From NCBI RefSeq assembly GCF_008370255.1, contig NZ_SEUI01000003.1, positions 62,001 to 126,000 of the forward strand: a stretch of 64,000 nt of DNA, read 5' to 3'. Every line of letters starts with the position of its first letter. Positions within the stretch are counted from its first letter, which is position 1. The notes below the pieces were generated by a model. The model worked only from the letters and a program-made list of their open reading frames with translations, was not told the DNA's origin and made no database searches. A program made the translations under genes and the position numbers. The DNA comes from Pseudoalteromonas sp. FUC4. Lineage in GTDB: Bacteria > Pseudomonadota > Gammaproteobacteria > Enterobacterales > Alteromonadaceae. Of this stretch, positions 1-64,000 are shown in pieces.

Positions 1-215
1 CCGCCATTTCCTAAATTTGCCTTGGGGCCAATATCTTCGCAAATACCGAGGAGTACGTAGCGAATACCAAATTGAGCAGCGTCAATGAGTGCTTGTTGCA
101 GATTTACTTGAGTGTCGAGCAAGGCCATTGCTTGCCATGCTTTTTTCTCATTTGCGCGGGTAGAGCAAAGTGTTCTAACCGCGCTTTCATCATATACTTT
201 TAAGTGGGAGGTCAC
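1..215 (-). CDS. Ureohydrolase-family protein (arginase/agmatinase/formimidoylglutamase), N-terminal fragment
   Basis: The reverse strand is open from a GTG at 213-215 to the window edge, giving about 71 residues. The segment near residues 48-70 (FGIRYVLLGICEDIGPKANL) resembles the N-terminal strand and loop of arginase/formimidoylglutamase-type ureohydrolases, which cleave guanidino groups with a binuclear manganese centre. The metal ligands lie beyond the edge, so the exact substrate cannot be judged. It starts one base after the rraA stop codon on the same strand, so the two genes are probably cotranscribed. The GTG start is chosen because no in-frame ATG occurs before the conserved segment; an ATG near 190 is in another frame. 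Confidence 0.55.
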   Translation of the reverse strand, partial: MTSHLKVYDESAVRTLCSTRANEKKAWQAMALLDTQVNLQQALIDAAQFGIRYVLLGICEDIGPKANLGNG

Positions 216-216
216 G

Positions 217-714
217 TTATACTTCTACAACTTCCAACTCTAATTCTTCTGCAGATAAAACAATGCCTGTGCTGTCGGCATAAATAAAATCATCATCAAA
301 AAATGATACCCCAGCAAAGTTAACACCTATGGCATCTTCGCCAGCACCTTCGCTGTCGGCTGCAACAGGAATAGAAGCAATTGCCTGAATGCCTAAATCA
401 AGTTCTTCAAGCTCATCAACATGGCGTACAGCGCCGTAAACAACAATACCATTCCAGTTGTTTTCAAGTGCTAGCTCAGCCAGTTCAATATCGATTAGTG
501 CGCGACGAGTTGAGCCGCCACCGTCAATAAGAAGTACTAGGTCTGTACCATCTTGAGAAAGTAATTCGCGGATGAGTTCATTATTTTCAAAACATTTAAC
601 CGTTTTAATGCGGCCACCAAAGCTGTGTCGACCACCAAAGTTGATGAACATAGGCTCTAGCACGTCAACCACGTCAGCAAAGTGGTCGCATAAATCAGAA
701 GTGCTGTAATCCAT
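217..714 (-). CDS. rraA: RraA, regulator of RNase E activity
   Basis: 165 residues, close to the 161 of E. coli RraA and similar to it over the whole length: TSDLCD near the N-terminus, [10 protein letters not shown] near residue 25, the glycine-rich [14 protein letters not shown] segment near residue 60, and [17 protein letters not shown] near residue 93. In E. coli the trimeric protein binds RNase E and its degradosome scaffold and inhibits mRNA decay. The aldolase-type catalytic use of this fold in other bacteria cannot be excluded from sequence alone. The E. coli menA neighbour is absent; here a ureohydrolase-family gene follows directly. Its promoter should lie in 715-918, which is shared with the divergent PAP2 gene. 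Confidence 0.93.
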
Positions 715-918
715 TATTTTATCCTCAAAAGGTACATTAATTTATATCTCAGTATACCCTCCTTATAAGCAATAACAACGACTTAATCGCAGTAAATTTA
801 GGCAAAACAAGCGCTAAATCATTAATCGCAATAATAGTGTATTAAAAGCGTCACTCAATTGTTATTTACAGCACATAAGCTAAATCGGTGTTCATATATT
901 ATGCAATGAGGGATGGTG

Positions 919-1455
919 ATGAATAATAATATGCTTAAAAAGGTAACTCATATAGATGAGCAATTATTTTTAACTTTGTTTAATTGCAATTCACCAAGGT
1001 GGTTTAAAGCAATAGCGTTTGGATTATCTAAAAGTGGTGATGGTGGATTGTATGTATTGGTGTGCTTAGCTGTATGGTGGCTTAGTAATAATGAGCAGCA
1101 TCAGTTATTGCCTGTCACTATATTAATTGGTTTTGTTATAGAGAGACCTATTTACTTATTAGCGAAAAATAGATTTGCCAGAATCCGTCCATGCGACTGT
1201 TTGGTTACAAACGCCTATATAGTACCAAGCGATAAATTTAGTTTACCTTCGGGTCACAGTGCTGCTGCTTTTTTAGTGGCAATTATATTAAGCCATTTTT
1301 TTCCAGAATATGCATTACTACTATTTAGTTGGGCTACCGGCGTTGCTATGTCTCGTGTGGTATTAGGTGTGCACTTTCCTGCAGATATTATAATAGGCGC
1401 AACAATTGGTAGTTTTTGTGGTTTATTTGCGTTAGCACTTGTGGTGCCTGCATGA
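919..1455 (+). CDS. PAP2-superfamily membrane phosphatase
   Basis: About 178 residues with several hydrophobic segments and the three signature blocks of the type 2 phosphatidic acid phosphatase family: KNRFARIRP, PSGHSAAAF and SRVVLGVHFPAD. These residues form the phosphate pocket and the catalytic histidines at the membrane face. Substrates in the family include lipid phosphates such as undecaprenyl pyrophosphate; the true substrate is not evident. The ATG at 919 is preferred over 913 because GAGGG at 907-911 is correctly spaced only for 919. The stop overlaps the start of the next gene in an ATGA arrangement, so the two are translationally coupled and probably act in the same glycolipid pathway. 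Confidence 0.85.
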   Translation: MNNNMLKKVTHIDEQLFLTLFNCNSPRWFKAIAFGLSKSGDGGLYVLVCLAVWWLSNNEQHQLLPVTILIGFVIERPIYLLAKNRFARIRPCDCLVTNAYIVPSDKFSLPSGHSAAAFLVAIILSHFFPEYALLLFSWATGVAMSRVVLGVHFPADIIIGATIGSFCGLFALALVVPA

Positions 1456-2483
1456 AAATATTGTATGGAGTACAAGGTACCGGTAATGGTCATATAACAC
1501 GGGCTAGGGTTATGGCAAGCTGCTTTAATGAGTTCGGTATTGATGTTGATTATGTGTTTTCAGGGCGCGCAAATAAAGATTACTTTGATATGCACCAATT
1601 CTCAGATTATAAAGCGTATCGTGGTTTATCGTTTAGTACTGAAAATGGGCAAGTTAAAAATTTAAAAACACTTAAAAACATGCGAGTTTGTAAATTGATG
1701 CGTGATATAAAAGCGCTTGAGATGAAACAGTACGATTTTGTACTTAACGACTTTGAGCCTGTTACAGCATGGGCTGCAAAATGGGCAGGTATCCCCGTTA
1801 TTGGCATTAGTCATCAAGCCGCATTTTTGTCAGATAACGTACCTATGTTTGGTCGTGGTGTACTGAGAAAATCACTTATCAAGCATTATGCACCAGCGAC
1901 TACCTACTTAGGCGTGCACTGGCAACCATTTGCAAATAATATAATACCGCCTTTTATTGCTCATCATAATCATGACAACCCTGTAGCAGTAATGAACAAG
2001 GTATTGGTATATTTACCTTTTGAAAATTTAGATAGCGTTGTTGATTATTTAAAAGATTTTCCCGAAAAAGAATTTTATTGTTATCACCCAAATGCCAGCA
2101 ATCAGTCTTTTGGGCATATTCATTTACGAGCCCCTTCACGCTCTGGTTTTTTAAACGACTTAGCAAACACAAGTGGCGTTATTGGTAATGCGGGATTTGA
2201 GCTTGCCAGTGAAGCGCTTAAGTTAGGTAAAAAGTTACTATTAAAGCCTTTAGATGGTCAGTTTGAGCAAGCAGCAAACGCACAAACTTTATTTGCCATG
2301 GGCATGGCACATGTTATGAACAATTTAAACCCACAAGCCCTTGACGATTGGAATAGCGCGCCGCAAAACAAGCAAATAAATTACCCCAGCGATCCTGCAC
2401 CATTAATTAATTGGTTGATTAAAAAACAATGGAATAATACAGAGTCGTTACACAAAGGCTTATGGAAAAGCGTGAAAAATTAA
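1452..2483 (+). CDS. Glycosyltransferase of the MJ1255/VC2487 family
   Basis: 343 residues beginning MKILYGVQGTGNGHITRARV, a nucleotide-sugar transferase-like N-terminus with the GxGHxxR pattern seen in GT-B enzymes such as MurG. The C-terminal half contains GVIGNAGFELASEAL near residue 250, which resembles the donor-binding loop of GT28 enzymes. The family is annotated as conserved hypothetical/glycosyltransferase in many marine gammaproteobacteria. The ATG at 1452 overlaps the PAP2 stop; a longer frame from 1416 would begin inside the PAP2 gene and is not supported. Donor and acceptor are unknown. Pairing with a PAP2 phosphatase suggests a lipid-linked sugar step (inference). Confidence 0.72.
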   Translation: MKILYGVQGTGNGHITRARVMASCFNEFGIDVDYVFSGRANKDYFDMHQFSDYKAYRGLSFSTENGQVKNLKTLKNMRVCKLMRDIKALEMKQYDFVLNDFEPVTAWAAKWAGIPVIGISHQAAFLSDNVPMFGRGVLRKSLIKHYAPATTYLGVHWQPFANNIIPPFIAHHNHDNPVAVMNKVLVYLPFENLDSVVDYLKDFPEKEFYCYHPNASNQSFGHIHLRAPSRSGFLNDLANTSGVIGNAGFELASEALKLGKKLLLKPLDGQFEQAANAQTLFAMGMAHVMNNLNPQALDDWNSAPQNKQINYPSDPAPLINWLIKKQWNNTESLHKGLWKSVKN

Positions 2484-2543
2484 AGGCCTGGTATTATTAA
2501 TGATTTTTCAGCTTAGTAGGCTCGCTTAAAATTACCCATAAGG

Positions 2544-2918
2544 TTAAGGAACAAACTTTATAGGCACGCTATCTTTACTTTTTTCGTGTTCAGTTACCCG
2601 CGCTAAATATTCACTCCATAACGTATCTTGTTGCTGTTGTAGTTTTTCAAAGTAGCGCCAACTAAATAGTCCGCTGTTATGGCCATCGTCAAAATCTAAA
2701 CGAAGTGCGTAATGCCCAACCGGTATAATACTTTTTATTCCTACAGCTTGCTTATTAAGTACTAGCTTCATTGGGCCAGAGCCATGGCCTTGCACTTCAG
2801 CTGAAGGGGAGTGTACACGTAAAAACTCACATCTAAATACAGCTTTACTGTCATCATCAAAGTAAACATCTAGATTTTTACTCACACTGTGGTAATGCAC
2901 TTTTGTTACGTGTTTCAT
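2544..2918 (-). CDS. DUF971 / GBBH-like N-terminal domain protein
   Basis: 124 residues matching the small DUF971 family, which corresponds to the N-terminal zinc-binding-type domain of gamma-butyrobetaine hydroxylase. Visible features are VHYHSVSKNLDVYFDD at the start, FRCEFLRVHSPSAEVQGHG in the middle, and VGHYALRLDFDDGHNSGLFSW in the second half, which is the most conserved block. Free-standing DUF971 genes often sit beside hslVU in gammaproteobacteria, as here. In eukaryotic and bacterial relatives the fold is linked to iron-sulfur cluster handling, but no function is proven for this orthologue. A hairpin terminator at 2934-2960 separates it from hslU, with possible read-through. Confidence 0.8.
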   Translation of the reverse strand: MKHVTKVHYHSVSKNLDVYFDDDSKAVFRCEFLRVHSPSAEVQGHGSGPMKLVLNKQAVGIKSIIPVGHYALRLDFDDGHNSGLFSWRYFEKLQQQQDTLWSEYLARVTEHEKSKDSVPIKFVP

Positions 2919-2933
2919 TTAATATATCCCATT

Positions 2934-2960
2934 AAAAAGCCCCCAATCTGGAGGCTTTTA
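2934..2960 (-). terminator. Rho-independent terminator after hslU
   Basis: Reading the reverse strand, AAAAGCCTCC pairs with GGGGGCTTTT around a short ATT-containing loop and runs into a T tract. It lies 17 bases after the hslU stop codon, so it probably ends the hslVU transcript before the DUF971 gene. Confidence 0.75.
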
Positions 2961-2976
2961 GTATAAAGGGTATCAA

Positions 2977-4305
2977 TTAAAGAATGAAGCGACTTAAATC
3001 TTCATCTTCAACAAGTGCACCAAGATGTTTTTCAACATAAGCGGCGTCGATTACTAATGACGAACCTGCTTTTTCAGAAGCATCGTATGAAATTTCTTCC
3101 ATCAATCTTTCCATCACAGTGTGTAGACGACGAGCACCGATGTTTTCGGTTTTCTCGTTGACCTGCCAAGCTGCTTTGGCAATACGCTCAATTGCATCGT
3201 CGCTAAACTCAACATTAACTTTTTCAGTTTTAAGCAGTTCTCGTTGTTGCTCGGTAAGCGATGCATGAGGTTCTGTAAGGATGCGTTTAAAGTCATCTGC
3301 AGTAAGTGCTTCAAGTTCTACTCGAATCGGTAAGCGGCCCTGTAGCTCTGGGATCATATCTGATGGCTTCGCCATCTGAAATGCACCAGAGGCAATAAAC
3401 AGCATATGGTCAGTTTTAACCATTCCGTGTTTAGTGTTTACTGTTGAGCCTTCAATTAGCGGTAGTAAGTCGCGCTGAACACCTTCTCGGCTCACATCTG
3501 GGCCTGACGAATCGCCGCGCTTACAAATTTTGTCTATTTCATCAATAAACACAATACCGTTTTGCTCTACTGCAAAAATAGCTTGCTCTTTTAGCTCTTC
3601 AGGGTTTACTAATTTAGCGGCTTCTTCTTCCGTTAATAGTTTGAAGGCTTCTTTGATTTTTAGTTTACGCTTAGTACGTTTATCGCCGCCCATGTTTTGA
3701 AACATGCTTTGTAACTGGTTGGTCATATCTTCCATACCAGGAGGGGCCATAATTTCTACGTTTGGTTGAGCTTGTGCTAAGTCTATTTCGATTTCTTTAT
3801 CGTCTAATTGACCTTCACGTAATTTTTTACGGAATGTTTGGCGAGTAGATGAAGTATCGTCGCGTTGGCTTTCACCATATTGATCTTTAACAGGTGGTAA
3901 AAGTGCATCTAAAATACGCTCTTCTGCTGCTTCTTCGGCGCGATGTTTAAACTTTTTAGTTTGTTGCTCACGTGTCATTTTAATTGATACATCAACTAAA
4001 TCGCGGATGATAGTCTCAACTTCTTTACCAACATAGCCAACTTCAGTGAACTTAGTTGCTTCTACTTTAATAAAAGGGGCGTTAGCAAGTTTTGCTAAAC
4101 GGCGGGCAATTTCAGTTTTACCTACACCTGTTGGACCAATCATTAAAATATTTTTTGGTGTTACTTCGCTGCGTAAGTCATCATTTAATTGCATGCGACG
4201 CCAGCGATTACGAAGTGCGATAGCCACTGCTTTTTTTGCTTTAGCCTGACCTATAATGTGCTGATCTAGCTCGTGAACAATTTCTCTTGGGGTCATATCA
4301 GACAT
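2977..4305 (-). CDS. hslU: HslU, ATPase subunit of the HslVU protease
   Basis: 442 residues, one shorter than E. coli HslU and collinear with it. The Walker A motif GPTGVGKTE lies near residue 58 and Walker B VFIDEID near 250; a sensor-type GRLPIRVEL segment and the arginine-rich [12 protein letters not shown] follow. The last residues, DEDLSRFIL, are the tail that inserts into HslV pockets to activate the peptidase. The hexamer unfolds substrates and feeds them into the HslV chamber in the cytoplasm. It begins 11 bases after the hslV stop, so hslV and hslU form one operon driven by the heat-shock-type promoter at 4892-4919. Confidence 0.97.
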
Positions 4306-4316
4306 GATAGTTCCTA

Positions 4317-4835
4317 TTATAATTCTTCGATTGTTTGGAAGTTATTAGTAAATACGCAGATGTTGCCTGCAATAGTTAAGCTTTTCTCTACTATTTCACG
4401 AGCGCTTAAATCTGTATTTTCTAAAAGGGCAGTTGCAGCTGATTGTGCAAAGTTACCACCACTGCCAATTGCAATTAGGTCGTTTTCAGGTTGAACCACA
4501 TCGCCATTACCGGTAATAATTAAAGAGGCTGTTTCGTCTGCTACAGCGAGCAGAGCTTCGAGCTTTCGAAGTGCACGGTCGCTGCGCCAATCTTTAGCCA
4601 TTTCTACTGCGGCTTTAGTTAGGTTACCTTGATGCATTTCTAATTTGCTTTCAAAACGCTCGAAAAGAGTGAAGGCATCAGCAGTACCACCGGCAAAACC
4701 AGCGATTACTTTGCCATTATAAAGACGTCGAACTTTACGGGCGTTGCCCTTCATTACGGTGTTACCAAGCGAAACTTGGCCATCGCCGCCAATTACAACT
4801 TTGTCGCCGCGGCGAACACTTACGATAGTAGTCAT
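4317..4835 (-). CDS. hslV: HslV, threonine peptidase subunit of HslVU
   Basis: 172 residues. The start is placed at 4835 so that removal of Met exposes Thr in MTTIVSVRR; the catalytic N-terminal threonine defines the family. An AGGA ribosome binding site lies just ahead in GAGGAATAAC. A longer frame from 4850 (MMRNNMTT) would bury the threonine and is rejected. Other conserved blocks are [33 protein letters not shown] and [13 protein letters not shown]. HslV forms a double hexameric ring that degrades proteins unfolded by HslU. The gene is preceded by a sigma32-like promoter whose -35 box overlaps the stop codon of the upstream ftsN-like gene. Confidence 0.97.
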
Positions 4836-4891
4836 GTTATTCCTCATCATCGAGCTGCAGAGGCAACTCGTAAAAAACGATTATGATGAGG

Positions 4892-4919
4892 TTATATGGG
4901 TGAATGGTTTATTTTCAAG
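4892..4919 (-). promoter_or_regulatory. Sigma32-type heat-shock promoter of hslVU
   Basis: On the reverse strand CTTGAA (4914-4919) is followed after exactly 13 bases by CCCATATAA (4892-4900). This matches the known RpoH consensus (CTTGAA, about 13-14 bases, CCCCATnT) well. It sits 57 bases ahead of the hslV start; the -35 element overlaps the ftsN-like stop codon. hslVU is a heat-shock operon in E. coli, which supports the call. Confidence 0.75.
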
Positions 4920-5442
4920 TCCAGCCCCAAATTCCGCAGCCGACTATTTTTACACGTTTAAGTTTGTTTTTATCGCTTTCGGCCTGGCGTTTGGTTTTAT
5001 AAGGGCCTAAACGTACTTTATACCAAGTGCCATTGCTGCCTTTAGCTTGTTTTATCTCAGAAATAAGCCCTGCAAATGCGATTTTAGCTTTTAACGATTC
5101 AGCTTGTGCATGAGTTCTGAACGAACCGCACTGCATAACATAAGGACCTTTTTGCTCAAGCTCTCTTACTTCAACTTGAATTTCGTGTTCTCTTATTTCT
5201 TTAATAAATTCCGGTGTACGAGGAATAACAACGTCTACTTTTGCAGGCGCAGTTGGATTAGCTTGTTTTTCTACCAGTTTTGGATCGGCATTACTTTTTA
5301 TAAACCATAATCCGTAAGCAAAACTGGCAACGAGTATGAGAGCTACAATAACTAATAGGATAGGAAAGGGCTTTTTAGCCGGTGCGTTTTTTTTACTGTT
5401 TCTGCCTGCAGGCTTTTTATTTATATAATCGTGCTGTGCCAT
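4915..5442 (-). CDS. ftsN: FtsN-like SPOR-domain cell division protein
   Basis: 175 residues: a basic cytoplasmic start (KKPAGRNSKKNAPAKK), one membrane helix near residues 27-48, a short periplasmic linker, and a C-terminal SPOR domain from about residue 98 (GPYVMQCGSF ... WYKVRLGPY). SPOR domains bind denuded septal glycan. Two cysteines in the SPOR domain (MQCGSF and VGCGIW) sit where E. coli FtsN has its disulfide. The protein is much shorter than the 319-residue E. coli FtsN because the linker is reduced. Synteny (priA upstream, hslVU downstream) matches E. coli, which supports the symbol. It starts 20 bases after priA and is probably cotranscribed with it. Confidence 0.85.
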   Translation of the reverse strand: MAQHDYINKKPAGRNSKKNAPAKKPFPILLVIVALILVASFAYGLWFIKSNADPKLVEKQANPTAPAKVDVVIPRTPEFIKEIREHEIQVEVRELEQKGPYVMQCGSFRTHAQAESLKAKIAFAGLISEIKQAKGSNGTWYKVRLGPYKTKRQAESDKNKLKRVKIVGCGIWGWT

Positions 5443-5462
5443 GGTGTTATTTTGGCCTTAAC

Positions 5463-7649
5463 CTAAATCATGTCTATAGGGTCTACGTCTAAGCTCCAGC
5501 GAACTTTTTGTGCTAGTTTGCTAGTACTTAAATAATCAACCATTTGCGCAAGATACTGGTGTAATACGCGGCGATCTTGCGCTTGAATATGTAATTGAAA
5601 ACGATACATACCTGCAACTTTTTCAAGTGGAGCAGGGATCGGCCCGAGCAATTGTATACCAGATACCCCATTCACAGGAACCAAATCCGTCAAAAAATCG
5701 ACAACTAGCTTAATACTGTGCCCCTGCGCCCTAACAATTGCCATATTAGTGATTGGCGGTAAATCAGCATCATCTCGCTCGCTTAGAGCAAATCGAGCAA
5801 AGTCTTGATAACCGTTATTAACTAAATCTTGTAAAAGAGGATGTTCTGGAAAGTGTGTTTGTAATAACACTTGCCCGGGCTCTCCTGAACGTCCAGCACG
5901 ACCCGCTACTTGGGTAACTAATTGCGCTAAATGTTCTGTTGCTCTAAAATCGCAAGAGTATAAGCCGCTATCTACATCTAAAATAAGTACCAAGCTTACA
6001 TCTGCAAAGTGATGACCTTTGGCAAGCATTTGTGTACCTACTAAAATACGTGCGCCACCGAGGTTTATTTCATCAAGTGCTTTTTCAAGGCTACCTTTAC
6101 GACGGGTTGAATCGCGGTCTATGCGAGTAACGGGTGTATCAGGAAATTCGGTTAATAAAAACTCTTCAATTTGCTCTGTGCCTTTACCGTTAGGAAATAT
6201 TTGTGTACTTCCGCAATCAGGACATTGGTGAGGGACAGGGTATTGATCGCCACAGTGGTGACAGATCATTTGCCCAATCGTTTTATGGAAAGTGGCGCTG
6301 GTACTGCATCGTTTACACTCGCTAAGCCAGCCACATTCATGACAAATAAGGGTAGGCGAAAAACCACGACGATTTAAAAATACCATAACCTGTTTACCGC
6401 GATTTAAATGCTGACGCATAGTTGCAAGGCTTGCATGTGCAATACCTGCTTGGTCGGGTTGGCCTTTCATATCGAGTAACTTAAATTGATTGTCGGTCGC
6501 AGTTTGTGCGCGCTCGGTTAAGCTTAGTAGCTGGTACTTGTTATTAATTGCTTTATGAAGCGTTTCAAGCGCGGGCGTTGCGCTGCCTAATATAAGCGGG
6601 ATTTTATGCTGAAAAGCTCTGTAAGCGGCTAAATCGCGGGCATGATAGCGAAGCGTATCTTGTTGTTTAAATGACGAATCGTGTTCTTCATCAACAACTA
6701 TCATACCGAGTTTTAAAAATGGCAGAAAAATACTCGAACGTGTGCCAATAACTATCGCACAACTGCCTTTTTCGCAAAAGCGCCATGTTTGTAAACGTTC
6801 GTTGTCGGTAAGTGCTGAATGCCAAAGCATAATGGGTGTATCAGGAAAGCGGCGACGAAAACGGTTTACAGTTTGTGGCGTTAAGCCTATTTCTGGCACT
6901 AATACTAATGCTTGCTCGCCACGTTTTAATACTTCTTCTAGGCACTGTAAATACACTTCTGTTTTACCACTGCCAGTTACGCCTTCTAATAAAAAGCTGC
7001 TAAATCCACTACTTTGATTTATTGCTGTACAGGCAACTGCTTGTTCTTTATTAAGTACAGGTTTACTACCGACAGTTGGTGCAACGCTTTGCCACTGGTT
7101 ATCGTGTTCAATAGTTTGCGTAATAAGTTCTTTATCTATTAGGCTATCTATTGTTTTTTTACTAAAGCCAAGTGCTTTTAATTCGGTTAACGATGATTTC
7201 CCCGATTGCGATAACTGCTTTAATAAATTGAGTTGTGTTTTGGCTTTTAATGACGGTACTTTAGCGCCTTTTTCTGTCAGAGCAACCATGTTAATACTGG
7301 TTTTATCTGGTGATTCACCTTGGCGAAGTACAGCCGGTAGCGCTATGTGAATAGTTTCGCCTAAAGGGTAGCAGTAGTAGCGAGCAGTAAAGCTAAGTAA
7401 GTCTAAATGTTGGGAACTTAAAATAGGGGTATCGTCGATGACTTCTATAATACTTTTTATTTTATTTTCTGGGACATCAGTACTATTTTTGATACTGAGA
7501 ATTACGGCTACTTTTTTTTGATTACCAAAAGGTACCAAAACCCGCATGCCAGGTAGTAAAGGGCTTGATAAGCCACTGAGCTGTTCTTCTATTTTATAAT
7601 CAAAGGTGCGTGGAAGCGGAACTTTAATAGCAACTTCAACAAAACTCAT
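5463..7649 (-). CDS. priA: PriA, primosomal replication restart helicase
   Basis: 728 residues (E. coli 732). The N-terminal 3'-DNA-binding domain starts MSFVEVAIKVPLPRTFDY. The helicase core has Walker A GVTGSGKTEVYLQ near residue 225 and the DEEH box near 321. A zinc-binding region with paired cysteines (CHECGWLSECKRCS, CHHCG, CPDCG) occupies about residues 438-485, followed by helicase motifs including ILVGTQMLAKGHHF and QVAGRAGRSGEPG. PriA recognises stalled forks and recombination loops, reloads DnaB and restarts replication. The gene heads the priA-ftsN reverse-strand group and diverges from rpmE. Confidence 0.97.
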   Translation of the reverse strand: MSFVEVAIKVPLPRTFDYKIEEQLSGLSSPLLPGMRVLVPFGNQKKVAVILSIKNSTDVPENKIKSIIEVIDDTPILSSQHLDLLSFTARYYCYPLGETIHIALPAVLRQGESPDKTSINMVALTEKGAKVPSLKAKTQLNLLKQLSQSGKSSLTELKALGFSKKTIDSLIDKELITQTIEHDNQWQSVAPTVGSKPVLNKEQAVACTAINQSSGFSSFLLEGVTGSGKTEVYLQCLEEVLKRGEQALVLVPEIGLTPQTVNRFRRRFPDTPIMLWHSALTDNERLQTWRFCEKGSCAIVIGTRSSIFLPFLKLGMIVVDEEHDSSFKQQDTLRYHARDLAAYRAFQHKIPLILGSATPALETLHKAINNKYQLLSLTERAQTATDNQFKLLDMKGQPDQAGIAHASLATMRQHLNRGKQVMVFLNRRGFSPTLICHECGWLSECKRCSTSATFHKTIGQMICHHCGDQYPVPHQCPDCGSTQIFPNGKGTEQIEEFLLTEFPDTPVTRIDRDSTRRKGSLEKALDEINLGGARILVGTQMLAKGHHFADVSLVLILDVDSGLYSCDFRATEHLAQLVTQVAGRAGRSGEPGQVLLQTHFPEHPLLQDLVNNGYQDFARFALSERDDADLPPITNMAIVRAQGHSIKLVVDFLTDLVPVNGVSGIQLLGPIPAPLEKVAGMYRFQLHIQAQDRRVLHQYLAQMVDYLSTSKLAQKVRWSLDVDPIDMI

Positions 7650-7782
7650 AACAACTCAACCCGTAAAATTAATGCTGTAATGTACTAAAAATAACGCTAA
7701 AAACCTACTAGCAATAGTACTTGAGAGCGAGATTGTTCACTTTTTTGGCAAAAACAGAAATAAATACTTGTGTAGGAGGTTG

Positions 7783-7850
7783 TTGTTGGATAAAATTCGC
7801 CACCAACAAATTTGTTTTAACGACGTATGGTGCCAGACTTCGGGTTTGGA
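7783..7850 (+). promoter_or_regulatory. Putative ribosomal protein L31 mRNA leader structure
   Basis: Two consecutive hairpins precede rpmE. The first pairs TTGTTGG (7783-7789) with CCAACAA (7803-7809) perfectly. The second pairs CCAGAC (7833-7838) with GTTTGG (7844-7849) around TTCGG, with one G-T pair. Autoregulatory L31 leaders are known in gammaproteobacteria; whether this one belongs to that class is inference from position and structure only. Confidence 0.5.
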
Positions 7851-7879
7851 GAGCGATGCGGCCTTAACTAGAGGTTCCT

Positions 7880-8095
7880 ATGAAAGAAGGTATTCACCCT
7901 AAGTACGAAGTAATTTCTGCAACATGTTCATGCGGAAACAAATTCGAAACTAGCTCAACTCTTTGTAAAGATATTCACTTAGACGTATGTTCTGCGTGTC
8001 ACCCGTTTTACACTGGTAAGCAAAAGATTTTAGACACTGGCGGCCGTGTTGATCGCTTCAACAAGCGCTTCGGTGCACTTAGCAGCAAGAAGTAA
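7880..8095 (+). CDS. rpmE: 50S ribosomal protein L31, zinc-binding type
   Basis: 71 residues beginning [22 protein letters not shown]. Four cysteines (16, 18, 37 and 40, the last two in VCSACHPFY) form the zinc site of the C+ form of L31. The protein bridges the ribosomal subunits. The zinc-free paralogue rpmE2 (ykgM), often zinc-regulated, is not in this window. A GAGG ribosome binding site precedes the ATG (AGAGGTTCCT). The gene is monocistronic: it diverges from priA, has a structured leader, and ends at a strong terminator at 8112-8139. Confidence 0.97.
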
Positions 8096-8111
8096 TCATT
8101 GCTGTTTAGTT

Positions 8112-8139
8112 AAAAAAAGCACCTTAGGGTGCTTTTTTT
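8112..8139 (+). terminator. Rho-independent terminator of rpmE
   Basis: AAAAAAAGCACC and GGTGCTTTTTTT form a perfect stem around a TTAG loop, 16 bases after the rpmE stop, ending in a run of seven T. Confidence 0.93.
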
Positions 8140-8620
8140 GTGCCTAAAATTTACCTCTTTTTATCTTATTTAGCTTGCTCGAGCTACACCACTCCTTGCA
8201 TAACTATTTCCTATTCTTATTCTGAGTATGCATAAACCTTTACAGACAAATCGATAGATATTCTCTATATTTTAAATAGTATAATTGTTAACTAGGTTGA
8301 TAAAAGTAGCTAACGTGGGGATATCTGTTTTTAAAGTAGAGTAAAAGGCTATTATTTTAAATTTATAATAATACTTTAAACGTACATTTTGTAAAAAAAT
8401 TAGAGACATAAAAGCACCTCAAAACTTACTTTTTAGGTGAGTTTTTATTTATTAAATGTCGCTATAATCCTACAAAGTTACTGAAAAACCTCTTAAAATC
8501 AAAGGATATAGCATATAACAGGATAGACCTGATATTGCTTGGAATTTAAAAATAATAAGGGTATCGTACCCCAACACACTACCTCTCACTTTAACTTAAA
8601 TTGCAGGATACCATCGCGTT
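8140..8620. other. 480-base intergenic region between rpmE and the malic enzyme gene
   Basis: No convincing coding frame is present on either strand. The region is very AT-rich. It contains a terminator-like hairpin at 8421-8450 that belongs to no recognised gene, and a small perfect hairpin GGGTA-TCG-TACCC at 8559-8571 in the presumed malic enzyme leader. Promoters for the malic enzyme must lie here, but no single -35/-10 pair stands out. Confidence 0.6.
8421..8450 (+). terminator. Orphan terminator-like hairpin
   Basis: AAAACTTAC (8421-8429) pairs with GTGAGTTTT (8437-8445) with one wobble pair around TTTTTAG, followed by a T-rich tail. No annotated gene ends here, since rpmE already has its own terminator 280 bases upstream. 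It may end a small RNA, or attenuate transcription into the malic enzyme gene. Confidence 0.45.
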
Positions 8621-9862
8621 ATGTCTGACTTTCGTGAACAAGCACTACATTATCACTCACATCCCGTACCAGGTAAAATTAGCATTGAGCTAACAAAGCC
8701 CGCTGAAACAGTTCAAGATTTAGCCCTAGCTTATAGCCCAGGTGTCGCCGAACCTGTACGTGAAATTGCTGCAGATCCTACAAATGCATATAAATATACC
8801 GGTAAAGGTAATATGGTTGCGGTTATCACTAACGGTACTGCAATTTTAGGACTTGGTAATTTAGGTCCTTTAGCGTCTAAACCTGTGATGGAAGGTAAAG
8901 CGTTATTGTTTAAACGTTTTGCAGGGCTTGATTCTATTGATATTGAAGTTAAGCACAAAACAACAGAAGACTTTATTAATACGGTTGCCAACATTGCCGA
9001 CACATTCGGCGGTATCAACCTTGAAGATATTAAAGCCCCAGAGTGTTTCGAAATTGAAAAGGCATTGATTGAACGTTGTAGTATTCCGGTTTTTCATGAT
9101 GATCAACACGGTACTGCAATTGTAACGGCTGCTGGTATGCTCAACGCGCTAGAAGTACAAGGTAAATCAATTGAAGATGCAATAATTGTATGTTTAGGTG
9201 CAGGCGCTGCTGCAGTTGCGTGTATGGAACTGTTAATTAAGTGTGGGGCACTGCGTGAACACATTTATATGCTTGACCGCAAAGGTGTTATTCATACTCG
9301 TCGTGATGATTTAAATGAATATAAACAGCTTTTTGCTAACAATACCGATAAACGCACATTGCAAGATGTAATTGCAGATGCTGATGTGTTTGTTGGTGTT
9401 TCGGGTCCTAACTTGTTAGCTGCCGAGGATTTAAAACTAATGGCAGAAAAGCCGGTCGTGTTTGCATGTTCAAACCCAGATCCAGAGATTGATCCTGCAC
9501 TTGCACATGGCGCACGCAACGATTTAATTATGGCAACAGGGCGATCTGATTACCCTAATCAAGTAAATAATGTTTTATGTTTTCCGTTTATTTTCCGTGG
9601 TGCGCTTGATGTACGTGCAAGCGCGATTAACGATGAAATGAAAATTGCTGCAGTTGAGGCTATTCGTAGTATTGCCAAAGAGCCTGTACCTGCAGAAGTT
9701 TTAAAAGCCGCAGGCGTAGATAAACTAGAGTTTGGTGCGCAGTACATTATTCCAAAACCAATGGATCCGCGTTTACTACCGCGTATAGCTAAAGCTGTAG
9801 CACTTGCTGCGGTAGAGTCGGGTGTTGCGCAAATTGACTTACCTGAAAATTATATGGCGTAA
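8621..9862 (+). CDS. NAD(P)-dependent malic enzyme, short form
   Basis: 413 residues: the malic enzyme N-terminal domain (SPGVAEPVREIAADP, GNMVAVITNGTAILGLGNLG, near residues 38-90) followed by the NAD-binding domain (CLGAGAAAVACMELL near residue 195). The acidic metal site is in FHDDQHGTAIV. It oxidatively decarboxylates malate to pyruvate and CO2, linking the TCA cycle to pyruvate and NAD(P)H supply. It lacks the phosphotransacetylase-like C-terminal domain of E. coli MaeB, so it is the short bacterial type; cofactor preference cannot be read safely. A long leader precedes it and a bidirectional terminator follows. Confidence 0.92.
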   Translation: MSDFREQALHYHSHPVPGKISIELTKPAETVQDLALAYSPGVAEPVREIAADPTNAYKYTGKGNMVAVITNGTAILGLGNLGPLASKPVMEGKALLFKRFAGLDSIDIEVKHKTTEDFINTVANIADTFGGINLEDIKAPECFEIEKALIERCSIPVFHDDQHGTAIVTAAGMLNALEVQGKSIEDAIIVCLGAGAAAVACMELLIKCGALREHIYMLDRKGVIHTRRDDLNEYKQLFANNTDKRTLQDVIADADVFVGVSGPNLLAAEDLKLMAEKPVVFACSNPDPEIDPALAHGARNDLIMATGRSDYPNQVNNVLCFPFIFRGALDVRASAINDEMKIAAVEAIRSIAKEPVPAEVLKAAGVDKLEFGAQYIIPKPMDPRLLPRIAKAVALAAVESGVAQIDLPENYMA

Positions 9863-9878
9863 TATATAACGCTTAAAC

Positions 9879-9908
9879 AAAAAACCTCAGCAATGCTGAG
9901 GTTTTTTT
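9879..9908. terminator. Bidirectional terminator between malic enzyme gene and metJ
   Basis: AAAAAACCTCAGC and GCTGAGGTTTTTTT form a perfect stem with an AAT loop. Flanking A and T runs make it work on both strands, for the convergent malic enzyme and metJ genes. Confidence 0.9.
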
Positions 9909-9926
9909 GATTAAAAAGGTAACGAT

Positions 9927-10247
9927 TTATTCTTCGTTTAAAATAGGCACTTCTAAACCCATTTCTTGCATTATCTTTTTAACTTCTTCTGGTACTTTTT
10001 CTGCATTGTCTTTACGTAGATCATCGTCATTTGGTAAAGGTTGACCAGTAAACGCATGCAAAAACGCCTCACATAGCAATTCACTATTTGTTGCATGGCG
10101 AAGGTTATTGATTTGACGACGCGTACGCTCATCCGTTAAAACTTTTAATACATTTAGCGGGATCGAAACGGTGATCTTTTTAACTTGCTCTGATTTTTTC
10201 CCGTGTTCTGCGTATGGGTGAATATACTCACCATTCCATTTAGCCAT
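9927..10247 (-). CDS. metJ: MetJ, methionine repressor
   Basis: 106 residues, one more than E. coli MetJ and nearly identical in the DNA-binding ribbon: [20 protein letters not shown] near residues 17-36. The helix with [20 protein letters not shown] follows and contributes to S-adenosylmethionine binding. MetJ dimers with SAM bind tandem 8-base met boxes and repress methionine biosynthesis genes. It diverges from metB as in E. coli, and a matching operator is visible at 10501-10516 in front of metB. No clear met box was found directly ahead of metJ itself. Confidence 0.96.
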
Positions 10248-10391
10248 AAGATGTATCGTTGCCTCAGATTATTAATTTCTCACACGGTATAAAAAGCGTG
10301 TAAATATGCGTGAAATTCTATCGATTTAAAAAAGATAGTCAAATAATAGATACCAATCTATCTTAATAAGCCTATTTGGGATGTAAAGATA

Positions 10392-10409
10392 AGCTCACTT
10401 TTGTGAGCT
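10392..10409. repeat. Perfect 7-4-7 inverted repeat in the metJ-metB intergenic region
   Basis: AGCTCAC-TTTT-GTGAGCT. It has no T tract on either strand, so it is not a standard terminator. It could be an operator or an mRNA structure in the leader region of the divergent metJ transcript. Confidence 0.5.
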
Positions 10410-10468
10410 GAAATGCGATAGTAGTAAACGCCTTTACCAATTTTAGCCATCTAGAGCTTTAAAATACT

Positions 10469-10497
10469 TTGACTTATTAAAACGGATAACTTACTCT
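10469..10497 (+). promoter_or_regulatory. Probable sigma70 promoter of metB
   Basis: TTGACT (10469-10474) and TACTCT (10492-10497) are separated by 17 bases. The predicted transcription start falls within the MetJ operator at 10501-10516, a sensible arrangement for repression. Confidence 0.55.
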
Positions 10498-10500
10498 TTT

Positions 10501-10516
10501 AGACGTCTAAACATCC
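10501..10516. promoter_or_regulatory. MetJ operator (tandem met boxes) of metB
   Basis: AGACGTCT at 10501-10508 is the exact consensus met box, followed directly by AAACATCC, a degenerate second box in the tandem 8-base register. MetJ binds pairs of boxes. It lies 20 bases before the metB start and overlaps the predicted transcription start. Confidence 0.8.
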
Positions 10517-10536
10517 AAATTAATCAGGTGACGAAT

Positions 10537-11784
10537 ATGAGCGAAAAAAACAAAGCGACCATTGCTGTACGTAACGGCGTTGATGCTGATAAACATCATG
10601 GTGCAGTGGTGCCGCCAATTTATTTATCAACGACTTATTCGCTTGCCGACTTTGATACTAAGCGTGAGTATGATTATGGCCGCAGTGGTAACCCTAATCG
10701 TGATATTTTAGCAGAGACGCTTGCTAAGCTTGAAGGTGGCGCTCGTGGCATAATTACGGCTACTGGTATGGCTGCCGTGCATTTAGCTACTCAGCTACTT
10801 AACAGTGACGACACGTTAGTAATTCCACATGATTGTTATGGTGGTAGCTATCGTTTATTTACATCGTTACAAAAACGCGGACTATTGAAGCTTGAAGTAT
10901 TAGATTTAACAAAAGAAGAAAGCCTTCAACAAATTTTAGCAATTAAACCTAAGCTTATTTGGATAGAGACTCCAAGTAACCCAGTACTTCGTTTAACCGA
11001 TATTAAAGCGGTTACCAATGTTGCTAAGCAATGCGGTGCATTGGTTGCCGCAGATAACACGTTTTTGTCTCCTGCGCTGCAAAACCCTATTAAGTTTGGT
11101 GTAGATATTGTGGTGCATTCAACTACTAAATATATCAACGGGCACTCAGATGTAGTGGGCGGCGCTGTTATTGCTGCAACACAAGAGCTTGGTGATGAGC
11201 TTGCTTGGTGGGCAAATAATATTGGTATTACGGGCGCCCCTTTTGATAGTTATTTAACGCTTCGTGGTCTACGTACTTTAAATGTACGCTTAAGGCAGCA
11301 CCAAGAAAATGCGCTAGCAATAGCTAAGTACCTTGAAAGCTCTGAATTTGTAAGCCAAGTTTACTATCCAGGGCTTGAGTCGCATCCTCAGCATAAGCTT
11401 GCTAAAGCACAACAACTTGGCTTTGGTGGCATGGTTAGTTTTGATATTAAAGGCGATATAAACGACGCCGCAGCATTTTTAACTAGCCTTAAAACGTTTA
11501 GTTTAGCTGAGTCATTAGGTGGCGTAGAGAGTTTAATTTGTCACCCCGCAACTATGACGCACGCAGGCATGGAGGCAACAGCACGTTTAGAAGCAGGTGT
11601 GGGCGATACGCTTATTCGTATTTCGGTTGGGATTGAAGATATACACGATTTAATAGCTGACTTTGAACGAGTATTTGACCTTGTAAAACCAGGGCAAAAT
11701 AAAAATGTTGGCCGTGTAGGCAAAGGTGCTGGCACTTCTGGTGGAAACGTTAAATTAAGTGCAGCCCGTCCAGCGCTTTGGTAA
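10537..11784 (+). CDS. metB: Cystathionine gamma-synthase (MetB)
   Basis: 415 residues of the Cys/Met metabolism PLP family. GAVVPPIYLSTTY begins the core, YGRSGNPNRD lies near residue 45, and the PLP lysine is K198 in VHSTTKYINGHSD. LICHPATMTHAGM is the C-terminal conserved block. It joins an activated homoserine ester to cysteine to give cystathionine. The ATG at 10537 is used because AGG in TCAGGTG is well spaced; a GTG at 10528 overlaps that site. The tail extends about 30 glycine-rich residues beyond typical MetB. Close relatives act as O-succinylhomoserine sulfhydrylases, but the MetJ context supports MetB. Confidence 0.92.
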   Translation: MSEKNKATIAVRNGVDADKHHGAVVPPIYLSTTYSLADFDTKREYDYGRSGNPNRDILAETLAKLEGGARGIITATGMAAVHLATQLLNSDDTLVIPHDCYGGSYRLFTSLQKRGLLKLEVLDLTKEESLQQILAIKPKLIWIETPSNPVLRLTDIKAVTNVAKQCGALVAADNTFLSPALQNPIKFGVDIVVHSTTKYINGHSDVVGGAVIAATQELGDELAWWANNIGITGAPFDSYLTLRGLRTLNVRLRQHQENALAIAKYLESSEFVSQVYYPGLESHPQHKLAKAQQLGFGGMVSFDIKGDINDAAAFLTSLKTFSLAESLGGVESLICHPATMTHAGMEATARLEAGVGDTLIRISVGIEDIHDLIADFERVFDLVKPGQNKNVGRVGKGAGTSGGNVKLSAARPALW

Positions 11785-11787
11785 ATA

Positions 11788-11996
11788 ATACCAATCCGCA
11801 ATAATACCTAATCAATTTGAGGGATTAAACCGCACGCTAACATCGTTAAAAGTTTCTGATATACGACTGCATGGATGCAGGAGGTAGAGCAATGCAGGAG
11901 CAATTGCCAGGAACAACTAAATAACGAAATTTTTGCCTTGTTATCGATACGGTTTTCTTACCTCAAAATAGACAACTTAATTAAGCGAATTGGTAT
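11788..11996. mobile_element. MITE-like fold-back element between metB and metL
   Basis: A 209-base segment is bounded by 12-base terminal inverted repeats, ATACCAATCCGC (11788-11799) and GCGAATTGGTAT (11985-11996), matching at 11 of 12 positions. It is flanked by a perfect 5-base direct repeat AAATA (11783-11787 and 11997-12001), as expected for a target duplication. The inner halves also resemble each other as imperfect inverted repeats (for example AATTTGAGGGATTAAACCG against the reverse complement of CGGTTTTCTTACCTCAAAAT), so the whole element can fold back. It encodes no transposase. A non-autonomous element mobilised in trans is the simplest reading. Confidence 0.72.
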
Positions 11997-12000
11997 AAAT

Positions 12001-14346
12001 ATGGTCAATTGTGTACATAAATTTGGTGGTTCAAGCTTAAGCTCTAGTGAGCGCTATCAAAGCGTAGCTAAAATAATTATTGGGCATACTCAGCCGGGCG
12101 ACTGTGTTGTGGTATCTGCTGCAGGTAAAACTACAGATACACTTGTGTCGTTGTGGCAAAGTTATCAGCAGCAAGACACGCAAGCTGTCGCTGATATTTT
12201 ACTGCAGTTAAATAACCACCAAAGCGATTTAATTGAGCAGTTATTACAAGCTGATTTAAAGCGCAGCGCACTTAAAATACTAAATACCGAACTTAGTAAT
12301 ATTGCAGAACTTGCTCAAGCTGAGCAGCTAAAAGAGGCTGCGTTACTTGCGCATGGCGAACTGTGGTCAGCACGTTTACTCGCTACTTATTTACAGCAGC
12401 TAAATATTGAGGCGTGTGCTCAAGATGCCCGTAGTCTTTTTACCTTAAACGATGGTGAATTAATGCATGCGCAAAATGCGCAGCAATGTGGGCAGTTAAT
12501 TTTACCCAATAAGATAAATGTTGTTACTGGGTTTATTGCCGCAGATACGAAAGGTGAGACCGTAACACTTGGGCGCAACGGTAGCGATTATAGTGCAACA
12601 CTACTTGCAAATTACTGTAATGCTAAGCAAGTATGTATTTGGACCGATACACAGGGAGTGTTTAGCACTGATCCTCGTAAGGTAAAAAAAGCGATTAAAT
12701 ATAGTAAAATTTGTCGCGGGCAAGCTAATTTATTAGCTCGTTTGGGTAACCCTGTATTACATGCAAAAACACTATCGCCACTTAAAAACACAGATATTAA
12801 GCTAGCTGTTCGTAGTAGTTTTGATGTGCAAGCAAGCCCAACAAATATAGTAAAAGAAGGTTCAGCAAAGAAAAAGCGCTTTATAACCACGCTGCAAAAT
12901 GTTGACTTGTTAATGGTTGAAGGATTAAGTGAAGGTGAGGTCGCAAGCGTTAGTCAGCTTATTCAACATAGCCTTCATCACTTTAACCATAATGGTGAAG
13001 TGTATTTAGTAGTACCGGCTGCACAAACATATCAAGTTATTAATTACTTTGCTGGTAGAGCTAATATTAGTGAGTCAAATTTAAATGGCTGTGCAATTGT
13101 TGCCCCTGAGCAAGACATTAGCGTACTAAAACTGCAAGCTTTAGAAGTATTAGCTGAGCAGACTATAAAGCCGCGTTTTGTGCATCAAGATAATGGTTAT
13201 GTTTTATTATTAACAGACCAATTTATAGATAGCGATATACAAAGCGCCTTACACGATAAACTAATCAATAAAGGCCAAGAAATAGCCGTTATAGTTGCGG
13301 GGCTTGGTAATGTAGGCGATGCTTTTATTGAGCAGTTATCGGCACAGTTTGAGCGTTTATCAGGCGACTTTAGTATTAAATTGGTAGGGCTGATTCGCTC
13401 TAAACATATGTTATTTAATGCAAGTGGCATAAATATATCGCAATGGAAAACTCAATGGCAGCATGAGGCGAATAGCTATGAAGCTGCGGATTTACTTAAT
13501 GCGATAAGCGAGCTTGACTACGAACATAAAGTTTTAATTGATATTACTGCAAGTGAGCAGTTTAGCTTTTTATATACAGATTTTGTAGACAGAGATTGTC
13601 ATTTAATTAGTGCTAACAAATATGCAGGTACAGCACCTACTTCTTGGTATAAAGCACTTCGTAGTAACCTTGGCGAACGTAATTTACATTGGCGATATAA
13701 TACAAGTGTAGGCGCAGGCTTACCTATCAATTTTGCTTTGGCTGATTTGCAGAATAGTGGTGATAAAATTACGCGTATTGAAGGCGTGTTCTCGGGTACG
13801 CTTTCGTGGTTATGTAGTAAGTATGATGGTACCACTGCTTTTTCTGAGTTGGTATTAGAAGCACAGAAAATGGGGTTCACAGAGCCTGACCCTCGCGAGG
13901 ATCTATCTGGACGAGATATGCAGCGTAAGTTACTTATTTTAGCCCGAGAGTTAGGTATAGAGCTTGAGCTTGATGATATTAGCTTATCGGCATTAATGCC
14001 CGGCGAGCTTGCGCTAGGAAGCTGGGATGACTTTCTAAACAATAAAGCTCAGCTAGATGCGTTCATTAAAGAGCATGCTGATACAGCAAAAGCTAATAAC
14101 TCAGTACTGAGATACACGGGCCTATTAGATATAACAAAAACTGAAGTAATCGCTAAAGTAGGAATTACGTATGTGCCCAATGGCGATGCGTTAGTGAATT
14201 TAAAACCGGGCGATAATATTTTTGTAATTAATAGTAGGTGGTACAACGACAACGCATTAGTGATTCAAGGACCTGGGGCAGGCCAAGAAGTAACCGCAGC
14301 GGGTATCCATTCAGATTTATATTGGCTTGTTCAAAAGTTAAAATAG
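12001..14346 (+). CDS. metL: Bifunctional aspartate kinase II / homoserine dehydrogenase II
   Basis: 781 residues from ATG 12001 (E. coli 810). The aspartokinase half starts VHKFGGSSL and includes TLGRNGSDYSATLLA near residue 182. The homoserine dehydrogenase half begins with the NAD-binding VAGLGNVGDAF near residue 433 and contains SANKYAG and MGFTEPDPREDLSGRD. The two activities commit aspartate to homoserine. The start is problematic: a MITE-like element ends five bases upstream and no clear ribosome binding site precedes the ATG. The frame stays open through the element back to 11875, so an extended N-terminus is possible. Distance and the insertion suggest coupling to metB is weakened. 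Confidence 0.93.
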   Translation: MVNCVHKFGGSSLSSSERYQSVAKIIIGHTQPGDCVVVSAAGKTTDTLVSLWQSYQQQDTQAVADILLQLNNHQSDLIEQLLQADLKRSALKILNTELSNIAELAQAEQLKEAALLAHGELWSARLLATYLQQLNIEACAQDARSLFTLNDGELMHAQNAQQCGQLILPNKINVVTGFIAADTKGETVTLGRNGSDYSATLLANYCNAKQVCIWTDTQGVFSTDPRKVKKAIKYSKICRGQANLLARLGNPVLHAKTLSPLKNTDIKLAVRSSFDVQASPTNIVKEGSAKKKRFITTLQNVDLLMVEGLSEGEVASVSQLIQHSLHHFNHNGEVYLVVPAAQTYQVINYFAGRANISESNLNGCAIVAPEQDISVLKLQALEVLAEQTIKPRFVHQDNGYVLLLTDQFIDSDIQSALHDKLINKGQEIAVIVAGLGNVGDAFIEQLSAQFERLSGDFSIKLVGLIRSKHMLFNASGINISQWKTQWQHEANSYEAADLLNAISELDYEHKVLIDITASEQFSFLYTDFVDRDCHLISANKYAGTAPTSWYKALRSNLGERNLHWRYNTSVGAGLPINFALADLQNSGDKITRIEGVFSGTLSWLCSKYDGTTAFSELVLEAQKMGFTEPDPREDLSGRDMQRKLLILARELGIELELDDISLSALMPGELALGSWDDFLNNKAQLDAFIKEHADTAKANNSVLRYTGLLDITKTEVIAKVGITYVPNGDALVNLKPGDNIFVINSRWYNDNALVIQGPGAGQEVTAAGIHSDLYWLVQKLK

Positions 14347-14366
14347 GTTTTATATTTACACGAAAT

Positions 14367-14397
14367 AAAACGGCCGCTTAAATAAGCGGCCGTTTTT
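14367..14397. terminator. Bidirectional terminator between metL and mrcA
   Basis: AAAACGGCCGCTTA and TAAGCGGCCGTTTTT form a perfect GC-rich stem around AA, with A and T runs on both sides serving the convergent genes. Confidence 0.93.
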
Positions 14398-14414
14398 GTA
14401 TTACATACATATTA

Positions 14415-16907
14415 TTAAAATAGCTCTTCTTCAGTTTTTGTGTCTTCTTCAAATATATCGTTAGGCTGAGATAGCACATACTTTGTGGGGGCGGTGCCTT
14501 TTTCAAAATATTCAAAGCGACTTGTGTAGTCGTTTTTATGACTCAACAAGCCAGTAGCTAAATCAATACGGATCGAAACAAGCCCTTCAGGTGGTTCAAT
14601 TGGAGCTTCAGGTGTTCCCTCAAGTGCGGCTTTCATAAACTCAATCCATGCAGGTTGTGCTGTTTTAGCACCCGATTCAGCTCCAGATATTTGGCTACTA
14701 TCAAGGTTGTTATTGTAAGTTGAGCGACCAAGAGAGTTGCCAGGGTTATCAAACCCAACCCATACAGAAGTCATCACTTTACTGTTAAAACCACTAAACC
14801 AAGTATCTACAGAATCGTTTGTTGTGCCTGTTTTTCCCGAAAGATCACGACGTTCCAAGGCTTGCGCGCGCCAACCTGTACCACTCCAACCTGTTTTATG
14901 AGCCCAGCTTCCGCCGCCCCAAATACCACTGTGCATTGCATCAGCTATTAAAAATGCATTCTGCTTAGATATAATTCTCGGTGCACACTTTTTTGGTTGA
15001 TCTATTTCAACGTTACTATTGTGCATTGAGAGTTCATTGTATGTTGGTAAAGACTCTTCGTCACAGGCAAGAGCAGGGTTTGCTTCAAATAATACATTGC
15101 CGTAGGCATCTTGAATCTCTGAAATAAAGTAAGGTTCAATTAAGTGACCACCATTGGCAAATGTACTCATACCCCTGGCAAGTTCAAGAGGGGTGATAGA
15201 AGCACTACCAAGCGCTAGTGATTCACTGCGATTAATGTCTGAATCTTTAAAGCCAAACTTTAATAAATGATCAGCTGTACGTTGTAATCCAACGCCGCGA
15301 AGTAAGCGCACCGAAATAACGTTTTTAGACTGTGCTAAGGCACGGCGAATTCGAATAGGACCGTTATAAACAGCAGGGCTGTTTTTAGGGCGCCATGCTA
15401 CGCCTTGGCTCTTATCCCATTGATTTATAGGAGCATCGTTTAATATAGACGCAAGTGTATAACCTTTTTCAAGCGCTGCTGAGTATATAAACGGTTTTAT
15501 ATTAGAACCAACTTGACGCTTAGCTTGTACTGCGCGGTTATATTGACTTTGTTCAAAGCTGTAACCACCTACTATGGCTTTAATTCTACCGTCTTGTGGG
15601 TCTAGTGACACAATAGCACTTGATGCCTCAGGTATCTGGCTTAGTAAGTAGCTGTTATCTTCGTTTTTACGCACCCATATTTGCATTCCTGGCGTTAAAA
15701 TATCAGTCGCAGCTTTTGGAGCAAAACTTTGGCGGTAACGAGTAATATATTTACGCGCCCATTTTAAGTTATCCCAAGTAAGAGTTGTGCGCTCGCCACT
15801 TTTAAGTAATACCGACGCTGTTTTATCATTAACACTAAGCACGGCTGCTGCTTTTAAAGTACCTAACTCATTTACGCTCTGTAATTTATTGAGTATTTGT
15901 TGCTCAGTTAAAGCAGGTTGCGTTTCAGGGTCCCATAAAACATCTGTTGGTCCTCTAAAACCATGGCGCATATCGTAATTATGTAAGTTGTTTACAAGTG
16001 CGTTTTGCGCTGCTTTTTGAACTTTTGACTCTACTGAGGTGAATATTTTAAAACCTGAGTTATATGCTTTATCAATTCCATAACGAGAGACCATTTCGGC
16101 GCGTACCATTTCAGAAATATACGGGGCGTATAAATTTATTTCTGCACCATGAAAATAAGCAGTTATAGGTTGGTTGGTTGCTTCGTTATATTGTTCTTGT
16201 GTTATGTAATTTTCGGTTAGTAAGCGGCCTAAAACAACATTTCGACGTGCTTTTGCACGAGTCGGGTTACGAATCGGATTTAAGGCAGAAGGTGCCTTAG
16301 GCAAACCTGCAATCATCGCCATTTGGGCAAGTGTTAAATCTTTTAACTCTTTGCCGTAATATACTTGCGCTGCCGCACCAATGCCAAAAGCACGATTACC
16401 TAATTCTATTTTATTAAGATAAAGCTCTAAAATTTCGTCTTTTGTTAATACATTTTCGATATGCAGTGCTATAAATATTTCTTTAACTTTACGAATATAG
16501 GCTTTTTCGCGTGTCAAAAAGAAATTACGAGCAAGCTGCATGGTAATAGTACTTGCGCCTTGTTTTTTCTCGCCGGTAGATATAAGAACAAGGGCTGAGC
16601 GTACAATACCTATAGGGTCTATGCCTATGTGGTCGTAAAAACGATTATCTTCCGTCGCTAAGAACGCATTAATTAACGTTTGAGGGATATCATCAATAGT
16701 CACAGGAATACGGCGTTTTTCACCAAATTGATTGATTAAAAGCCCATCTTTAGTGAAAACTTGCATAGGAGTTTGTAATTGCACGTCTTTTAAAACTTGC
16801 ACACTGGGGATATCAGGTTTAACGTAGTAATAAAGGCTGACCAAAGTGATCAGACCAATTAACACACAAATGATAAAAAATTGTAAAGTTCGTTTTAATA
16901 AAATCAC
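14415..16907 (-). CDS. mrcA: Penicillin-binding protein 1A
   Basis: 830 residues. A membrane anchor at about residues 8-28 precedes the glycosyltransferase (GT51) domain with ATEDNRFYDHIGIDPIG near residue 84 and QGASTITMQLARNFFL after it. The transpeptidase domain has SxxK as SNIKPF near residue 467, SxN as QSKNVIS, and KTGTTND near residue 690. It polymerises and cross-links peptidoglycan in the periplasm. An OB-like domain lies between the two catalytic parts, as usual for PBP1A. The start is GTG at 16905-16907, with AGGGA eight bases ahead. It diverges from pilMNOPQ, the arrangement also seen in Pseudomonas and Vibrio. Confidence 0.96.
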   Translation of the reverse strand: MILLKRTLQFFIICVLIGLITLVSLYYYVKPDIPSVQVLKDVQLQTPMQVFTKDGLLINQFGEKRRIPVTIDDIPQTLINAFLATEDNRFYDHIGIDPIGIVRSALVLISTGEKKQGASTITMQLARNFFLTREKAYIRKVKEIFIALHIENVLTKDEILELYLNKIELGNRAFGIGAAAQVYYGKELKDLTLAQMAMIAGLPKAPSALNPIRNPTRAKARRNVVLGRLLTENYITQEQYNEATNQPITAYFHGAEINLYAPYISEMVRAEMVSRYGIDKAYNSGFKIFTSVESKVQKAAQNALVNNLHNYDMRHGFRGPTDVLWDPETQPALTEQQILNKLQSVNELGTLKAAAVLSVNDKTASVLLKSGERTTLTWDNLKWARKYITRYRQSFAPKAATDILTPGMQIWVRKNEDNSYLLSQIPEASSAIVSLDPQDGRIKAIVGGYSFEQSQYNRAVQAKRQVGSNIKPFIYSAALEKGYTLASILNDAPINQWDKSQGVAWRPKNSPAVYNGPIRIRRALAQSKNVISVRLLRGVGLQRTADHLLKFGFKDSDINRSESLALGSASITPLELARGMSTFANGGHLIEPYFISEIQDAYGNVLFEANPALACDEESLPTYNELSMHNSNVEIDQPKKCAPRIISKQNAFLIADAMHSGIWGGGSWAHKTGWSGTGWRAQALERRDLSGKTGTTNDSVDTWFSGFNSKVMTSVWVGFDNPGNSLGRSTYNNNLDSSQISGAESGAKTAQPAWIEFMKAALEGTPEAPIEPPEGLVSIRIDLATGLLSHKNDYTSRFEYFEKGTAPTKYVLSQPNDIFEEDTKTEEELF

Positions 16908-17037
16908 TTATATTTCCCTAAATGGACTCCCAATTGCGAGTTTTGACTGTTAGTATATATTGATTAAAAAATGAATAATATTTTTTCATATAAAAATTAT
17001 AACTTGTTTATTATTAAAACAAAGGCCAAGTTGAAAC

Positions 17038-18117
17038 ATGCTAAGTCAACTATTTCAAAAACCGTCCCCGATGATGGTAGGAATTGATATTGGATCGCAC
17101 TCTATTAAGGCTGTGCTTTTACGTGAAATTGAAACAGGATTTCGACTAGAAGCACTTGCAATTGAGCCAATGCCAAAAGGCGCCATGAGTGAGCGTACAA
17201 TTCAAGATATTGAAGCAATTGGTAATGTAATTTCAAAATTAAGAAGAAAGTTACCAAAATCGTTAAAATCTGCTGCGGTTGCTGTTTCTGGTCAAACAGT
17301 TATTACTAAAGTGATCTTCATGGATGTATCGTTAACTGATGCTGAACTTGAATCACAAATTGAAATTGAAGCCGATAGTTTAATCCCATACCCACTTGAT
17401 GAGGTAAGCCTTGATTTTGAGAGGCTTTCGACGAATGAGGCAGATCCTAGCAAAATGAATGTTTTGCTTTCTGCTGCTCGGACAGAAAGTGTTGAAGCGC
17501 GCGTTGGCGCTTTAGAAGCTGCAAATTTAGAAGCCAAAATAGTTGATGTAGAAAGCTATGCATTAAGTCGTGCAATGGATGTTTACTATCAACAATTACC
17601 TAGCGATGCGTTTAATAAATGTGTAGCGGTGGTTGATATTGGTGCAGTTTTAATGCTTGTAAGCGTAGTACAAGCAGGGGAAACAATCTATACACGAGAC
17701 CAGGTTTTTGGCGGCGATCAATATACAAATAGTATTGTCGCTTATTATAATAAAGGCTTTGATGAAGCCGAAATTGGTAAAACATCAGGTGATTTACCAC
17801 CAAACTATACTTTTGAAGTATTGGCCCCTTTTCAAACATCGTTACTTCAACAGGTGCGACGTGCAGTACAAATGTTTTTAACAACCAGTGGTAAAGAACA
17901 AATTGACTATATTGTATTAACGGGTGGGACGTCGATGATAAAAGGTATTGACCGATTGCTCATCGAAGAACTCGGTATTCACTCTGTCGTTGCTGAGCCT
18001 TTTGAGAATATGGAAATTTCACCTAAAGTAGATCGTAATGTGATGCAGCGTCACAAAACACAGTTTGCAATTGCGACTGGGTTGGCATTAAGGAGTTTTT
18101 CAACATGCCATATATAA
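17038..18117 (+). CDS. pilM: PilM, actin-like type IV pilus assembly ATPase
   Basis: 359 residues with an actin/FtsA fold: MVGIDIGSHSIKAVLL near the start is the phosphate-1 loop, VAVVDIGAVLMLVSV near residue 200 the second, and YIVLTGGTSMIKGIDRLL near residue 293 the adenosine motif. PilM lines the cytoplasmic face of the inner membrane and binds the N-terminal tail of PilN. The gene heads the pilMNOPQ operon and ends 13 bases inside pilN, so the two are translationally coupled. The start is placed just before the LSQLFQKPSP leader typical of the family; its AAAGG site is somewhat distant. Confidence 0.95.
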   Translation: MLSQLFQKPSPMMVGIDIGSHSIKAVLLREIETGFRLEALAIEPMPKGAMSERTIQDIEAIGNVISKLRRKLPKSLKSAAVAVSGQTVITKVIFMDVSLTDAELESQIEIEADSLIPYPLDEVSLDFERLSTNEADPSKMNVLLSAARTESVEARVGALEAANLEAKIVDVESYALSRAMDVYYQQLPSDAFNKCVAVVDIGAVLMLVSVVQAGETIYTRDQVFGGDQYTNSIVAYYNKGFDEAEIGKTSGDLPPNYTFEVLAPFQTSLLQQVRRAVQMFLTTSGKEQIDYIVLTGGTSMIKGIDRLLIEELGIHSVVAEPFENMEISPKVDRNVMQRHKTQFAIATGLALRSFSTCHI

Positions 18118-18677
18118 ATCTACTGCCTTGGCGCGAATTACAACGCGAAGAATCGAAAAAGAAATTTGTAACTATACTTGTTGGTGTCGTTATAATTTGT
18201 TTTGCGAGTATGTATTTATTGAGCTCTTTTTATGGTGCTTTAAAAGATGGGCAAAACTTAAAGAATAACTATTTAAGCTCAGAAATTAGCATGTTAGATA
18301 AAAAAATAAGTGAAATAAGAAGCTTAGATAAAAGAAAAGAAAACTTACAGCAGCGTATGAGGCTTATTGAAGAATTACAGAGTAGTCGTAACCTGGGTAC
18401 GCAAATAATGGATGAAGTTGCCAAAATAGTCCCCGGTGGCGTTTATTTAACAAAACTAGAGCGCAGAGGCAGCCAAATACATGTGTTGGGACGTAGTGAG
18501 TCTAATAACCGTTTATCGGCAATGCTGCGCGAAGTACAAAGTTCATATTTACTAGAGAATCCTTCAATGCAAGGTATTGTTGCAGGCGATCAATCGTCGC
18601 GTTTACTTAGTGATTTTAATATGGAATTTTATGTAAAACCATTTGATAAAATTGGTGAGGTTAGCGATGAACCTTGA
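18105..18677 (+). CDS. pilN: PilN, type IV pilus inner-membrane alignment protein
   Basis: 190 residues beginning MPYINLLPWRELQREESKKK; the INLLPWR box is the conserved tail that docks into PilM. One membrane helix follows at about residues 22-42. The rest is a periplasmic coiled coil (KKISEIRSLDKRKENLQQ) and a ferredoxin-like domain that pairs with PilO. Its 3' end overlaps the pilO start by 11 bases. It forms the inner-membrane ring that connects the motor to the PilQ secretin. Confidence 0.94.
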   Translation: MPYINLLPWRELQREESKKKFVTILVGVVIICFASMYLLSSFYGALKDGQNLKNNYLSSEISMLDKKISEIRSLDKRKENLQQRMRLIEELQSSRNLGTQIMDEVAKIVPGGVYLTKLERRGSQIHVLGRSESNNRLSAMLREVQSSYLLENPSMQGIVAGDQSSRLLSDFNMEFYVKPFDKIGEVSDEP

Positions 18678-19272
18678 TTTTAAAGCACTGAGTGAAATTG
18701 ATTGGAATGAAATAGAGCTCGATAACATTGGCGATTGGCCTATTGCTGTTAAAGCAATTTGTTGTGCGTTTGTTGCTGGGCTTGTATTGTTTTTTAGTTA
18801 CAGCCTATTAGTTTCTGATGAAATTGATAGCTACCATAGTGCGGTTGCTAAAGAAGTTGAATTACGTACTACTTATCGTACTAAGTACGCAGTAGCGAGT
18901 AAGCTTGAAATCTATCGTCAACAAATGGTTGAAATGGAAGATAAGTTTTCACAGCTATTAAAACGTCTACCTACTTCGAACGAAACTCCTGGCTTACTTG
19001 ATGACTTGTCGTATGTTGGGACAACGAGTGGCCTGACTTTTTTAAAAATAGGCTGGTTGCCAGAGGTTGAAAAAGAATTTTATACCGAGCTGCCGATTAA
19101 AATTGAAGTGATCGGTACCTATCATGAGTTTGGTGAGTTTGTAGGTAAAGTGGCTCAGTTACCACGAATTGTAAGCCTACATGATTTTTCTATTTTATCA
19201 TCGGGCGATAAACAGTTAACATTCAGTGTTGTTGCAAAAACATATCGTTATGAAGAAGGGGTTAAAAAATGA
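18667..19272 (+). CDS. pilO: PilO, type IV pilus inner-membrane alignment protein
   Basis: 201 residues from MNLDFKALSEIDWNEIEL. The ATG at 18667 lies inside the pilN end and is preceded by GGTGAGG; a longer in-frame reading from 18643 lacks such a site. A membrane helix at about residues 31-53 is followed by a periplasmic coiled coil and the PilO domain (LPIKIEVIGTYHEFGEF near residue 140). It heterodimerises with PilN and contacts PilP. The stop overlaps the pilP start (ATGA). Confidence 0.94.
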   Translation: MNLDFKALSEIDWNEIELDNIGDWPIAVKAICCAFVAGLVLFFSYSLLVSDEIDSYHSAVAKEVELRTTYRTKYAVASKLEIYRQQMVEMEDKFSQLLKRLPTSNETPGLLDDLSYVGTTSGLTFLKIGWLPEVEKEFYTELPIKIEVIGTYHEFGEFVGKVAQLPRIVSLHDFSILSSGDKQLTFSVVAKTYRYEEGVKK

Positions 19273-19808
19273 AACTCCTTCGCATAGTACCTTTAGCGAT
19301 AGCCTTTGTTTTAGCTGGTTGTAATGATGATACTTCTGAACAAAAAGAATTTATTGATCAAGTTAAGGCAAGTACAACACCAAAAGTAGACTCAATTCCT
19401 GAGCTTACAAAGTTTGAAATATTTGAATATAGTGCAGGGCAGCTACGTAGTCCGTTTGTAGCGCCTCAGCCTGAAATAATTCAAAATAAATTAACGCAAG
19501 TAAAAAACTGTTTGCACCCAGATCAAGAGCGTCGTCGCGAACCATTAGAGAAATACCCGCTAGATAACTTAGCAATGAAAGGCACAATTGGTTCTAGTGG
19601 ACAAATATGGGCATTAATAACAGCAACAGATGATACTTTACACCGCGTAACGGTAGGGAATTACCTTGGTAGTTATGATGGAAAAGTAAAAACAGTAAGC
19701 AATGATTATATAGAATTAGTGGAACTAATCCCTGATGGGTCTGGCTGTTGGAAAGAGCGCCTGACTAAATTAGAAATGTTAGAGGCGGCAACAGATGGCG
19801 CAAATTAA
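19269..19808 (+). CDS. pilP: PilP, type IV pilus assembly lipoprotein
   Basis: 179 residues. The signal sequence ends in the lipobox LAGC (Cys at about residue 18), so it is a lipoprotein. A flexible segment contains SPFVAPQPE, and the C-terminal beta-domain has LAMKGTIGSSGQIWALI and RVTVGNYLGSYDGKV. PilP bridges the PilNO complex to the PilQ secretin across the periplasm. It overlaps pilO by 4 bases and pilQ by 14 bases, consistent with one tightly coupled operon. Confidence 0.94.
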   Translation: MKLLRIVPLAIAFVLAGCNDDTSEQKEFIDQVKASTTPKVDSIPELTKFEIFEYSAGQLRSPFVAPQPEIIQNKLTQVKNCLHPDQERRREPLEKYPLDNLAMKGTIGSSGQIWALITATDDTLHRVTVGNYLGSYDGKVKTVSNDYIELVELIPDGSGCWKERLTKLEMLEAATDGAN

Positions 19809-21900
19809 TAATAAAAAAGGTAAAAATAGCATGTATAAGGACGTACTTTGGCTTCATCGTATTTCACGAGTATTATTGGTTGCTGTTGCTTTAGTCACTG
19901 TAAATACAGCCGTTGCAGGGCCATTACTATATGATGTTCGTTATAACCCATTACTTAAAGGCGAGACTGAATTACAGCTTGTTTTTGATGAGGAGTTAAC
20001 GCTTGAGCCAAAAGTTCAGGTGTTTAATAGCCCAGCCAGAATCGAAATGTTTTTTGATACTGCTGAATTAGAAGTTGGTTTAAATGATGTTGCAGTTAAT
20101 CAAGCTGGGATTAGCAATGTAAACAATGTTCTAACTGATAGTGGTTTAAAAGTAACAGTAAACCTAGATAGATTAAAAATTTATGAAACCGAAGTTCATA
20201 ATAATTTAGTATCAATACGCGTATCGGACAACCCACTTACAGAATCTGAAAACGAAGATGTAGTGATGGATTCAGGTGATGTTAGCGGAAATTATATTAA
20301 TCGTATTCAGTCAATTGACTTTAGACGTGGTGAAAAGGGCGAAGCGAAAGTACTGGTATTCTTACAAGATACGCAAGCTGCAATTGAAGTACATGAGAGC
20401 GGCGGTAAAATTTATGCAGACTTCCATCATACTGATATTTTAGATGACTTACTTTATGAGCTGGATGTTTTAGATTTTGGTACTGTTGTAAGTAATATCG
20501 AGACTTTTAAAGAAGACGGATTAAGTCGTGTTGTTATTGAGCCAAACGCTCAATTTACATTTACCTATCAGCAAATAGATAATATTTTAACGTTAACAGT
20601 AGAAAAAGATGAAACACAAAACGCTTATTTAGATGGTGGTGTTGAGTATCAAGGTCGCCCTATGACCTTAAATTTTCAAGATATTTCTGTACGCGCAGCA
20701 CTACAAATTATTGCGGGTTACAACGACTTTAACTTAGTAACCAGCGATTCAGTAACGGGTAACATAACGCTGCGCTTAGATGGCGTACCGTGGGATCAAG
20801 CGCTTGATGTAGTATTGCGTATTAAAGGGCTAGATAAGCGCATGGATGGCTCTATTTTAATGGTAGCACCTGCAGAAGAGCTAGCTGCACGTGAAGCTAA
20901 AGATTTAAAAGCTAAACAGCAAGTTGAAGACTTAGAGCCTCTATACAGTGAATACATTCGATTAAACTATGCTAAAGCGGAAGATTTTGCTGATTTATTA
21001 AAAACAGATAGAAACAGCATTATAACAGCCCGTGGTAGTGTATCGGTTGATCAGCGTACAAATACCTTATTAGTAAAGGATACGGTAAAGAGTATAGAAA
21101 ATATCCGCCGCATGATTGAAACACTCGATATTCCAGTACAGCAGGTTGTAATAGAATCTCGTATGGTAACTGTGCGTGATAACGTTACTGAGGACTTAGG
21201 CGTACGCTGGGGCTTTAGTGACCAAGGTAGTAGTGTTGGTATTTCAGGCTCACTTGAAGGCGCAGAAGGCATTTATAATGCGACATCAACTTCAAATGCG
21301 CCAAGTATTTCAGAACGATTAAATGTAAATTTACCTACATCAAACCCAGCAGCAAGTATTGGCTTACACATAGCAAAACTGGCTAACGGTACGTTAATTG
21401 ATTTAGAGCTAAGTGCGCTTGAAAAAGAGAACAAAGGTGAGATTATTGCAAGCCCGCGGATTATTGCAGCAAACCAGCAAAAAGCGCGAATAGAGCAAGG
21501 TACTGAAATTCCTTACACTGAGTCAGCTTCAAGTGGTGCTACTACCGTAAGCTTTAAAAAAGCGGTACTGAGTTTAGAAGTAACGCCTCATATAACTCCG
21601 GATAATAAAGTAATACTAGACTTAGTGATTACTCAAGATACACGTGGTGATACCGTACAAACGGGTACAGGTGAAGCTGTGTCTATTGATACCCAAGAGA
21701 TCCAAACACAAGTGTTAGTTGAAAATGGCCAAACCGTCGTACTCGGCGGTATTTTCCAGCAGCAAATCATTAATACTACAAGTAAAGTACCAATTTTAGG
21801 TGACATTCCTTACGTAGGAAGACTATTTAAAAGCACAAGTGAGTTTAATGAAAAGCGTGAATTACTTATTTTTGTGACACCGAAAATACAAATTGATTAA
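19795..21900 (+). CDS. pilQ: PilQ, type IV pilus outer-membrane secretin
   Basis: 701 residues. A signal segment (VLLVAVALVTVNTAVAG) is followed by two AMIN domains that bind peptidoglycan (about residues 45-150 and 165-275), an STN-type N0 domain (MTLNFQDISVRAALQIIAG near 290), a secretin N1 domain, and the secretin barrel. The barrel contains GEIIASPRIIAANQQKARIE and the end block VPILGDIPYVGRLF. It forms the outer-membrane channel for the pilus. The start at 19795 overlaps pilP; an ATG at 19831 is an alternative. This is the last gene of pilMNOPQ. Confidence 0.95.
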   Translation: MAQINNKKGKNSMYKDVLWLHRISRVLLVAVALVTVNTAVAGPLLYDVRYNPLLKGETELQLVFDEELTLEPKVQVFNSPARIEMFFDTAELEVGLNDVAVNQAGISNVNNVLTDSGLKVTVNLDRLKIYETEVHNNLVSIRVSDNPLTESENEDVVMDSGDVSGNYINRIQSIDFRRGEKGEAKVLVFLQDTQAAIEVHESGGKIYADFHHTDILDDLLYELDVLDFGTVVSNIETFKEDGLSRVVIEPNAQFTFTYQQIDNILTLTVEKDETQNAYLDGGVEYQGRPMTLNFQDISVRAALQIIAGYNDFNLVTSDSVTGNITLRLDGVPWDQALDVVLRIKGLDKRMDGSILMVAPAEELAAREAKDLKAKQQVEDLEPLYSEYIRLNYAKAEDFADLLKTDRNSIITARGSVSVDQRTNTLLVKDTVKSIENIRRMIETLDIPVQQVVIESRMVTVRDNVTEDLGVRWGFSDQGSSVGISGSLEGAEGIYNATSTSNAPSISERLNVNLPTSNPAASIGLHIAKLANGTLIDLELSALEKENKGEIIASPRIIAANQQKARIEQGTEIPYTESASSGATTVSFKKAVLSLEVTPHITPDNKVILDLVITQDTRGDTVQTGTGEAVSIDTQEIQTQVLVENGQTVVLGGIFQQQIINTTSKVPILGDIPYVGRLFKSTSEFNEKRELLIFVTPKIQID

Positions 21901-21978
21901 AATACAGTGGTTTTATGTTAACCAACGGGTGATTATTTAGATTAATTGCTCGTTATATGGCTTTTTATTCTAATTGAC

Positions 21979-22008
21979 TTGAAATACCCCTGCAATTACT
22001 GAGATAAT
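21979..22008 (+). promoter_or_regulatory. Probable sigma70 promoter of aroK-aroB
   Basis: TTGAAA (21979-21984) and GATAAT (22003-22008) with an 18-base spacer, 76 bases ahead of aroK. No terminator was recognised after pilQ, so pilus-operon read-through may add to it. Confidence 0.5.
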
Positions 22009-22084
22009 CCCCTCCTTAATTTTGGGGCCAGGTCGTTAGGCGGGGTTTTATTTCAAATTTTAGAGTTTGTTTGTACTAAAAGAT

Positions 22085-22603
22085 ATGGCTGAGAAACGTA
22101 ATATATTTCTAGTTGGCCCCATGGGGGCTGGCAAAAGCACGATTGGTCGTCACATCGCTGACCAATTACACCTTGAATTTGTTGATTCTGATCAAGAAAT
22201 CGAACGCCGCACAGGTGCAGATATTGCATGGGTATTCGATCTTGAAGGTGAAGAAGGCTTTAGACTTCGAGAAGAGTCTGTTATTGGCGATTTAACCGAG
22301 ATGCAAGGTATTGTACTTGCTACCGGTGGTGGTTCAGTAATGAGCAAAGAAGTTCGAAACAAGCTTTCGGCTCGAGGTATCGTTGTATACCTAGAGACAC
22401 CTATAGAAAAGCAAGTTGCACGCACGCAACGCGACAAGCGTCGTCCATTACTGCAAACTGAAGAAGCACCTCGTAACGTATTAGAGCGCTTAGCAGAAGA
22501 ACGCGAGCCACTATACAAAGAAGTTGCTGATTTTGTTGTACGTACCGATGAGCAAAGCGCTAAAGTTGTTGCTAACCAAATCATCGAGAAATTAGATTTT
22601 TAA
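22085..22603 (+). CDS. aroK: Shikimate kinase I
   Basis: 172 residues starting [20 protein letters not shown], nearly the same as E. coli AroK. The P-loop GPMGAGKST, the shikimate-binding [18 protein letters not shown] and the lid [11 protein letters not shown] are all present. It phosphorylates shikimate with ATP in the pathway to chorismate. The ATG at 22085 is chosen by family alignment; an upstream in-frame TTG at 22067 would add six residues not seen in relatives. It heads the aroK-aroB-damX-dam group. Confidence 0.97.
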
Positions 22604-22630
22604 AAACCAATAATAAGGGAATAACCAAGC

Positions 22631-23701
22631 ATGCTTAAATTAACTGTTAATTTGGACGAGCGAAGTTATCCTATTTATATTGGAGAATCTGCACTTCAAG
22701 ATAATGGCCGCCTAGTTCACCATATTAGTGATTGTCGGCCTATCATCATTACTAATGACACAATAGCGCCTTTATATTTACAAAGGTTACTTGATTCATT
22801 AGCTGATTTAAATCCGCTATCTTTTATTATTCCTGACGGTGAGCAATATAAATCACTTGAATGGTTTGAAAAAATATCAGCATTTTTACTACAAAATAAC
22901 TGTGGCCGAGATACATGCTTAATTGCATTAGGTGGCGGTGTTGTAGGTGATCTAACTGGTTTTGTTGCGGCTTGTTATCAGCGCGGCGTACCGTTTATTC
23001 AAATACCAACGACAGTGCTTTCACAGGTTGATTCGTCGGTAGGTGGTAAAACGGCAGTAAATCATCCTTTGGGTAAAAATATGATAGGGGCATTTTATCA
23101 ACCTCAAGCTGTTTTTATTGATACGCAGACATTACACACCTTACCTAAACGAGAATTTGCAGCAGGTATGGCTGAAGTAATTAAGTATGGTCTGATTTAC
23201 GATACCGAACTATTTGCTTATTTAGAGCAAAATGTAGCTAATTTACAGCAACTCGATGAAGCATGTTTACAGCATATTATTTTTAGATGTTGTGAAATAA
23301 AAGCGCTTATAGTTGCTCAAGATGAAAAAGAACATGGCCTGCGAGCTTTGTTAAACTTAGGTCATACATTTGCCCATGCAATTGAGGCGCAGATGGGTTA
23401 TGGCGTTTGGTTACATGGTGAAGCTGTTGCAACGGGAATGGTATTAGCAGCTAAACTTGCGCAGACACGCCAAGATTTAAGCGCAGATGAAGTTGAGAGA
23501 ATTATTAAGCTACTTGAGCTATATAATTTACCAACAGAAATTCCAAAGCAAATGACTAGCGAGCAGTTTTTAACGCATATGCGTAAAGACAAAAAGAATA
23601 AAAAAGGCACTATCCGCTTTATTCTACCTACCCAATTTGGCCAGTGTGCATTAGTTGATAATGTATCTGATGATCAAGTTAGAGACTTAATCGAGCAGTA
23701 A
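22631..23701 (+). CDS. aroB: 3-dehydroquinate synthase
   Basis: 356 residues. NAD-binding GGGVVGDLTGFVAACYQRG lies near residue 99, followed by PTTVLSQVDSSVGGKTAVN and, later, the metal-binding histidines in NLGHTFAHAIE and WLHGEAVATGM. It converts DAHP to 3-dehydroquinate, the second step of the shikimate pathway. AAGGG lies ahead of the ATG. The stop TAA is directly followed by the damX ATG with no gap, which indicates coupled translation. Confidence 0.97.
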   Translation: MLKLTVNLDERSYPIYIGESALQDNGRLVHHISDCRPIIITNDTIAPLYLQRLLDSLADLNPLSFIIPDGEQYKSLEWFEKISAFLLQNNCGRDTCLIALGGGVVGDLTGFVAACYQRGVPFIQIPTTVLSQVDSSVGGKTAVNHPLGKNMIGAFYQPQAVFIDTQTLHTLPKREFAAGMAEVIKYGLIYDTELFAYLEQNVANLQQLDEACLQHIIFRCCEIKALIVAQDEKEHGLRALLNLGHTFAHAIEAQMGYGVWLHGEAVATGMVLAAKLAQTRQDLSADEVERIIKLLELYNLPTEIPKQMTSEQFLTHMRKDKKNKKGTIRFILPTQFGQCALVDNVSDDQVRDLIEQ

Positions 23702-25054
23702 ATGCAGTCACAAATTTTACCAAGCCGTGCGGCTTTGGTGGATAGAATCGCACTGCAATTTGAGTACGGGCAAAATTTAATTGTTTTACTTGGCACTTCT
23801 GGGCTAGGTAAAAGCTATATGCTCGAAACCTTCATTACAGATAAATATAACGACTTTAATAAAGCCTTTGTGCAAGTAAGCGCACAAATGACTGACGCTC
23901 AGCTCATGAGTGAGCTATTAGAGCAAAGCTTTAACTCCCCCCTGGTTGATCATAACTTAAGTTTACCTGAAAACTATTACCAATTACTGCAGCAACAACC
24001 ATGTGGGCCATGCTTGTGGGTACTTGATGGCGGTAGGCAGTTATCTGAAGAGATGTTGATTGAGCTTGAGTTACTTTCAAAAAACAGCCCAAATACGCTA
24101 TATATCATAGTAGCTTCACAGTCAAAATTAGCTTTAAATAATGCTGTTGAAATTTACTTGGAACCGCTAACGCTTCAAGAAAGCAAGATGTTATTGCAGT
24201 GGTATTTTACTGATTTACCTTATGATGAAGACCCTGTCTTCAGCACTTTTTTAGCTGAAGCTCACGGCAATCCTAGTTTATTGCTTGCTTGGCAACCTAG
24301 TGAGCACATAGCCGATATTATCGTTAAAGACAAAGTGTCTTGGCGGTTGCATTTAGTGATTTTGATGTTGCTGATTATGCTATTAATTATTGGGCTACTT
24401 TATAAATCTGATATGACACAGTGGTGGCAACAGTACTATCAGCAAGAAGAGACGCAGGTAATTAATACAGCAATACCAATAGAGCAAGTAAGTGAGCCGT
24501 TTATAAAGAAAAATGACTCAATAATTAGCTTAAATGAACCAAAGGTAGTTGAGCCACCTATTGAGTCAGAACGTGTACATGCCAATGATGTGCCCGCTAT
24601 AATGCAAAGCCTTACTGAGCCTACCAACACTGTTAATGTATTAGACCATGATGTTGATGATAGTGCTAAAAACAAAAGCAGTATAGTAAGTGACGTTAAA
24701 TCTAAAGCTCTTAAAATAAAAAAAGTAGATACCGCAGAGCAAACTCAGGTTAATCAGAATAATATATGGTATATGCAGCAGCCAGATACAAATAGTGTTA
24801 TTCAATTATTAGCTGTAACTCAGCAGGAAGTTAGCGATAGTTTTATTGCTCAATTTAATCTACAGCAGCAAACTCATACGTATCAAACCAAACGAAATAA
24901 TAAAATGTGGTGGGTTGTCACATTTGGCAGTTTTGAAAGTATAAAAGAAGCAAAATCAGCAATGGATACTTTATCTGCTGGGGTTAGAAAAAATAAACCT
25001 TTCTATAAAAAAATTAGTAAAATAAAGCAAGAAATAGCACTCGTTGATCAGTAA
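23702..25054 (+). CDS. damX: DamX, SPOR-domain cell division protein
   Basis: 450 residues. The cytoplasmic N-terminal half looks like an AAA-type ATPase domain with VLLGTSGLGKSYM near residue 29. One membrane helix (HLVILMLLIMLLIIGLLY, about residues 215-232) is followed by a long acidic, low-complexity periplasmic linker. The C-terminal SPOR domain starts near residue 400 (KMWWVVTFGSFESIKEAKSA). DamX localises to the septal ring through its SPOR domain and modulates division. Its position between aroB and dam is the same as in E. coli. Confidence 0.92.
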   Translation: MQSQILPSRAALVDRIALQFEYGQNLIVLLGTSGLGKSYMLETFITDKYNDFNKAFVQVSAQMTDAQLMSELLEQSFNSPLVDHNLSLPENYYQLLQQQPCGPCLWVLDGGRQLSEEMLIELELLSKNSPNTLYIIVASQSKLALNNAVEIYLEPLTLQESKMLLQWYFTDLPYDEDPVFSTFLAEAHGNPSLLLAWQPSEHIADIIVKDKVSWRLHLVILMLLIMLLIIGLLYKSDMTQWWQQYYQQEETQVINTAIPIEQVSEPFIKKNDSIISLNEPKVVEPPIESERVHANDVPAIMQSLTEPTNTVNVLDHDVDDSAKNKSSIVSDVKSKALKIKKVDTAEQTQVNQNNIWYMQQPDTNSVIQLLAVTQQEVSDSFIAQFNLQQQTHTYQTKRNNKMWWVVTFGSFESIKEAKSAMDTLSAGVRKNKPFYKKISKIKQEIALVDQ

Positions 25055-25107
25055 AACACACTGCTTTAGTGTAAAATCGCGCAACACCAGATTGAAGTAA
25101 AGAGCCA

Positions 25108-25965
25108 ATGCAGCAAAAGAGTAGAGCCTTCCTTAAATGGGCCGGCGGAAAATACAGCCTAGTTGAAAACATTAATGCGCGATTAAACCAAGCTAGCAAG
25201 CATGCTGATACGTTGGTCGAACCTTTTGTTGGTGCAGGTTCTGTGTTTTTAAATAGTGACTTTAAACACTATATTCTTAACGATATAAATGCAGACTTAA
25301 TTAACTTATACAAAGAGCTTAAAAGCTCTCCAGATGAGCTGATTAGTGATGCTAAAAAACTATTTGTTGATTTGAATAATCACGCAGATGCTTATTACGA
25401 ATATCGTGTGCAGTTTAATCAAAGTCGTGATGTATATGAGCGTTCAATCTTGTTTTTATACATGAACCGTCATGGCTACAATGGACTCTGTAGGTACAAT
25501 TTAAAAGGCATTTTTAACGTGCCTTTTGGTAAGTATAAAAAGCCTTACTTTCCTGAAAAAGAAATGTATTTTTTTGCTGAAAAAGCACAAAAAGCTACCT
25601 TTACCTGTTTAGATTATGATGACGTTTTTAAGTTAGTACCTAACAATGCTGTTATTTATTGCGACCCACCTTATGTACCATTAAGTAAAACGGCTTCGTT
25701 TACCTCTTACGCTAAGGGCGGGTTTAATTTAGATGATCAGGCTAATCTGGCTAATTTGGCTGAGAAGGCGGCGTTTGAAAACAATACGCCAGTGCTTATA
25801 TCTAATCACGATACTGTATGGACTCGAAAAATTTATAGCCAAGCATCACTTGATAAAATTCAAGTAAAGCGCACTATTAGCCCCAAAGGTGGCTCTAGAA
25901 ATAAAGTTGACGAGTTGATGGCTATGTATTTAGCACCCAAGCAACCACTGCGTAAATTGCGATAA
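25108..25965 (+). CDS. dam: DNA adenine methyltransferase (Dam)
   Basis: 285 residues. KWAGGKYSLVENI at the start and VEPFVGAGSVFLN near residue 39 form the AdoMet site; DPPY at residues 186-189 is the catalytic motif IV of alpha-class N6-adenine methylases. It methylates GATC, which directs mismatch repair and replication timing in gammaproteobacteria. Its last 44 bases overlap the 3' end of a convergent small gene (25922-26107), so the two transcripts would be antisense to each other there. dam usually runs straight on to rpe; here two reverse-strand genes intervene. Confidence 0.96.
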   Translation: MQQKSRAFLKWAGGKYSLVENINARLNQASKHADTLVEPFVGAGSVFLNSDFKHYILNDINADLINLYKELKSSPDELISDAKKLFVDLNNHADAYYEYRVQFNQSRDVYERSILFLYMNRHGYNGLCRYNLKGIFNVPFGKYKKPYFPEKEMYFFAEKAQKATFTCLDYDDVFKLVPNNAVIYCDPPYVPLSKTASFTSYAKGGFNLDDQANLANLAEKAAFENNTPVLISNHDTVWTRKIYSQASLDKIQVKRTISPKGGSRNKVDELMAMYLAPKQPLRKLR

Positions 25966-26107
25966 CAAAAGCAAAAAATAGTACAATCGCAATTAAAATG
26001 ATAGAGATAGGAGAGTGTTGTTTAAAATCGACTTGGCGTTTATTTTCAGACTGAACACCAAAAAATGCAGCTAGCACACTTTGCAACGCGCTAAAAAATT
26101 GTAGCAT
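25922..26107 (-). CDS. DUF2970 small membrane protein
   Basis: 61 residues. The first half, VLAAFFGVQSENKRQVDFK near residues 11-29, matches the conserved core of the DUF2970 family. The second half is one membrane helix (SIILIAIVLFFAFVIAIYAV). Function is unknown for the family. It starts 3 bases after the stop of the neighbouring reverse-strand gene at 26111, so the pair is probably one operon. The 3' end overlaps dam by 44 bases in convergent orientation. Confidence 0.8.
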   Translation of the reverse strand: MLQFFSALQSVLAAFFGVQSENKRQVDFKQHSPISIILIAIVLFFAFVIAIYAVVAWVLNT

Positions 26108-26110
26108 TAT

Positions 26111-26407
26111 TTAAAATAAAGGTTTTAAAGAAGGAGCGTTTTTAGAATCTTCAGAACTAGTAAGTAGTTCCAATAAATCAAGGTAATGAAACTGAGCACT
26201 GCGGCTATCGCCAGTTAACCACGAAAACCACGATGACTCTTCTTCAATTTTAATACACGTAGTTAAAGTGTTTTGAGCACTTACCACTTGTGTACTATGA
26301 CAATTACTCACTGAGCTTAATTCTTGCTCAGAGCTTGAACCAAAGCTAAACGCCCCGATAAGCAGTAATGCCGACGCAATTAATATCCCAATTTTAAAAG
26401 CACGCAT
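26111..26407 (-). CDS. Hypothetical exported or membrane-anchored protein
   Basis: 98 residues, not recognised. The N-terminus MRAFKIGILIASALLLIGAF is a signal peptide or anchor. The remainder carries two cysteines (SNCHSTQ and TTCIKIEE) that could form a disulfide in the periplasm. The ATG at 26405-26407 is preceded by GGA at good spacing; a TTG four codons earlier is less likely. It lies directly upstream of the DUF2970 gene on the same strand and diverges from rpe. Reality of the gene is supported by the open frame, start site and operon spacing rather than by a family match. Confidence 0.62.
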   Translation of the reverse strand: MRAFKIGILIASALLLIGAFSFGSSSEQELSSVSNCHSTQVVSAQNTLTTCIKIEEESSWFSWLTGDSRSAQFHYLDLLELLTSSEDSKNAPSLKPLF

Positions 26408-26568
26408 GATGAAATCCAATAATTTGTTACTTTTTTAATCATAGCAAATATTGGTTAAATATCAAACTTAAAGTTACCTAAAATGGGGGCTATTACGCCA
26501 TATTACTTGGGTAACATCTTCAATTAAGTTACATTAACGCAATACACTATTTATTGATGGAGTTAATC

Positions 26569-27252
26569 ATGTTTAACCCAGAGCAAAAATATTTAATAGC
26601 CCCTTCTATTTTGTCTGCTGATTTTGCAAAGCTAGGCGAAGATGTTGATAAAGTTCTCGAAGCGGGTGCTGATGTGGTTCACTTTGATGTAATGGATAAT
26701 CACTATGTACCTAATCTCACAATTGGTCCTATGGTGTGTAAGGCACTCAGAGATTACGGTATTACAGCACCTATCGACGTACATTTAATGGTTAAGCCTG
26801 TAGATAGTATAATACCTTTATTTGGTGAGGCTGGCGCATCAATTATTACTTTTCATCCTGAAGCCAGTGAGCACGTCGATCGTACAATAGAGTTAATTAA
26901 AGATCACGGCTGTAAAGCAGGATTAGTGTTTAACCCAGCAACAAGCCTAAGTTATTTAGACCATGTTATTGATAAGCTAGATACCATTTTACTAATGTCG
27001 GTAAATCCTGGGTTTGGCGGGCAAAGCTTTATCCCTCATACGCTTGAAAAATTACGCCAAGCCAAAAAGCGTATTATTGAATCAGGCCGAGATATTCGCT
27101 TAGAGGTAGATGGTGGTATTAAAGTCGATAATATTGCAGCAGCGGCTCGAGCGGGTGCTGATATGTTTGTTGCAGGCTCAGCTATTTTTAATCAACCTGA
27201 TTACAAAGTGGTGATTGATCAAATGCGTGAGCAGCTTGGAAGTGTTAAGTAA
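26569..27252 (+). CDS. rpe: Ribulose-phosphate 3-epimerase
   Basis: 227 residues with the TIM-barrel epimerase motifs: [18 protein letters not shown] at the start, [18 protein letters not shown] near residue 33, [15 protein letters not shown] near 143 and [12 protein letters not shown] near 178. It interconverts ribulose- and xylulose-5-phosphate in the pentose phosphate pathway. The ATG at 26569 is chosen because GGAG at 26559-26562 is well placed; 26554 and 26557 lack a binding site. Its stop overlaps the gph ATG (TAATG). Confidence 0.96.
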
Positions 27253-27917
27253 TGAAGTACGATGTCGCCTTATTTGATTTAGATGGTACTTTGGTTGATA
27301 GCGTTTACGACTTGTATATCGCTATTAATTTAACCTTGAGCGACTTTGCTTTTCCTATTGTTAGCCAACGCCTGGTTGAAAGTTGGGTTGGTAATGGTGT
27401 TGAAGTCCTTGTTAAACGCGCTTTGAGTGGCGATATGCAAGTGAGTGAAAATCTAGATGAGTCACTTAGTGGCAAAGCAATATTACAGTTCTATAAGTAT
27501 TATGAACAACAAGTTGGTGAGTATAGTGTTTTGTACCAACATGTAGAAACAGGGCTTGCAGCACTTCGCGGTATGCCTAAAGCATTAATCACTAATAAGT
27601 CTCGAATTTTTACAGAGAAACTACTCGAAAAATTGGCACTAACGAGTCATTTTGATGTGATAGTATGCGGTGACGACATGGCAAAAAAACCATCGCCAGA
27701 GCCATTGCTATTTGCTTGCAAAAAACTTAATGCGGAGCCTAATAAAGCAATAATGATAGGTGATTCTAAAAGCGATATACTTGCAGCTAAAGCCGCTAAT
27801 ATAGACGTAATTGCACTTAGTTATGGCTATAACCAAGGTGAAAATCTTGAGGGTTATAATCCACAGTACCTATGCGATAACTTCTTAGATATAATACCTG
27901 TTCTAACGCAGCGTTAA
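27252..27917 (+). CDS. gph: Phosphoglycolate phosphatase (HAD family)
   Basis: 221 residues, shorter than the 252 of E. coli Gph. HAD motif I is FDLDGTLVDSVYDL, motif II LITNKS near residue 114, motif III KKPSPEPLL, and motif IV MIGDSKSDILAAKAA near 173. It removes 2-phosphoglycolate, mainly produced during repair of oxidative DNA damage. Its place between rpe and trpS matches E. coli and supports the symbol. Confidence 0.9.
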   Translation: MKYDVALFDLDGTLVDSVYDLYIAINLTLSDFAFPIVSQRLVESWVGNGVEVLVKRALSGDMQVSENLDESLSGKAILQFYKYYEQQVGEYSVLYQHVETGLAALRGMPKALITNKSRIFTEKLLEKLALTSHFDVIVCGDDMAKKPSPEPLLFACKKLNAEPNKAIMIGDSKSDILAAKAANIDVIALSYGYNQGENLEGYNPQYLCDNFLDIIPVLTQR

Positions 27918-27949
27918 ATATTATTCATTAAGCAAAATAAAGGAAAATC

Positions 27950-28954
27950 ATGACTAAACCAGTAGTTTTAAGCGGCATTCAGCCAACCGGTGGTATGACA
28001 ATAGGCAACTATGTTGGCGCTATTAACCAGTGGCTAAAGTTACAGGAAGACCACGAAAGTTTCTTTATGTTAGTAGACTTACACGCTATTACTGTTCGCC
28101 AAGAGCCTGAATTACTGCGCTCTCGCGTGTTAGATGGTATTGCTCTTTACGCGGCATGTGGCATTGAACCTGAAAAATCTGCGTTATTTGTACAATCACA
28201 AGTACCTGAGCACGCACAGTTAGCATGGGTATTAAATTGTTACGCGCAAATGGGTGAGCTTAATCGAATGACTCAGTTTAAAGACAAGTCATCTAAGCAT
28301 GCAAATAACGTAAACGTGGGCTTATTTTCATATCCGGTATTACAGGCTGCGGATATTTTATTATACCAAGCTGATCAAGTACCAGTAGGGGATGACCAAA
28401 AGCAGCATTTAGAGCTGACTCGCGATATAGCCACACGCTTTAATAATTTATATGGCGACGTATTTAAATTACCAGAGCCGTATATCCCTGAGTTTGGTGC
28501 ACGCGTAATGAGCTTGCAAGATCCACTTAAAAAAATGTCTAAGTCTGACGAAAACCCAAATGGTTACATCATGTTATTAGATGAGCCTAAGCAAATTGTG
28601 AAAAAGCTTAAAAAAGCAGTAACTGATTCAGATGAACAAGCACGTATTTATTTTGATCGCACAGAAAAGCCTGGCGTATCAAACTTGCTTACTTTATTGA
28701 GTGTTGCAACTAAGCGCTCAATTGAAGACCTAGTTCCTGAATATGAAGATAAAATGTATGGCCATTTAAAGAAAGATACAGCAGATGCAGTTGTAAATAT
28801 GATTGAGCCTATTCAAGCACGCTTTAAAGAGATCAGAGAAGATCAAAACCTACTTGATGGCATAATGAAGTCAGGTGCTGAAAAAGCAAGTGTACGTGCT
28901 GAGAAAACATTGAAATCGGTATACGATGCGCTTGGTTTTATACCTCGTGGTTAA
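27950..28954 (+). CDS. trpS: Tryptophanyl-tRNA synthetase
   Basis: 334 residues, class I synthetase. The HIGH-type motif is TIGN in [15 protein letters not shown], and the KMSKS loop is in [13 protein letters not shown] near residue 195. It charges tRNA-Trp. AAAGGAAA precedes the ATG. It is the last gene of the aroK-to-trpS series and is followed by a clear terminator at 28977-29002. Confidence 0.97.
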
Positions 28955-28976
28955 ATTATAAATATTGAACCCCCAT

Positions 28977-29002
28977 AAAATACCGCTACTTAGCGGTATT
29001 TT
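28977..29002 (+). terminator. Rho-independent terminator of trpS
   Basis: AAAATACCGCTA and TAGCGGTATTTT form a perfect stem around CT, 23 bases after the trpS stop. Confidence 0.9.
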
Positions 29003-29054
29003 ATGTTGTAGTACATTCATTTTATGCAACATTACAGTATTGAAAGGAATTTAC

Positions 29055-29297
29055 ATGAGCTTTAAAGTTAAGCACTATGCTGCAAAAACGATTAAGACTA
29101 GCTATGCAATGGAGTGGGAAATGCTACTCACTGAATTAGTTATTGGCTTATTGTGCAGCGTATTTGCTTATCTTGGTTTTAAGGCGAGTGTGTTACTCAT
29201 TTTTGTCGCTAATTTATTTATTGCAGTATGTTGTTTTTCTTTAATAACATTTTCGATTGTTATGTTGATAAAAGAAAAGTTAGAGCAAAAAAAATAG
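29055..29297 (+). CDS. Small inner-membrane protein, unknown function
   Basis: 80 residues with two hydrophobic helices (about 27-46 and 49-71) and a lysine-rich end (IKEKLEQKK). The ATG at 29055 has AAAGGAA seven bases ahead; a longer in-frame opening from 28965 runs across the trpS terminator and is rejected. It stands alone between the trpS terminator and the convergent uvrA. A weak hairpin follows its stop (GCGGGAAG with CTTCTCGC). I do not recognise a family. Confidence 0.6.
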   Translation: MSFKVKHYAAKTIKTSYAMEWEMLLTELVIGLLCSVFAYLGFKASVLLIFVANLFIAVCCFSLITFSIVMLIKEKLEQKK

Positions 29298-29381
29298 CGG
29301 GAAGTGAGTCTTCTCGCCATTTTTAATTAAGTGTAGCCTCGACAGTTAAATAACCTTAATGCCGATTGGTTTGTAACAACC

Positions 29382-29409
29382 GAACCTCTATTTATTTAAT
29401 AGAGGTTTT
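29382..29409 (+). terminator. Hairpin at the uvrA 3' end, terminator-like on the plus strand
   Basis: AACCTCTATT and AATAGAGGTT form a stem around TATTT. On the plus strand it runs into TTTT. It overlaps the last codons of uvrA on the minus strand, where no T tract follows, so it more likely stops the convergent small membrane protein transcript. Confidence 0.5.
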
Positions 29410-32213
29410 AAGTAATGCCCAGTATGTGAACGCTCACATTCAGCAACTTCTTCTGGTGTGCCTGCAATGAGTATTTCACCACCGCCAGCACCACCTTCAG
29501 GTCCTAAATCGATAACCCAGTCTGCTGTTTTAATAACATCGAGATTATGCTCAATAACAACAATGGTATTGCCGTGATCGCGAAGCCTGTGTAATACAAC
29601 AAGCAGCTGTTCAATATCGGCAAAGTGTAAGCCTGTTGTTGGCTCATCTAATATGTAGAGCGTTTTACCTGTATCCCGCTTTGATAGCTCGCGCGCTAAT
29701 TTTACACGTTGCGCCTCACCACCTGAAAGTGTGGTAGCGGCTTGACCTAAGCGGACATACGATAAACCAACGTCCATTAGGGTTTTAAGCTTACGGGCAA
29801 TAGCCGGTATTTTGTCAAAATACTCATGCGCGTCTTCAACAGTCATCTCAAGCACTTGGTGTATGTTTTTACCTTTATATTGTACTTCTAGCGTTTCGCG
29901 ATTATAGCGTTTGCTCTTACATACATCACACGGTACATACACATCAGGTAAAAAGTGCATTTCAACTTTAATTAAGCCGTCACCTTGGCACGCTTCACAG
30001 CGCCCGCCTTTAACGTTAAAGCTAAAGCGACCTACTTTGTAGCCACGTGAGCGCGCTTCTTGTGTACCTGCAAATAATTCACGAATACCGGTAAATATAC
30101 CTGTGTAGGTTGCCGGGTTTGAACGTGGAGTACGACCAATCGGACTTTGATCAATATCGATCACCTTATCAAAATGATCTAAACCGCTAATTGATTTATA
30201 CGGTGCCGCTTCGGCAGTGGTTGCGCCATTTAGCTCTGTATGAGCCAGTTTAAATAAGGTGTCGTTTATTAGCGTTGATTTACCCGAGCCCGATACACCT
30301 GTCACACAGGTCATTAAACCAAATGGGATTTTTAAATCCACATTTTTAAGATTATTACCCGTTGCGCCAAATAGCTCTAGCCATTTGTCGTTCGTTGGGT
30401 GGCGCTCTTTTGGTATTTCTATTTTACGTACGCCTGATAAAAATTGGCCCGTAACAGACTCTTTGCTTGCTAAAATATCGTCGCGTGTGCCTTGTGCAAT
30501 AATATGCCCACCATGAACACCCGCACCTGGACCAATATCAATAATATGATCTGCAGCACGAATAGCATCTTCATCGTGCTCTACCACAATAACGGTGTTA
30601 CCTAAGTCGCGTAAATGGATTAGTGTTTGTAGTAAGCGGTCGTTATCGCGTTGATGTAATCCAATAGATGGCTCATCTAGTACGTACATTACACCTACAA
30701 GACCGGCACCAATTTGACTGGCTAAGCGGATACGCTGAGCTTCACCACCTGATAATGTATCGGCGCTGCGCTCAAGTGATAAGTAATTTAGGCCAACGTT
30801 AATTAAAAACGATAAACGGTCGCGAATTTCTTTTAATATTTTTTCAGCTATTTGGCCTTTTTGTCCGGTTAACTCTAAACCTTCAAAAAATTCCATGGCT
30901 TCACCAATACTCATGCATGTGATTGCAGGTAAGTTGGTTTGTCCAATAAATACATTTCGAGACTCTTCGCGTAAGCGCGAGCCATGACAGCTAGGACACG
31001 CTTGGCTTGTTTGGTATTTAGCAAGTTCTTCGCGTACAGAGTTTGACTCGGTCTCGCGGTAGCGGCGATTCATGTTGTTTAAAACGCCTTCAAACTCATG
31101 GTTACGCGTAATTAAATCGCCACGGTCGTTACGGTAATTAAACGCAATTTTAGTGCTGCCAGAGCCATCTAAAATAATTTTTTTCGATTCGCTATCTAAA
31201 TCTTGATAAGGCACGTCTAAATCAAAGTTGTAATGATCCGCAACCGCTTGCAGCATTTGATAGTAATAAAAGCTGCGTTTATCCCAGCCTTTAATTGCAC
31301 CGCCAGCAAGGCTTAACTCTGGGTTATGCACTACGCGATTAGGATCAAAATATTGACGTATACCTAAACCATCACAGGTTTGGCACGCACCAGCAGGGTT
31401 ATTAAACGAAAACAAACGCGGTTCTAGCTCAGTCATTGCATAGCCACAAGTAGGGCAGGCAAAGTTTGCTGAGAATAGAATTTCTTCAGCGCTGCTATCA
31501 TCCATGTATGCTACATGTGCAACGCCATTAGACATTTCAAGTGCGGTTTCGAACGATTCTGCTAAGCGTTGTTGTAAGCCATCTTTTACTTTAAATCTGT
31601 CTACAACAACTTCTATTGTATGTTTTTTATGAAGCTCAAGTGTTGGAGGATCAGACAAGTCACATACTTCACCATCTATACGGGCGCGAATATAACCTTG
31701 GCTGGATAGCTGTTCTAATAACTTGACATGCTCACCTTTACGCTCTTTTACTATTGGCGCAAGCAGCATTAATTTACTGCCCTCAGGCAGTGCCAAAACA
31801 GTATCTACCATTTGGCTAACGGTTTGCGCAGCAAGTGGTAAATCATGTGTAGGACATCGTGGTTCGCCAACGCGGGCAAACATAAGTCGTAAATAATCGT
31901 AAATTTCGGTAATAGTACCTACGGTTGAACGCGGGTTATGAGACGTTGACTTTTGCTCAATAGAAATAGCAGGAGAGAGGCCTTCGATGTGATCTACATC
32001 AGGCTTTTCCATGAGCGATAAAAATTGTCTTGCATACGCAGAGAGTGATTCAACATACCGGCGTTGCCCTTCTGCATAAAGTGTATCAAATGCAAGTGAT
32101 GACTTCCCCGAACCAGATAGACCAGTAATAACTATTAATTTATCACGTGGAATGGTTAGGCTGATGTCTTTTAAATTGTGCGTGCGGGCGCCTCGGACTT
32201 CAATGTTTTCCAT
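29388..32213 (-). CDS. uvrA: UvrA, excision nuclease damage-recognition ATPase
   Basis: 941 residues (E. coli 940). There are two ABC ATPase modules: Walker [16 protein letters not shown] near residue 33 and [15 protein letters not shown] near 640, each with an LSGGEAQR signature. Zinc modules are [10 protein letters not shown] ... CQTCDG near 255-285 and CEACQGDG ... CDVCKSKRY near 740. The UvrA2-UvrB complex scans DNA for bulky lesions in nucleotide excision repair. It diverges from the MFS gene and ssb, an arrangement seen in many gammaproteobacteria. No convincing LexA box was found in 32214-32375. Confidence 0.98.
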
Positions 32214-32327
32214 GCTATCTCGTTTATTGCCAAAATTATTTACTCAGTATCGCATAATACGAAGTAATATTAATCCTTGATCAATGAAAAATCCTTACTT
32301 ATAGGCGATTAATTATTGCCAAGCTTA

Positions 32328-32336
32328 TGGTAGAAT
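32328..32336 (+). promoter_or_regulatory. Possible extended -10 promoter element for the MFS gene
   Basis: TGGTAGAAT fits the extended -10 pattern TGnTATAAT with one mismatch, about 40 bases ahead of the MFS start. No strong -35 accompanies it. Confidence 0.35.
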
Positions 32337-32375
32337 CCCAACCTCAATTTTTCATAGAGTAAGATCACGCAGATA

Positions 32376-33743
32376 ATGACCGCATCTTCACTTAATTCAC
32401 GAGAAAAACGCGCCGCAGTATCGCTGGCGAGTGTGTTTGCATTTAGAATGCTCGGCTTGTTTATGCTGATGCCTGTATTGGCTATTTATGGACAATCGCT
32501 TGAAGGTTTTTCGCCTATTTGGATTGGTTTTGCCATTGGTGCGTATGGTTTAACGCAAGCCGTACTGCAAATACCTATGGGCCGATTATCCGATAAAATT
32601 GGTCGTAAAAAAGTTATTGTGGGTGGCTTAGTTGTATTTGCTATTGGCTCTGTAGTTGCTGCATTAGCTGATTCTATTCAAATGGTTACTGTAGGGCGCG
32701 CTTTACAAGGTATGGGCGCAATAGCCAGTGCGCTACTCGCGTTTGCTTCAGATTTAAGCCGCGATGAGCAACGACCAAAGGTAATGGCCGTTATTGGCAT
32801 GAGTATAGGAATGAGCTTTGCTTTTGCTATGTTACTTGGACCAATTGTTGCCGCATCTTGGGGCGTAGCAGGCGTATTTTGGTTAACAGCAATACTCGCT
32901 GTGTTTGGTATTGGTATTATTCTGTTTTTAGTTCCTAATGCTGTTAATAAAGCGCCCAAAGGCGATACATTAGCAAGCTTTAGCGACATTAAAAAATTAA
33001 TTAAACACCCTCAGTTAGCACGATTAAATGCAGGTGTATTGTTATTGCATTTAACGCTAACCACAATTTTTGTGGTACTGCCGAGTCAATTAATTAAAGA
33101 TGGCTTAGTTGCCGATCATCACTGGTATTTATATATTCCAGTGCTATTTTTAGCATTTTTATTAATGGTACCAATAATGATTGTGGCCATTAAAAAAGAG
33201 AAAGAAAAACAAGCGTTTATTGGCTCAGTAGCCTTGTTAACTATTAGTATGTTAGCAATGTCTGTATGGGTTAATAGTGTAGTAGGTATTGCTGTGTGTA
33301 TGCTGCTTTATTTTGTGGCGTTTAACTTTTTAGAAGCCACTATGCCTGCGCTTGTATCGCGAATAGCACCCGCAAGCCAAAAAGGTTCAGCAATGGGTGG
33401 CTACTCATCTAGTCAGTTTTTAGGCGCCTTTTTAGGCGGTATGTTAGGCGGCTATGTCGCGCAAACTACAACGACGCAAGCTGTGTTTGCGGCAGCAGCA
33501 CTTGTTGGGTTAATATGGCTTATTATTGCGTGGAAAATGCAAGTCCCACCCAAAAGTAAAGTTATTAGTTTAATGACCAAATTAGATTCTGAAGAGCATG
33601 CTCAAGTACTTGCTTCTCAGTTAGTTGCTTTACCAGGTGTAATAGAAGCAACTGTAGTTCGCGATGAAAGTCGCAGCTATTTAAAGATTAATGATAAAGA
33701 ATTTGACCTAGACCAAGCGCGTAAAGTTGCTGGTTTAATCTAA
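32376..33743 (+). CDS. YajR-like major facilitator transporter
   Basis: 455 residues with twelve predicted membrane helices and the MFS motif [17 protein letters not shown], near residue 69. After the last helix the soluble tail (about residues 390-455: [19 protein letters not shown] ... [19 protein letters not shown]) resembles the ferredoxin-like YAM domain of E. coli YajR, and the length matches YajR (454). The substrate of YajR-type carriers is unknown; drug efflux is the usual guess. It lies between uvrA and ssb, 20 bases before ssb. Confidence 0.82.
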
Positions 33744-33763
33744 CATTTATAGGAGATGGTTCC

Positions 33764-34489
33764 ATGGCACGCGGTGTGAACAAAGTAATTTTGGTTGGTA
33801 ATTTAGGGCAAGATCCTGAAGTTCGTTATATGCCTAACGGCAATGGTGTAGCAAATATTACCCTAGCAACTTCGGATAGCTATAAAGATAAGAACACTGG
33901 CCAAATGGTTGATAAAACTGAGTGGCACCGTGTTGTATTTTTTGGCAAGTTAGCTGAAATTGTTGGTGAATATTGTCGTAAAGGTTCACAAATTTATGTT
34001 GAAGGTAAACTTCAAACTCGTAAGTGGACCGATCAACAAGGCCAAGAAAAATACACTACAGAAATAGTTGTAGATGGCTTTACTGGTCAAATGCAAATGT
34101 TAGGCGCACGTGGTGGCGATCAACAAAGTGGTGGTTACCAAGGTAATCAATCACAAGGTGGACAACAAAGTGGTGGTTATCAAAATAATCAATCACAAGG
34201 TGGTCAGCAAAGTGGTGGTTACGGTCAAAATAATCAAGGCCAAAGTAACCAACAGCAAGGTGGTTATACTCCACAGCAGCAAGCAGCACCTGCAGCGCAG
34301 CCTCAATCAGCGCCTGCGCCACAGCAAAATAATCAATACCAACAACCGCAAAGCGGCTTTGCACCACAACAAAACAGTGCACCGCAGCAGCAAGGTGGTT
34401 TCGCTCCTAAACCACAAAATGCTCCGCAAGGCGGTGCATCAAACCCAATGGAACCAACCATTGATTTTGACGACGATATCCCGTTTTAA
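33764..34489 (+). CDS. ssb: Single-stranded DNA-binding protein
   Basis: 241 residues. The OB fold occupies about residues 1-112 ([49 protein letters not shown]). A long Gly/Gln/Asn/Pro-rich linker follows, and the acidic tip DFDDDIPF that recruits partner proteins ends the chain. It is longer than E. coli SSB (178) because the linker is expanded, partly by a 42-base tandem repeat at 34121-34204. It protects single-stranded DNA in replication, repair and recombination. GGAG lies ahead of the ATG. Confidence 0.97.
34121..34243 (+). repeat. 42-base tandem repeat in the ssb linker
   Basis: Two near-identical 42-base units (34121-34162 and 34163-34204) and a partial third encode [14 protein letters not shown]-type peptides at about residues 120-160 of SSB. 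They account for much of the extra linker length. Confidence 0.85.
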
Positions 34490-34541
34490 ATGATATAAAG
34501 TTATTAGTGTTAAGCTAAATGCTTTTAAAGAAGTAACTTAC

Positions 34542-34568
34542 AAACCCAGCGTAATTGCTGGGTTTTTT
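34542..34568 (+). terminator. Rho-independent terminator of ssb
   Basis: AAACCCAGC and GCTGGGTTTTTT form a stem around GTAATT, about 50 bases after the ssb stop. Confidence 0.92.
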
Positions 34569-34897
34569 GTGCGCACTAAAACGTGAATGAAATAGTAGAA
34601 ATAGTAGAAATAGTAATTTTTATTTTTTAATTTATCTATTGGCATGAATACCCATGTTGCAAAGCTTATTAAGTGTAAAATCTACGTGAAACTATAGTCC
34701 TCTGCTTGAGTAAATAGTTGAGCTATTAAAATTAGTTATATCAAATATCTACCATAATCCTCCCATTGTCTTGAGCTAATTTTAAATAACTTAAAAGTAA
34801 ATTTTATAAAAAAGAGTTTGACTCATAGGTCTTTACGTGTGAAATTTCATATATGCGTTATTTCATATGTTTGTTTTTACCAAAAGTTGAGTTATCA
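34569..34897. other. Intergenic region between ssb and arsH
   Basis: No gene is seen, and notably no arsR. It holds three perfect tandem copies of GAAATAGTA at 34589-34615 and a 10-base inverted repeat TTAAAATTAG (34726-34735) / CTAATTTTAA (34776-34785) with a 40-base spacer. The arsH promoter should be in the AT-rich part before 34897. Confidence 0.6.
34589..34615 (+). repeat. Three tandem copies of a 9-base unit
   Basis: GAAATAGTA is repeated perfectly three times just after the ssb terminator. Copy number is likely to vary between strains. Confidence 0.85.
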
Positions 34898-35614
34898 ATG
34901 TCAGAAGTTAATGGGTTACCAAATACAAATAAAGCACACAGTGTTGTTCCACTCACATCAAATTTTAACGTTAGTTTTTCTGAGCATAAACCTAAAATTT
35001 TATTGTTATATGGCTCATTAAGATCGCGTTCTTATAGCAAGTTAGTTATAGAGGAGAGCGCTCGTTTATTAACGTATTTTGGTGCTGAGGTTAAAATTTT
35101 TAACCCTGAAGGTTTACCTCAAACCGATAGTGAAGATGAGTCGCACCCTAAAGTACAAGAGTTGCGAGATTTGATGCTCTGGTCAGAAGGGCAGGTGTGG
35201 TGCTCGCCAGAACGACATGGCTCAATGACGAGTATATTCAAAAACCAAATAGATTGGATCCCTCTTAATTTAGGTGGTGTAAGGCCAACGCAAGGTAAAA
35301 CATTAGCTGTGTTACAAGTTTGTGGCGGCTCGCAATCATTCAATGTGGTGAACCAACTACGAGTATTAGGGCGTTGGATGCGTATGGTCACAATACCTAA
35401 TCAGTCGTCAGTGCCACAAGCCCATTTAGAATTTGAGGAAAATGGACGTATGAAACCTTCCGCGCTCTATAATCGGATTGTTGATGTTATGGAGGAGCTA
35501 ATGAAGTTTACTTTATTATTACGAGATCAAAAAGATTACTTTATAGATCGCTATTCTGAACGTGTGGAATCTGCAGAAGAGCTTAGCCAACGCGTTAATC
35601 AGCGTTCTATTTAG
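34898..35614 (+). CDS. arsH: ArsH, NADPH-dependent FMN reductase of arsenic resistance
   Basis: 238 residues with the flavodoxin-like ArsH signature: [20 protein letters not shown] (phosphate loop of FMN) near residue 31, [20 protein letters not shown] near residue 104, and [17 protein letters not shown] near 145. ArsH enzymes oxidise trivalent organoarsenicals or act as NADPH:FMN reductases. The start at 34898 (MSEVNGLPN) is chosen because the extension to 34853 is hydrophobic and not typical. It begins the arsH-acr3-arsC cassette, 9 bases before the permease gene. Confidence 0.9.
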
Positions 35615-35623
35615 AGGAATGTA

Positions 35624-36639
35624 ATGGGATTATTTGAACGATATTTATCAGTTTGGGCTGCGTTGGCGATTACTGTAGGGGTTGTTGCTGGCTCAATAGT
35701 GCCGGAGCTTTTTAACGTTATAGCAGGTTTAGAATACGCTCACGTTAACTTAGTTATTGCTGTACTTATTTGGTTAATGATTTACCCAATGATGGTACAA
35801 ATAGATTTTTCGTCAATTAAAGACGTGGGTAAAAAACCAAAAGGATTATTACTAACCGTTGTACTTAATTGGCTTATTAAACCATTTACAATGGCGTTTT
35901 TAGGTTGGCTATTTTTTAAGGGTATATTTGCAGACTGGGTCGACCCAAAAACTGCAACTGAGTATATTGCAGGCATGATTTTACTGGGCGTTGCGCCATG
36001 TACTGCAATGGTATTTATATGGAGCCAACTGACTAAAGGCGATGCTAACTATACGCTAGTGCAGGTATCTATTAACGATATTATTATGATATTTGCATTT
36101 GCACCTATAGCGGGTTTATTGCTGGGTGTAACCGATATAACAGTACCATGGGATACGTTATTTTTATCTGTGGTGTTATATGTACTTATACCGTTAATTT
36201 TAGGTGCGATTACGCGTAAAAAGCTAGATAAAGTCAGTGATCATTCTAAACTCAATCGCTTTTTAAGCATTATGAAACCCTATTCTATTGTGGGCTTATT
36301 AGCAACTGTCGCTTTATTATTTGGTTTTCAGTCACAAACAATTTTAGCTAATCCCGAAGCGATTATACTTATAGCTATTCCGCTGCTCATTCAGACTTAC
36401 GGTATTTTTGCTATTGCTTATTTTGCCGCAAAAAAAATGAAGTTAGAGCACAATATCGCTGCGCCGGCATGCATGATTGCAACATCTAACTTTTTGAGTT
36501 AGCGGTTGCCGTTGCTATATCATTGTTTGGATTACATTCAGGAGCTGCTCTTGCAACTGTTGTAGGTGTGTTAGTTGAAGTACCTGTAATGCTTAGCTTA
36601 GTGTGGTTTGCAAATAGAACGCGTCATTGGTTTAAATAA
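35624..36639 (+). pseudogene. acr3: ACR3-type arsenite efflux permease, frameshifted near the C-terminus
   Basis: The frame from 35624 stops at 36502 after 292 residues, but homology continues in the -1 frame to TAA at 36637-36639. The break is in a run of five T (36491-36495): six T would read [19 protein letters not shown], the expected next helix. The intact part shows the ten-helix bile/arsenite/riboflavin transporter fold, with [13 protein letters not shown] near residue 126 carrying the arsenite-binding cysteine. Loss of the last helices would probably inactivate efflux. A sequencing error in the homopolymer is an equal possibility. Neighbours arsH and arsC are intact. Confidence 0.85.
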
Positions 36640-36654
36640 AGGGAGAAATTAGCT

Positions 36655-37059
36655 GTGATTGTTATACATCATAACCCAGATTGTGGAACTTCTCGTAATG
36701 TATTAAACATTATTAAAGCCTCAGGCTATGAGCCTGTCGTAATAGAATATCTCAAAGAAGGTTGGACAAAACCTCAGTTATTAGGACTGTTTTCAGCTGC
36801 AAACCTTACCGTTAAGGCGGCACTTCGAGTAACAAAGTCTCCAGCTAAAGAACTAGGTTTATTAGAGGAGAGTGTAACGGATGATACTATTTTAGAGGCT
36901 ATGCTTGAGCATCCGATATTAGTTAATAGACCGATTGTTTGTACTATAAAAGGTATAAAGCTTTGTCGGCCTAGCGAAACCGTTCTGGACTTATTAGAAA
37001 GGCACCCAGTAGGCGAGTTTTACAAAGAGGATGGTCAGGCGCTCTCCAATTTGAGTTGA
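36655..37059 (+). CDS. arsC: ArsC, glutaredoxin-coupled arsenate reductase
   Basis: 134 residues. The catalytic cysteine lies in HHNPDCGTSRN at the start (Cys near residue 9), the LTVKAALRVTKSPAKELGL segment in the middle, and HPILVNRPIV near residue 82 carries the arginine that binds arsenate. It reduces arsenate to arsenite with glutathione and glutaredoxin, producing the substrate of the ACR3 pump. The start codon is GTG at 36655 with GGGAG upstream. It is 15 bases after the permease gene and last in the cassette. Confidence 0.93.
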   Translation: MIVIHHNPDCGTSRNVLNIIKASGYEPVVIEYLKEGWTKPQLLGLFSAANLTVKAALRVTKSPAKELGLLEESVTDDTILEAMLEHPILVNRPIVCTIKGIKLCRPSETVLDLLERHPVGEFYKEDGQALSNLS

Positions 37060-37222
37060 TCTATTTAGATAATATAAGGAGTTGTTATTACTTTGTAAGT
37101 TCTCGTTTATTTTGGACTTTTTTGTTTTGTACTATTAATAAGCGTTTAAACTTAGTTTAGAGCCTTGTGCTTCTATAGATATTGAACAACACTTTAGTCA
37201 ATAATTTAACGAGTGGCAGGCT

Positions 37223-38899
37223 ATGCAAAAGATTAAACTCTGGCTTTTAAAGCACTTCAAAGGCATCTCTTTTGTTTTATTTTTGATGATGCTTATTAGT
37301 TTTAATTTCATTTTGAATGATGCATTACATCAAAAAGTACATGTTTCTGGGCAGCAGTTTGTTAAACAGGTTTTTGAATTAAATTTATCTCCTTCTATAA
37401 ATAATGATGTGCTGATCGCATTAGCTAAAAGTGAAGGTTTTATGTTGGAAGTGCAAAGATATACAGAGGACTTTAGACCGTTAATAAGTTTAGAACGTGA
37501 AGTTTTTACTTATAAAACACTAAGTTTGAACCTCTATCATTATCCAGCCTGGGTAACACAAAGTTACTTATTTTTACTATTAAACTTGATCATATTAGGT
37601 GCTGTTAACTGGTCATATCGCTGGTGGAGGTTACTAACAGTAAACCATAAAGTAGCACTTAAAAATCAAGTTATACAACCCACTAAAACAACTCAAAAAA
37701 AACAGAAAAAAACTCAGCTAATTAAACAAGTGAAAAGCTGCGAGCTAAGCTCTTTATATGGGGCTAATGCAGTATCACATAGTTTATTTTTACTTATTGA
37801 GTGTGATTGTAACGTTGATAAAAAAGCCAGTTTTAAAGTATTAATTACTAAAAAATTGACCGAACTTAAAGGTGCGTCAGTAAAAGAACTAAATTCTAGT
37901 TACTTAGCTGTCACCTTACCAAATATCCCTATTAATGAATTAGATAGCTATATAGAAAAACTCCATAAAAATTTGTTTTTAATATGTCAAAATCATCAAA
38001 AAAATATTACCCATAAAGATATTAAAATAGGTGCGTGTGATTATCAAATAGGCGCTGACCAAGTTACAGTTTATCAGTTAGCAAAATCAGCACTCGTGTT
38101 ATCGCAAAGCAATTTATTACAGCACTGTCATCGCTTAGCGTTAAATCATTGCCAAGAAAAACTACTCCCTAGTAAGCAAGCTATCGAAAAAATTAAAAAA
38201 AATAAGTTTATATTATTCTTTCAACCTTTATTCGAACTCTCTAGTGGAGATATTTTACAGCATGAGGCTCTTATTAGGGTTAGGCATAGCCAACTTGGTT
38301 TACTGGCTGCTCGTTATTTTATTAAGCAAGTTTATAGTAATCAAGACGCTTTAATATTAGATAAAGCTGTAATAACACAAGTTAAAAAGCTTATACTGAG
38401 TGAGCCTTCAGCTTTGACCGTTAGTATAAATCTACATCCTAAAAATTGGTTTAATAATGCATTTTGGGAATGGGTAACTAATCAAATGGCAGAGCTTAAA
38501 TTAAATGCTAAATTACAATTTGAAATAAGTGAAATAGAATTTTTTACTCATAGAAAGTTGCTAACTAATGCGCTTAATGTAATCAAAAAAGTCCATTCAC
38601 ACATTATAATTGATAATATTAAAAGTAGTGAAAAAGTAGCCATGTTAGTTGGTTACAGCCAAGTGTGTGGGCTTAAATTATCATACGAACTTGTTCATTT
38701 ATTAAATGAAAACACTCAAAATCAAAAGAAAATAAAAAAAATAGTAGAAGCGGCGAATCTTTTAAATCTACCCGTGTATGCGGTTGGTGTAGAGACTCAA
38801 AAAGAGCTATTTACCCTTGATAAATTGGGAGTGGCAGGGGCTCAAGGCTTTTACTTTTCAGAACCCCTTCAAGAGTTTACGCAAGCGGTATTTAATTAA
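37223..38899 (+). CDS. mshH: CsrD/MshH-like protein with degenerate GGDEF and EAL domains
   Basis: 558 residues. Two membrane helices (about 13-32 and 111-130) flank a short periplasmic loop; a cytoplasmic region follows with an unrecognisable GGDEF domain and a C-terminal EAL domain. The EAL block reads QHEALIRVR near residue 350, but later catalytic positions are altered: IIIDNIKSS replaces the usual DDFG, and GLKLSYEL replaces the KID block. It should therefore lack phosphodiesterase activity. In E. coli CsrD marks CsrB/C RNAs for RNase E decay. Its place at the head of the MSHA locus matches mshH of Vibrio. Confidence 0.85.
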   Translation: MQKIKLWLLKHFKGISFVLFLMMLISFNFILNDALHQKVHVSGQQFVKQVFELNLSPSINNDVLIALAKSEGFMLEVQRYTEDFRPLISLEREVFTYKTLSLNLYHYPAWVTQSYLFLLLNLIILGAVNWSYRWWRLLTVNHKVALKNQVIQPTKTTQKKQKKTQLIKQVKSCELSSLYGANAVSHSLFLLIECDCNVDKKASFKVLITKKLTELKGASVKELNSSYLAVTLPNIPINELDSYIEKLHKNLFLICQNHQKNITHKDIKIGACDYQIGADQVTVYQLAKSALVLSQSNLLQHCHRLALNHCQEKLLPSKQAIEKIKKNKFILFFQPLFELSSGDILQHEALIRVRHSQLGLLAARYFIKQVYSNQDALILDKAVITQVKKLILSEPSALTVSINLHPKNWFNNAFWEWVTNQMAELKLNAKLQFEISEIEFFTHRKLLTNALNVIKKVHSHIIIDNIKSSEKVAMLVGYSQVCGLKLSYELVHLLNENTQNQKKIKKIVEAANLLNLPVYAVGVETQKELFTLDKLGVAGAQGFYFSEPLQEFTQAVFN

Positions 38900-39804
38900 A
38901 TTAACCCTCTGTATTTAAGACCATTTAGCCCCTGAAGCCCGCCAGTATGAATAGCTATAATTTGACTCCCGGATAGGAAATAATCTTGTTCAATAAGCTG
39001 CCATAATGCATACATCATTTTTCCACTATAAATAGGCTCAAGCGGTAAATTATAAGTGCGGCCCATATCTTGGCAAAACTGCCATAACTCAGGTGAAAAC
39101 TTACCATAGCCACCACCATGAAACTCTGTAAGTAACTGCCAGTTGTTTTGGCTTTTGGCTTTGCTACTTAGTTTTTTAATTTCTTCATTTAAATAATCAG
39201 CTTGTTTTAATACAGCAATGCCTATTATTTGAGTTGTTGATGAGCTACCTTCGATCAATCCAGCAAGCGTGCCACCACTGCCTGTGGGGCAAACTAAGTA
39301 GTTATGCTCAGGTAGGCTTTGTACTAACTCTTTACACCCTAATAAGGCGTGCTCATTTGTACCACCTTCAGGAATTATATAAGCATTGGGGAAGCGCTCT
39401 TGTAAAGCATTAAGGTAATCGGTGTCGTGGCGTTTTCGATATTCTATACGGTTAACAACATGTAGGTGCATACCACAATGTTTTGCAAACTGAATTGTCG
39501 GATTGTTGTTATCAAGTTTTGGCCCGCGAATAATTGCATGTGTTTTAATGCCAAATTCTTTTCCTGCTGCTGCGCAGGCGTGAATATGGTTTGAGAACGC
39601 GCCACCAAAAGTAAGTAGTTCTGTTTTATTTATCTTTTGCATATGCGCTAAATTATATTTTAATTTACGCCATTTGTTACCACTTATTAGCGGATGTAGT
39701 AGATCGTCACGTTTTACACCTAAATAAATATTTCTCTTTTTTAGAAACGTTGTATCTATTTGTTGAATATGGTTATTTTCGTTTATTTTGAATGATTTAT
39801 GCAT
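38896..39804 (-). CDS. PLP-dependent ACC deaminase / D-cysteine desulfhydrase family protein
   Basis: 302 residues of the tryptophan synthase beta fold. LHPLISGNKWRKLKYNL near residue 37 holds the PLP lysine, FGGAFSNHIHACAAAG near residue 67 binds the substrate, and CPTGSGGTLAGL near residue 172 binds the phosphate of PLP. Relatives include D-cysteine desulfhydrase and 1-aminocyclopropane-1-carboxylate deaminase; the sequence does not decide which. It is the only reverse-strand gene within the MSHA locus, and its stop overlaps that of mshH by a few bases. It has no evident role in pili, so it is probably an unrelated insertion. Confidence 0.82.
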   Translation of the reverse strand: MHKSFKINENNHIQQIDTTFLKKRNIYLGVKRDDLLHPLISGNKWRKLKYNLAHMQKINKTELLTFGGAFSNHIHACAAAGKEFGIKTHAIIRGPKLDNNNPTIQFAKHCGMHLHVVNRIEYRKRHDTDYLNALQERFPNAYIIPEGGTNEHALLGCKELVQSLPEHNYLVCPTGSGGTLAGLIEGSSSTTQIIGIAVLKQADYLNEEIKKLSSKAKSQNNWQLLTEFHGGGYGKFSPELWQFCQDMGRTYNLPLEPIYSGKMMYALWQLIEQDYFLSGSQIIAIHTGGLQGLNGLKYRGLI

Positions 39805-39881
39805 ATTTATTAGTTTTCAACTTGGCAAAATAATTAAAATGTACGACACTTGGTTAATACATAATTAACAATAGTAGCTAT

Positions 39882-40805
39882 ATGAAAGAAAAGCTGTTTT
39901 CTTGGTTAAATCGTAGTTTAGATCCTAATACAGCTATTGGTGTTGCAACGTATGCAGATACTGTAAACGCAGTATGTTTAAAAAAACAACGCGACCAATG
40001 GATGGTGCATAGTTCACATAGTGTAAATGTATCTGAGCAAACCGATTATACCGCTGCTATTGTTGCTTGCACAAATCAAGTTTCTACTGACGTGTGTGCA
40101 GTAAATTTAGTTGTGCCACACTATTTTTATCAAATAGTGCAAATGGATAAACCAAACCTTAGTGATGAAGAAATCATCCAGTCACTCCCTTGGACTACAA
40201 AAGATTTAGTTGATATAGCACCTGAAAACATAGTTGCTGACTTTATTGATTACCCAATAACGTTACCAATGCAAAGCAGCAAAATGAATGTATTTATTAC
40301 TAATAAGCTTCAGCTACTTCCGTTTATAGATAGTTTTGAGCAAACCAAGCCAGTTTTGCGTGCAATGACCTCCGAAGAGATGATTTTAGTTACCTTGTTT
40401 GGCGCATATAAAGAAGCTCATATGTTGATTGTGCAACATGTTAATCTTGAGCCTCGAATCTTAATTATTCGTAATGGACAATTAGTATTAGCTAGACGAT
40501 TAAACGGTTTTTTAGGTATTTCTGATATAGATCAAAATCAAGAATTAGTAGAAGCGTTAGGATTAGAAATTCAACGTTCAATGGACTTTTTTGAAAGCCA
40601 GCTCAAGCAACCGCCAATTCGAAGTATTCAGCTACAGTGCGATGATTTATCGTCATTAACTCTTAGGGCCGGTCTTGCAGAGTTTTTACAAGTAAAGGTT
40701 GTAGATTTTGCGCCCAATTTAGAATTAGCAAAGCAATTAGAACCTAACTTCTATTACGCACTTGGTGCAGCCTATCAATTAACCGATCCGGAGTCTGTGC
40801 TATGA
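39882..40805 (+). CDS. mshI: MshI, PilM-like MSHA biogenesis protein
   Basis: 307 residues with weak similarity to the actin-like PilM/GspL fold (IGVATYADTVNAVCL at the start; ILIIRNGQLVLARRLNGFLG near residue 195). No signal peptide or membrane helix is apparent, as in PilM. By analogy it forms the cytoplasmic base of the MSHA alignment complex. It starts the main MSHA operon and overlaps the next gene by 4 bases (ATGA). Confidence 0.85.
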   Translation: MKEKLFSWLNRSLDPNTAIGVATYADTVNAVCLKKQRDQWMVHSSHSVNVSEQTDYTAAIVACTNQVSTDVCAVNLVVPHYFYQIVQMDKPNLSDEEIIQSLPWTTKDLVDIAPENIVADFIDYPITLPMQSSKMNVFITNKLQLLPFIDSFEQTKPVLRAMTSEEMILVTLFGAYKEAHMLIVQHVNLEPRILIIRNGQLVLARRLNGFLGISDIDQNQELVEALGLEIQRSMDFFESQLKQPPIRSIQLQCDDLSSLTLRAGLAEFLQVKVVDFAPNLELAKQLEPNFYYALGAAYQLTDPESVL

Positions 40806-41401
40806 AAACCCGGATTAATTTTTATCAAAAAACCTTACGAGTACGGCGAGATCCAGTCCCTTTGTCGGGAATGATTACACTGTGGTTAGGTGCGCTATTA
40901 ATTATTGCAATCACGTGGGCTTTTTATAGTTATAAAGCCTATTCAAGTGAGCTTGATTTAGAACAAAATAGGCAATACCTCAAGCAAGGGAAAGCTCAGT
41001 TAGAAGCTGTAAAACAACAGCTAGCAGAGAAACAAAATAAAACACTATTCATTAATGAGCTAAAAGCACTCCAGCAAGAGGTTTTACACAAACAGCAAAT
41101 ATTTAGCTATTTAGAGCAAAGCTCAGATCAATCTGCCACCGATTACTCTCAAGTAATGCAAGATTTAGCAAAGTATCACGAACCTAGTATTTGGCTTACA
41201 CATATCAAATTTGTAGGGCAAAGTGTAACTCTTCAAGGACAAACGTCTCAGTCAAAATCTTTGCCTATATGGTTTGATAATTTAAAACTGTCATCATTTT
41301 TTATCAATAAAGAATTTTCAGTTTTAGAGCTATCGACACAAGACGGTGTAAGTAAATTTAATGTGGCGACAGACCTTAGTGATAAGAGCGTTAAGCAATG
41401 A
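40802..41401 (+). CDS. MshI2, PilN-like MSHA biogenesis protein
   Basis: 199 residues. The N-terminal RINFYQKTLR segment resembles the NLLPWR-type tail by which PilN binds PilM. A membrane helix follows at about residues 23-42 (ITLWLGALLIIAITWAFYSY), then a coiled coil (KQGKAQLEAVKQQLAEKQNK) and a small periplasmic domain. It overlaps mshI and mshJ by 4 bases each. It is named here by position and PilN-like layout. Confidence 0.8.
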   Translation: MKTRINFYQKTLRVRRDPVPLSGMITLWLGALLIIAITWAFYSYKAYSSELDLEQNRQYLKQGKAQLEAVKQQLAEKQNKTLFINELKALQQEVLHKQQIFSYLEQSSDQSATDYSQVMQDLAKYHEPSIWLTHIKFVGQSVTLQGQTSQSKSLPIWFDNLKLSSFFINKEFSVLELSTQDGVSKFNVATDLSDKSVKQ

Positions 41402-42072
41402 GCAAAAAAGACAAAGGTTGGCCTATTTGGGCAAAGTATCGAGCACAATTTGCATCGCTTCAAAAGCGTGAGAAGTACTCTACTGTATTTGTTGGTTTAT
41501 TCATGGTGATTTACCTAGGCCTGTGGTTTGTTATTTTTCCACAGCAAGACGAAGTTGCTCATATTCGTTCTGAACAAAATATTGCGCTACAGGAGTTGCA
41601 GCAAATAAATGCTCAACTCTCTATGTTAAATCAAGCACTTAATCACGATTACACTAAAGTATTACGCGGTCAAATAGCACAGACAAGAAATAAGCTAGAG
41701 GAAATAAATAATCAGCTTAATAGTTTTAGCCAAGGCTTTGTTGCTGCTAAAAATGTACCTACTGTTTTAAAAGATTTACTCGTAGATAGTAACGATGTGA
41801 GAGTTAGTAACTTTAATGTAAAGCCTGCACAGGCTATAGATGTTGAAAAATTGGGTGAGCATGATACGCAAACACTATTTTTTGAGCATCAGATGGTGGT
41901 TACTTTAGAAGGTAGTTATTTTAGCTTACAAAAATATTTAGCAGCATTAAAAAATAACCAAGAAAAATTGTTAATACAAGAGTTCAGTTATCAGGTAATA
42001 ACGTACCCACAAGCTGAGCTAACTTTACAAATTGCTACAGTGAGCGCTAATGAAAAATTCATCGCGTTATAA
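41398..42072 (+). CDS. mshJ: MshJ, PilO-like MSHA biogenesis protein
   Basis: 224 residues. One membrane helix at about 31-49 (VFVGLFMVIYLGLWFVIF) is followed by coiled coil (IALQELQQINAQLSMLNQ) and a C-terminal domain with LEGSYFSLQKYLAALKNN, like the PilO/GspM periplasmic fold. It likely pairs with the PilN-like protein encoded just upstream. The end overlaps mshK by 23 bases. Confidence 0.85.
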   Translation: MSKKDKGWPIWAKYRAQFASLQKREKYSTVFVGLFMVIYLGLWFVIFPQQDEVAHIRSEQNIALQELQQINAQLSMLNQALNHDYTKVLRGQIAQTRNKLEEINNQLNSFSQGFVAAKNVPTVLKDLLVDSNDVRVSNFNVKPAQAIDVEKLGEHDTQTLFFEHQMVVTLEGSYFSLQKYLAALKNNQEKLLIQEFSYQVITYPQAELTLQIATVSANEKFIAL

Positions 42073-42376
42073 TTTATGTTTTTTATTACTTTTGTTTACT
42101 TTCGCACCTAGTGCATTAGCGCAATTACGTGATCCTACTCAACCAAATATGTATGTAAATAACAACAAGAATATACCTCAAAACACAGAACTTAAATTGC
42201 AATCTATTATTAAAAACAGTACAGCGTTTAAGGCTATTATTTCTGGCCATATTTATCGAGTTGGTGATGCTGTAGACGATTTTCGGGTGCTAAGCATTGA
42301 CTCAAAGCAGGTTGTGTTAGCAAATGACGATAAACAAATAAAATTAGAATTATATGACTATGAAATTAAAAAATAA
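42050..42376 (+). CDS. mshK: MshK, PilP-like MSHA biogenesis protein
   Basis: 108 residues. A signal peptide ends at about ALA-QLRDPTQPN (residue 25); the mature part is a small beta domain (LKLQSIIKNSTAFKAIISG ... YRVGDAVDDFRVLSID) like the PilP/GspC homology region that binds the secretin. Unlike PilP it has no lipobox. It overlaps both mshJ (23 bases) and mshL (17-23 bases). Confidence 0.85.
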   Translation: MKNSSRYNLCFLLLLFTFAPSALAQLRDPTQPNMYVNNNKNIPQNTELKLQSIIKNSTAFKAIISGHIYRVGDAVDDFRVLSIDSKQVVLANDDKQIKLELYDYEIKK

Positions 42377-44018
42377 TTTATCTTACCCGTGGCTCGTTAT
42401 TTTATTATTGCCTACATTTTTAACTGCGTGCCATAGCTTTAAACCAGGTAAAGAGGTTAAAACGCATATAGAGCAAGAGTTAGCAGCAAAACCAGCAGAG
42501 GCTAAAGTAATTGCGCCTCTACAAATGCCAAGTGAACTTACACAAAGCTTGTTGTCATCTATAAACAATGACCAAACAATAAGTGATGATTTATCAATCA
42601 AGCGTTTTGATGTAGCTGCAAATGACATTGAAATAGGTGCTTTTTTTGCAGGTTTAACAGACGATACGCCTTTCAGTGTGGCTGTACACCCAGAGGTAAA
42701 TGGCACCATTAGTTTAAACCTTAAAAGCGTGACATTTAACGAAGTTATTGCTGTTATTAAGCGAATGTATCCACTAGATATTGTTAATGAAGGACGAATT
42801 GTGCAGGTGCTACCAGCCAAAATGCGCACAGAAACAATACCTGTAAATTATTTAATGATGCAACGACATGGCCAGTCCACCGTAAGTGTTGTTGCTGGTG
42901 GTGTTAGTCAGTTTGCGCAAAGCGGCAGTGGCTCAAATGGTTCTAGTTCAGGTAATAGCAATCAGCAAAATAGTGAATTCGGAGGTGACAGCCAAAACTT
43001 AGATTTAAATGGTTCTCGAATTCAAACTATCAATAAAAACGACTTTTGGAAAGAATTAGAAGTTGCTCTTAAGTCTTTTATTGGCGCAAATGATGGCCGC
43101 TACGTTATTGCTAGCCCACAAGCAAGTTTGGTTACAGTGAATGCACTGCCAAGTGAAATTAGTCAGTTAAAAGAATTCTTACGCCAAAGCCAAGAAAACC
43201 TCCAACGCCAAGTTATTTTAGAAGCCAAAATAATAGAAGTAACTTTAAAAGACGAGTACCAACAAGGTGTTAATTGGGAGCGTATTTCAAGTGGTTTAGA
43301 AGGCGGTATTTCGTTTGCTACAACAGCGGGTTCTACTATAAGTAATAGTATTTCTGCAGCCATTGGTGGAGCATCATCGTTAACGATTCAAAAAGGTGAT
43401 TTTAACGGAGTAATTAACTTGCTCGAAACGCAAGGTGATGTGCAAATGTTATCTAACCCACGGGTTACCGCTACAAATAATCAAAAAGCAGTTATAAAAG
43501 TAGGGCAAGACGAATACTTTGTTACCAACGTATCGAGTACTACTGTTACGGGCACATCGACTACAACATCTCCAGAAATTGACTTAACGCCGTTTTTTTC
43601 AGGGATTGCATTAGATGTAACGCCGCAGATTGATAAGTACGGCTCAGTAATTTTACATGTTCACCCTTCGGTTACAGAGACTGAGGAGCAATTAAAAGTA
43701 ATTACCTTAGACGATCAGCGCTTCGAATTACCGCTAGCGCAAAGCAACATTCGAGAGTCAGATACCGTTATTCGCGCTCAAAGTGGCGAAATAGTGGTTA
43801 TTGGTGGTTTGATGCAAACGTCAACTCAGGATGAAGAATCCAAAACCCCCGTACTGGGTGATATCCCCATGTTTGGCAACTTATTTAAAAGTATTCGTAA
43901 ACGCCAAGAGAAAAAAGAGTTGATTATCTTAATCAAACCAACCGTTGTTATGCCCGACACATGGAAAAAACAACAAGGTGAAAGTCGTCAGCTTTTAAAA
44001 ACATGGTATGAAAATTAA
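42360..44018 (+). CDS. mshL: MshL, MSHA outer-membrane secretin
   Basis: About 552 residues. A lipoprotein signal (LLLPTFLTAC, lipobox Cys near residue 24) precedes N-terminal secretin domains (VAANDIEIGAFFAGLTDDTPF, FNEVIAVIKRMYPLDIV), a Ser/Gly/Asn-rich spacer near residues 180-210, and the secretin barrel (VQMLSNPRVTATNNQKAVIK, VLGDIPMFGNLFKS). It forms the outer-membrane channel for the MSHA pilus. It lacks the AMIN domains of PilQ. The start may be 42354 or 42360; neither has a strong binding site. Confidence 0.93.
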   Translation: MKLKNNLSYPWLVILLLPTFLTACHSFKPGKEVKTHIEQELAAKPAEAKVIAPLQMPSELTQSLLSSINNDQTISDDLSIKRFDVAANDIEIGAFFAGLTDDTPFSVAVHPEVNGTISLNLKSVTFNEVIAVIKRMYPLDIVNEGRIVQVLPAKMRTETIPVNYLMMQRHGQSTVSVVAGGVSQFAQSGSGSNGSSSGNSNQQNSEFGGDSQNLDLNGSRIQTINKNDFWKELEVALKSFIGANDGRYVIASPQASLVTVNALPSEISQLKEFLRQSQENLQRQVILEAKIIEVTLKDEYQQGVNWERISSGLEGGISFATTAGSTISNSISAAIGGASSLTIQKGDFNGVINLLETQGDVQMLSNPRVTATNNQKAVIKVGQDEYFVTNVSSTTVTGTSTTTSPEIDLTPFFSGIALDVTPQIDKYGSVILHVHPSVTETEEQLKVITLDDQRFELPLAQSNIRESDTVIRAQSGEIVVIGGLMQTSTQDEESKTPVLGDIPMFGNLFKSIRKRQEKKELIILIKPTVVMPDTWKKQQGESRQLLKTWYEN

Positions 44019-44020
44019 CT

Positions 44021-44923
44021 ATGTATTTAAGCTTTTTTAATTTAAGTGAAATGCCTTTCACGTTAACCCCTAACACGCAATTTTTTTGTGCACTTGAGCC
44101 GCACCACGAAGCGATGCAAGTGCTAACAACTGCCATTGAAATGGGGGAGGGGTTTATTAAGGTTACTGGTGAAGTTGGAACTGGTAAAACATTGCTTTGT
44201 AGAAAGTTATTAAATCAACTTGAGCCAGATTACATTGTGGCTTATTTACCTAACTCTTATTTAAGCCCAGAAGAGCTTAGATGGGCGATTGCAGTTGAGC
44301 TGGGCATGGATGTAGATAAAGCATTGGATCAACAAGCACTAGGACAGCTTATAAATCATCATTTACTCGACTTACAAGAAGACAATGAGCGCGTAGTACT
44401 TTTGATAGATGAAGCGCAATGCTTGAGCTGGGAGACTCTAGAGGCGCTTAGGTTATTTACAAACTTAGAAACAGAAAGCGAAAAGCTGATTCAAGTAGTG
44501 CTATTTGGACAACCAGAACTTGATGAAAAACTGGCAAATAATAAAGTAAGGCAGTTACGCCAACGTATCAGTTTTTCGTATAAATTAAGGGCGATGACTG
44601 GTGCAGAGGTTGTTTATTATATTAATCATCGCTTACAAGTTGCAGGGTTTAATCGGCCTCCTTTATTTAATAATAGTATGGGGCTTAAGATTGCCAGAGC
44701 TAGCCGTGGAATTCCTAGATTAGTTAATGTTTTATGCCACAAAGCACTATTACAAGCGTACGGTGAAGGATTAAATACAATAACAAATCGCCATATTCAG
44801 CTTGCCATAAAAGATACCGAAGACTGCGCAAAATACCGGACAGGCCAATATTGGAGTTACAGCGCGTTAATGTTTAGTGTTTTAGCTATTGCTGCCATAT
44901 GGGTTTGGAGGCAGTGGTTATGA
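44021..44923 (+). CDS. mshM: MshM, ExeA-like AAA ATPase
   Basis: 300 residues. Walker A is VTGEVGTGKTLLCRKLL near residue 49 and Walker B is VVLLIDEAQCLSW near residue 126; YLSFFNLSEMPFTLTPNTQF at the start is typical of the ExeA/GspA family. A membrane helix closes the protein (ALMFSVLAIAAIWVW). ExeA-type ATPases help insert secretins through peptidoglycan, so it probably assists MshL. Its stop overlaps the mshN ATG. Confidence 0.92.
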   Translation: MYLSFFNLSEMPFTLTPNTQFFCALEPHHEAMQVLTTAIEMGEGFIKVTGEVGTGKTLLCRKLLNQLEPDYIVAYLPNSYLSPEELRWAIAVELGMDVDKALDQQALGQLINHHLLDLQEDNERVVLLIDEAQCLSWETLEALRLFTNLETESEKLIQVVLFGQPELDEKLANNKVRQLRQRISFSYKLRAMTGAEVVYYINHRLQVAGFNRPPLFNNSMGLKIARASRGIPRLVNVLCHKALLQAYGEGLNTITNRHIQLAIKDTEDCAKYRTGQYWSYSALMFSVLAIAAIWVWRQWL

Positions 44924-46095
44924 GCGTTATAAATAATATGCTTAAAAATATTGAGCAACGTGAAGCTAAGCAAGTAAGTATTAAAGAAGGTGTAAGCATA
45001 AAGCCAATATATGATGTAAGAAACATTGTATTTAAAGCCGTAATTTTACTTATTATGTTAAGTGTCATTTTTTTAGCATACCTGTATTTACCTACCGCCG
45101 ACAAAAAAGAGACCCAGCGTGAGCCTGTGTTACCAAAGCAAAAAATGGTCGCGGTTATAACCTCTAATTTACCTGACTCCCAAGATGAAAAAAGCCCTGC
45201 AGAACCTTTGGTTGAGCAAGAAGCTGTGAAGACGGTTATGCCAATTGAGCAGGTAATACCAAAAGTTAATTATTTAGCTGAACCTAAGTTGAGTGAAGCT
45301 ACATTATTGGTTTCTCAGCCAATAGTTGAGCCGGTTGTAATTGCCGAGGTTAAACAAAGTTCTGCATTAGCTAATAAAGAGTTAACCGCTAACGAAGTTA
45401 CTGTGAGTAAGCCAAAAATTACGGCAGAGACTAAAGCGAAGCCAGTGACTAAAGCTAAGCCAGTGACTAAAGCTAAGCCCCAAAATACTATGATTAAAAG
45501 TGTGGCAGAAGCTAAGTCGCCACAGGCTTTATTGCTTGAGCAGTTAGCTGCAGCTAAGCAAGCAATACAGTTTGGCTTATACAACGAAGCTATAAGTGAT
45601 TTAAACGTGATTTTAGCGCAATCGCCTTTACATGTTGAGGCTCGAAATTTACTGGCCGCAACTTACTTTAAACAACAAGATATAAATTCGGCAGAGCAGG
45701 TTTTACAAGCGGGTATTCGCCAAAGTCCTAACGTACTTGAATGGCGTGTAATGCTAAGCAAAATACTTATTATGCAACAACAGTATGAAGGGGTATTGCT
45801 GCTTTTAAGTGATGAATTTGAGCCTCAAGCGAATCTTGATTTTTGGGTGCTGCAAGGTACTGCCGCGCAAAGTGCAAGTAAGCACCATAAAGCACTTGAA
45901 AGTTTTAAACATCTTACAAAGCTTCAGCCTAGTCAAGCCAAGTGGTGGCTTGCACTTGCAACCTCAAAAGATGCACTGGGAGAATATTTGGATGCTAAAC
46001 AGCTTTACAAAGTAGCCCTAGATTTAGGTGGATTAAATACAGCTATGACTCAGCATGCATTACAGCGTTTAGTTGCGCTAAAGGAGGCCGTATGA
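44920..46095 (+). CDS. mshN: MshN, TPR-containing MSHA biogenesis protein
   Basis: 391 residues from MSVINNMLKNIEQREAKQ; the ATG at 44920 overlaps the mshM stop, which is preferred over an upstream start at 44899. One membrane helix lies at about residues 40-60. A Lys/Pro/Ala-rich linker contains three TKAKPV-type repeats near residues 172-189, and the C-terminal 190 residues are tetratricopeptide repeats (YNEAISDLNVILAQSPLHVE, DINSAEQVLQAGIRQSPNVL). It is probably a periplasmic scaffold for the pilus machine. Confidence 0.88.
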   Translation: MSVINNMLKNIEQREAKQVSIKEGVSIKPIYDVRNIVFKAVILLIMLSVIFLAYLYLPTADKKETQREPVLPKQKMVAVITSNLPDSQDEKSPAEPLVEQEAVKTVMPIEQVIPKVNYLAEPKLSEATLLVSQPIVEPVVIAEVKQSSALANKELTANEVTVSKPKITAETKAKPVTKAKPVTKAKPQNTMIKSVAEAKSPQALLLEQLAAAKQAIQFGLYNEAISDLNVILAQSPLHVEARNLLAATYFKQQDINSAEQVLQAGIRQSPNVLEWRVMLSKILIMQQQYEGVLLLLSDEFEPQANLDFWVLQGTAAQSASKHHKALESFKHLTKLQPSQAKWWLALATSKDALGEYLDAKQLYKVALDLGGLNTAMTQHALQRLVALKEAV

Positions 46096-47819
46096 GACCT
46101 AGTTTAAAAATGCGCTTAGGCGATTTACTTGTTCATGAACACATGATCACCGAAGCGCAACTAAGTGAAGCATTAAATGTTCAAGCAGCGACGGGTCGTA
46201 AATTAGGTTCGACACTTATTACCCTTGAGTTTATTAGTGAGCCACAACTATTACGCTTTTTAGCGCAGCAATTACAGGTACCTTTTTTAGATATATCACA
46301 GCGAAAAATATCACACGATGTATCTAAGCTTTTATCTGAAGTATATGCGCGTCGTTACAGAGCATTAGTAATTGAAGACAATGGTGACTCTGTTTTGCTC
46401 GGGATGAGCGATCCTGCTGATTTAAGGAGCCTTGATCAACTTGCGACTATGCTCGCTCCTAAACGAATTGATTTAGCCGTTGTTCAAGAAAGCCAAGTCA
46501 TGGCTGCGTTTGACAACGTATATCGCCGCACAGATGAAATTACCAACTTTGCGGCACAGCTTCAGGAAGAATATCAAGACGTAGAAGAATTTGATTTAAA
46601 TTCTTTAGGTGATGAGACATCAGATGCAACTGTTGTAAAGTTACTGCAATCAATCTTTGAGGATGCTGTGCAAGTTCGCGCATCCGATATTCACATAGAG
46701 CCAGATGAAGGCTTATTACGTATTCGCCAGCGTGTAGATGGCATATTACAAGAGCACACTCTTAACCAAGTAAAAATAGCATCGGCATTGGTGCTTCGTT
46801 TAAAGCTTATGTCGGGATTAGATATATCTGAAAAACGTCTTCCTCAAGATGGCCGGTTTAATATAAAAGTGCGCAGTCATAGTATTGATGTTCGCTTATC
46901 TACCATGCCGGTCCAGCATGGTGAATCAGTTGTAATGCGCCTGCTTGATCAATCCGCAGGATTACTATCGTTAGATGAAACGGGTATGCCTGCACACATA
47001 TTAAAACGTGTGCGCAGCATTATAAAACGTCCACATGGCATGGTTTTAGTTACCGGGCCAACAGGTTCGGGTAAAACAACCACACTATACGGTGCACTAA
47101 GTGAACTGAATCAACAAGAAAGTAAAATTATTACAGTAGAGGATCCGGTTGAATATCGTATTGGGCGTATTAACCAAGTACAAATTAATAATAAAATAGG
47201 GCTGAGCTTTGCAAGTATTTTACGGACCGCTCTAAGGCAAGATCCTGACATTATAATGGTCGGCGAAATGCGGGACCAAGAAACGGTCGATATTGGATTA
47301 AGGGCCGCTTTAACAGGTCATCTCGTACTATCAACGTTACATACCAATGATGCAATTACCAGCGCTATGCGCTTAATAGACATGGGCGCACCTGCTTACT
47401 TAGTGGCAAGCTCCCTGCGCGCAATTATTGCCCAGCGATTAGTAAGGCGAGTATGTAATGACTGTAAAGTACCTTACCTGCCAGATCGCCAAGAAATAAG
47501 CTGGTTAAAATACTTAGGCGAAAATGTTACTGACGCTCAATTTTCTAAAGGGCAAGGTTGCACAGCATGTAATCACAGTGGTTATAAAGGACGTGTAGGT
47601 ATTTTTGAGTTGCTTGAAATGGATGATGCAATGATGGATGCATTACGAGTTAACGACACACAAGGCTTTGCAAAAGCAGCTAAAAATAGCGCGAATTTTT
47701 CACCACTTTCAATAATGGCATTAAATTACGCTAAACAAGGTATCACCTCGTTAGATGAAGTATTTAAAGTGGCTGAGTATATCCCAGAAATAGTAGGGGA
47801 TATTGATGCAGCTATATAG
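46092..47819 (+). CDS. mshE: MshE, MSHA pilus extension ATPase
   Basis: 575 residues. The N-terminal MshEN region carries two RLG/KLG motifs, MRLGDLLVHEHMITEAQLSE and KLGSTLITLEFISEPQLLRF, which in Vibrio cholerae MshE bind cyclic di-GMP. The GspE/PilB ATPase has Walker A GPTGSGKTTTLYG near residue 321, the Asp box and Walker B RQDPDIIMVGEMRD, and a zinc-binding CNDCKVPYL ... GCTACNHSGYKGR near 455-495. It powers pilus polymerisation. It overlaps mshN by 4 bases and mshG by 14. Confidence 0.95.
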   Translation: MRPSLKMRLGDLLVHEHMITEAQLSEALNVQAATGRKLGSTLITLEFISEPQLLRFLAQQLQVPFLDISQRKISHDVSKLLSEVYARRYRALVIEDNGDSVLLGMSDPADLRSLDQLATMLAPKRIDLAVVQESQVMAAFDNVYRRTDEITNFAAQLQEEYQDVEEFDLNSLGDETSDATVVKLLQSIFEDAVQVRASDIHIEPDEGLLRIRQRVDGILQEHTLNQVKIASALVLRLKLMSGLDISEKRLPQDGRFNIKVRSHSIDVRLSTMPVQHGESVVMRLLDQSAGLLSLDETGMPAHILKRVRSIIKRPHGMVLVTGPTGSGKTTTLYGALSELNQQESKIITVEDPVEYRIGRINQVQINNKIGLSFASILRTALRQDPDIIMVGEMRDQETVDIGLRAALTGHLVLSTLHTNDAITSAMRLIDMGAPAYLVASSLRAIIAQRLVRRVCNDCKVPYLPDRQEISWLKYLGENVTDAQFSKGQGCTACNHSGYKGRVGIFELLEMDDAMMDALRVNDTQGFAKAAKNSANFSPLSIMALNYAKQGITSLDEVFKVAEYIPEIVGDIDAAI

Positions 47820-49026
47820 CTATAAGGCGAAAGACAGCAAGGGTGTATTGGTTAAAGGCCAATTAGAAGCAAGTAACCAAGCTGGCGTAGCTGATAGTTT
47901 AATAAAGCGTCAATTTATACCCATATCAATTTCTTTAGTTGAAACAAAAAATAATATTAAAATTTTCGATAACTTGTTTGCCGAAAAAATAACGCTAGAC
48001 GACATGATTATGTTTTCTAGGCAAATGTACTCACTATTAAAAGCAGGTATCCCAATCATACGAGCAATGGTTGGGTTGGCAGATACCACGCAAAATAAAG
48101 AATTTAAAAATGTACTAATAGAAGTGACTAGGCAGCTTGAGCAAGGCCGTGACTTGTCCAGTGCTATGGCAATACATAGCGAAGTGTTTAGCCGATTAAC
48201 TGTGTCAATGGTAATGGTTGGTGAAGGTTCTGGTCGATTAGAGGATGCATTTTACCAACTCGCTATTTATTTTGAAAAAGAACAGGAAACCCGAAAACGT
48301 ATAAAAGCAGCAATGCGCTATCCCACTTTTGTCATTTTGGCTTTAGTAGGAGCCATGATTATTTTGAATATTTTTGTGATCCCTACCTTTGCGAGTATGT
48401 TCGAAAAATTTGATGCCGAATTGCCGTTAATGACTCAAATATTAATTGGCACTAGCAGCTTTTTTGTTAACTACTGGTGGTTATTGTTGGTGATGGGTAT
48501 TGGTTCTGTCCTCGCGTGGAAACGTTATTTAAATACAGATGCTGGGCGGTTCAAGTGGGATCAATATAAATTAAAAATTCCCTTTATTGGCGATATTTTA
48601 AAACGTACGTTGCTTGCACGTTACAGTCAAAGTTTAGCTATGGTATTACGGTCTGGTGTACCTATGACCACTGGATTATCGTTAACAGCGCATGCTGTAG
48701 ATAATAGCTATATGGAAAAAGCGATTATAACTATGCGCCAAGATATAGAGAAGGGCGATAGTTTACTTAGAGCGTCAAAAAGCTCTGAGCTGTTTTCTCA
48801 GCTTGTATTACAGATGGTTGCGGTGGGTGAAGAAACAGGCCGGGTTGATGAGTTACTTCAAGAGGCTGCTGATTATTATGAGCGTGAAGTTGATTACGAT
48901 CTACGTAGTTTAACCGCAAAAATAGAACCTATTTTAACAGTGTTTGTTGCCATTATGGTGCTGATTTTAGCATTAGGTATTTTTATGCCGATGTGGAACA
49001 TGATGTCAGCGATTAAAGGTAATTAA
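47806..49026 (+). CDS. mshG: MshG, MSHA pilus inner-membrane platform protein
   Basis: 406 residues of the GspF/PilC family: a starting MQLYSYKAKDSKGVLVKG, two GspF domains (FSRQMYSLLKAGIPIIRAM near 70 and ARYSQSLAMVLRSGVPMTTG near 270) and three membrane helices, including FVILALVGAMIILNIFVIP and ILTVFVAIMVLILALGIFMP. It anchors the motor in the inner membrane. The ATG at 47806 overlaps mshE; the TTG at 47803 is rejected. Confidence 0.94.
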   Translation: MQLYSYKAKDSKGVLVKGQLEASNQAGVADSLIKRQFIPISISLVETKNNIKIFDNLFAEKITLDDMIMFSRQMYSLLKAGIPIIRAMVGLADTTQNKEFKNVLIEVTRQLEQGRDLSSAMAIHSEVFSRLTVSMVMVGEGSGRLEDAFYQLAIYFEKEQETRKRIKAAMRYPTFVILALVGAMIILNIFVIPTFASMFEKFDAELPLMTQILIGTSSFFVNYWWLLLVMGIGSVLAWKRYLNTDAGRFKWDQYKLKIPFIGDILKRTLLARYSQSLAMVLRSGVPMTTGLSLTAHAVDNSYMEKAIITMRQDIEKGDSLLRASKSSELFSQLVLQMVAVGEETGRVDELLQEAADYYEREVDYDLRSLTAKIEPILTVFVAIMVLILALGIFMPMWNMMSAIKGN

Positions 49027-49030
49027 CCAA

Positions 49031-49615
49031 GTGATAGCATCAAAGGCTTACTCAAAAGGTTTCTCATTATTTGAGTTAGTTATTGTTGTTATTTTATTGG
49101 CCGTAATTATGAGTTTTGCTATACCTCAATATATAGGTATTAAAAATCAAGCGCATAATGCAAGCGTGGATGCTATTGCAGGTGGTTTCTCATCGGCCGT
49201 TGACATGGTTAGGGGTCAGTGGGAATTAGAAGGGAGACCAAGCAGTAGGTCAAACAAAACATTTGTTAATTATGGAGGAGTAATCGTTGGTGTTGATGGA
49301 ATGTTAGGTACACCAACAAGCGATGAAACAGAAAAAAAAGATACTCGTGCTGAAGCTATAAATGCCAATAAATGTCGCCAAGTTTTAAATGTAATTTTAC
49401 AAGACGCACCCAGTAGTACCTTGAGTAGTGATATATCAAAAATAAAAAGTGTAAGTTTTTTAGTTAGGTACAATGCAGAAAGTACGCAATGCGTCTACTA
49501 TTTAGCTCATACCTTTGATATTAAAAGTATACCTACCAATACGGGTGAAATATTAGGGTTAACAGGTTTTTCATACTTTGCTAAAACAGGCAAAGTAAAA
49601 ATATTTAAAAATTAA
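49031..49615 (+). CDS. mshB: MshB, MSHA pseudopilin
   Basis: 194 residues with the type IV prepilin signature KGFSLFELVIVVILLAVI: cleavage after Gly and Glu at position 5 of the mature protein. Two cysteines occur in the second half (NKCRQV and TQCVYY). It starts with GTG, 4 bases after the mshG stop. The small mshF gene found at this point in Vibrio is absent. It is assigned as MshB by position ahead of mshA. Confidence 0.82.
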   Translation: MIASKAYSKGFSLFELVIVVILLAVIMSFAIPQYIGIKNQAHNASVDAIAGGFSSAVDMVRGQWELEGRPSSRSNKTFVNYGGVIVGVDGMLGTPTSDETEKKDTRAEAINANKCRQVLNVILQDAPSSTLSSDISKIKSVSFLVRYNAESTQCVYYLAHTFDIKSIPTNTGEILGLTGFSYFAKTGKVKIFKN

Positions 49616-49636
49616 GTAATTAAAAGAGGCTTACTT

Positions 49637-50209
49637 ATGAAAACGCAATCGTTAAAAAGTTTACCAATGAATAAACAAGCAGGTTTTACACTTGTTGAAT
49701 TGATCATCGTAATTGTTATTTTGGGCATTTTGGCTGTTACCGCAGCACCTCGTTTTTTAAATTTACAGGGTGACGCGAATGCTTCAACACTTGAAGGATT
49801 ACAGGGCTCTATTCGCAGTGGTATGAATATTGTGAATGGGAAGGCTATAATTGCTAGCACGCAAAAGGAAAAAACAGAAACTGTTGCAGTTGATACAGGA
49901 AATGTTGCTATTGTGTATGGTTATCCAGCTGCAAAAGAGGCTGCGTTTGAAGCATTTTTGGATGTGGATTTCGATGGTACTGGAGCTGATATAGCAGACT
50001 TTAATTTTGTAGAAACGACTAATGGTACTAATGGTACTACTGATGCTGGTGCCGTACCAAAAGTTACTATTTACCCAAACAGCTATACTGCAACAGGGGA
50101 CTCAGCTACAGATGACAAATGTCGTATTGAGTATACTCAAGCAACGGCGACTACTGGGCCAGTGATAGTGACGCCGCCTAAAGTTGAGCTTTTTATAGAA
50201 GGCTGTTAA
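49637..50209 (+). CDS. mshA: MshA, major MSHA pilin
   Basis: 190 residues. A short basic leader is cleaved at AG-FTLVELIIVIVILGIL, with Glu5 present. The globular domain ends in a disulfide loop between DDKCRIEY and the last residue (LFIEGC), as in type IVa pilins. It is the structural subunit of the mannose-sensitive haemagglutinin pilus used in surface attachment. AGAGG lies ahead of the ATG at 49637; an internal ATG at 49667 is less likely. Confidence 0.92.
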   Translation: MKTQSLKSLPMNKQAGFTLVELIIVIVILGILAVTAAPRFLNLQGDANASTLEGLQGSIRSGMNIVNGKAIIASTQKEKTETVAVDTGNVAIVYGYPAAKEAAFEAFLDVDFDGTGADIADFNFVETTNGTNGTTDAGAVPKVTIYPNSYTATGDSATDDKCRIEYTQATATTGPVIVTPPKVELFIEGC

Positions 50210-50217
50210 TTACATAA

Positions 50218-50709
50218 ATGAAAAGCAGTAGTAAGCAACGATTGCGTGGCTTCACACTCATTGAGTTAATTATTACTCTAGTAATATTGGGAATACTGTC
50301 GGTAACGGCAGTTCCCAAATTTCTGGGCAGCTCAACAGAAGACGCCTATTCGTATCGAGATCGTACTTTAAATGCACTGAGAACAGTGCAGCTACGTGCC
50401 ATGCAAAATACAGCAATGGCAAGTTGTTATACCCTTTATATAACCTCCACACTTATTGCTCCCCCCACACCCGATACATGTATCGGAGGAGCTGATGCTA
50501 ATAATACCGATCATTTAGTGGTACAAATAAACACGCAAAGAAGTGACATAACATTTAACGCTTTAGATAGTAACGCGAATATATTTACCCAAATTAGCTT
50601 TGATCCTTTAGGTAAATCAAATCAAACCTGTACTTCGCAGTGTCGAATAGATGTTGGATTAGCTGGCGTATGCATCAGTGGTGAAGGGCTTATCTATGCG
50701 TGCCCTTAG
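50218..50709 (+). CDS. mshC: MshC, MSHA minor pilin
   Basis: 163 residues with the prepilin motif LRG-FTLIELIITLVILGIL and Glu5. The mature part has five cysteines (ASCYTL, DTCIGG, QTCTSQC, GVCISG), likely disulfide-bonded. It is a GspH-like minor pilin that probably primes pilus assembly. It follows mshA by 8 bases and overlaps mshD by 14. Confidence 0.85.
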   Translation: MKSSSKQRLRGFTLIELIITLVILGILSVTAVPKFLGSSTEDAYSYRDRTLNALRTVQLRAMQNTAMASCYTLYITSTLIAPPTPDTCIGGADANNTDHLVVQINTQRSDITFNALDSNANIFTQISFDPLGKSNQTCTSQCRIDVGLAGVCISGEGLIYACP

Positions 50710-51235
50710 TGTGAAGGGTTTTACTCTAATAGAGCTTATTATTGGCATAGTAATGTTTGCTATCGCGCTTAGTATTATTACCGCTTTAATAGCCCCACAA
50801 GCCAAAAAAAGTGCAGAGCCAATTATTGCTTTAAGGGCCTCTGAATTTGGTCAATCACTAATGAACGAAATTCAAAGTAAATCGTTTGATGAGCACAGCG
50901 ATAGAAGCGCTCCTTTTAGGCGTTGCGGCGAAACAACCTTGGGTGCTGAGGCTTGTACCGCACCTGCTGACTTAGGAGTAGATAACTCAGAAACCAGAAC
51001 CAGTTATAACGATGTAGATGACTATATTGCACTTTCTAATCAACCGATTACAAATAGCCTAGGTGAGGTGTTAAGCGAGTACAGTGACTTTAACTTAGTT
51101 ATTACAGTCCAGTACGATAGCGACTTTAACGAATTGACCATCAACGATGGCACAACCTTTAAGCGTATTACTATAAAAGTAACATCACCCTTAGGCGAAG
51201 TTTACGGATTTAGTGCTTATAAGGGGAATTACTAA
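50696..51235 (+). CDS. mshD: MshD, MSHA minor pilin
   Basis: 179 residues from MRALSVKG-FTLIELIIGIV, a prepilin motif with cleavage Gly and Glu5. The ATG at 50696 lies inside the mshC end with GAAGGG ahead; a start at 50678 would lengthen the leader without a binding site. Two cysteines (RRCGETTL and EACTAP) are close together. GspI-like minor pilin. Its stop overlaps the mshO ATG by one base (TAATG). Confidence 0.85.
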   Translation: MRALSVKGFTLIELIIGIVMFAIALSIITALIAPQAKKSAEPIIALRASEFGQSLMNEIQSKSFDEHSDRSAPFRRCGETTLGAEACTAPADLGVDNSETRTSYNDVDDYIALSNQPITNSLGEVLSEYSDFNLVITVQYDSDFNELTINDGTTFKRITIKVTSPLGEVYGFSAYKGNY

Positions 51236-52077
51236 TGCAAAGAGCCAAATATCAAAATGCATTTACCCTTATAGAGCTATTACTTGTTATGGTTATTATT
51301 GGTATTTTAGCCGTAAGTGCGTTTTCGTTTATTGGTGCTGGAGTCAGTATTTATTCGCAAGGGGTTGAACGCCAAGAAGCTGTAGCCCAAGCTCGTTTTT
51401 TAATAACGCGACTCAGTAAAGAGTTGCGCCATGCTACGCCAAATTCCTTAAGGCTCTCTTGCGATAATAATACTAGCGGAGCGTGTAGTGCGCAGCAGTG
51501 TTTAGAATTTACGCCGTTTTTATCGGCCACTCACTATACAAATTATTTACCAACTGTAGCGCCTTTTAATGTTAGCGCTGTTGATTTTGAACTTAATAAT
51601 TTAATTGAGCCGCAAGCTGGAGATTGGGCAACGATATACCCATTAAGCAGCGCTGATATATACGATGAGAATAATAATAAACGTTTAATAATATCAGCAT
51701 TTAATAGCTCCACCACTAGTGCAATTGATGAGTGGCAATTTAGCAAAGCATTTGCCCAAGAGTCGCCGAGTAAGCGCCTTTATTTACTCTCTCAACCTGT
51801 AAGCTTTTGCGTTGAAGGGCTGTATTTATATAGATATACCAATTACGGTTTTACTGTTAATCAATTAGATGCCGTGAGCTTACAAATAAGCAGTGGTGTT
51901 AAACGTGATTTATTAGGTATTTATATTGCTAACAATTTAGCGAGCGATTTGTTTTTTACTCTTGATGCGCTCTCCCTACAAAGAAACGCTGTGCTTAATG
52001 TTAATGCGCAAATGCAATTTAACGATACTGAAGTTATGAGCTTTAACCATGAGGTGCATATTCCTAATGTACCTTAA
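51235..52077 (+). CDS. mshO: MshO, MSHA minor pilin (GspJ-like)
   Basis: 280 residues starting MQRAKYQNAFTLIELLLVMV. Glu5 is present, but the residue before the cleavage site is Ala rather than the usual Gly, which all other pilins here keep. The large globular part resembles GspJ/PilW-type minor pilins. Four cysteines occur near residues 77-90 and 186. It overlaps mshP. Confidence 0.82.
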   Translation: MQRAKYQNAFTLIELLLVMVIIGILAVSAFSFIGAGVSIYSQGVERQEAVAQARFLITRLSKELRHATPNSLRLSCDNNTSGACSAQQCLEFTPFLSATHYTNYLPTVAPFNVSAVDFELNNLIEPQAGDWATIYPLSSADIYDENNNKRLIISAFNSSTTSAIDEWQFSKAFAQESPSKRLYLLSQPVSFCVEGLYLYRYTNYGFTVNQLDAVSLQISSGVKRDLLGIYIANNLASDLFFTLDALSLQRNAVLNVNAQMQFNDTEVMSFNHEVHIPNVP

Positions 52078-52558
52078 AAAAAATCCCCACGGAAAAGCTT
52101 TACCCAGTAAACAAAAAGGAAACTTAATAATTGTTTCTTTGGTAATTATTGTTGCTTTATTAGCACTAGGATTAGCATTAGTTAAAGTGCTTTCTGGTGC
52201 ATCTCAACAAAATACCATTGAGTATTATGGGGCTCGCGCTTATATGGCAGCACAAAGCGGCCTTGAAAGTGGTTTAACACAACTATTTCCAATAAATAGC
52301 TCAGTTCAAAGCTGTGCATCAGTTACTACTGATTTAACTTTCCAAGCTGCATATTTAGCTAACTGTAAAGTAGTGGTAAGTTGCGATGAATATATAGACC
52401 TACCAGATAGCAGTACAACAAACGGGCTTGTGAATATATATTACTTACAAAGCAGTGCAACGTGCGCCGCAATTGATTGCCCTGCAGGGAGTAGCTGCAG
52501 AAAAGATTATTGGCAAACACAAAGAACGCTCAGTGTGGAGGCTAAAACCTTACCATGA
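52067..52558 (+). CDS. mshP: MshP, MSHA minor pilin-like protein (PilX/GspK type)
   Basis: About 163 residues. The N-terminal region KQKGNLIIVSLVIIVALLAL has a hydrophobic helix like PilX/GspK proteins but lacks Glu5, as is normal for that class. AYMAAQSGLESGLTQLF near residue 60 is the conserved segment after the helix. Several cysteine pairs follow. An in-frame ATG at 52049 is an alternative start. The stop overlaps the mshQ ATG. Confidence 0.8.
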   Translation: MYLKKNPHGKALPSKQKGNLIIVSLVIIVALLALGLALVKVLSGASQQNTIEYYGARAYMAAQSGLESGLTQLFPINSSVQSCASVTTDLTFQAAYLANCKVVVSCDEYIDLPDSSTTNGLVNIYYLQSSATCAAIDCPAGSSCRKDYWQTQRTLSVEAKTLP

Positions 52559-55500
52559 TGAAAAATGTATTAGTCATTATATTTTTTAGCTGCGTGTTAC
52601 TTTGTAATTACGCAAATGCAGTGCCTCCAAAAATCGAAGGCCGTTATATAGAACTGCAAGATACATATACATCGCCTGTTTGGACAAAAGTTAATTTTCA
52701 GCAGCAATATATTACACCTCCTGCTGTCTTTATGCTCTCAACAAACCAAGGCGGAAACCCTGCAATAATAAGAATACGTAATATAACCACAACTAGCTTT
52801 GAGGCCTTACCGCTTGAACCTTCAGGAGAGGACGGCGGACATATTAGTATGGGGGCGCACTACTTAGCCGTTGAATATGGCGTGCATGAGTTTTCTGATG
52901 GAACAATTATGGAAGTTGGCAGTACAGACTTATTACTCGAATTACAGTACGGCTCTAAATCTGGCTTTGCTCCACTAACACCTAAGGGATATAAATCACT
53001 GACATTTGCTGAACCGTTCACTCAAAGGCCAAACTTTTTCCATTCATTACAAACACTCAATAGCATAGACAGCAATCCACCTTCGCAGGCGTTAATCCCG
53101 TTTTTAACCGTTGCAGTAGAAAGTGGTTCTCTATCTGCCAGCAGCGTTAATATTGCTTTAGAAGCATCTGAAACAGCACTTGGGCTAATAGAAACGGAAA
53201 CTGTTGCTTATATGGCTGTAGAGCCTGGAAGTAATCGCATATTTTCTGACGATAATGGCGTTGAGGTATCGTGGGAAACTTTTTTCACTGGCTTTGAAGT
53301 TGACGGTTGGAGCAATGGCTGTAATTACTTTAGTTTTACTAATAATTTTAGTGTGGCTCCGCTAGTTGTAGCAAGTAAAAACTCACGCCAAGAAGATGAT
53401 GGTGGGTGGTTACGCAGCTGTAATCTAAGGACCGACAGGCTAGGGCTTGTTGTTGACGAAGATCGTGATGGCGATAACGAGCGCCGTCACGTAAACGAGG
53501 AAGCATCAATACTCGCCATGACCAGTACCTTTGTATTTAATGGTGATATTTTAGATTGTGATACGTTATTCCCAGGTGCTATTTCTACTTATAATAACGG
53601 TGAGGTACAGTTGGTTCAGGGGGTAGAAATAACCGATGGTAATGCGCAGTTTGTTACCACCACAAACTTGATTTCTACAGCGCTGACGAGCCCTCCTTTG
53701 TGTAATGGTCAGGCGTGTGTTGCTGGTGGCTATAACTCGTTAGAGCCAAATCAAGCGGCGCAGGTGCCAACGGTTACAAACGATGGCAGCTCAACGGGGC
53801 CCGTACCTACTTCTTTAGCTGGCGACTATTATTACGATGAGTTGCAGTTAAGTATGCTGGAAACAGAGTACAGAGTAACAGCGCCTACACGTATTTTTTT
53901 AAAAGACACAACCTCACTTCTATCAACTTCATTTTTGAATATCGGTAAAACAAATATAGTAGTAGAAACTGGCGCGTACTTGGCTATTTATGTGGATGGT
54001 GCGGTTGCTATTGCAGCTGATGCCAATATTACGGGCTATATTGTTGCCACTGGTGAGGTAAGAATCGCTCAAAATGTAACGTATCAGGGATCAATTACAT
54101 CGGCTACTCAAATTATTACCGAAGGGAGCTCAACGTTTGACGCTCTACCAGTACCCGAAAGTATCCCTGGTTTTTGTGGTATTTATACACCAGAAACACT
54201 GGATCATTATCGTTTAACAATAAGCGATAACAATGCTCTAACGTGTGAAGCTAAAGAGATGACACTCACAGCCTGTGCAAATGATGCCTGCGATTTATTA
54301 TTTGCAGAGCCGTCTAGTTTAAATCTTTCTCCAGATAATAGTGGGCAACAAAGCTGGGTTACGGGGGAGAATATTAATTTTACAGGCTCAACAACTGTTG
54401 AGTTTGCGAAACGCACCACAGGCAGTGTTACATTTGGATATAACACTGCAGAGCCTTCCGCACCTCTTCGTTGTTATATCGGTGGTAACAATGTTGGTTT
54501 GAGTGGCTGTAAAGTTACATTTTCTGATGCAGGGTTTATTTTTAATAACGAAACCGATGGTAATACTACAATTCCTACTCAGTTATCAGCAAAGCCTTCA
54601 AATACTGGATTTAATGCAAAAGCGCTATCTATTCAGGCAGTAAAAACAAATACCACTACGGGCGTATGCGAAGCTGCATTTCCCGCTGGTGGCGATGTAA
54701 GCTTAGATTTATCGTATACATGCAGCGCGGGTGCAAGTTGCTCCGATACGGTTTCACTTAGTAACAACAATAATACCTTTGCGGTCGAGCAAGCCTCTAA
54801 ATCATTCATACTTAACTTTGATAGTGAGTCTAAAGCCCCAATTGTTATAAATTATCCCGATGCAGGAAAATTGAGCTTAAATGTAAAAACCAACTTAATT
54901 TTAGATCCAATTACTAACTTATCAGTCAATTTAACGGGTAGTTCAAATGAATATGTTGTAAAGCCATTTGGATTGGCGATGGAAGTTGCAAGTGATGGTT
55001 ATGCAGCAGACGCTGATGGAACTTTATTTAGATTAACGGGCGAAGCATTTGATTTAAAAATGAATGCGGTGCAATGGCAAACAGGACAAGACACTAACAA
55101 CGATGGTTACCCAGACAACTACAGCAATATAACAAATAACACCATTGCCAAGCACTTTATTGCAGAGCAACCTCTTTTAGAGGCATTACTTAAAGCGCCT
55201 ACGCCAGGCGTTCAAGGTACGCTTGAAGCGATGAGCACTGTTGCCTTTAGTGATACAGGCAGTTTGAGTGAATCTATATCGCAGTATAATTACGACCAAG
55301 TTGGCATAATTGATTTAACAGCAGGTCTTCAAGATGCTGATTACTTTGGTGCGGGGGATGTTAAAGGTGAATTATATAACATTGGCCGTTTTGCACCTTC
55401 ACAGTTTCAAATATTAGGTGTTCAAGCTGCCGCGCAATGCATGCAATACGGCAGTAATTTAACTTACCTCGATCAACCTTTTGAACTTGGCTTTACAGTA

Positions 55501-56295
55501 CAGGCACAAAATCAAAATGGTGAGCTAATGGCTAATTATAAAAAGGGCTTTGATAAGTCCAGTGTAGCCATTAATGCCGAAAATAATGAAGCAGCTAACT
55601 ATGTACCCGCAACTAATTTTGCTAGCCGTTTAGTAAACCTAGGGAATAATAACTGGGGAGATATAAGCGACGGCCAATGGCAAATGAGTGAAATAAACAC
55701 CACACTTCAAAGATTAGGTGTAGGGCAAGCAGATGGACCGTTCGCTATGGTGAGTTTAATGGCAACGCTTTCTAACATAGAAGGGGCAACACTTATTGAT
55801 GCAAATGATAAACCTAATACACAAACAGCATGTTCGGGTGGCTGTAATAGTGTACGACTAAATACATTGCCAATAGAGTTTAGATTTGGACGTTTAGTAC
55901 TTGGTAATAACGCAGGCTCCGATCTCGACCCTTTACTTATTCCTATGCAGGCTCAGTATTACAACGGCAGTGGATTTGTAAATAACGCAGAAGATAACTG
56001 TAGTGTATTTGATCATACCCAGATTACTCAAATATCACCTAGCAGCCCGCAATTAGCCTATGAATATGGAACAGGTGTATCTGGCCAGTTAGAGGCGGGA
56101 GTGTATCCTGCAAACAATGGTATTTATGCACAGCCAAATGGTTTGGGTGAATTTATCCTAGAATATAATACTTATGATTGGTTAAAGTGGGATTGGCAGG
56201 GGGATGAAACACAGCTTGATCCTCGTACTATTTTACAATTTGGACGCTTTAGAGGAAATGATCGGGTTATTTACTGGCGTGAAACACGCGAATAG
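52555..56295 (+). CDS. mshQ: MshQ, large exported MSHA-associated protein
   Basis: 1246 residues with a signal peptide ending at about NANA-VPPKIEG (residue 22). The first 120 residues look lectin-like (VWTKVNFQQQYITPPAVFML, IIRIRNITTTSFEALPL), reminiscent of H-type lectin repeats. The C-terminal half is the DUF6701 region typical of MshQ. Two aspartate-rich loops could bind calcium: DEDRDGDNE at 301 and DTNNDGYPD at 846. It is the likely tip or adhesin component of the pilus, by analogy to PilY1 (inference). It is the last gene of the MSHA operon. Confidence 0.85.
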   Translation: MMKNVLVIIFFSCVLLCNYANAVPPKIEGRYIELQDTYTSPVWTKVNFQQQYITPPAVFMLSTNQGGNPAIIRIRNITTTSFEALPLEPSGEDGGHISMGAHYLAVEYGVHEFSDGTIMEVGSTDLLLELQYGSKSGFAPLTPKGYKSLTFAEPFTQRPNFFHSLQTLNSIDSNPPSQALIPFLTVAVESGSLSASSVNIALEASETALGLIETETVAYMAVEPGSNRIFSDDNGVEVSWETFFTGFEVDGWSNGCNYFSFTNNFSVAPLVVASKNSRQEDDGGWLRSCNLRTDRLGLVVDEDRDGDNERRHVNEEASILAMTSTFVFNGDILDCDTLFPGAISTYNNGEVQLVQGVEITDGNAQFVTTTNLISTALTSPPLCNGQACVAGGYNSLEPNQAAQVPTVTNDGSSTGPVPTSLAGDYYYDELQLSMLETEYRVTAPTRIFLKDTTSLLSTSFLNIGKTNIVVETGAYLAIYVDGAVAIAADANITGYIVATGEVRIAQNVTYQGSITSATQIITEGSSTFDALPVPESIPGFCGIYTPETLDHYRLTISDNNALTCEAKEMTLTACANDACDLLFAEPSSLNLSPDNSGQQSWVTGENINFTGSTTVEFAKRTTGSVTFGYNTAEPSAPLRCYIGGNNVGLSGCKVTFSDAGFIFNNETDGNTTIPTQLSAKPSNTGFNAKALSIQAVKTNTTTGVCEAAFPAGGDVSLDLSYTCSAGASCSDTVSLSNNNNTFAVEQASKSFILNFDSESKAPIVINYPDAGKLSLNVKTNLILDPITNLSVNLTGSSNEYVVKPFGLAMEVASDGYAADADGTLFRLTGEAFDLKMNAVQWQTGQDTNNDGYPDNYSNITNNTIAKHFIAEQPLLEALLKAPTPGVQGTLEAMSTVAFSDTGSLSESISQYNYDQVGIIDLTAGLQDADYFGAGDVKGELYNIGRFAPSQFQILGVQAAAQCMQYGSNLTYLDQPFELGFTVQAQNQNGELMANYKKGFDKSSVAINAENNEAANYVPATNFASRLVNLGNNNWGDISDGQWQMSEINTTLQRLGVGQADGPFAMVSLMATLSNIEGATLIDANDKPNTQTACSGGCNSVRLNTLPIEFRFGRLVLGNNAGSDLDPLLIPMQAQYYNGSGFVNNAEDNCSVFDHTQITQISPSSPQLAYEYGTGVSGQLEAGVYPANNGIYAQPNGLGEFILEYNTYDWLKWDWQGDETQLDPRTILQFGRFRGNDRVIYWRETRE

Positions 56296-56416
56296 TTGTA
56301 AACTAAGATAATAATTGAACAAAGCTTGTGTTTTGTGCTGCAAGTACATAGCATAAGGCTTTAATTATAATAAATAATAACGACCAAATAATTGCCGCTT
56401 TTTGGGACTGGAATAT

Positions 56417-58465
56417 ATGCGAATTACTCCTTTATCTCTGTTAATTTCAGCTAGTTTGTTAGCTAGTAGTGCATTTGCACAAGACACAGCTACAGTAACT
56501 GGAATTGAGTCAGAGATTAGTGTTAAACAGACAGAATACGATAACTCGACAAGAATACTTGAAAAACATCTTAAAGAAGAAAGTCAGTTACAAAATCAAC
56601 TAGAGCTACTTCGTTCTCGTTCTACAGAGCTAGATAAAGAAAAAAACCAAGCGCTCGATGCGATGAACGAAATGTACCGTCGTTTAATTGACGATCCCAC
56701 TATTAATATTAGTGCGGCTCAATCACGCTATCAAAAAGCGGTGATTGATCATAAGCAAAATAAAGATGATATTTCTATGCAGTTGGCGGCAATTGCATCC
56801 CACCGTAAAGATATAGAGCAAATTCGTGTTGCTAAGCATACGCTTTTAAATACTTTAGAAAGTTTAAAAGAGCAGTTAACTACAGCCAGAGTAGAGCGTT
56901 TACGTAACGAGTTTACACGTGAAGGCACGCTTGAAGTTAACCATACTATTAACTGTAAGCGAACAGAAACGCTAGCAGCGTGTGAGCAACGCGGTCAGCA
57001 AATGGGTCTACAAAAAGCAACTAAACGCTTTGTAGATCAAATATTTGCCAACTTAACAGAAGAGCGCATTGTTGAGCCAAAACGTAATTTGGCTGGCGCT
57101 CAAGTACAAATATTAAGTAGCCATGTAGTTAACAGTGCATTTAGCGGCCAAGGTAACTACAACGTTAACTTAAGTGTAACCATGCGCGGCGAAGTAAACA
57201 GCAGCCGTTTATGTAGCTTATTAAGCATTGATAACCGTTATTGTTCTGAGTACGGCACGCCACTTACTGCTGCTTATCAACCCGCTTATGGCACAACATT
57301 TACTGATAGTCAGTTAACATTCAGTAATAGCGCGGATAATAGCAACACGGTGTCGGTTTCTCGTTTAGAAAAGCAGCCAGTACGTGATTATTCAGTTAAA
57401 CCTGCATCGGTGAAAAAAGATTACCCTTCTATCCTTAATAAGAAGAAGGATCAATCAATAGAGTTGACATTACGCTCAAACGTATACGACGATGAAGTGT
57501 TTATTGATGGTGTAAGCTTTGGCTCAACACGCTTGATCACGCGTTTACCTCCGGGTATTCACAACATTGAAATACGTAAGCTTGGCTATAAGCCTTATCA
57601 AGTTCGTGTTGATTTGAATAAAGCACAAACAATTAATGCAAATTTGGTAAAAAAGCCTAAGTCGATTGCTGCACCGACCTATACTCGAGAGCAACCAGAA
57701 GTAACAACGCGTCAGGTTAGTGAAAACGTTAATGTATTAAATGCAAACGTTGAAACGCCGGTTGTCGTTATTCCTGCAGGCAAATTTAAAATGGGCGATA
57801 TTAATGGCAATGGTTTAGCTAATGAACGTCCAGTAATTGAAAAAGTAATAGCAAATTCTTTCGCTATGCAAAGTAAAGAGGTAACCGTAGGTGCCTACGA
57901 GAAGTTTGTAGCAAATACAGGTTATAAAACTCAAGCGGAAAAAAATAAAGGGTGTGCGTATTATTTAAATGGCGAGCCAGTATGGGAAGCAAATTTAAAT
58001 TGGCGTAATCCTGGTTTTGAGCAAGGCAGTGACTTCCCTGCTGTATGTTTAACTTATAACGATGCAAAAGCTTATGCAGAGTGGTTATCGGGTCAAACAG
58101 GGCAGCAATTTCGTTTACCTAACGAAGTTGAGTGGGAGTACGCGGCACGTGCAGGAACCGAAACAGAATACCCTTGGGGTAACGAAATTGGTAAAAACCT
58201 AGCTAACTGTGGTTGGTGTGGTAGTGAATGGTCAAATAGACGTGCATCACCAGTAGGTTCTTTTTCTCCAAATGCATTTGGATTATACGATACCGTAGGC
58301 AATGTATGGGAATGGACCGATAAAGAATCAGGTGAGTCTGATGTAGCAGTAAGAGGCGGAGCGTGGAATTTTGCACCAAGCCTTGCTCGTGCATCTACGC
58401 GTTTAATTTTAGCGCCTGATTTTAGATCTAACTACATTGGTTTTCGCTTAGTTCGCGAACGATAA
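56417..58465 (+). CDS. Exported coiled-coil, PEGA and FGE-fold protein
   Basis: 682 residues. A signal peptide ends near SSAFA-QDT (residue 21). A coiled coil spans about 26-165, a cysteine-containing middle domain 170-290, a PEGA domain about 345-411 (VFIDGVSFGSTRLITRLPPG, IEIRKLGYKPYQVRV), and an FGE/SUMF1 fold 449-682 (VIPAGKFKMGD, FRLPNEVEWEYAARAG, GNVWEWT, RGGAWNF, YIGFRLVRE). The cysteine pair of true formylglycine-generating enzymes after RGGSF is missing, so catalysis of that kind is unlikely. It lies between mshQ and mreB and may act at the cell surface or periplasm. No family-level function is known to me. Confidence 0.8.
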   Translation: MRITPLSLLISASLLASSAFAQDTATVTGIESEISVKQTEYDNSTRILEKHLKEESQLQNQLELLRSRSTELDKEKNQALDAMNEMYRRLIDDPTINISAAQSRYQKAVIDHKQNKDDISMQLAAIASHRKDIEQIRVAKHTLLNTLESLKEQLTTARVERLRNEFTREGTLEVNHTINCKRTETLAACEQRGQQMGLQKATKRFVDQIFANLTEERIVEPKRNLAGAQVQILSSHVVNSAFSGQGNYNVNLSVTMRGEVNSSRLCSLLSIDNRYCSEYGTPLTAAYQPAYGTTFTDSQLTFSNSADNSNTVSVSRLEKQPVRDYSVKPASVKKDYPSILNKKKDQSIELTLRSNVYDDEVFIDGVSFGSTRLITRLPPGIHNIEIRKLGYKPYQVRVDLNKAQTINANLVKKPKSIAAPTYTREQPEVTTRQVSENVNVLNANVETPVVVIPAGKFKMGDINGNGLANERPVIEKVIANSFAMQSKEVTVGAYEKFVANTGYKTQAEKNKGCAYYLNGEPVWEANLNWRNPGFEQGSDFPAVCLTYNDAKAYAEWLSGQTGQQFRLPNEVEWEYAARAGTETEYPWGNEIGKNLANCGWCGSEWSNRRASPVGSFSPNAFGLYDTVGNVWEWTDKESGESDVAVRGGAWNFAPSLARASTRLILAPDFRSNYIGFRLVRER

Positions 58466-58473
58466 ACTCAATT

Positions 58474-58496
58474 AAGGAAGCTTTGCTTCCTTTTTT
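58474..58496 (+). terminator. Rho-independent terminator before mreB
   Basis: GGAAGC-TTT-GCTTCC followed by TTTTTT, about 10 bases after the stop of the PEGA/FGE-fold gene. It isolates that gene from mreBCD. Confidence 0.9.
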
Positions 58497-58565
58497 CATA
58501 AATTCACAAAGGCGCTGCGCTTTATATTGCTCATATAGTTAAGCATGTTAAAGTGAGGCAGCTAA

Positions 58566-59641
<1,076 letters not shown>

Positions 59642-59642
<1 letters not shown>

Positions 59643-60484
59643 TGAAATTAATGTTTGGACGCACAGTCTCTTTGCAACTGCGACTTTTTGTCGCAGTGCT
59701 TTTGAGTATCGTACTCATAGTTGGAGACAGATATACGCAAGGTGGTACCGTTGTTCGTACCAGCCTTAATACTCTAGTTAGCCCACTAATCTATGTTGCT
59801 AATTTACCCTACGAATTATTTAGCTTAAGTGCTAAAAGCCTGCATACGCGGGATCAACTTCTTACTGAAAACGAAGCGCTGAAAAAAAAGCAAATGCTAC
59901 AAAGCGAGCAACTTCAGCAGTATCAATTTCTAGCCAGAGAAAATCAAAAATTGCGCGCCTTACTAGGCTCATCTGCAAAGCAATCAAATCGTAAAATTAT
60001 TGCTCAAGTACTTTCTGTACATTCAAACCCGTATAGTCATCAGGTTGTTATTAACCGTGGTACTACTGACGGGCTTAGTGAAGGCCAAGCTGTAATTGAT
60101 GAAATGGGTGTAGTAGGGCAGCTTACAAAGGTTGGTTCAACAACTTCACGCGTGCTACTAATGACCGACACCACACATGCCACACCTGTGCGTATACTTC
60201 GTAACGATGTACGAACGGTTGTTGAAGGCATAGGTAAAATTAACGTCGTTAAGCTCTCTCACGTTCCACACAGTTTAGATGTGCGAATTGGCGATGTACT
60301 TGTTACATCGGGTTTAGGGGGTACATTCCCTGAAGGATACCCGGTGGCAGTAGTAACTGAAATAAATCGTGATGAAGGGCGACCGTTTGCACAAGTTTTT
60401 GCAGAACCTATTGCGCAACTAGATCGCATTCGTTTGCTGGTTATTTTATGGCGTAATCAACAGGAGCAAATCAGCGATGATTAA
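59642..60484 (+). CDS. mreC: MreC, rod-shape scaffold protein
   Basis: 280 residues: an N-terminal membrane helix at about 14-29 (LFVAVLLSIVLIVGD), a coiled coil near 75-110 (ENEALKKKQMLQSEQLQQ), and the double beta-barrel MreC domain (VVINRGTTDGLSEGQAVI, VLVTSGLGGTFPEGYPVA). It links MreB to PBP2 and RodA in the periplasm. The 3' end overlaps mreD by 8 bases. Confidence 0.96.
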
Positions 60485-60956
60485 CCGTTATTCATTGTTA
60501 ATTGCGCTAAGCATCTTTTTTGCGTTAATAATGGCACTAATGCCACTTCCATTTTCGTTTGAGCCATTTAGACCTGACTGGGTTTTACTTGTACTTATGT
60601 ATTGGTCGCTAGCAGTACCGCATCGTTTAAATATTGGTACTGCTTGGGTCGTTGGTTTATTAATAGATTTAGCGTCTGGCTCACCGCTGGGCGTGAACTC
60701 GCTTACATTCTCGGTATGTATTTTTGTAACCGCGAGCAACTTTCAAAAAATTCGTAACTTTTCGCTTTGGCAACAAAGCCTACTAATTGGTTTATTTTTA
60801 ACGCTGTATCACTTAATGCAGTTTTGGCTAAATCACTTTTTGTTAGGGGTTTATTTTAATCCACAGTACTTATGGCCAGTAGCAACCGGAATGGTTAGCT
60901 GGTTTTGGGTCTTTTTACTACTTCGTAAATATCGCAGACATTTTAGGATCAGGTAA
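60477..60956 (+). CDS. mreD: MreD, rod-shape membrane protein
   Basis: 159 residues, almost entirely membrane helices (about five), with FRPDWVLLVLMYWSLAVPHR near residue 32 and GLLIDLASGSPLGVNSL near residue 61, both conserved in MreD. It completes the MreBCD complex. Its stop overlaps the first base of the maf start. Confidence 0.96.
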   Translation: MINRYSLLIALSIFFALIMALMPLPFSFEPFRPDWVLLVLMYWSLAVPHRLNIGTAWVVGLLIDLASGSPLGVNSLTFSVCIFVTASNFQKIRNFSLWQQSLLIGLFLTLYHLMQFWLNHFLLGVYFNPQYLWPVATGMVSWFWVFLLLRKYRRHFRIR

Positions 60957-61525
60957 TGACTACCGCAGTATATTTGGCATCAGCCTCTCCCCGTCGTAAA
61001 GAGTTATTAAGCCAATTAGGTGTCGAATTTACACAATTTAGTGTTGATGCAGATGAAAGCCCACTTCCAAACGAGCAACCTAGAGCACTTGTTGAGCGTT
61101 TAGCGCGCTTGAAAGCCCAAAGCGGTGTAGAGCTTGGATATACCGATCGCCCTGTACTTGGTAGTGATACCGTGGTTGTTATAGACAACGAGTCATTGGG
61201 TAAACCTCGCGATAAGAATGATTTTACACACACGTTAAAACGCCTATCGGGTAACACGCATCAAGTTCTTACCGCAGTTGCATTTGCGACGCAAAATGAT
61301 GTGCTTAGCTGTGTTGTAAGCACAGATGTTACTTTTAAAACCTTAACAGATGAAGAAATTAATGCTTATTGGGAGTCAGGTGAGCCACAAGATAAAGCCG
61401 GTGGCTACGGTATCCAAGGTTTAGGCGGCCGCTTTGTAACTCACATTGCGGGTAGCTATTTTTCTGTTGTAGGCTTACCTTTATATGAAACCGAACAATT
61501 ATTAAAAACATTCTTAAGAAGGTAA
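60956..61525 (+). CDS. maf: Maf-family nucleotide pyrophosphatase (YhdE type)
   Basis: 189 residues. VYLASASPRRKELLSQLG near the start is the Maf signature; PVLGSDTVVVIDNESLGKP near residue 65 and DKAGGYGIQGLGGRFV near 143 complete the active site. YhdE-type Maf proteins hydrolyse dTTP/UTP and modified nucleotides. It sits between mreD and rng as in E. coli. Confidence 0.94.
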   Translation: MTTAVYLASASPRRKELLSQLGVEFTQFSVDADESPLPNEQPRALVERLARLKAQSGVELGYTDRPVLGSDTVVVIDNESLGKPRDKNDFTHTLKRLSGNTHQVLTAVAFATQNDVLSCVVSTDVTFKTLTDEEINAYWESGEPQDKAGGYGIQGLGGRFVTHIAGSYFSVVGLPLYETEQLLKTFLRR

Positions 61526-61526
61526 C

Positions 61527-62999
61527 ATGAGTACAGAATTACTGATCAATGTCACACCGAGCGAAAGCCGTGTTGCCCTAATAGAAAACGGTGTACTGCA
61601 AGAAATACAGTTAGAGCGAATTGGTAACCTAGGTATTGTAGGCAATATTTACTTAGGAAAAATAAGCCGCGTACTTCCAGGTATGCAGGCTGCTTTTGTT
61701 GATATCGGCCTTGAAAAGGCTGCATTTTTGCATGCATCCGATATTGTAAATAGCGCCTCTATTGTTGAAGGCGTAGACGACGTACCAATAAAAAAAGTAC
61801 AAGATATTAGAGAGTTAGTTCGTCAAGGCCAATATATTATGGTGCAAGTGGTAAAAGATCCGCTCGGCACTAAAGGCGCAAGGCTCACCACTGATATAAC
61901 TATTCCTTCTCGCTATTTAGTGTTTATGCCTGATGCGACCCATGTAGGGGTTAGTCAGCGTATAGAAACTGAAGAAGAGCGCTCACGTCTTAAAAAAATA
62001 GTCGCAGAATATGGCGATGAAAATGGCAGCTTTATCGTACGTACAGCTGCTGAAGGTGCTAGCGAAGCTGAATTACGACACGATGCTGGCTTTTTAAGAA
62101 AATTATGGGAAAAAATAACATCACGTCGTAGAAAAACGAGTAAAGCCAGTATCCTACACGAAGATTTAACGCTTGCCTTTAGAACCCTGCGTGACTACGT
62201 AGGCGAAGATATGGAGCGCATTCGCGTTGACTCTAAACTCAGTTATGAAGAACTAAAATTATTTACAGAAGAATTTGTTCCACAGCTTTCTCAAGTGCTT
62301 GAATACTACCCGGGCGAGCGACCTATATTTGATTTGTTTGATGTTGAAAACGAAATTCAAAAAGCACTACATCGTAAAGTTACACTAAAATCGGGTGGTT
62401 ATATAATTATTGACCAAACAGAAGCAATGACGACTGTTGATGTTAATACTGGCGCATTTGTAGGGCATCGTAATTTAGAAGAAACAATTTTTAATACCAA
62501 CGTAGAAGCAACCTCTGCAATTGCCCGCCAGCTTAGGTTGCGTAACTTAGGCGGTATTATCATTATCGACTTTATCGATATGGTAAGTGAGGATCATAAG
62601 CGCCGAGTATTACATTCACTTGAATCAGCCCTTGCAAAAGATCGCACTAAAACAAATATTAATGGGCTTTCAGCGCTTGGTCTTGTTGAGATGACGCGTA
62701 AACGTACACGCGAAAGCTTAGAGCATATTTTATGTGATGTGTGCCCTGCATGTTCCGGTCGTGGTTCGCAAAAAACAGTTGAGACGGTTTGCTACGAAAT
62801 ACTACGTGAAATAGTGCGTGTTAACCGAGCATACGCAGCGGACAAGTTTATGGTGTATGCAGCGCCTGCGGTAAGTGAGGCCCTACTAAACGATGAGTAT
62901 CATAACCTTGCTGAGCTTGAACTATTCATTGGTAAGCAAGTCAATATTCAAACAGAGAGCTTATACAGCCAAGAACAGTTTGATGTGGTAATGATGTAA
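61527..62999 (+). CDS. rng: Ribonuclease G
   Basis: 490 residues (E. coli 489). The S1 domain has GNIYLGKISRVLPGMQAAFV near residue 36. The catalytic aspartates are in MTTVDVNTGAFVG and IIIIDFIDM near 304-350. The zinc-link cysteines are CDVCPACSGRGS near 407. It processes the 5' end of 16S rRNA and cuts mRNAs. A single base separates it from maf, and its stop overlaps the yhdP ATG (TAATG). Confidence 0.97.
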   Translation: MSTELLINVTPSESRVALIENGVLQEIQLERIGNLGIVGNIYLGKISRVLPGMQAAFVDIGLEKAAFLHASDIVNSASIVEGVDDVPIKKVQDIRELVRQGQYIMVQVVKDPLGTKGARLTTDITIPSRYLVFMPDATHVGVSQRIETEEERSRLKKIVAEYGDENGSFIVRTAAEGASEAELRHDAGFLRKLWEKITSRRRKTSKASILHEDLTLAFRTLRDYVGEDMERIRVDSKLSYEELKLFTEEFVPQLSQVLEYYPGERPIFDLFDVENEIQKALHRKVTLKSGGYIIIDQTEAMTTVDVNTGAFVGHRNLEETIFNTNVEATSAIARQLRLRNLGGIIIIDFIDMVSEDHKRRVLHSLESALAKDRTKTNINGLSALGLVEMTRKRTRESLEHILCDVCPACSGRGSQKTVETVCYEILREIVRVNRAYAADKFMVYAAPAVSEALLNDEYHNLAELELFIGKQVNIQTESLYSQEQFDVVMM

Positions 63000-64000
63000 T
63001 GAAAGCAAAAGCGGTCTGTTTTTTTTGTTTTAGAAAGTTATGGCAGACCTGCGCCATAATTTTGGTATTACTGGCCGTTATTGTTTCAATTTTAAAATAT
63101 ACCCTCCCGTATGCAAACGAATACAAAGGTGACATAGAAAGCTATTTACACGAAAAATTTGAAATAAGCTTATCTATCGGTGAAATATCAGCTAGTTGGC
63201 AGGGCAGTGGTCCTGCATTAGTGCTAGAAAACTTATCGTTTAAAGATAACGAAACCGCGCCAATATCACTCACTATTGCTAAAACTAGTTTAGAGCTAAA
63301 CCTATGGGAAAGCTTAAAAGCACTGCAACTTAGATCTAATTATTTTGTTATTAATGGTTTTCATACCAGTGTAAATATCGCTAACTTATTTAAACCCGGT
63401 GACAACGACGAAGTTTCTTTTGAGCAAAAAGAGCTAATTGAAGAACTGTTTTTGGGTAAAACTGGGCATTTTGCAATAGAAAATTCCAGCATCAACTTTA
63501 TTTTAGAAGACGGTAAAGAACGTAAATTACTTCTTCAAAACATTGTTTGGCAAAATGAAGATGAGCAGCATCTTGGGAGTGGAAGCTTAGCATTACCGGG
63601 TATTTCGGTCGGAGACTTTGACGCGCGCATAGCACTTACTGGGGATACTCTAGAGCAAGTAGCGGGCGACATCTACGTGCAGGCTAATAAGGTCGATGTA
63701 TCTAATTGGTTAGCGCAATATATAAATACGCAAAAACAACAACTGCATAGTGATATTAATTTACAAGCATGGCTAAAACTAGATAAAGGTTTTGTAAGCG
63801 ATGTGAAAATGCAGTGGTTACCAAGCTTTGTACGCTGGCAGCGAGAAGAGCAAAGCCAACAAGTTAGTTTGAGTGAAGGTGGATTCCATCTATATCCAGA
63901 ACAAAATAGCTGGCACTTAAAAAGCACCGGTTTAACATTTAATAGTAACGATAAAGCATGGCCAAGTTTAGAGTTTGAAGCCCAACTAGGGCTGCAAAAT
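62999..64000 (+). CDS. yhdP: YhdP, AsmA-like envelope protein, 5' part
   Basis: The frame opens at ATG 62999 and remains open to the window end, about 334 residues of a protein that is normally over 1200. An N-terminal anchor (CAIILVLLAVIVSIL, residues 19-33) precedes the periplasmic DUF3971/AsmA-like region with SYLHEKFEISLSIGEISASW. YhdP-family proteins carry phospholipids from the inner to the outer membrane along a beta-groove. The order mreBCD-maf-rng-yhdP is the same as in E. coli. Confidence 0.93.
   Translation, partial: MKAKAVCFFCFRKLWQTCAIILVLLAVIVSILKYTLPYANEYKGDIESYLHEKFEISLSIGEISASWQGSGPALVLENLSFKDNETAPISLTIAKTSLELNLWESLKALQLRSNYFVINGFHTSVNIANLFKPGDNDEVSFEQKELIEELFLGKTGHFAIENSSINFILEDGKERKLLLQNIVWQNEDEQHLGSGSLALPGISVGDFDARIALTGDTLEQVAGDIYVQANKVDVSNWLAQYINTQKQQLHSDINLQAWLKLDKGFVSDVKMQWLPSFVRWQREEQSQQVSLSEGGFHLYPEQNSWHLKSTGLTFNSNDKAWPSLEFEAQLGLQN

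Follow-up and report, generated by a model that had tools for sequence, protein, structure and literature searches.

The metB–metL junction

In the window analysed here, a stretch of 64,000 nucleotides from Pseudoalteromonas sp. FUC4, the genes labelled metB and metL are separated by a short palindromic element, the parts of which are given in Table 1. This element is a genuine copy of a multicopy Pseudoalteromonas MITE, which we call ‘MITE1’. It has the hallmarks of a MITE: it is short, it is bounded by terminal inverted repeats, and it has no transposase. As an earlier, sequence-only reading of this DNA had proposed, the ends are inverted repeats (10 of 11 positions match), the body folds back on itself (−51.7 kcal/mol, z −4.35), and no ORF of transposase size lies within. 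The ORFs listed for the copy are the metL-frame ORF and an antisense ORF of 86 codons that overlaps the left end, and nothing else; the 10-codon ORF of Table 1 is probably incidental. A promoter inside the element was considered and discarded: there is one candidate (11778–11805), against a mean of 1.2 in shuffled sequence.

Table 1. Features of the metB–metL junction (positions in the window)
Feature	Position	Strand	Remarks
metB (label of the sequence-only reading)	10528..11784	+	stop TAA 11782-11784
Target duplication TAA, left copy	11786..11788	.	3 bp
MITE1 copy, long form	11789..11995	+	207 bp, TACC to GGTA
Left terminal inverted repeat TACCAATCCGC	11789..11799	+	sequence reading
Embedded 47-bp type A module	11864..11910	+	model match 11862-11913, 52.8 bits; missing in short MITE1 copies
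Module hairpin 1, CTGCATGGATGCAG	11867..11880	+	loop AUGGAU
Module hairpin 2, GCAAT-GCAGGAGCA-ATTGC	11889..11907	+	stems flank GCAGGAGCA
10-codon ORF MQEQLPGTTK	11892..11924	+	AGGAGG 11879-11884 ahead of ATG
Right terminal inverted repeat GCGAATTGGTA	11985..11995	+	sequence reading
Target duplication TAA, right copy	11996..11998	.	3 bp
metL	12001..14346	+	native start ATG 12001

MITE1 copies and target sites

MITE1 is dispersed and multicopy. It has matches in 78 of 99 genomes of the genus, and the further copies anticipated in the host genome were found there as 53 matching pieces at E ≤ 10, a count in which some copies are represented by their two halves. Two size classes occur, a long form of 207 bp and a short form of about 160 bp, both with TACCAAT ends. 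Directly outside TACC...GGTA, an identical 3-mer flanks 29 of 39 copies (TAA in 18, TTA in 10 and TGA in one), against a mean of 15.1 and a maximum of 24 in 1000 shuffles of the flank pairs; the 39 copies are not all independent, some being orthologous copies of the metL site. None of the 39 has a duplication of four or more bases at these ends. The AAATA that had been taken for a 5-bp target duplication is literally present on both sides, but the true duplication is the 3-bp TAA; a 5-mer repeat at the boundaries drawn earlier occurs in the window copy only (1/39). Nor does the duplication overlap the metL ATG, as had been thought, for its right copy lies clear of it. Comparison with insertion-free strains revealed empty orthologous sites in close relatives (G087 and G096). 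The proposal that a MITE-like element was inserted at this junction is thus supported by the many copies, the target duplication and the empty sites. MITE1 occupies the junction in seven of the nine species of one clade; the other two are without it.

TNA targets are the habit of the IS1031 group of the IS5 family, and MITE1 sites are of this kind. MITE1 is best explained as a non-autonomous palindromic element that enters TNA targets with a 3-bp duplication, and an IS probably supplied the transposase that moved it. The partner IS with common ends that had been predicted was not recognised among the own-genome matches read or among 30 PF13340 loci fetched from the genus; contig ends truncate several of these loci, and none of the 30 combined ends within four mismatches with an identical 3-mer. 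Locus L199 we take to be a transposase, and the label MetJ is likewise our presumption.

A 47-bp module nested in MITE1

The centre of the long form is a separate, insertion-like unit of 47 bp, overlooked in the sequence-only reading. Comparison of orthologous and paralogous sites shows that the module can be there or missing and that its boundaries are exact. This holds for MITE1, for a MITE of a different, unrelated family and for unrelated flanks. At one junction of the unrelated MITE, the number of modules is 0, 1, 2, 4 or 5 (L291, L293 and L295 are empty copies). A second MITE of the host genome occurs with no insert, with a type B module (+47), with a type C module (+48), or with both. 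The ends are exact, no duplication is visible, and some copies are in tandem. Four host repeats share the junction TA^G. A plasmid-borne PglX carries a module as an in-frame insert of 16 residues, the sole coding case verified. Capture of the module from pglX was rejected because PglX relatives that lack the module reveal it as an insert. An assembly artefact is unlikely because modules vary, covary and occur in many independent genomes.

The element at metB–metL appears, then, to be a two-layer composite, MITE1 with a nested type A module belonging to a large family of 47/48-nt units. Small bacterial repeats are usually viewed as inert relics of transposons. MITE1 holds a nested structured module, conserved across many genera in structure more than in sequence, that occurs with exact ends in unrelated repeats.

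Structure and spread of the module family

The modules diverge in sequence but share one plan: two hairpins, the stems of which covary around GGA loops. When genomes of the order were scanned with a covariance model, 112 of 394 gave matches; the E-values of the model are rough, and since the scan scored at most 14 candidates per genome, copy numbers derived from it are floors. Further candidate scoring took in 150 of 804 candidates. The pattern CATGGATG-N14-18-GCAGGA occurs in 70 of 247 genomes at 253 places, against three for the reversed pattern; because this pattern fixes the loops, their constancy among its hits is partly by construction. Stem pairing reaches 80.6% (55.7% when shuffled) and the covariation score 0.663 (0.215 when shuffled). 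Two alignments were used: A1, for which 18 sequences were chosen by eye, most of them among 68 distinct pattern hits, so that its helix-1 figure is inflated, and A2, fitted to the covariance model. Among hits unselected for stems (27 distinct ones from 30 fetched pattern loci), 15 have hairpin 1, against a shuffled mean of 2.9 and maximum of 8. By weaker measures the signal is less sharp: the observed value is reached by 22 of 500 shuffles for pairs with two-sided change, and by 65 of 500 for further pair types. Where loop constancy is concerned, type B is the independent case, since it was found by comparing two MITE copies.

Modules at 15 loci had no Rfam match at E ≤ 0.5, and a search of an open-access library found no description of MITE1 or of the module. 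An origin from catalogued phages was rejected, phage records having no match to element or module. Among IMG/VR viral contigs, the type A pattern matches three and the general pattern 31; lacking a hairpin-1 stem, many of the latter are probably chance matches.

Possible consequences for metL

The sequence-only reading held that the insertion had cost metL its ribosome binding site. That idea was abandoned: GGAG, GAGG or AGGA stands at a fitting distance before metL in just five of the 95 genus genomes resolved, the other 90 have no SD-like motif there, and the empty alleles of G087 and G096 lack one too (95 of 99 genomes could be placed; G002, G015, G061 and G065 could not). A change in the coupling of metL to metB, which had also been suggested, is possible. 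The distance from the metB stop to the metL ATG is 4–6 nt in 73 of the 95 genomes and 216 nt in the window; spacing so tight suggests translational coupling, which a 216-nt spacer would break. Most likely the element acts here as a structured mRNA spacer that separates translation of metL from that of metB, and it may bring metL under a protein that reads GGA loops.

Two other accounts of the site concern metL itself. In one, the insertion gave MetL a longer N-terminus with a new start at ATG 11875, or a leader peptide, begun at ATG 11892 and coupled to metL. The metL frame is indeed open upstream as far as ATG 11875, as had been observed, and AGGAGG stands 7 nt before ATG 11892. The extension is not conserved across the seven filled alleles, however: G079, G037, G008 and G007 have a closed frame, G080 has an open one with no ATG in the MITE1 part, and only G000 and G066 (a draft with 9% contamination) have an open frame together with an ATG of MITE1 that lies in it. 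Empty alleles begin at the position of ATG 12001, and in other genera most units have ACG where the short ORF has its ATG. We consider this account very improbable in both its forms. In the other, the MITE is neutral: the hairpins do nothing, and metL translation begins, as in relatives, at the gene's own weak start. The genus-wide rule of a missing SD-like motif and the two clade members that do without the element favour such neutrality; the tight spacing elsewhere in the genus counts against it, though indirectly, and on balance we doubt it.

What reads the module?

Two further alternatives concern the module. It might be an original part of MITE1, lost from the short copies, so that its lookalikes elsewhere are pieces of MITE1. 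Long and short copies do coexist, and in a metL tree of 25 of the 99 genomes (G097 was dropped for an anchor mismatch, and G045, which carries a mini-element, was left out) losing the module in two lineages costs no more than gaining it repeatedly. Yet units with identical ends lie in hosts otherwise unrelated to MITE1, where they can be in tandem and where empty counterparts exist; other module types lie inside the second MITE; and the variation from none to five copies in the unrelated MITE contradicts loss, which we regard as scarcely credible. It is less improbable, though still unlikely, that we are dealing with a minimal mobile element of the single-strand (HUH) kind, kin of REP/RAYT or of IS200/IS605 ends. 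It would have a hairpin at either end, would insert without duplication at a favoured spot and at hairpin tips, and its hairpins would be recognised in DNA form by a Y1 transposase, not in RNA form by CsrA; few mobile DNA units would then be smaller. The exact ends without visible duplication speak for this, as does the recurrence of TA^G in four host repeats. The junction also falls in an apical loop in six of 14 context clusters, but this test is marginal and suggestive only (with 25-base flanks 3.2 clusters are expected, P 0.066; with 40-base flanks 1.9, P 0.007). Against it, no transposase has so far been linked to the modules, and the GTAG that stands beside the palindrome in GTAG-type REP elements tags just five of 18 module representatives. 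In RAYT substrates, moreover, stems are conserved and loops vary, the reverse of what the modules display. Such mobility may hold alongside a regulatory role.

Our preferred reading, which we think probable, is that MITE1 and a member of a two-hairpin module family form a composite, the folded strand of which is read by a protein that binds GGA loops. Conservation would bear on the folded form of a single strand, which is most likely RNA, and the protein would contact both GGA loops of a module. If a regulator does read it, mobile DNA would offer a route by which post-transcriptional control sites spread. Dimeric CsrA/RsmA is the leading candidate for this reader, although we put it forward tentatively. 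The host genome encodes CsrA. The CsrA consensus is CANGGANG; hairpin 1 (CAUGGAUG) fits it, while hairpin 2 (GCAGGAGC) does so incompletely, its loop GCAGGAGCA departing in part. The module is a pair of hairpins with GGA loops that resemble CsrA/RsmA sites, loops that the search itself fixed in most rows, and paired GGA loops are the plan of CsrA sites according to PMC4333381. At the 15 loci (E ≤ 0.5), the Rfam family TwoAYGGAY (RF01731) had no match at a module; its one match (L190, 961–1121) lies off the module. More speculatively, the 47/48-nt modules could be mobile two-site CsrA/RsmA platforms, spread by a single-strand mechanism, that rewire the Csr regulon or soak up the regulator, the metB–metL copy being one such event. 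The hosts of such cassettes would be MITEs, other palindromes, terminators and genes. That one module lies inside a coding gene (PglX) is a point against our preferred reading, and so is the failure to recognise a partner IS among the matches and loci covered.

Relationship to known repeats and RNAs

Several known elements resemble MITE1 or its module. According to PMC3733652 and PMC10969869, ERIC, YPAL and NEMIS/Correia MITEs are likewise short, palindromic and multicopy, with terminal repeats, noncoding, adjacent to genes and expected to fold in mRNA. MITE1 differs in host, apparently in sequence, in its 3-bp TNA duplication and in its nested module, which is also found outside MITE1. REP elements (GTAG and CGTC types) and REPINs are small dispersed palindromes too, and PMC3733652 describes some REP elements as inserted into other palindromes or genes; the module, unlike these, fits two dissimilar hairpins, whose loops are conserved, into 47/48 nt. 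CsrB, RsmX/Y/Z and TwoAYGGAY share paired GGA-loop hairpins with the modules, and AUGGAU of hairpin 1 fits AYGGAY, but the modules are dispersed and insertion-like. Rickettsia palindromic elements (RPE), as described in PMC3733652 and PMC10969869, are small palindromic inserts in frame in protein genes, much like the module in PglX; the two differ in taxa, sequence and structure.

A multicopy repeat with a nested module

The repeat that lies between metB and metL, here termed 'MITE1', is a palindromic, multicopy element with a long form of ~207 bp and a short form of ~160 bp. Taken alone it would be ordinary; the point of interest is the 47/48-nt twin-hairpin module, with GGA in its loops, that is nested within it. 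The own genome (G000; 4.33 Mb) contains 53 matching pieces of MITE1 (E<=10), among them both long and short copies as well as fragments or half-copies, and 78 of 99 genus genomes have a match (E<=0.001); a search for other copies was what the sequence-only reading had proposed. Order-wide, the element matches in 44/394 genomes; outside the genus, most of the matches listed span only query ~76-121, the central module. That reading was right that the target is duplicated; the duplication, though, is of 3 bp rather than the 5-bp AAATA claimed, and occurs in 29 of 39 copies (shuffled mean 15.1, maximum 24), while the AAATA repeats are peculiar to the window copy. Folded as RNA, MITE1 reaches -51.7 kcal/mol (z -4.35).

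Features at and near the metB–metL junction (window positions)
Feature	Position	Strand	Remarks
MITE1, window copy	11789-11995		11-base ends, 10/11 matching (read from sequence)
TAA flanks of this copy	11786-11788 and 11996-11998		
Type A module	11864-11910		
ORF upstream of metB	9927-10247	-	Taken by us to resemble the methionine repressor MetJ

Hosts of the module

The module of the window is designated 'type A'; types B and C follow the same plan with different sequences. Type A is missing from short MITE1 copies with exact ends, ATA|GAACAA, and it occurs eight times in the own genome, each time within a MITE1 copy. Elsewhere the same 47 bp stand in flanks unrelated to MITE1. At one junction, a MITE of genomes G416 and G257 has it in 0, 1, 2, 4 or 5 tandem copies, with empty counterparts at loci L291, L293 and L295, and further hosts include a MITE of G111, CGTC-like palindromes of G157, a terminator-like hairpin of an IMG/VR contig, and a gene of G452 (L199) that we read as transposase-like. 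With up to 3 mismatches, the type A pattern was found in 13/394 genomes (7/114 genera); among the matches listed, the reversed control had none. In the PglX protein of Moellerella, the module forms a 16-residue in-frame insert relative to E. coli and Azotobacter PglX; among 5,426 E. coli genomes, two have a related stretch in pglX. PglX is the BREX methyltransferase, and its module-bearing genes (L169, L170) are on Salmonella and Moellerella plasmids. An IMG/VR contig (L258) has nested modules, type A lying inside the hairpin-2 loop of a second.

Type B was found in P. distincta as a 47-bp insert in 'MITE2', another palindromic element, which has the ends GGGCSTGTTGATCTTT and measures ~300 bp without the insert. 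Modules B and C occupy two fixed positions in MITE2 (L166 of G080, L010, L299-L301, L306), and the own genome has all four states: no insert (L010), B (+47; L306), C (+48; L301) and both (L299). MITE2 is itself inserted within MITE1 copies, that at metB–metL in G080 (L166) and another in L010. An additional module type, read from the sequence, occupies a different position in a G049 MITE1 copy (L221).

Paired stems and conserved loops

In the aligned representatives, hairpin 1 has the loop AUGGAU, closed by a C-G pair, and hairpin 2 the loop GCAGGAGCA; the stems of both differ in sequence while pairing is kept. In an alignment of 18 representatives, 80.6% of cells are paired versus 55.7% when shuffled and 30-49% in slid versions. 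A larger, model-fitted alignment is 85.3% paired with two-sided changes in all 14 pairs; its count of further pair types was equalled or exceeded in 65/500 shuffles. Because the 18 rows were chosen by eye, 27 distinct hits among 30 fetched loci were scored regardless of their stems. A hairpin-1 stem of at least 3 occurs in 15 of these (shuffled mean 2.9, maximum 8): in 14/16 that continue with GCA versus 1/11 that do not. The gapped pattern has 253 places in 70/247 genomes, versus 3 for the reversed pattern (table sums).

At E<=0.5 the covariance model picked out 26 places in the own genome (150 of 804 candidates scored), and in the window it finds one; judged from flanks, the best 24 of the 26 belong to MITE1 (9) or MITE2 (15). 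Across the order it matched in 112/394 genomes and 35/114 genera. Rfam gave no match at E<=0.5 at the modules of 15 loci. Its TwoAYGGAY family (RF01731) scores above gathering at L190 961-1121 (-), in G232, where the nearby type A module is ~370 bases away.

Spread and possible readers

MITE1 was probably mobilised in trans by a transposase, and the module may spread by a route that leaves no visible duplication. A TA^G junction recurs in four host repeats, and module junctions fall at a hairpin tip in 6 of 14 clusters (against an expectation of 3.2 or 1.9, depending on flank length; P 0.066 or 0.007), which is suggestive of hairpin-tip targeting. Conservation of the loops suggests that a protein recognises the GGA within them. 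CsrA/RsmA is the candidate that fits best, because its GGA hairpins come in pairs, the protein being dimeric (PMC4333381), and because the host genome encodes CsrA; hairpin 2, however, does not fully fit the CsrA/RsmA consensus. A live rival to CsrA/RsmA is that the module is read as DNA, by a transposase.

The metB–metL junction

Among 26 named loci, which all belong to Pseudoalteromonas, the best match to MetL of the window comes from Pseudoalteromonas distincta ATCC 700518, at 97% identity. Both the end of metB and the start of metL could be located in 95 of the 99 genus genomes; 4-6 nt separate them in 73, and an SD-like motif precedes metL in five. MITE1 occupies the junction in seven genomes, as the long form in G000, G079, G007 and, with an internal deletion, G066, and as the short form in G080, G037 and G008. 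Strains without the insertion, with which the sequence-only reading had proposed comparison, do exist: the junction is empty in G087 and G096, and a 25-genome tree of metL groups these two with the seven carriers in one clade of nine (support 100/100). The empty alleles look like outgroup junctions, not scars, and therefore probably either never received the element or regained the empty state through recombination. The metL genes of G096 and of G066 (a draft genome with 9% contamination) are nearly identical, yet the two genomes differ in MITE1 status. Five genomes of another clade (G019, G045, G048, G067 and G081) have a ~40-bp mini-element with TACCAAT-like ends at this junction, for which independent insertion and heavy deletion of MITE1 cannot be told apart. 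The likely effect of MITE1 here is a predicted structured spacer of 216 nt in place of the usual 4-6 nt.

In G007 and G008, metB seems to end sooner than in relatives, perhaps through small frame changes close to its 3' end, and the spacing is 267 and 201 nt, respectively. In G079 (L167 / L073) the same operon is flanked by a second long MITE1, which shares 91% identity with the window copy and lies ~2.1 kb upstream of the copy at metL.
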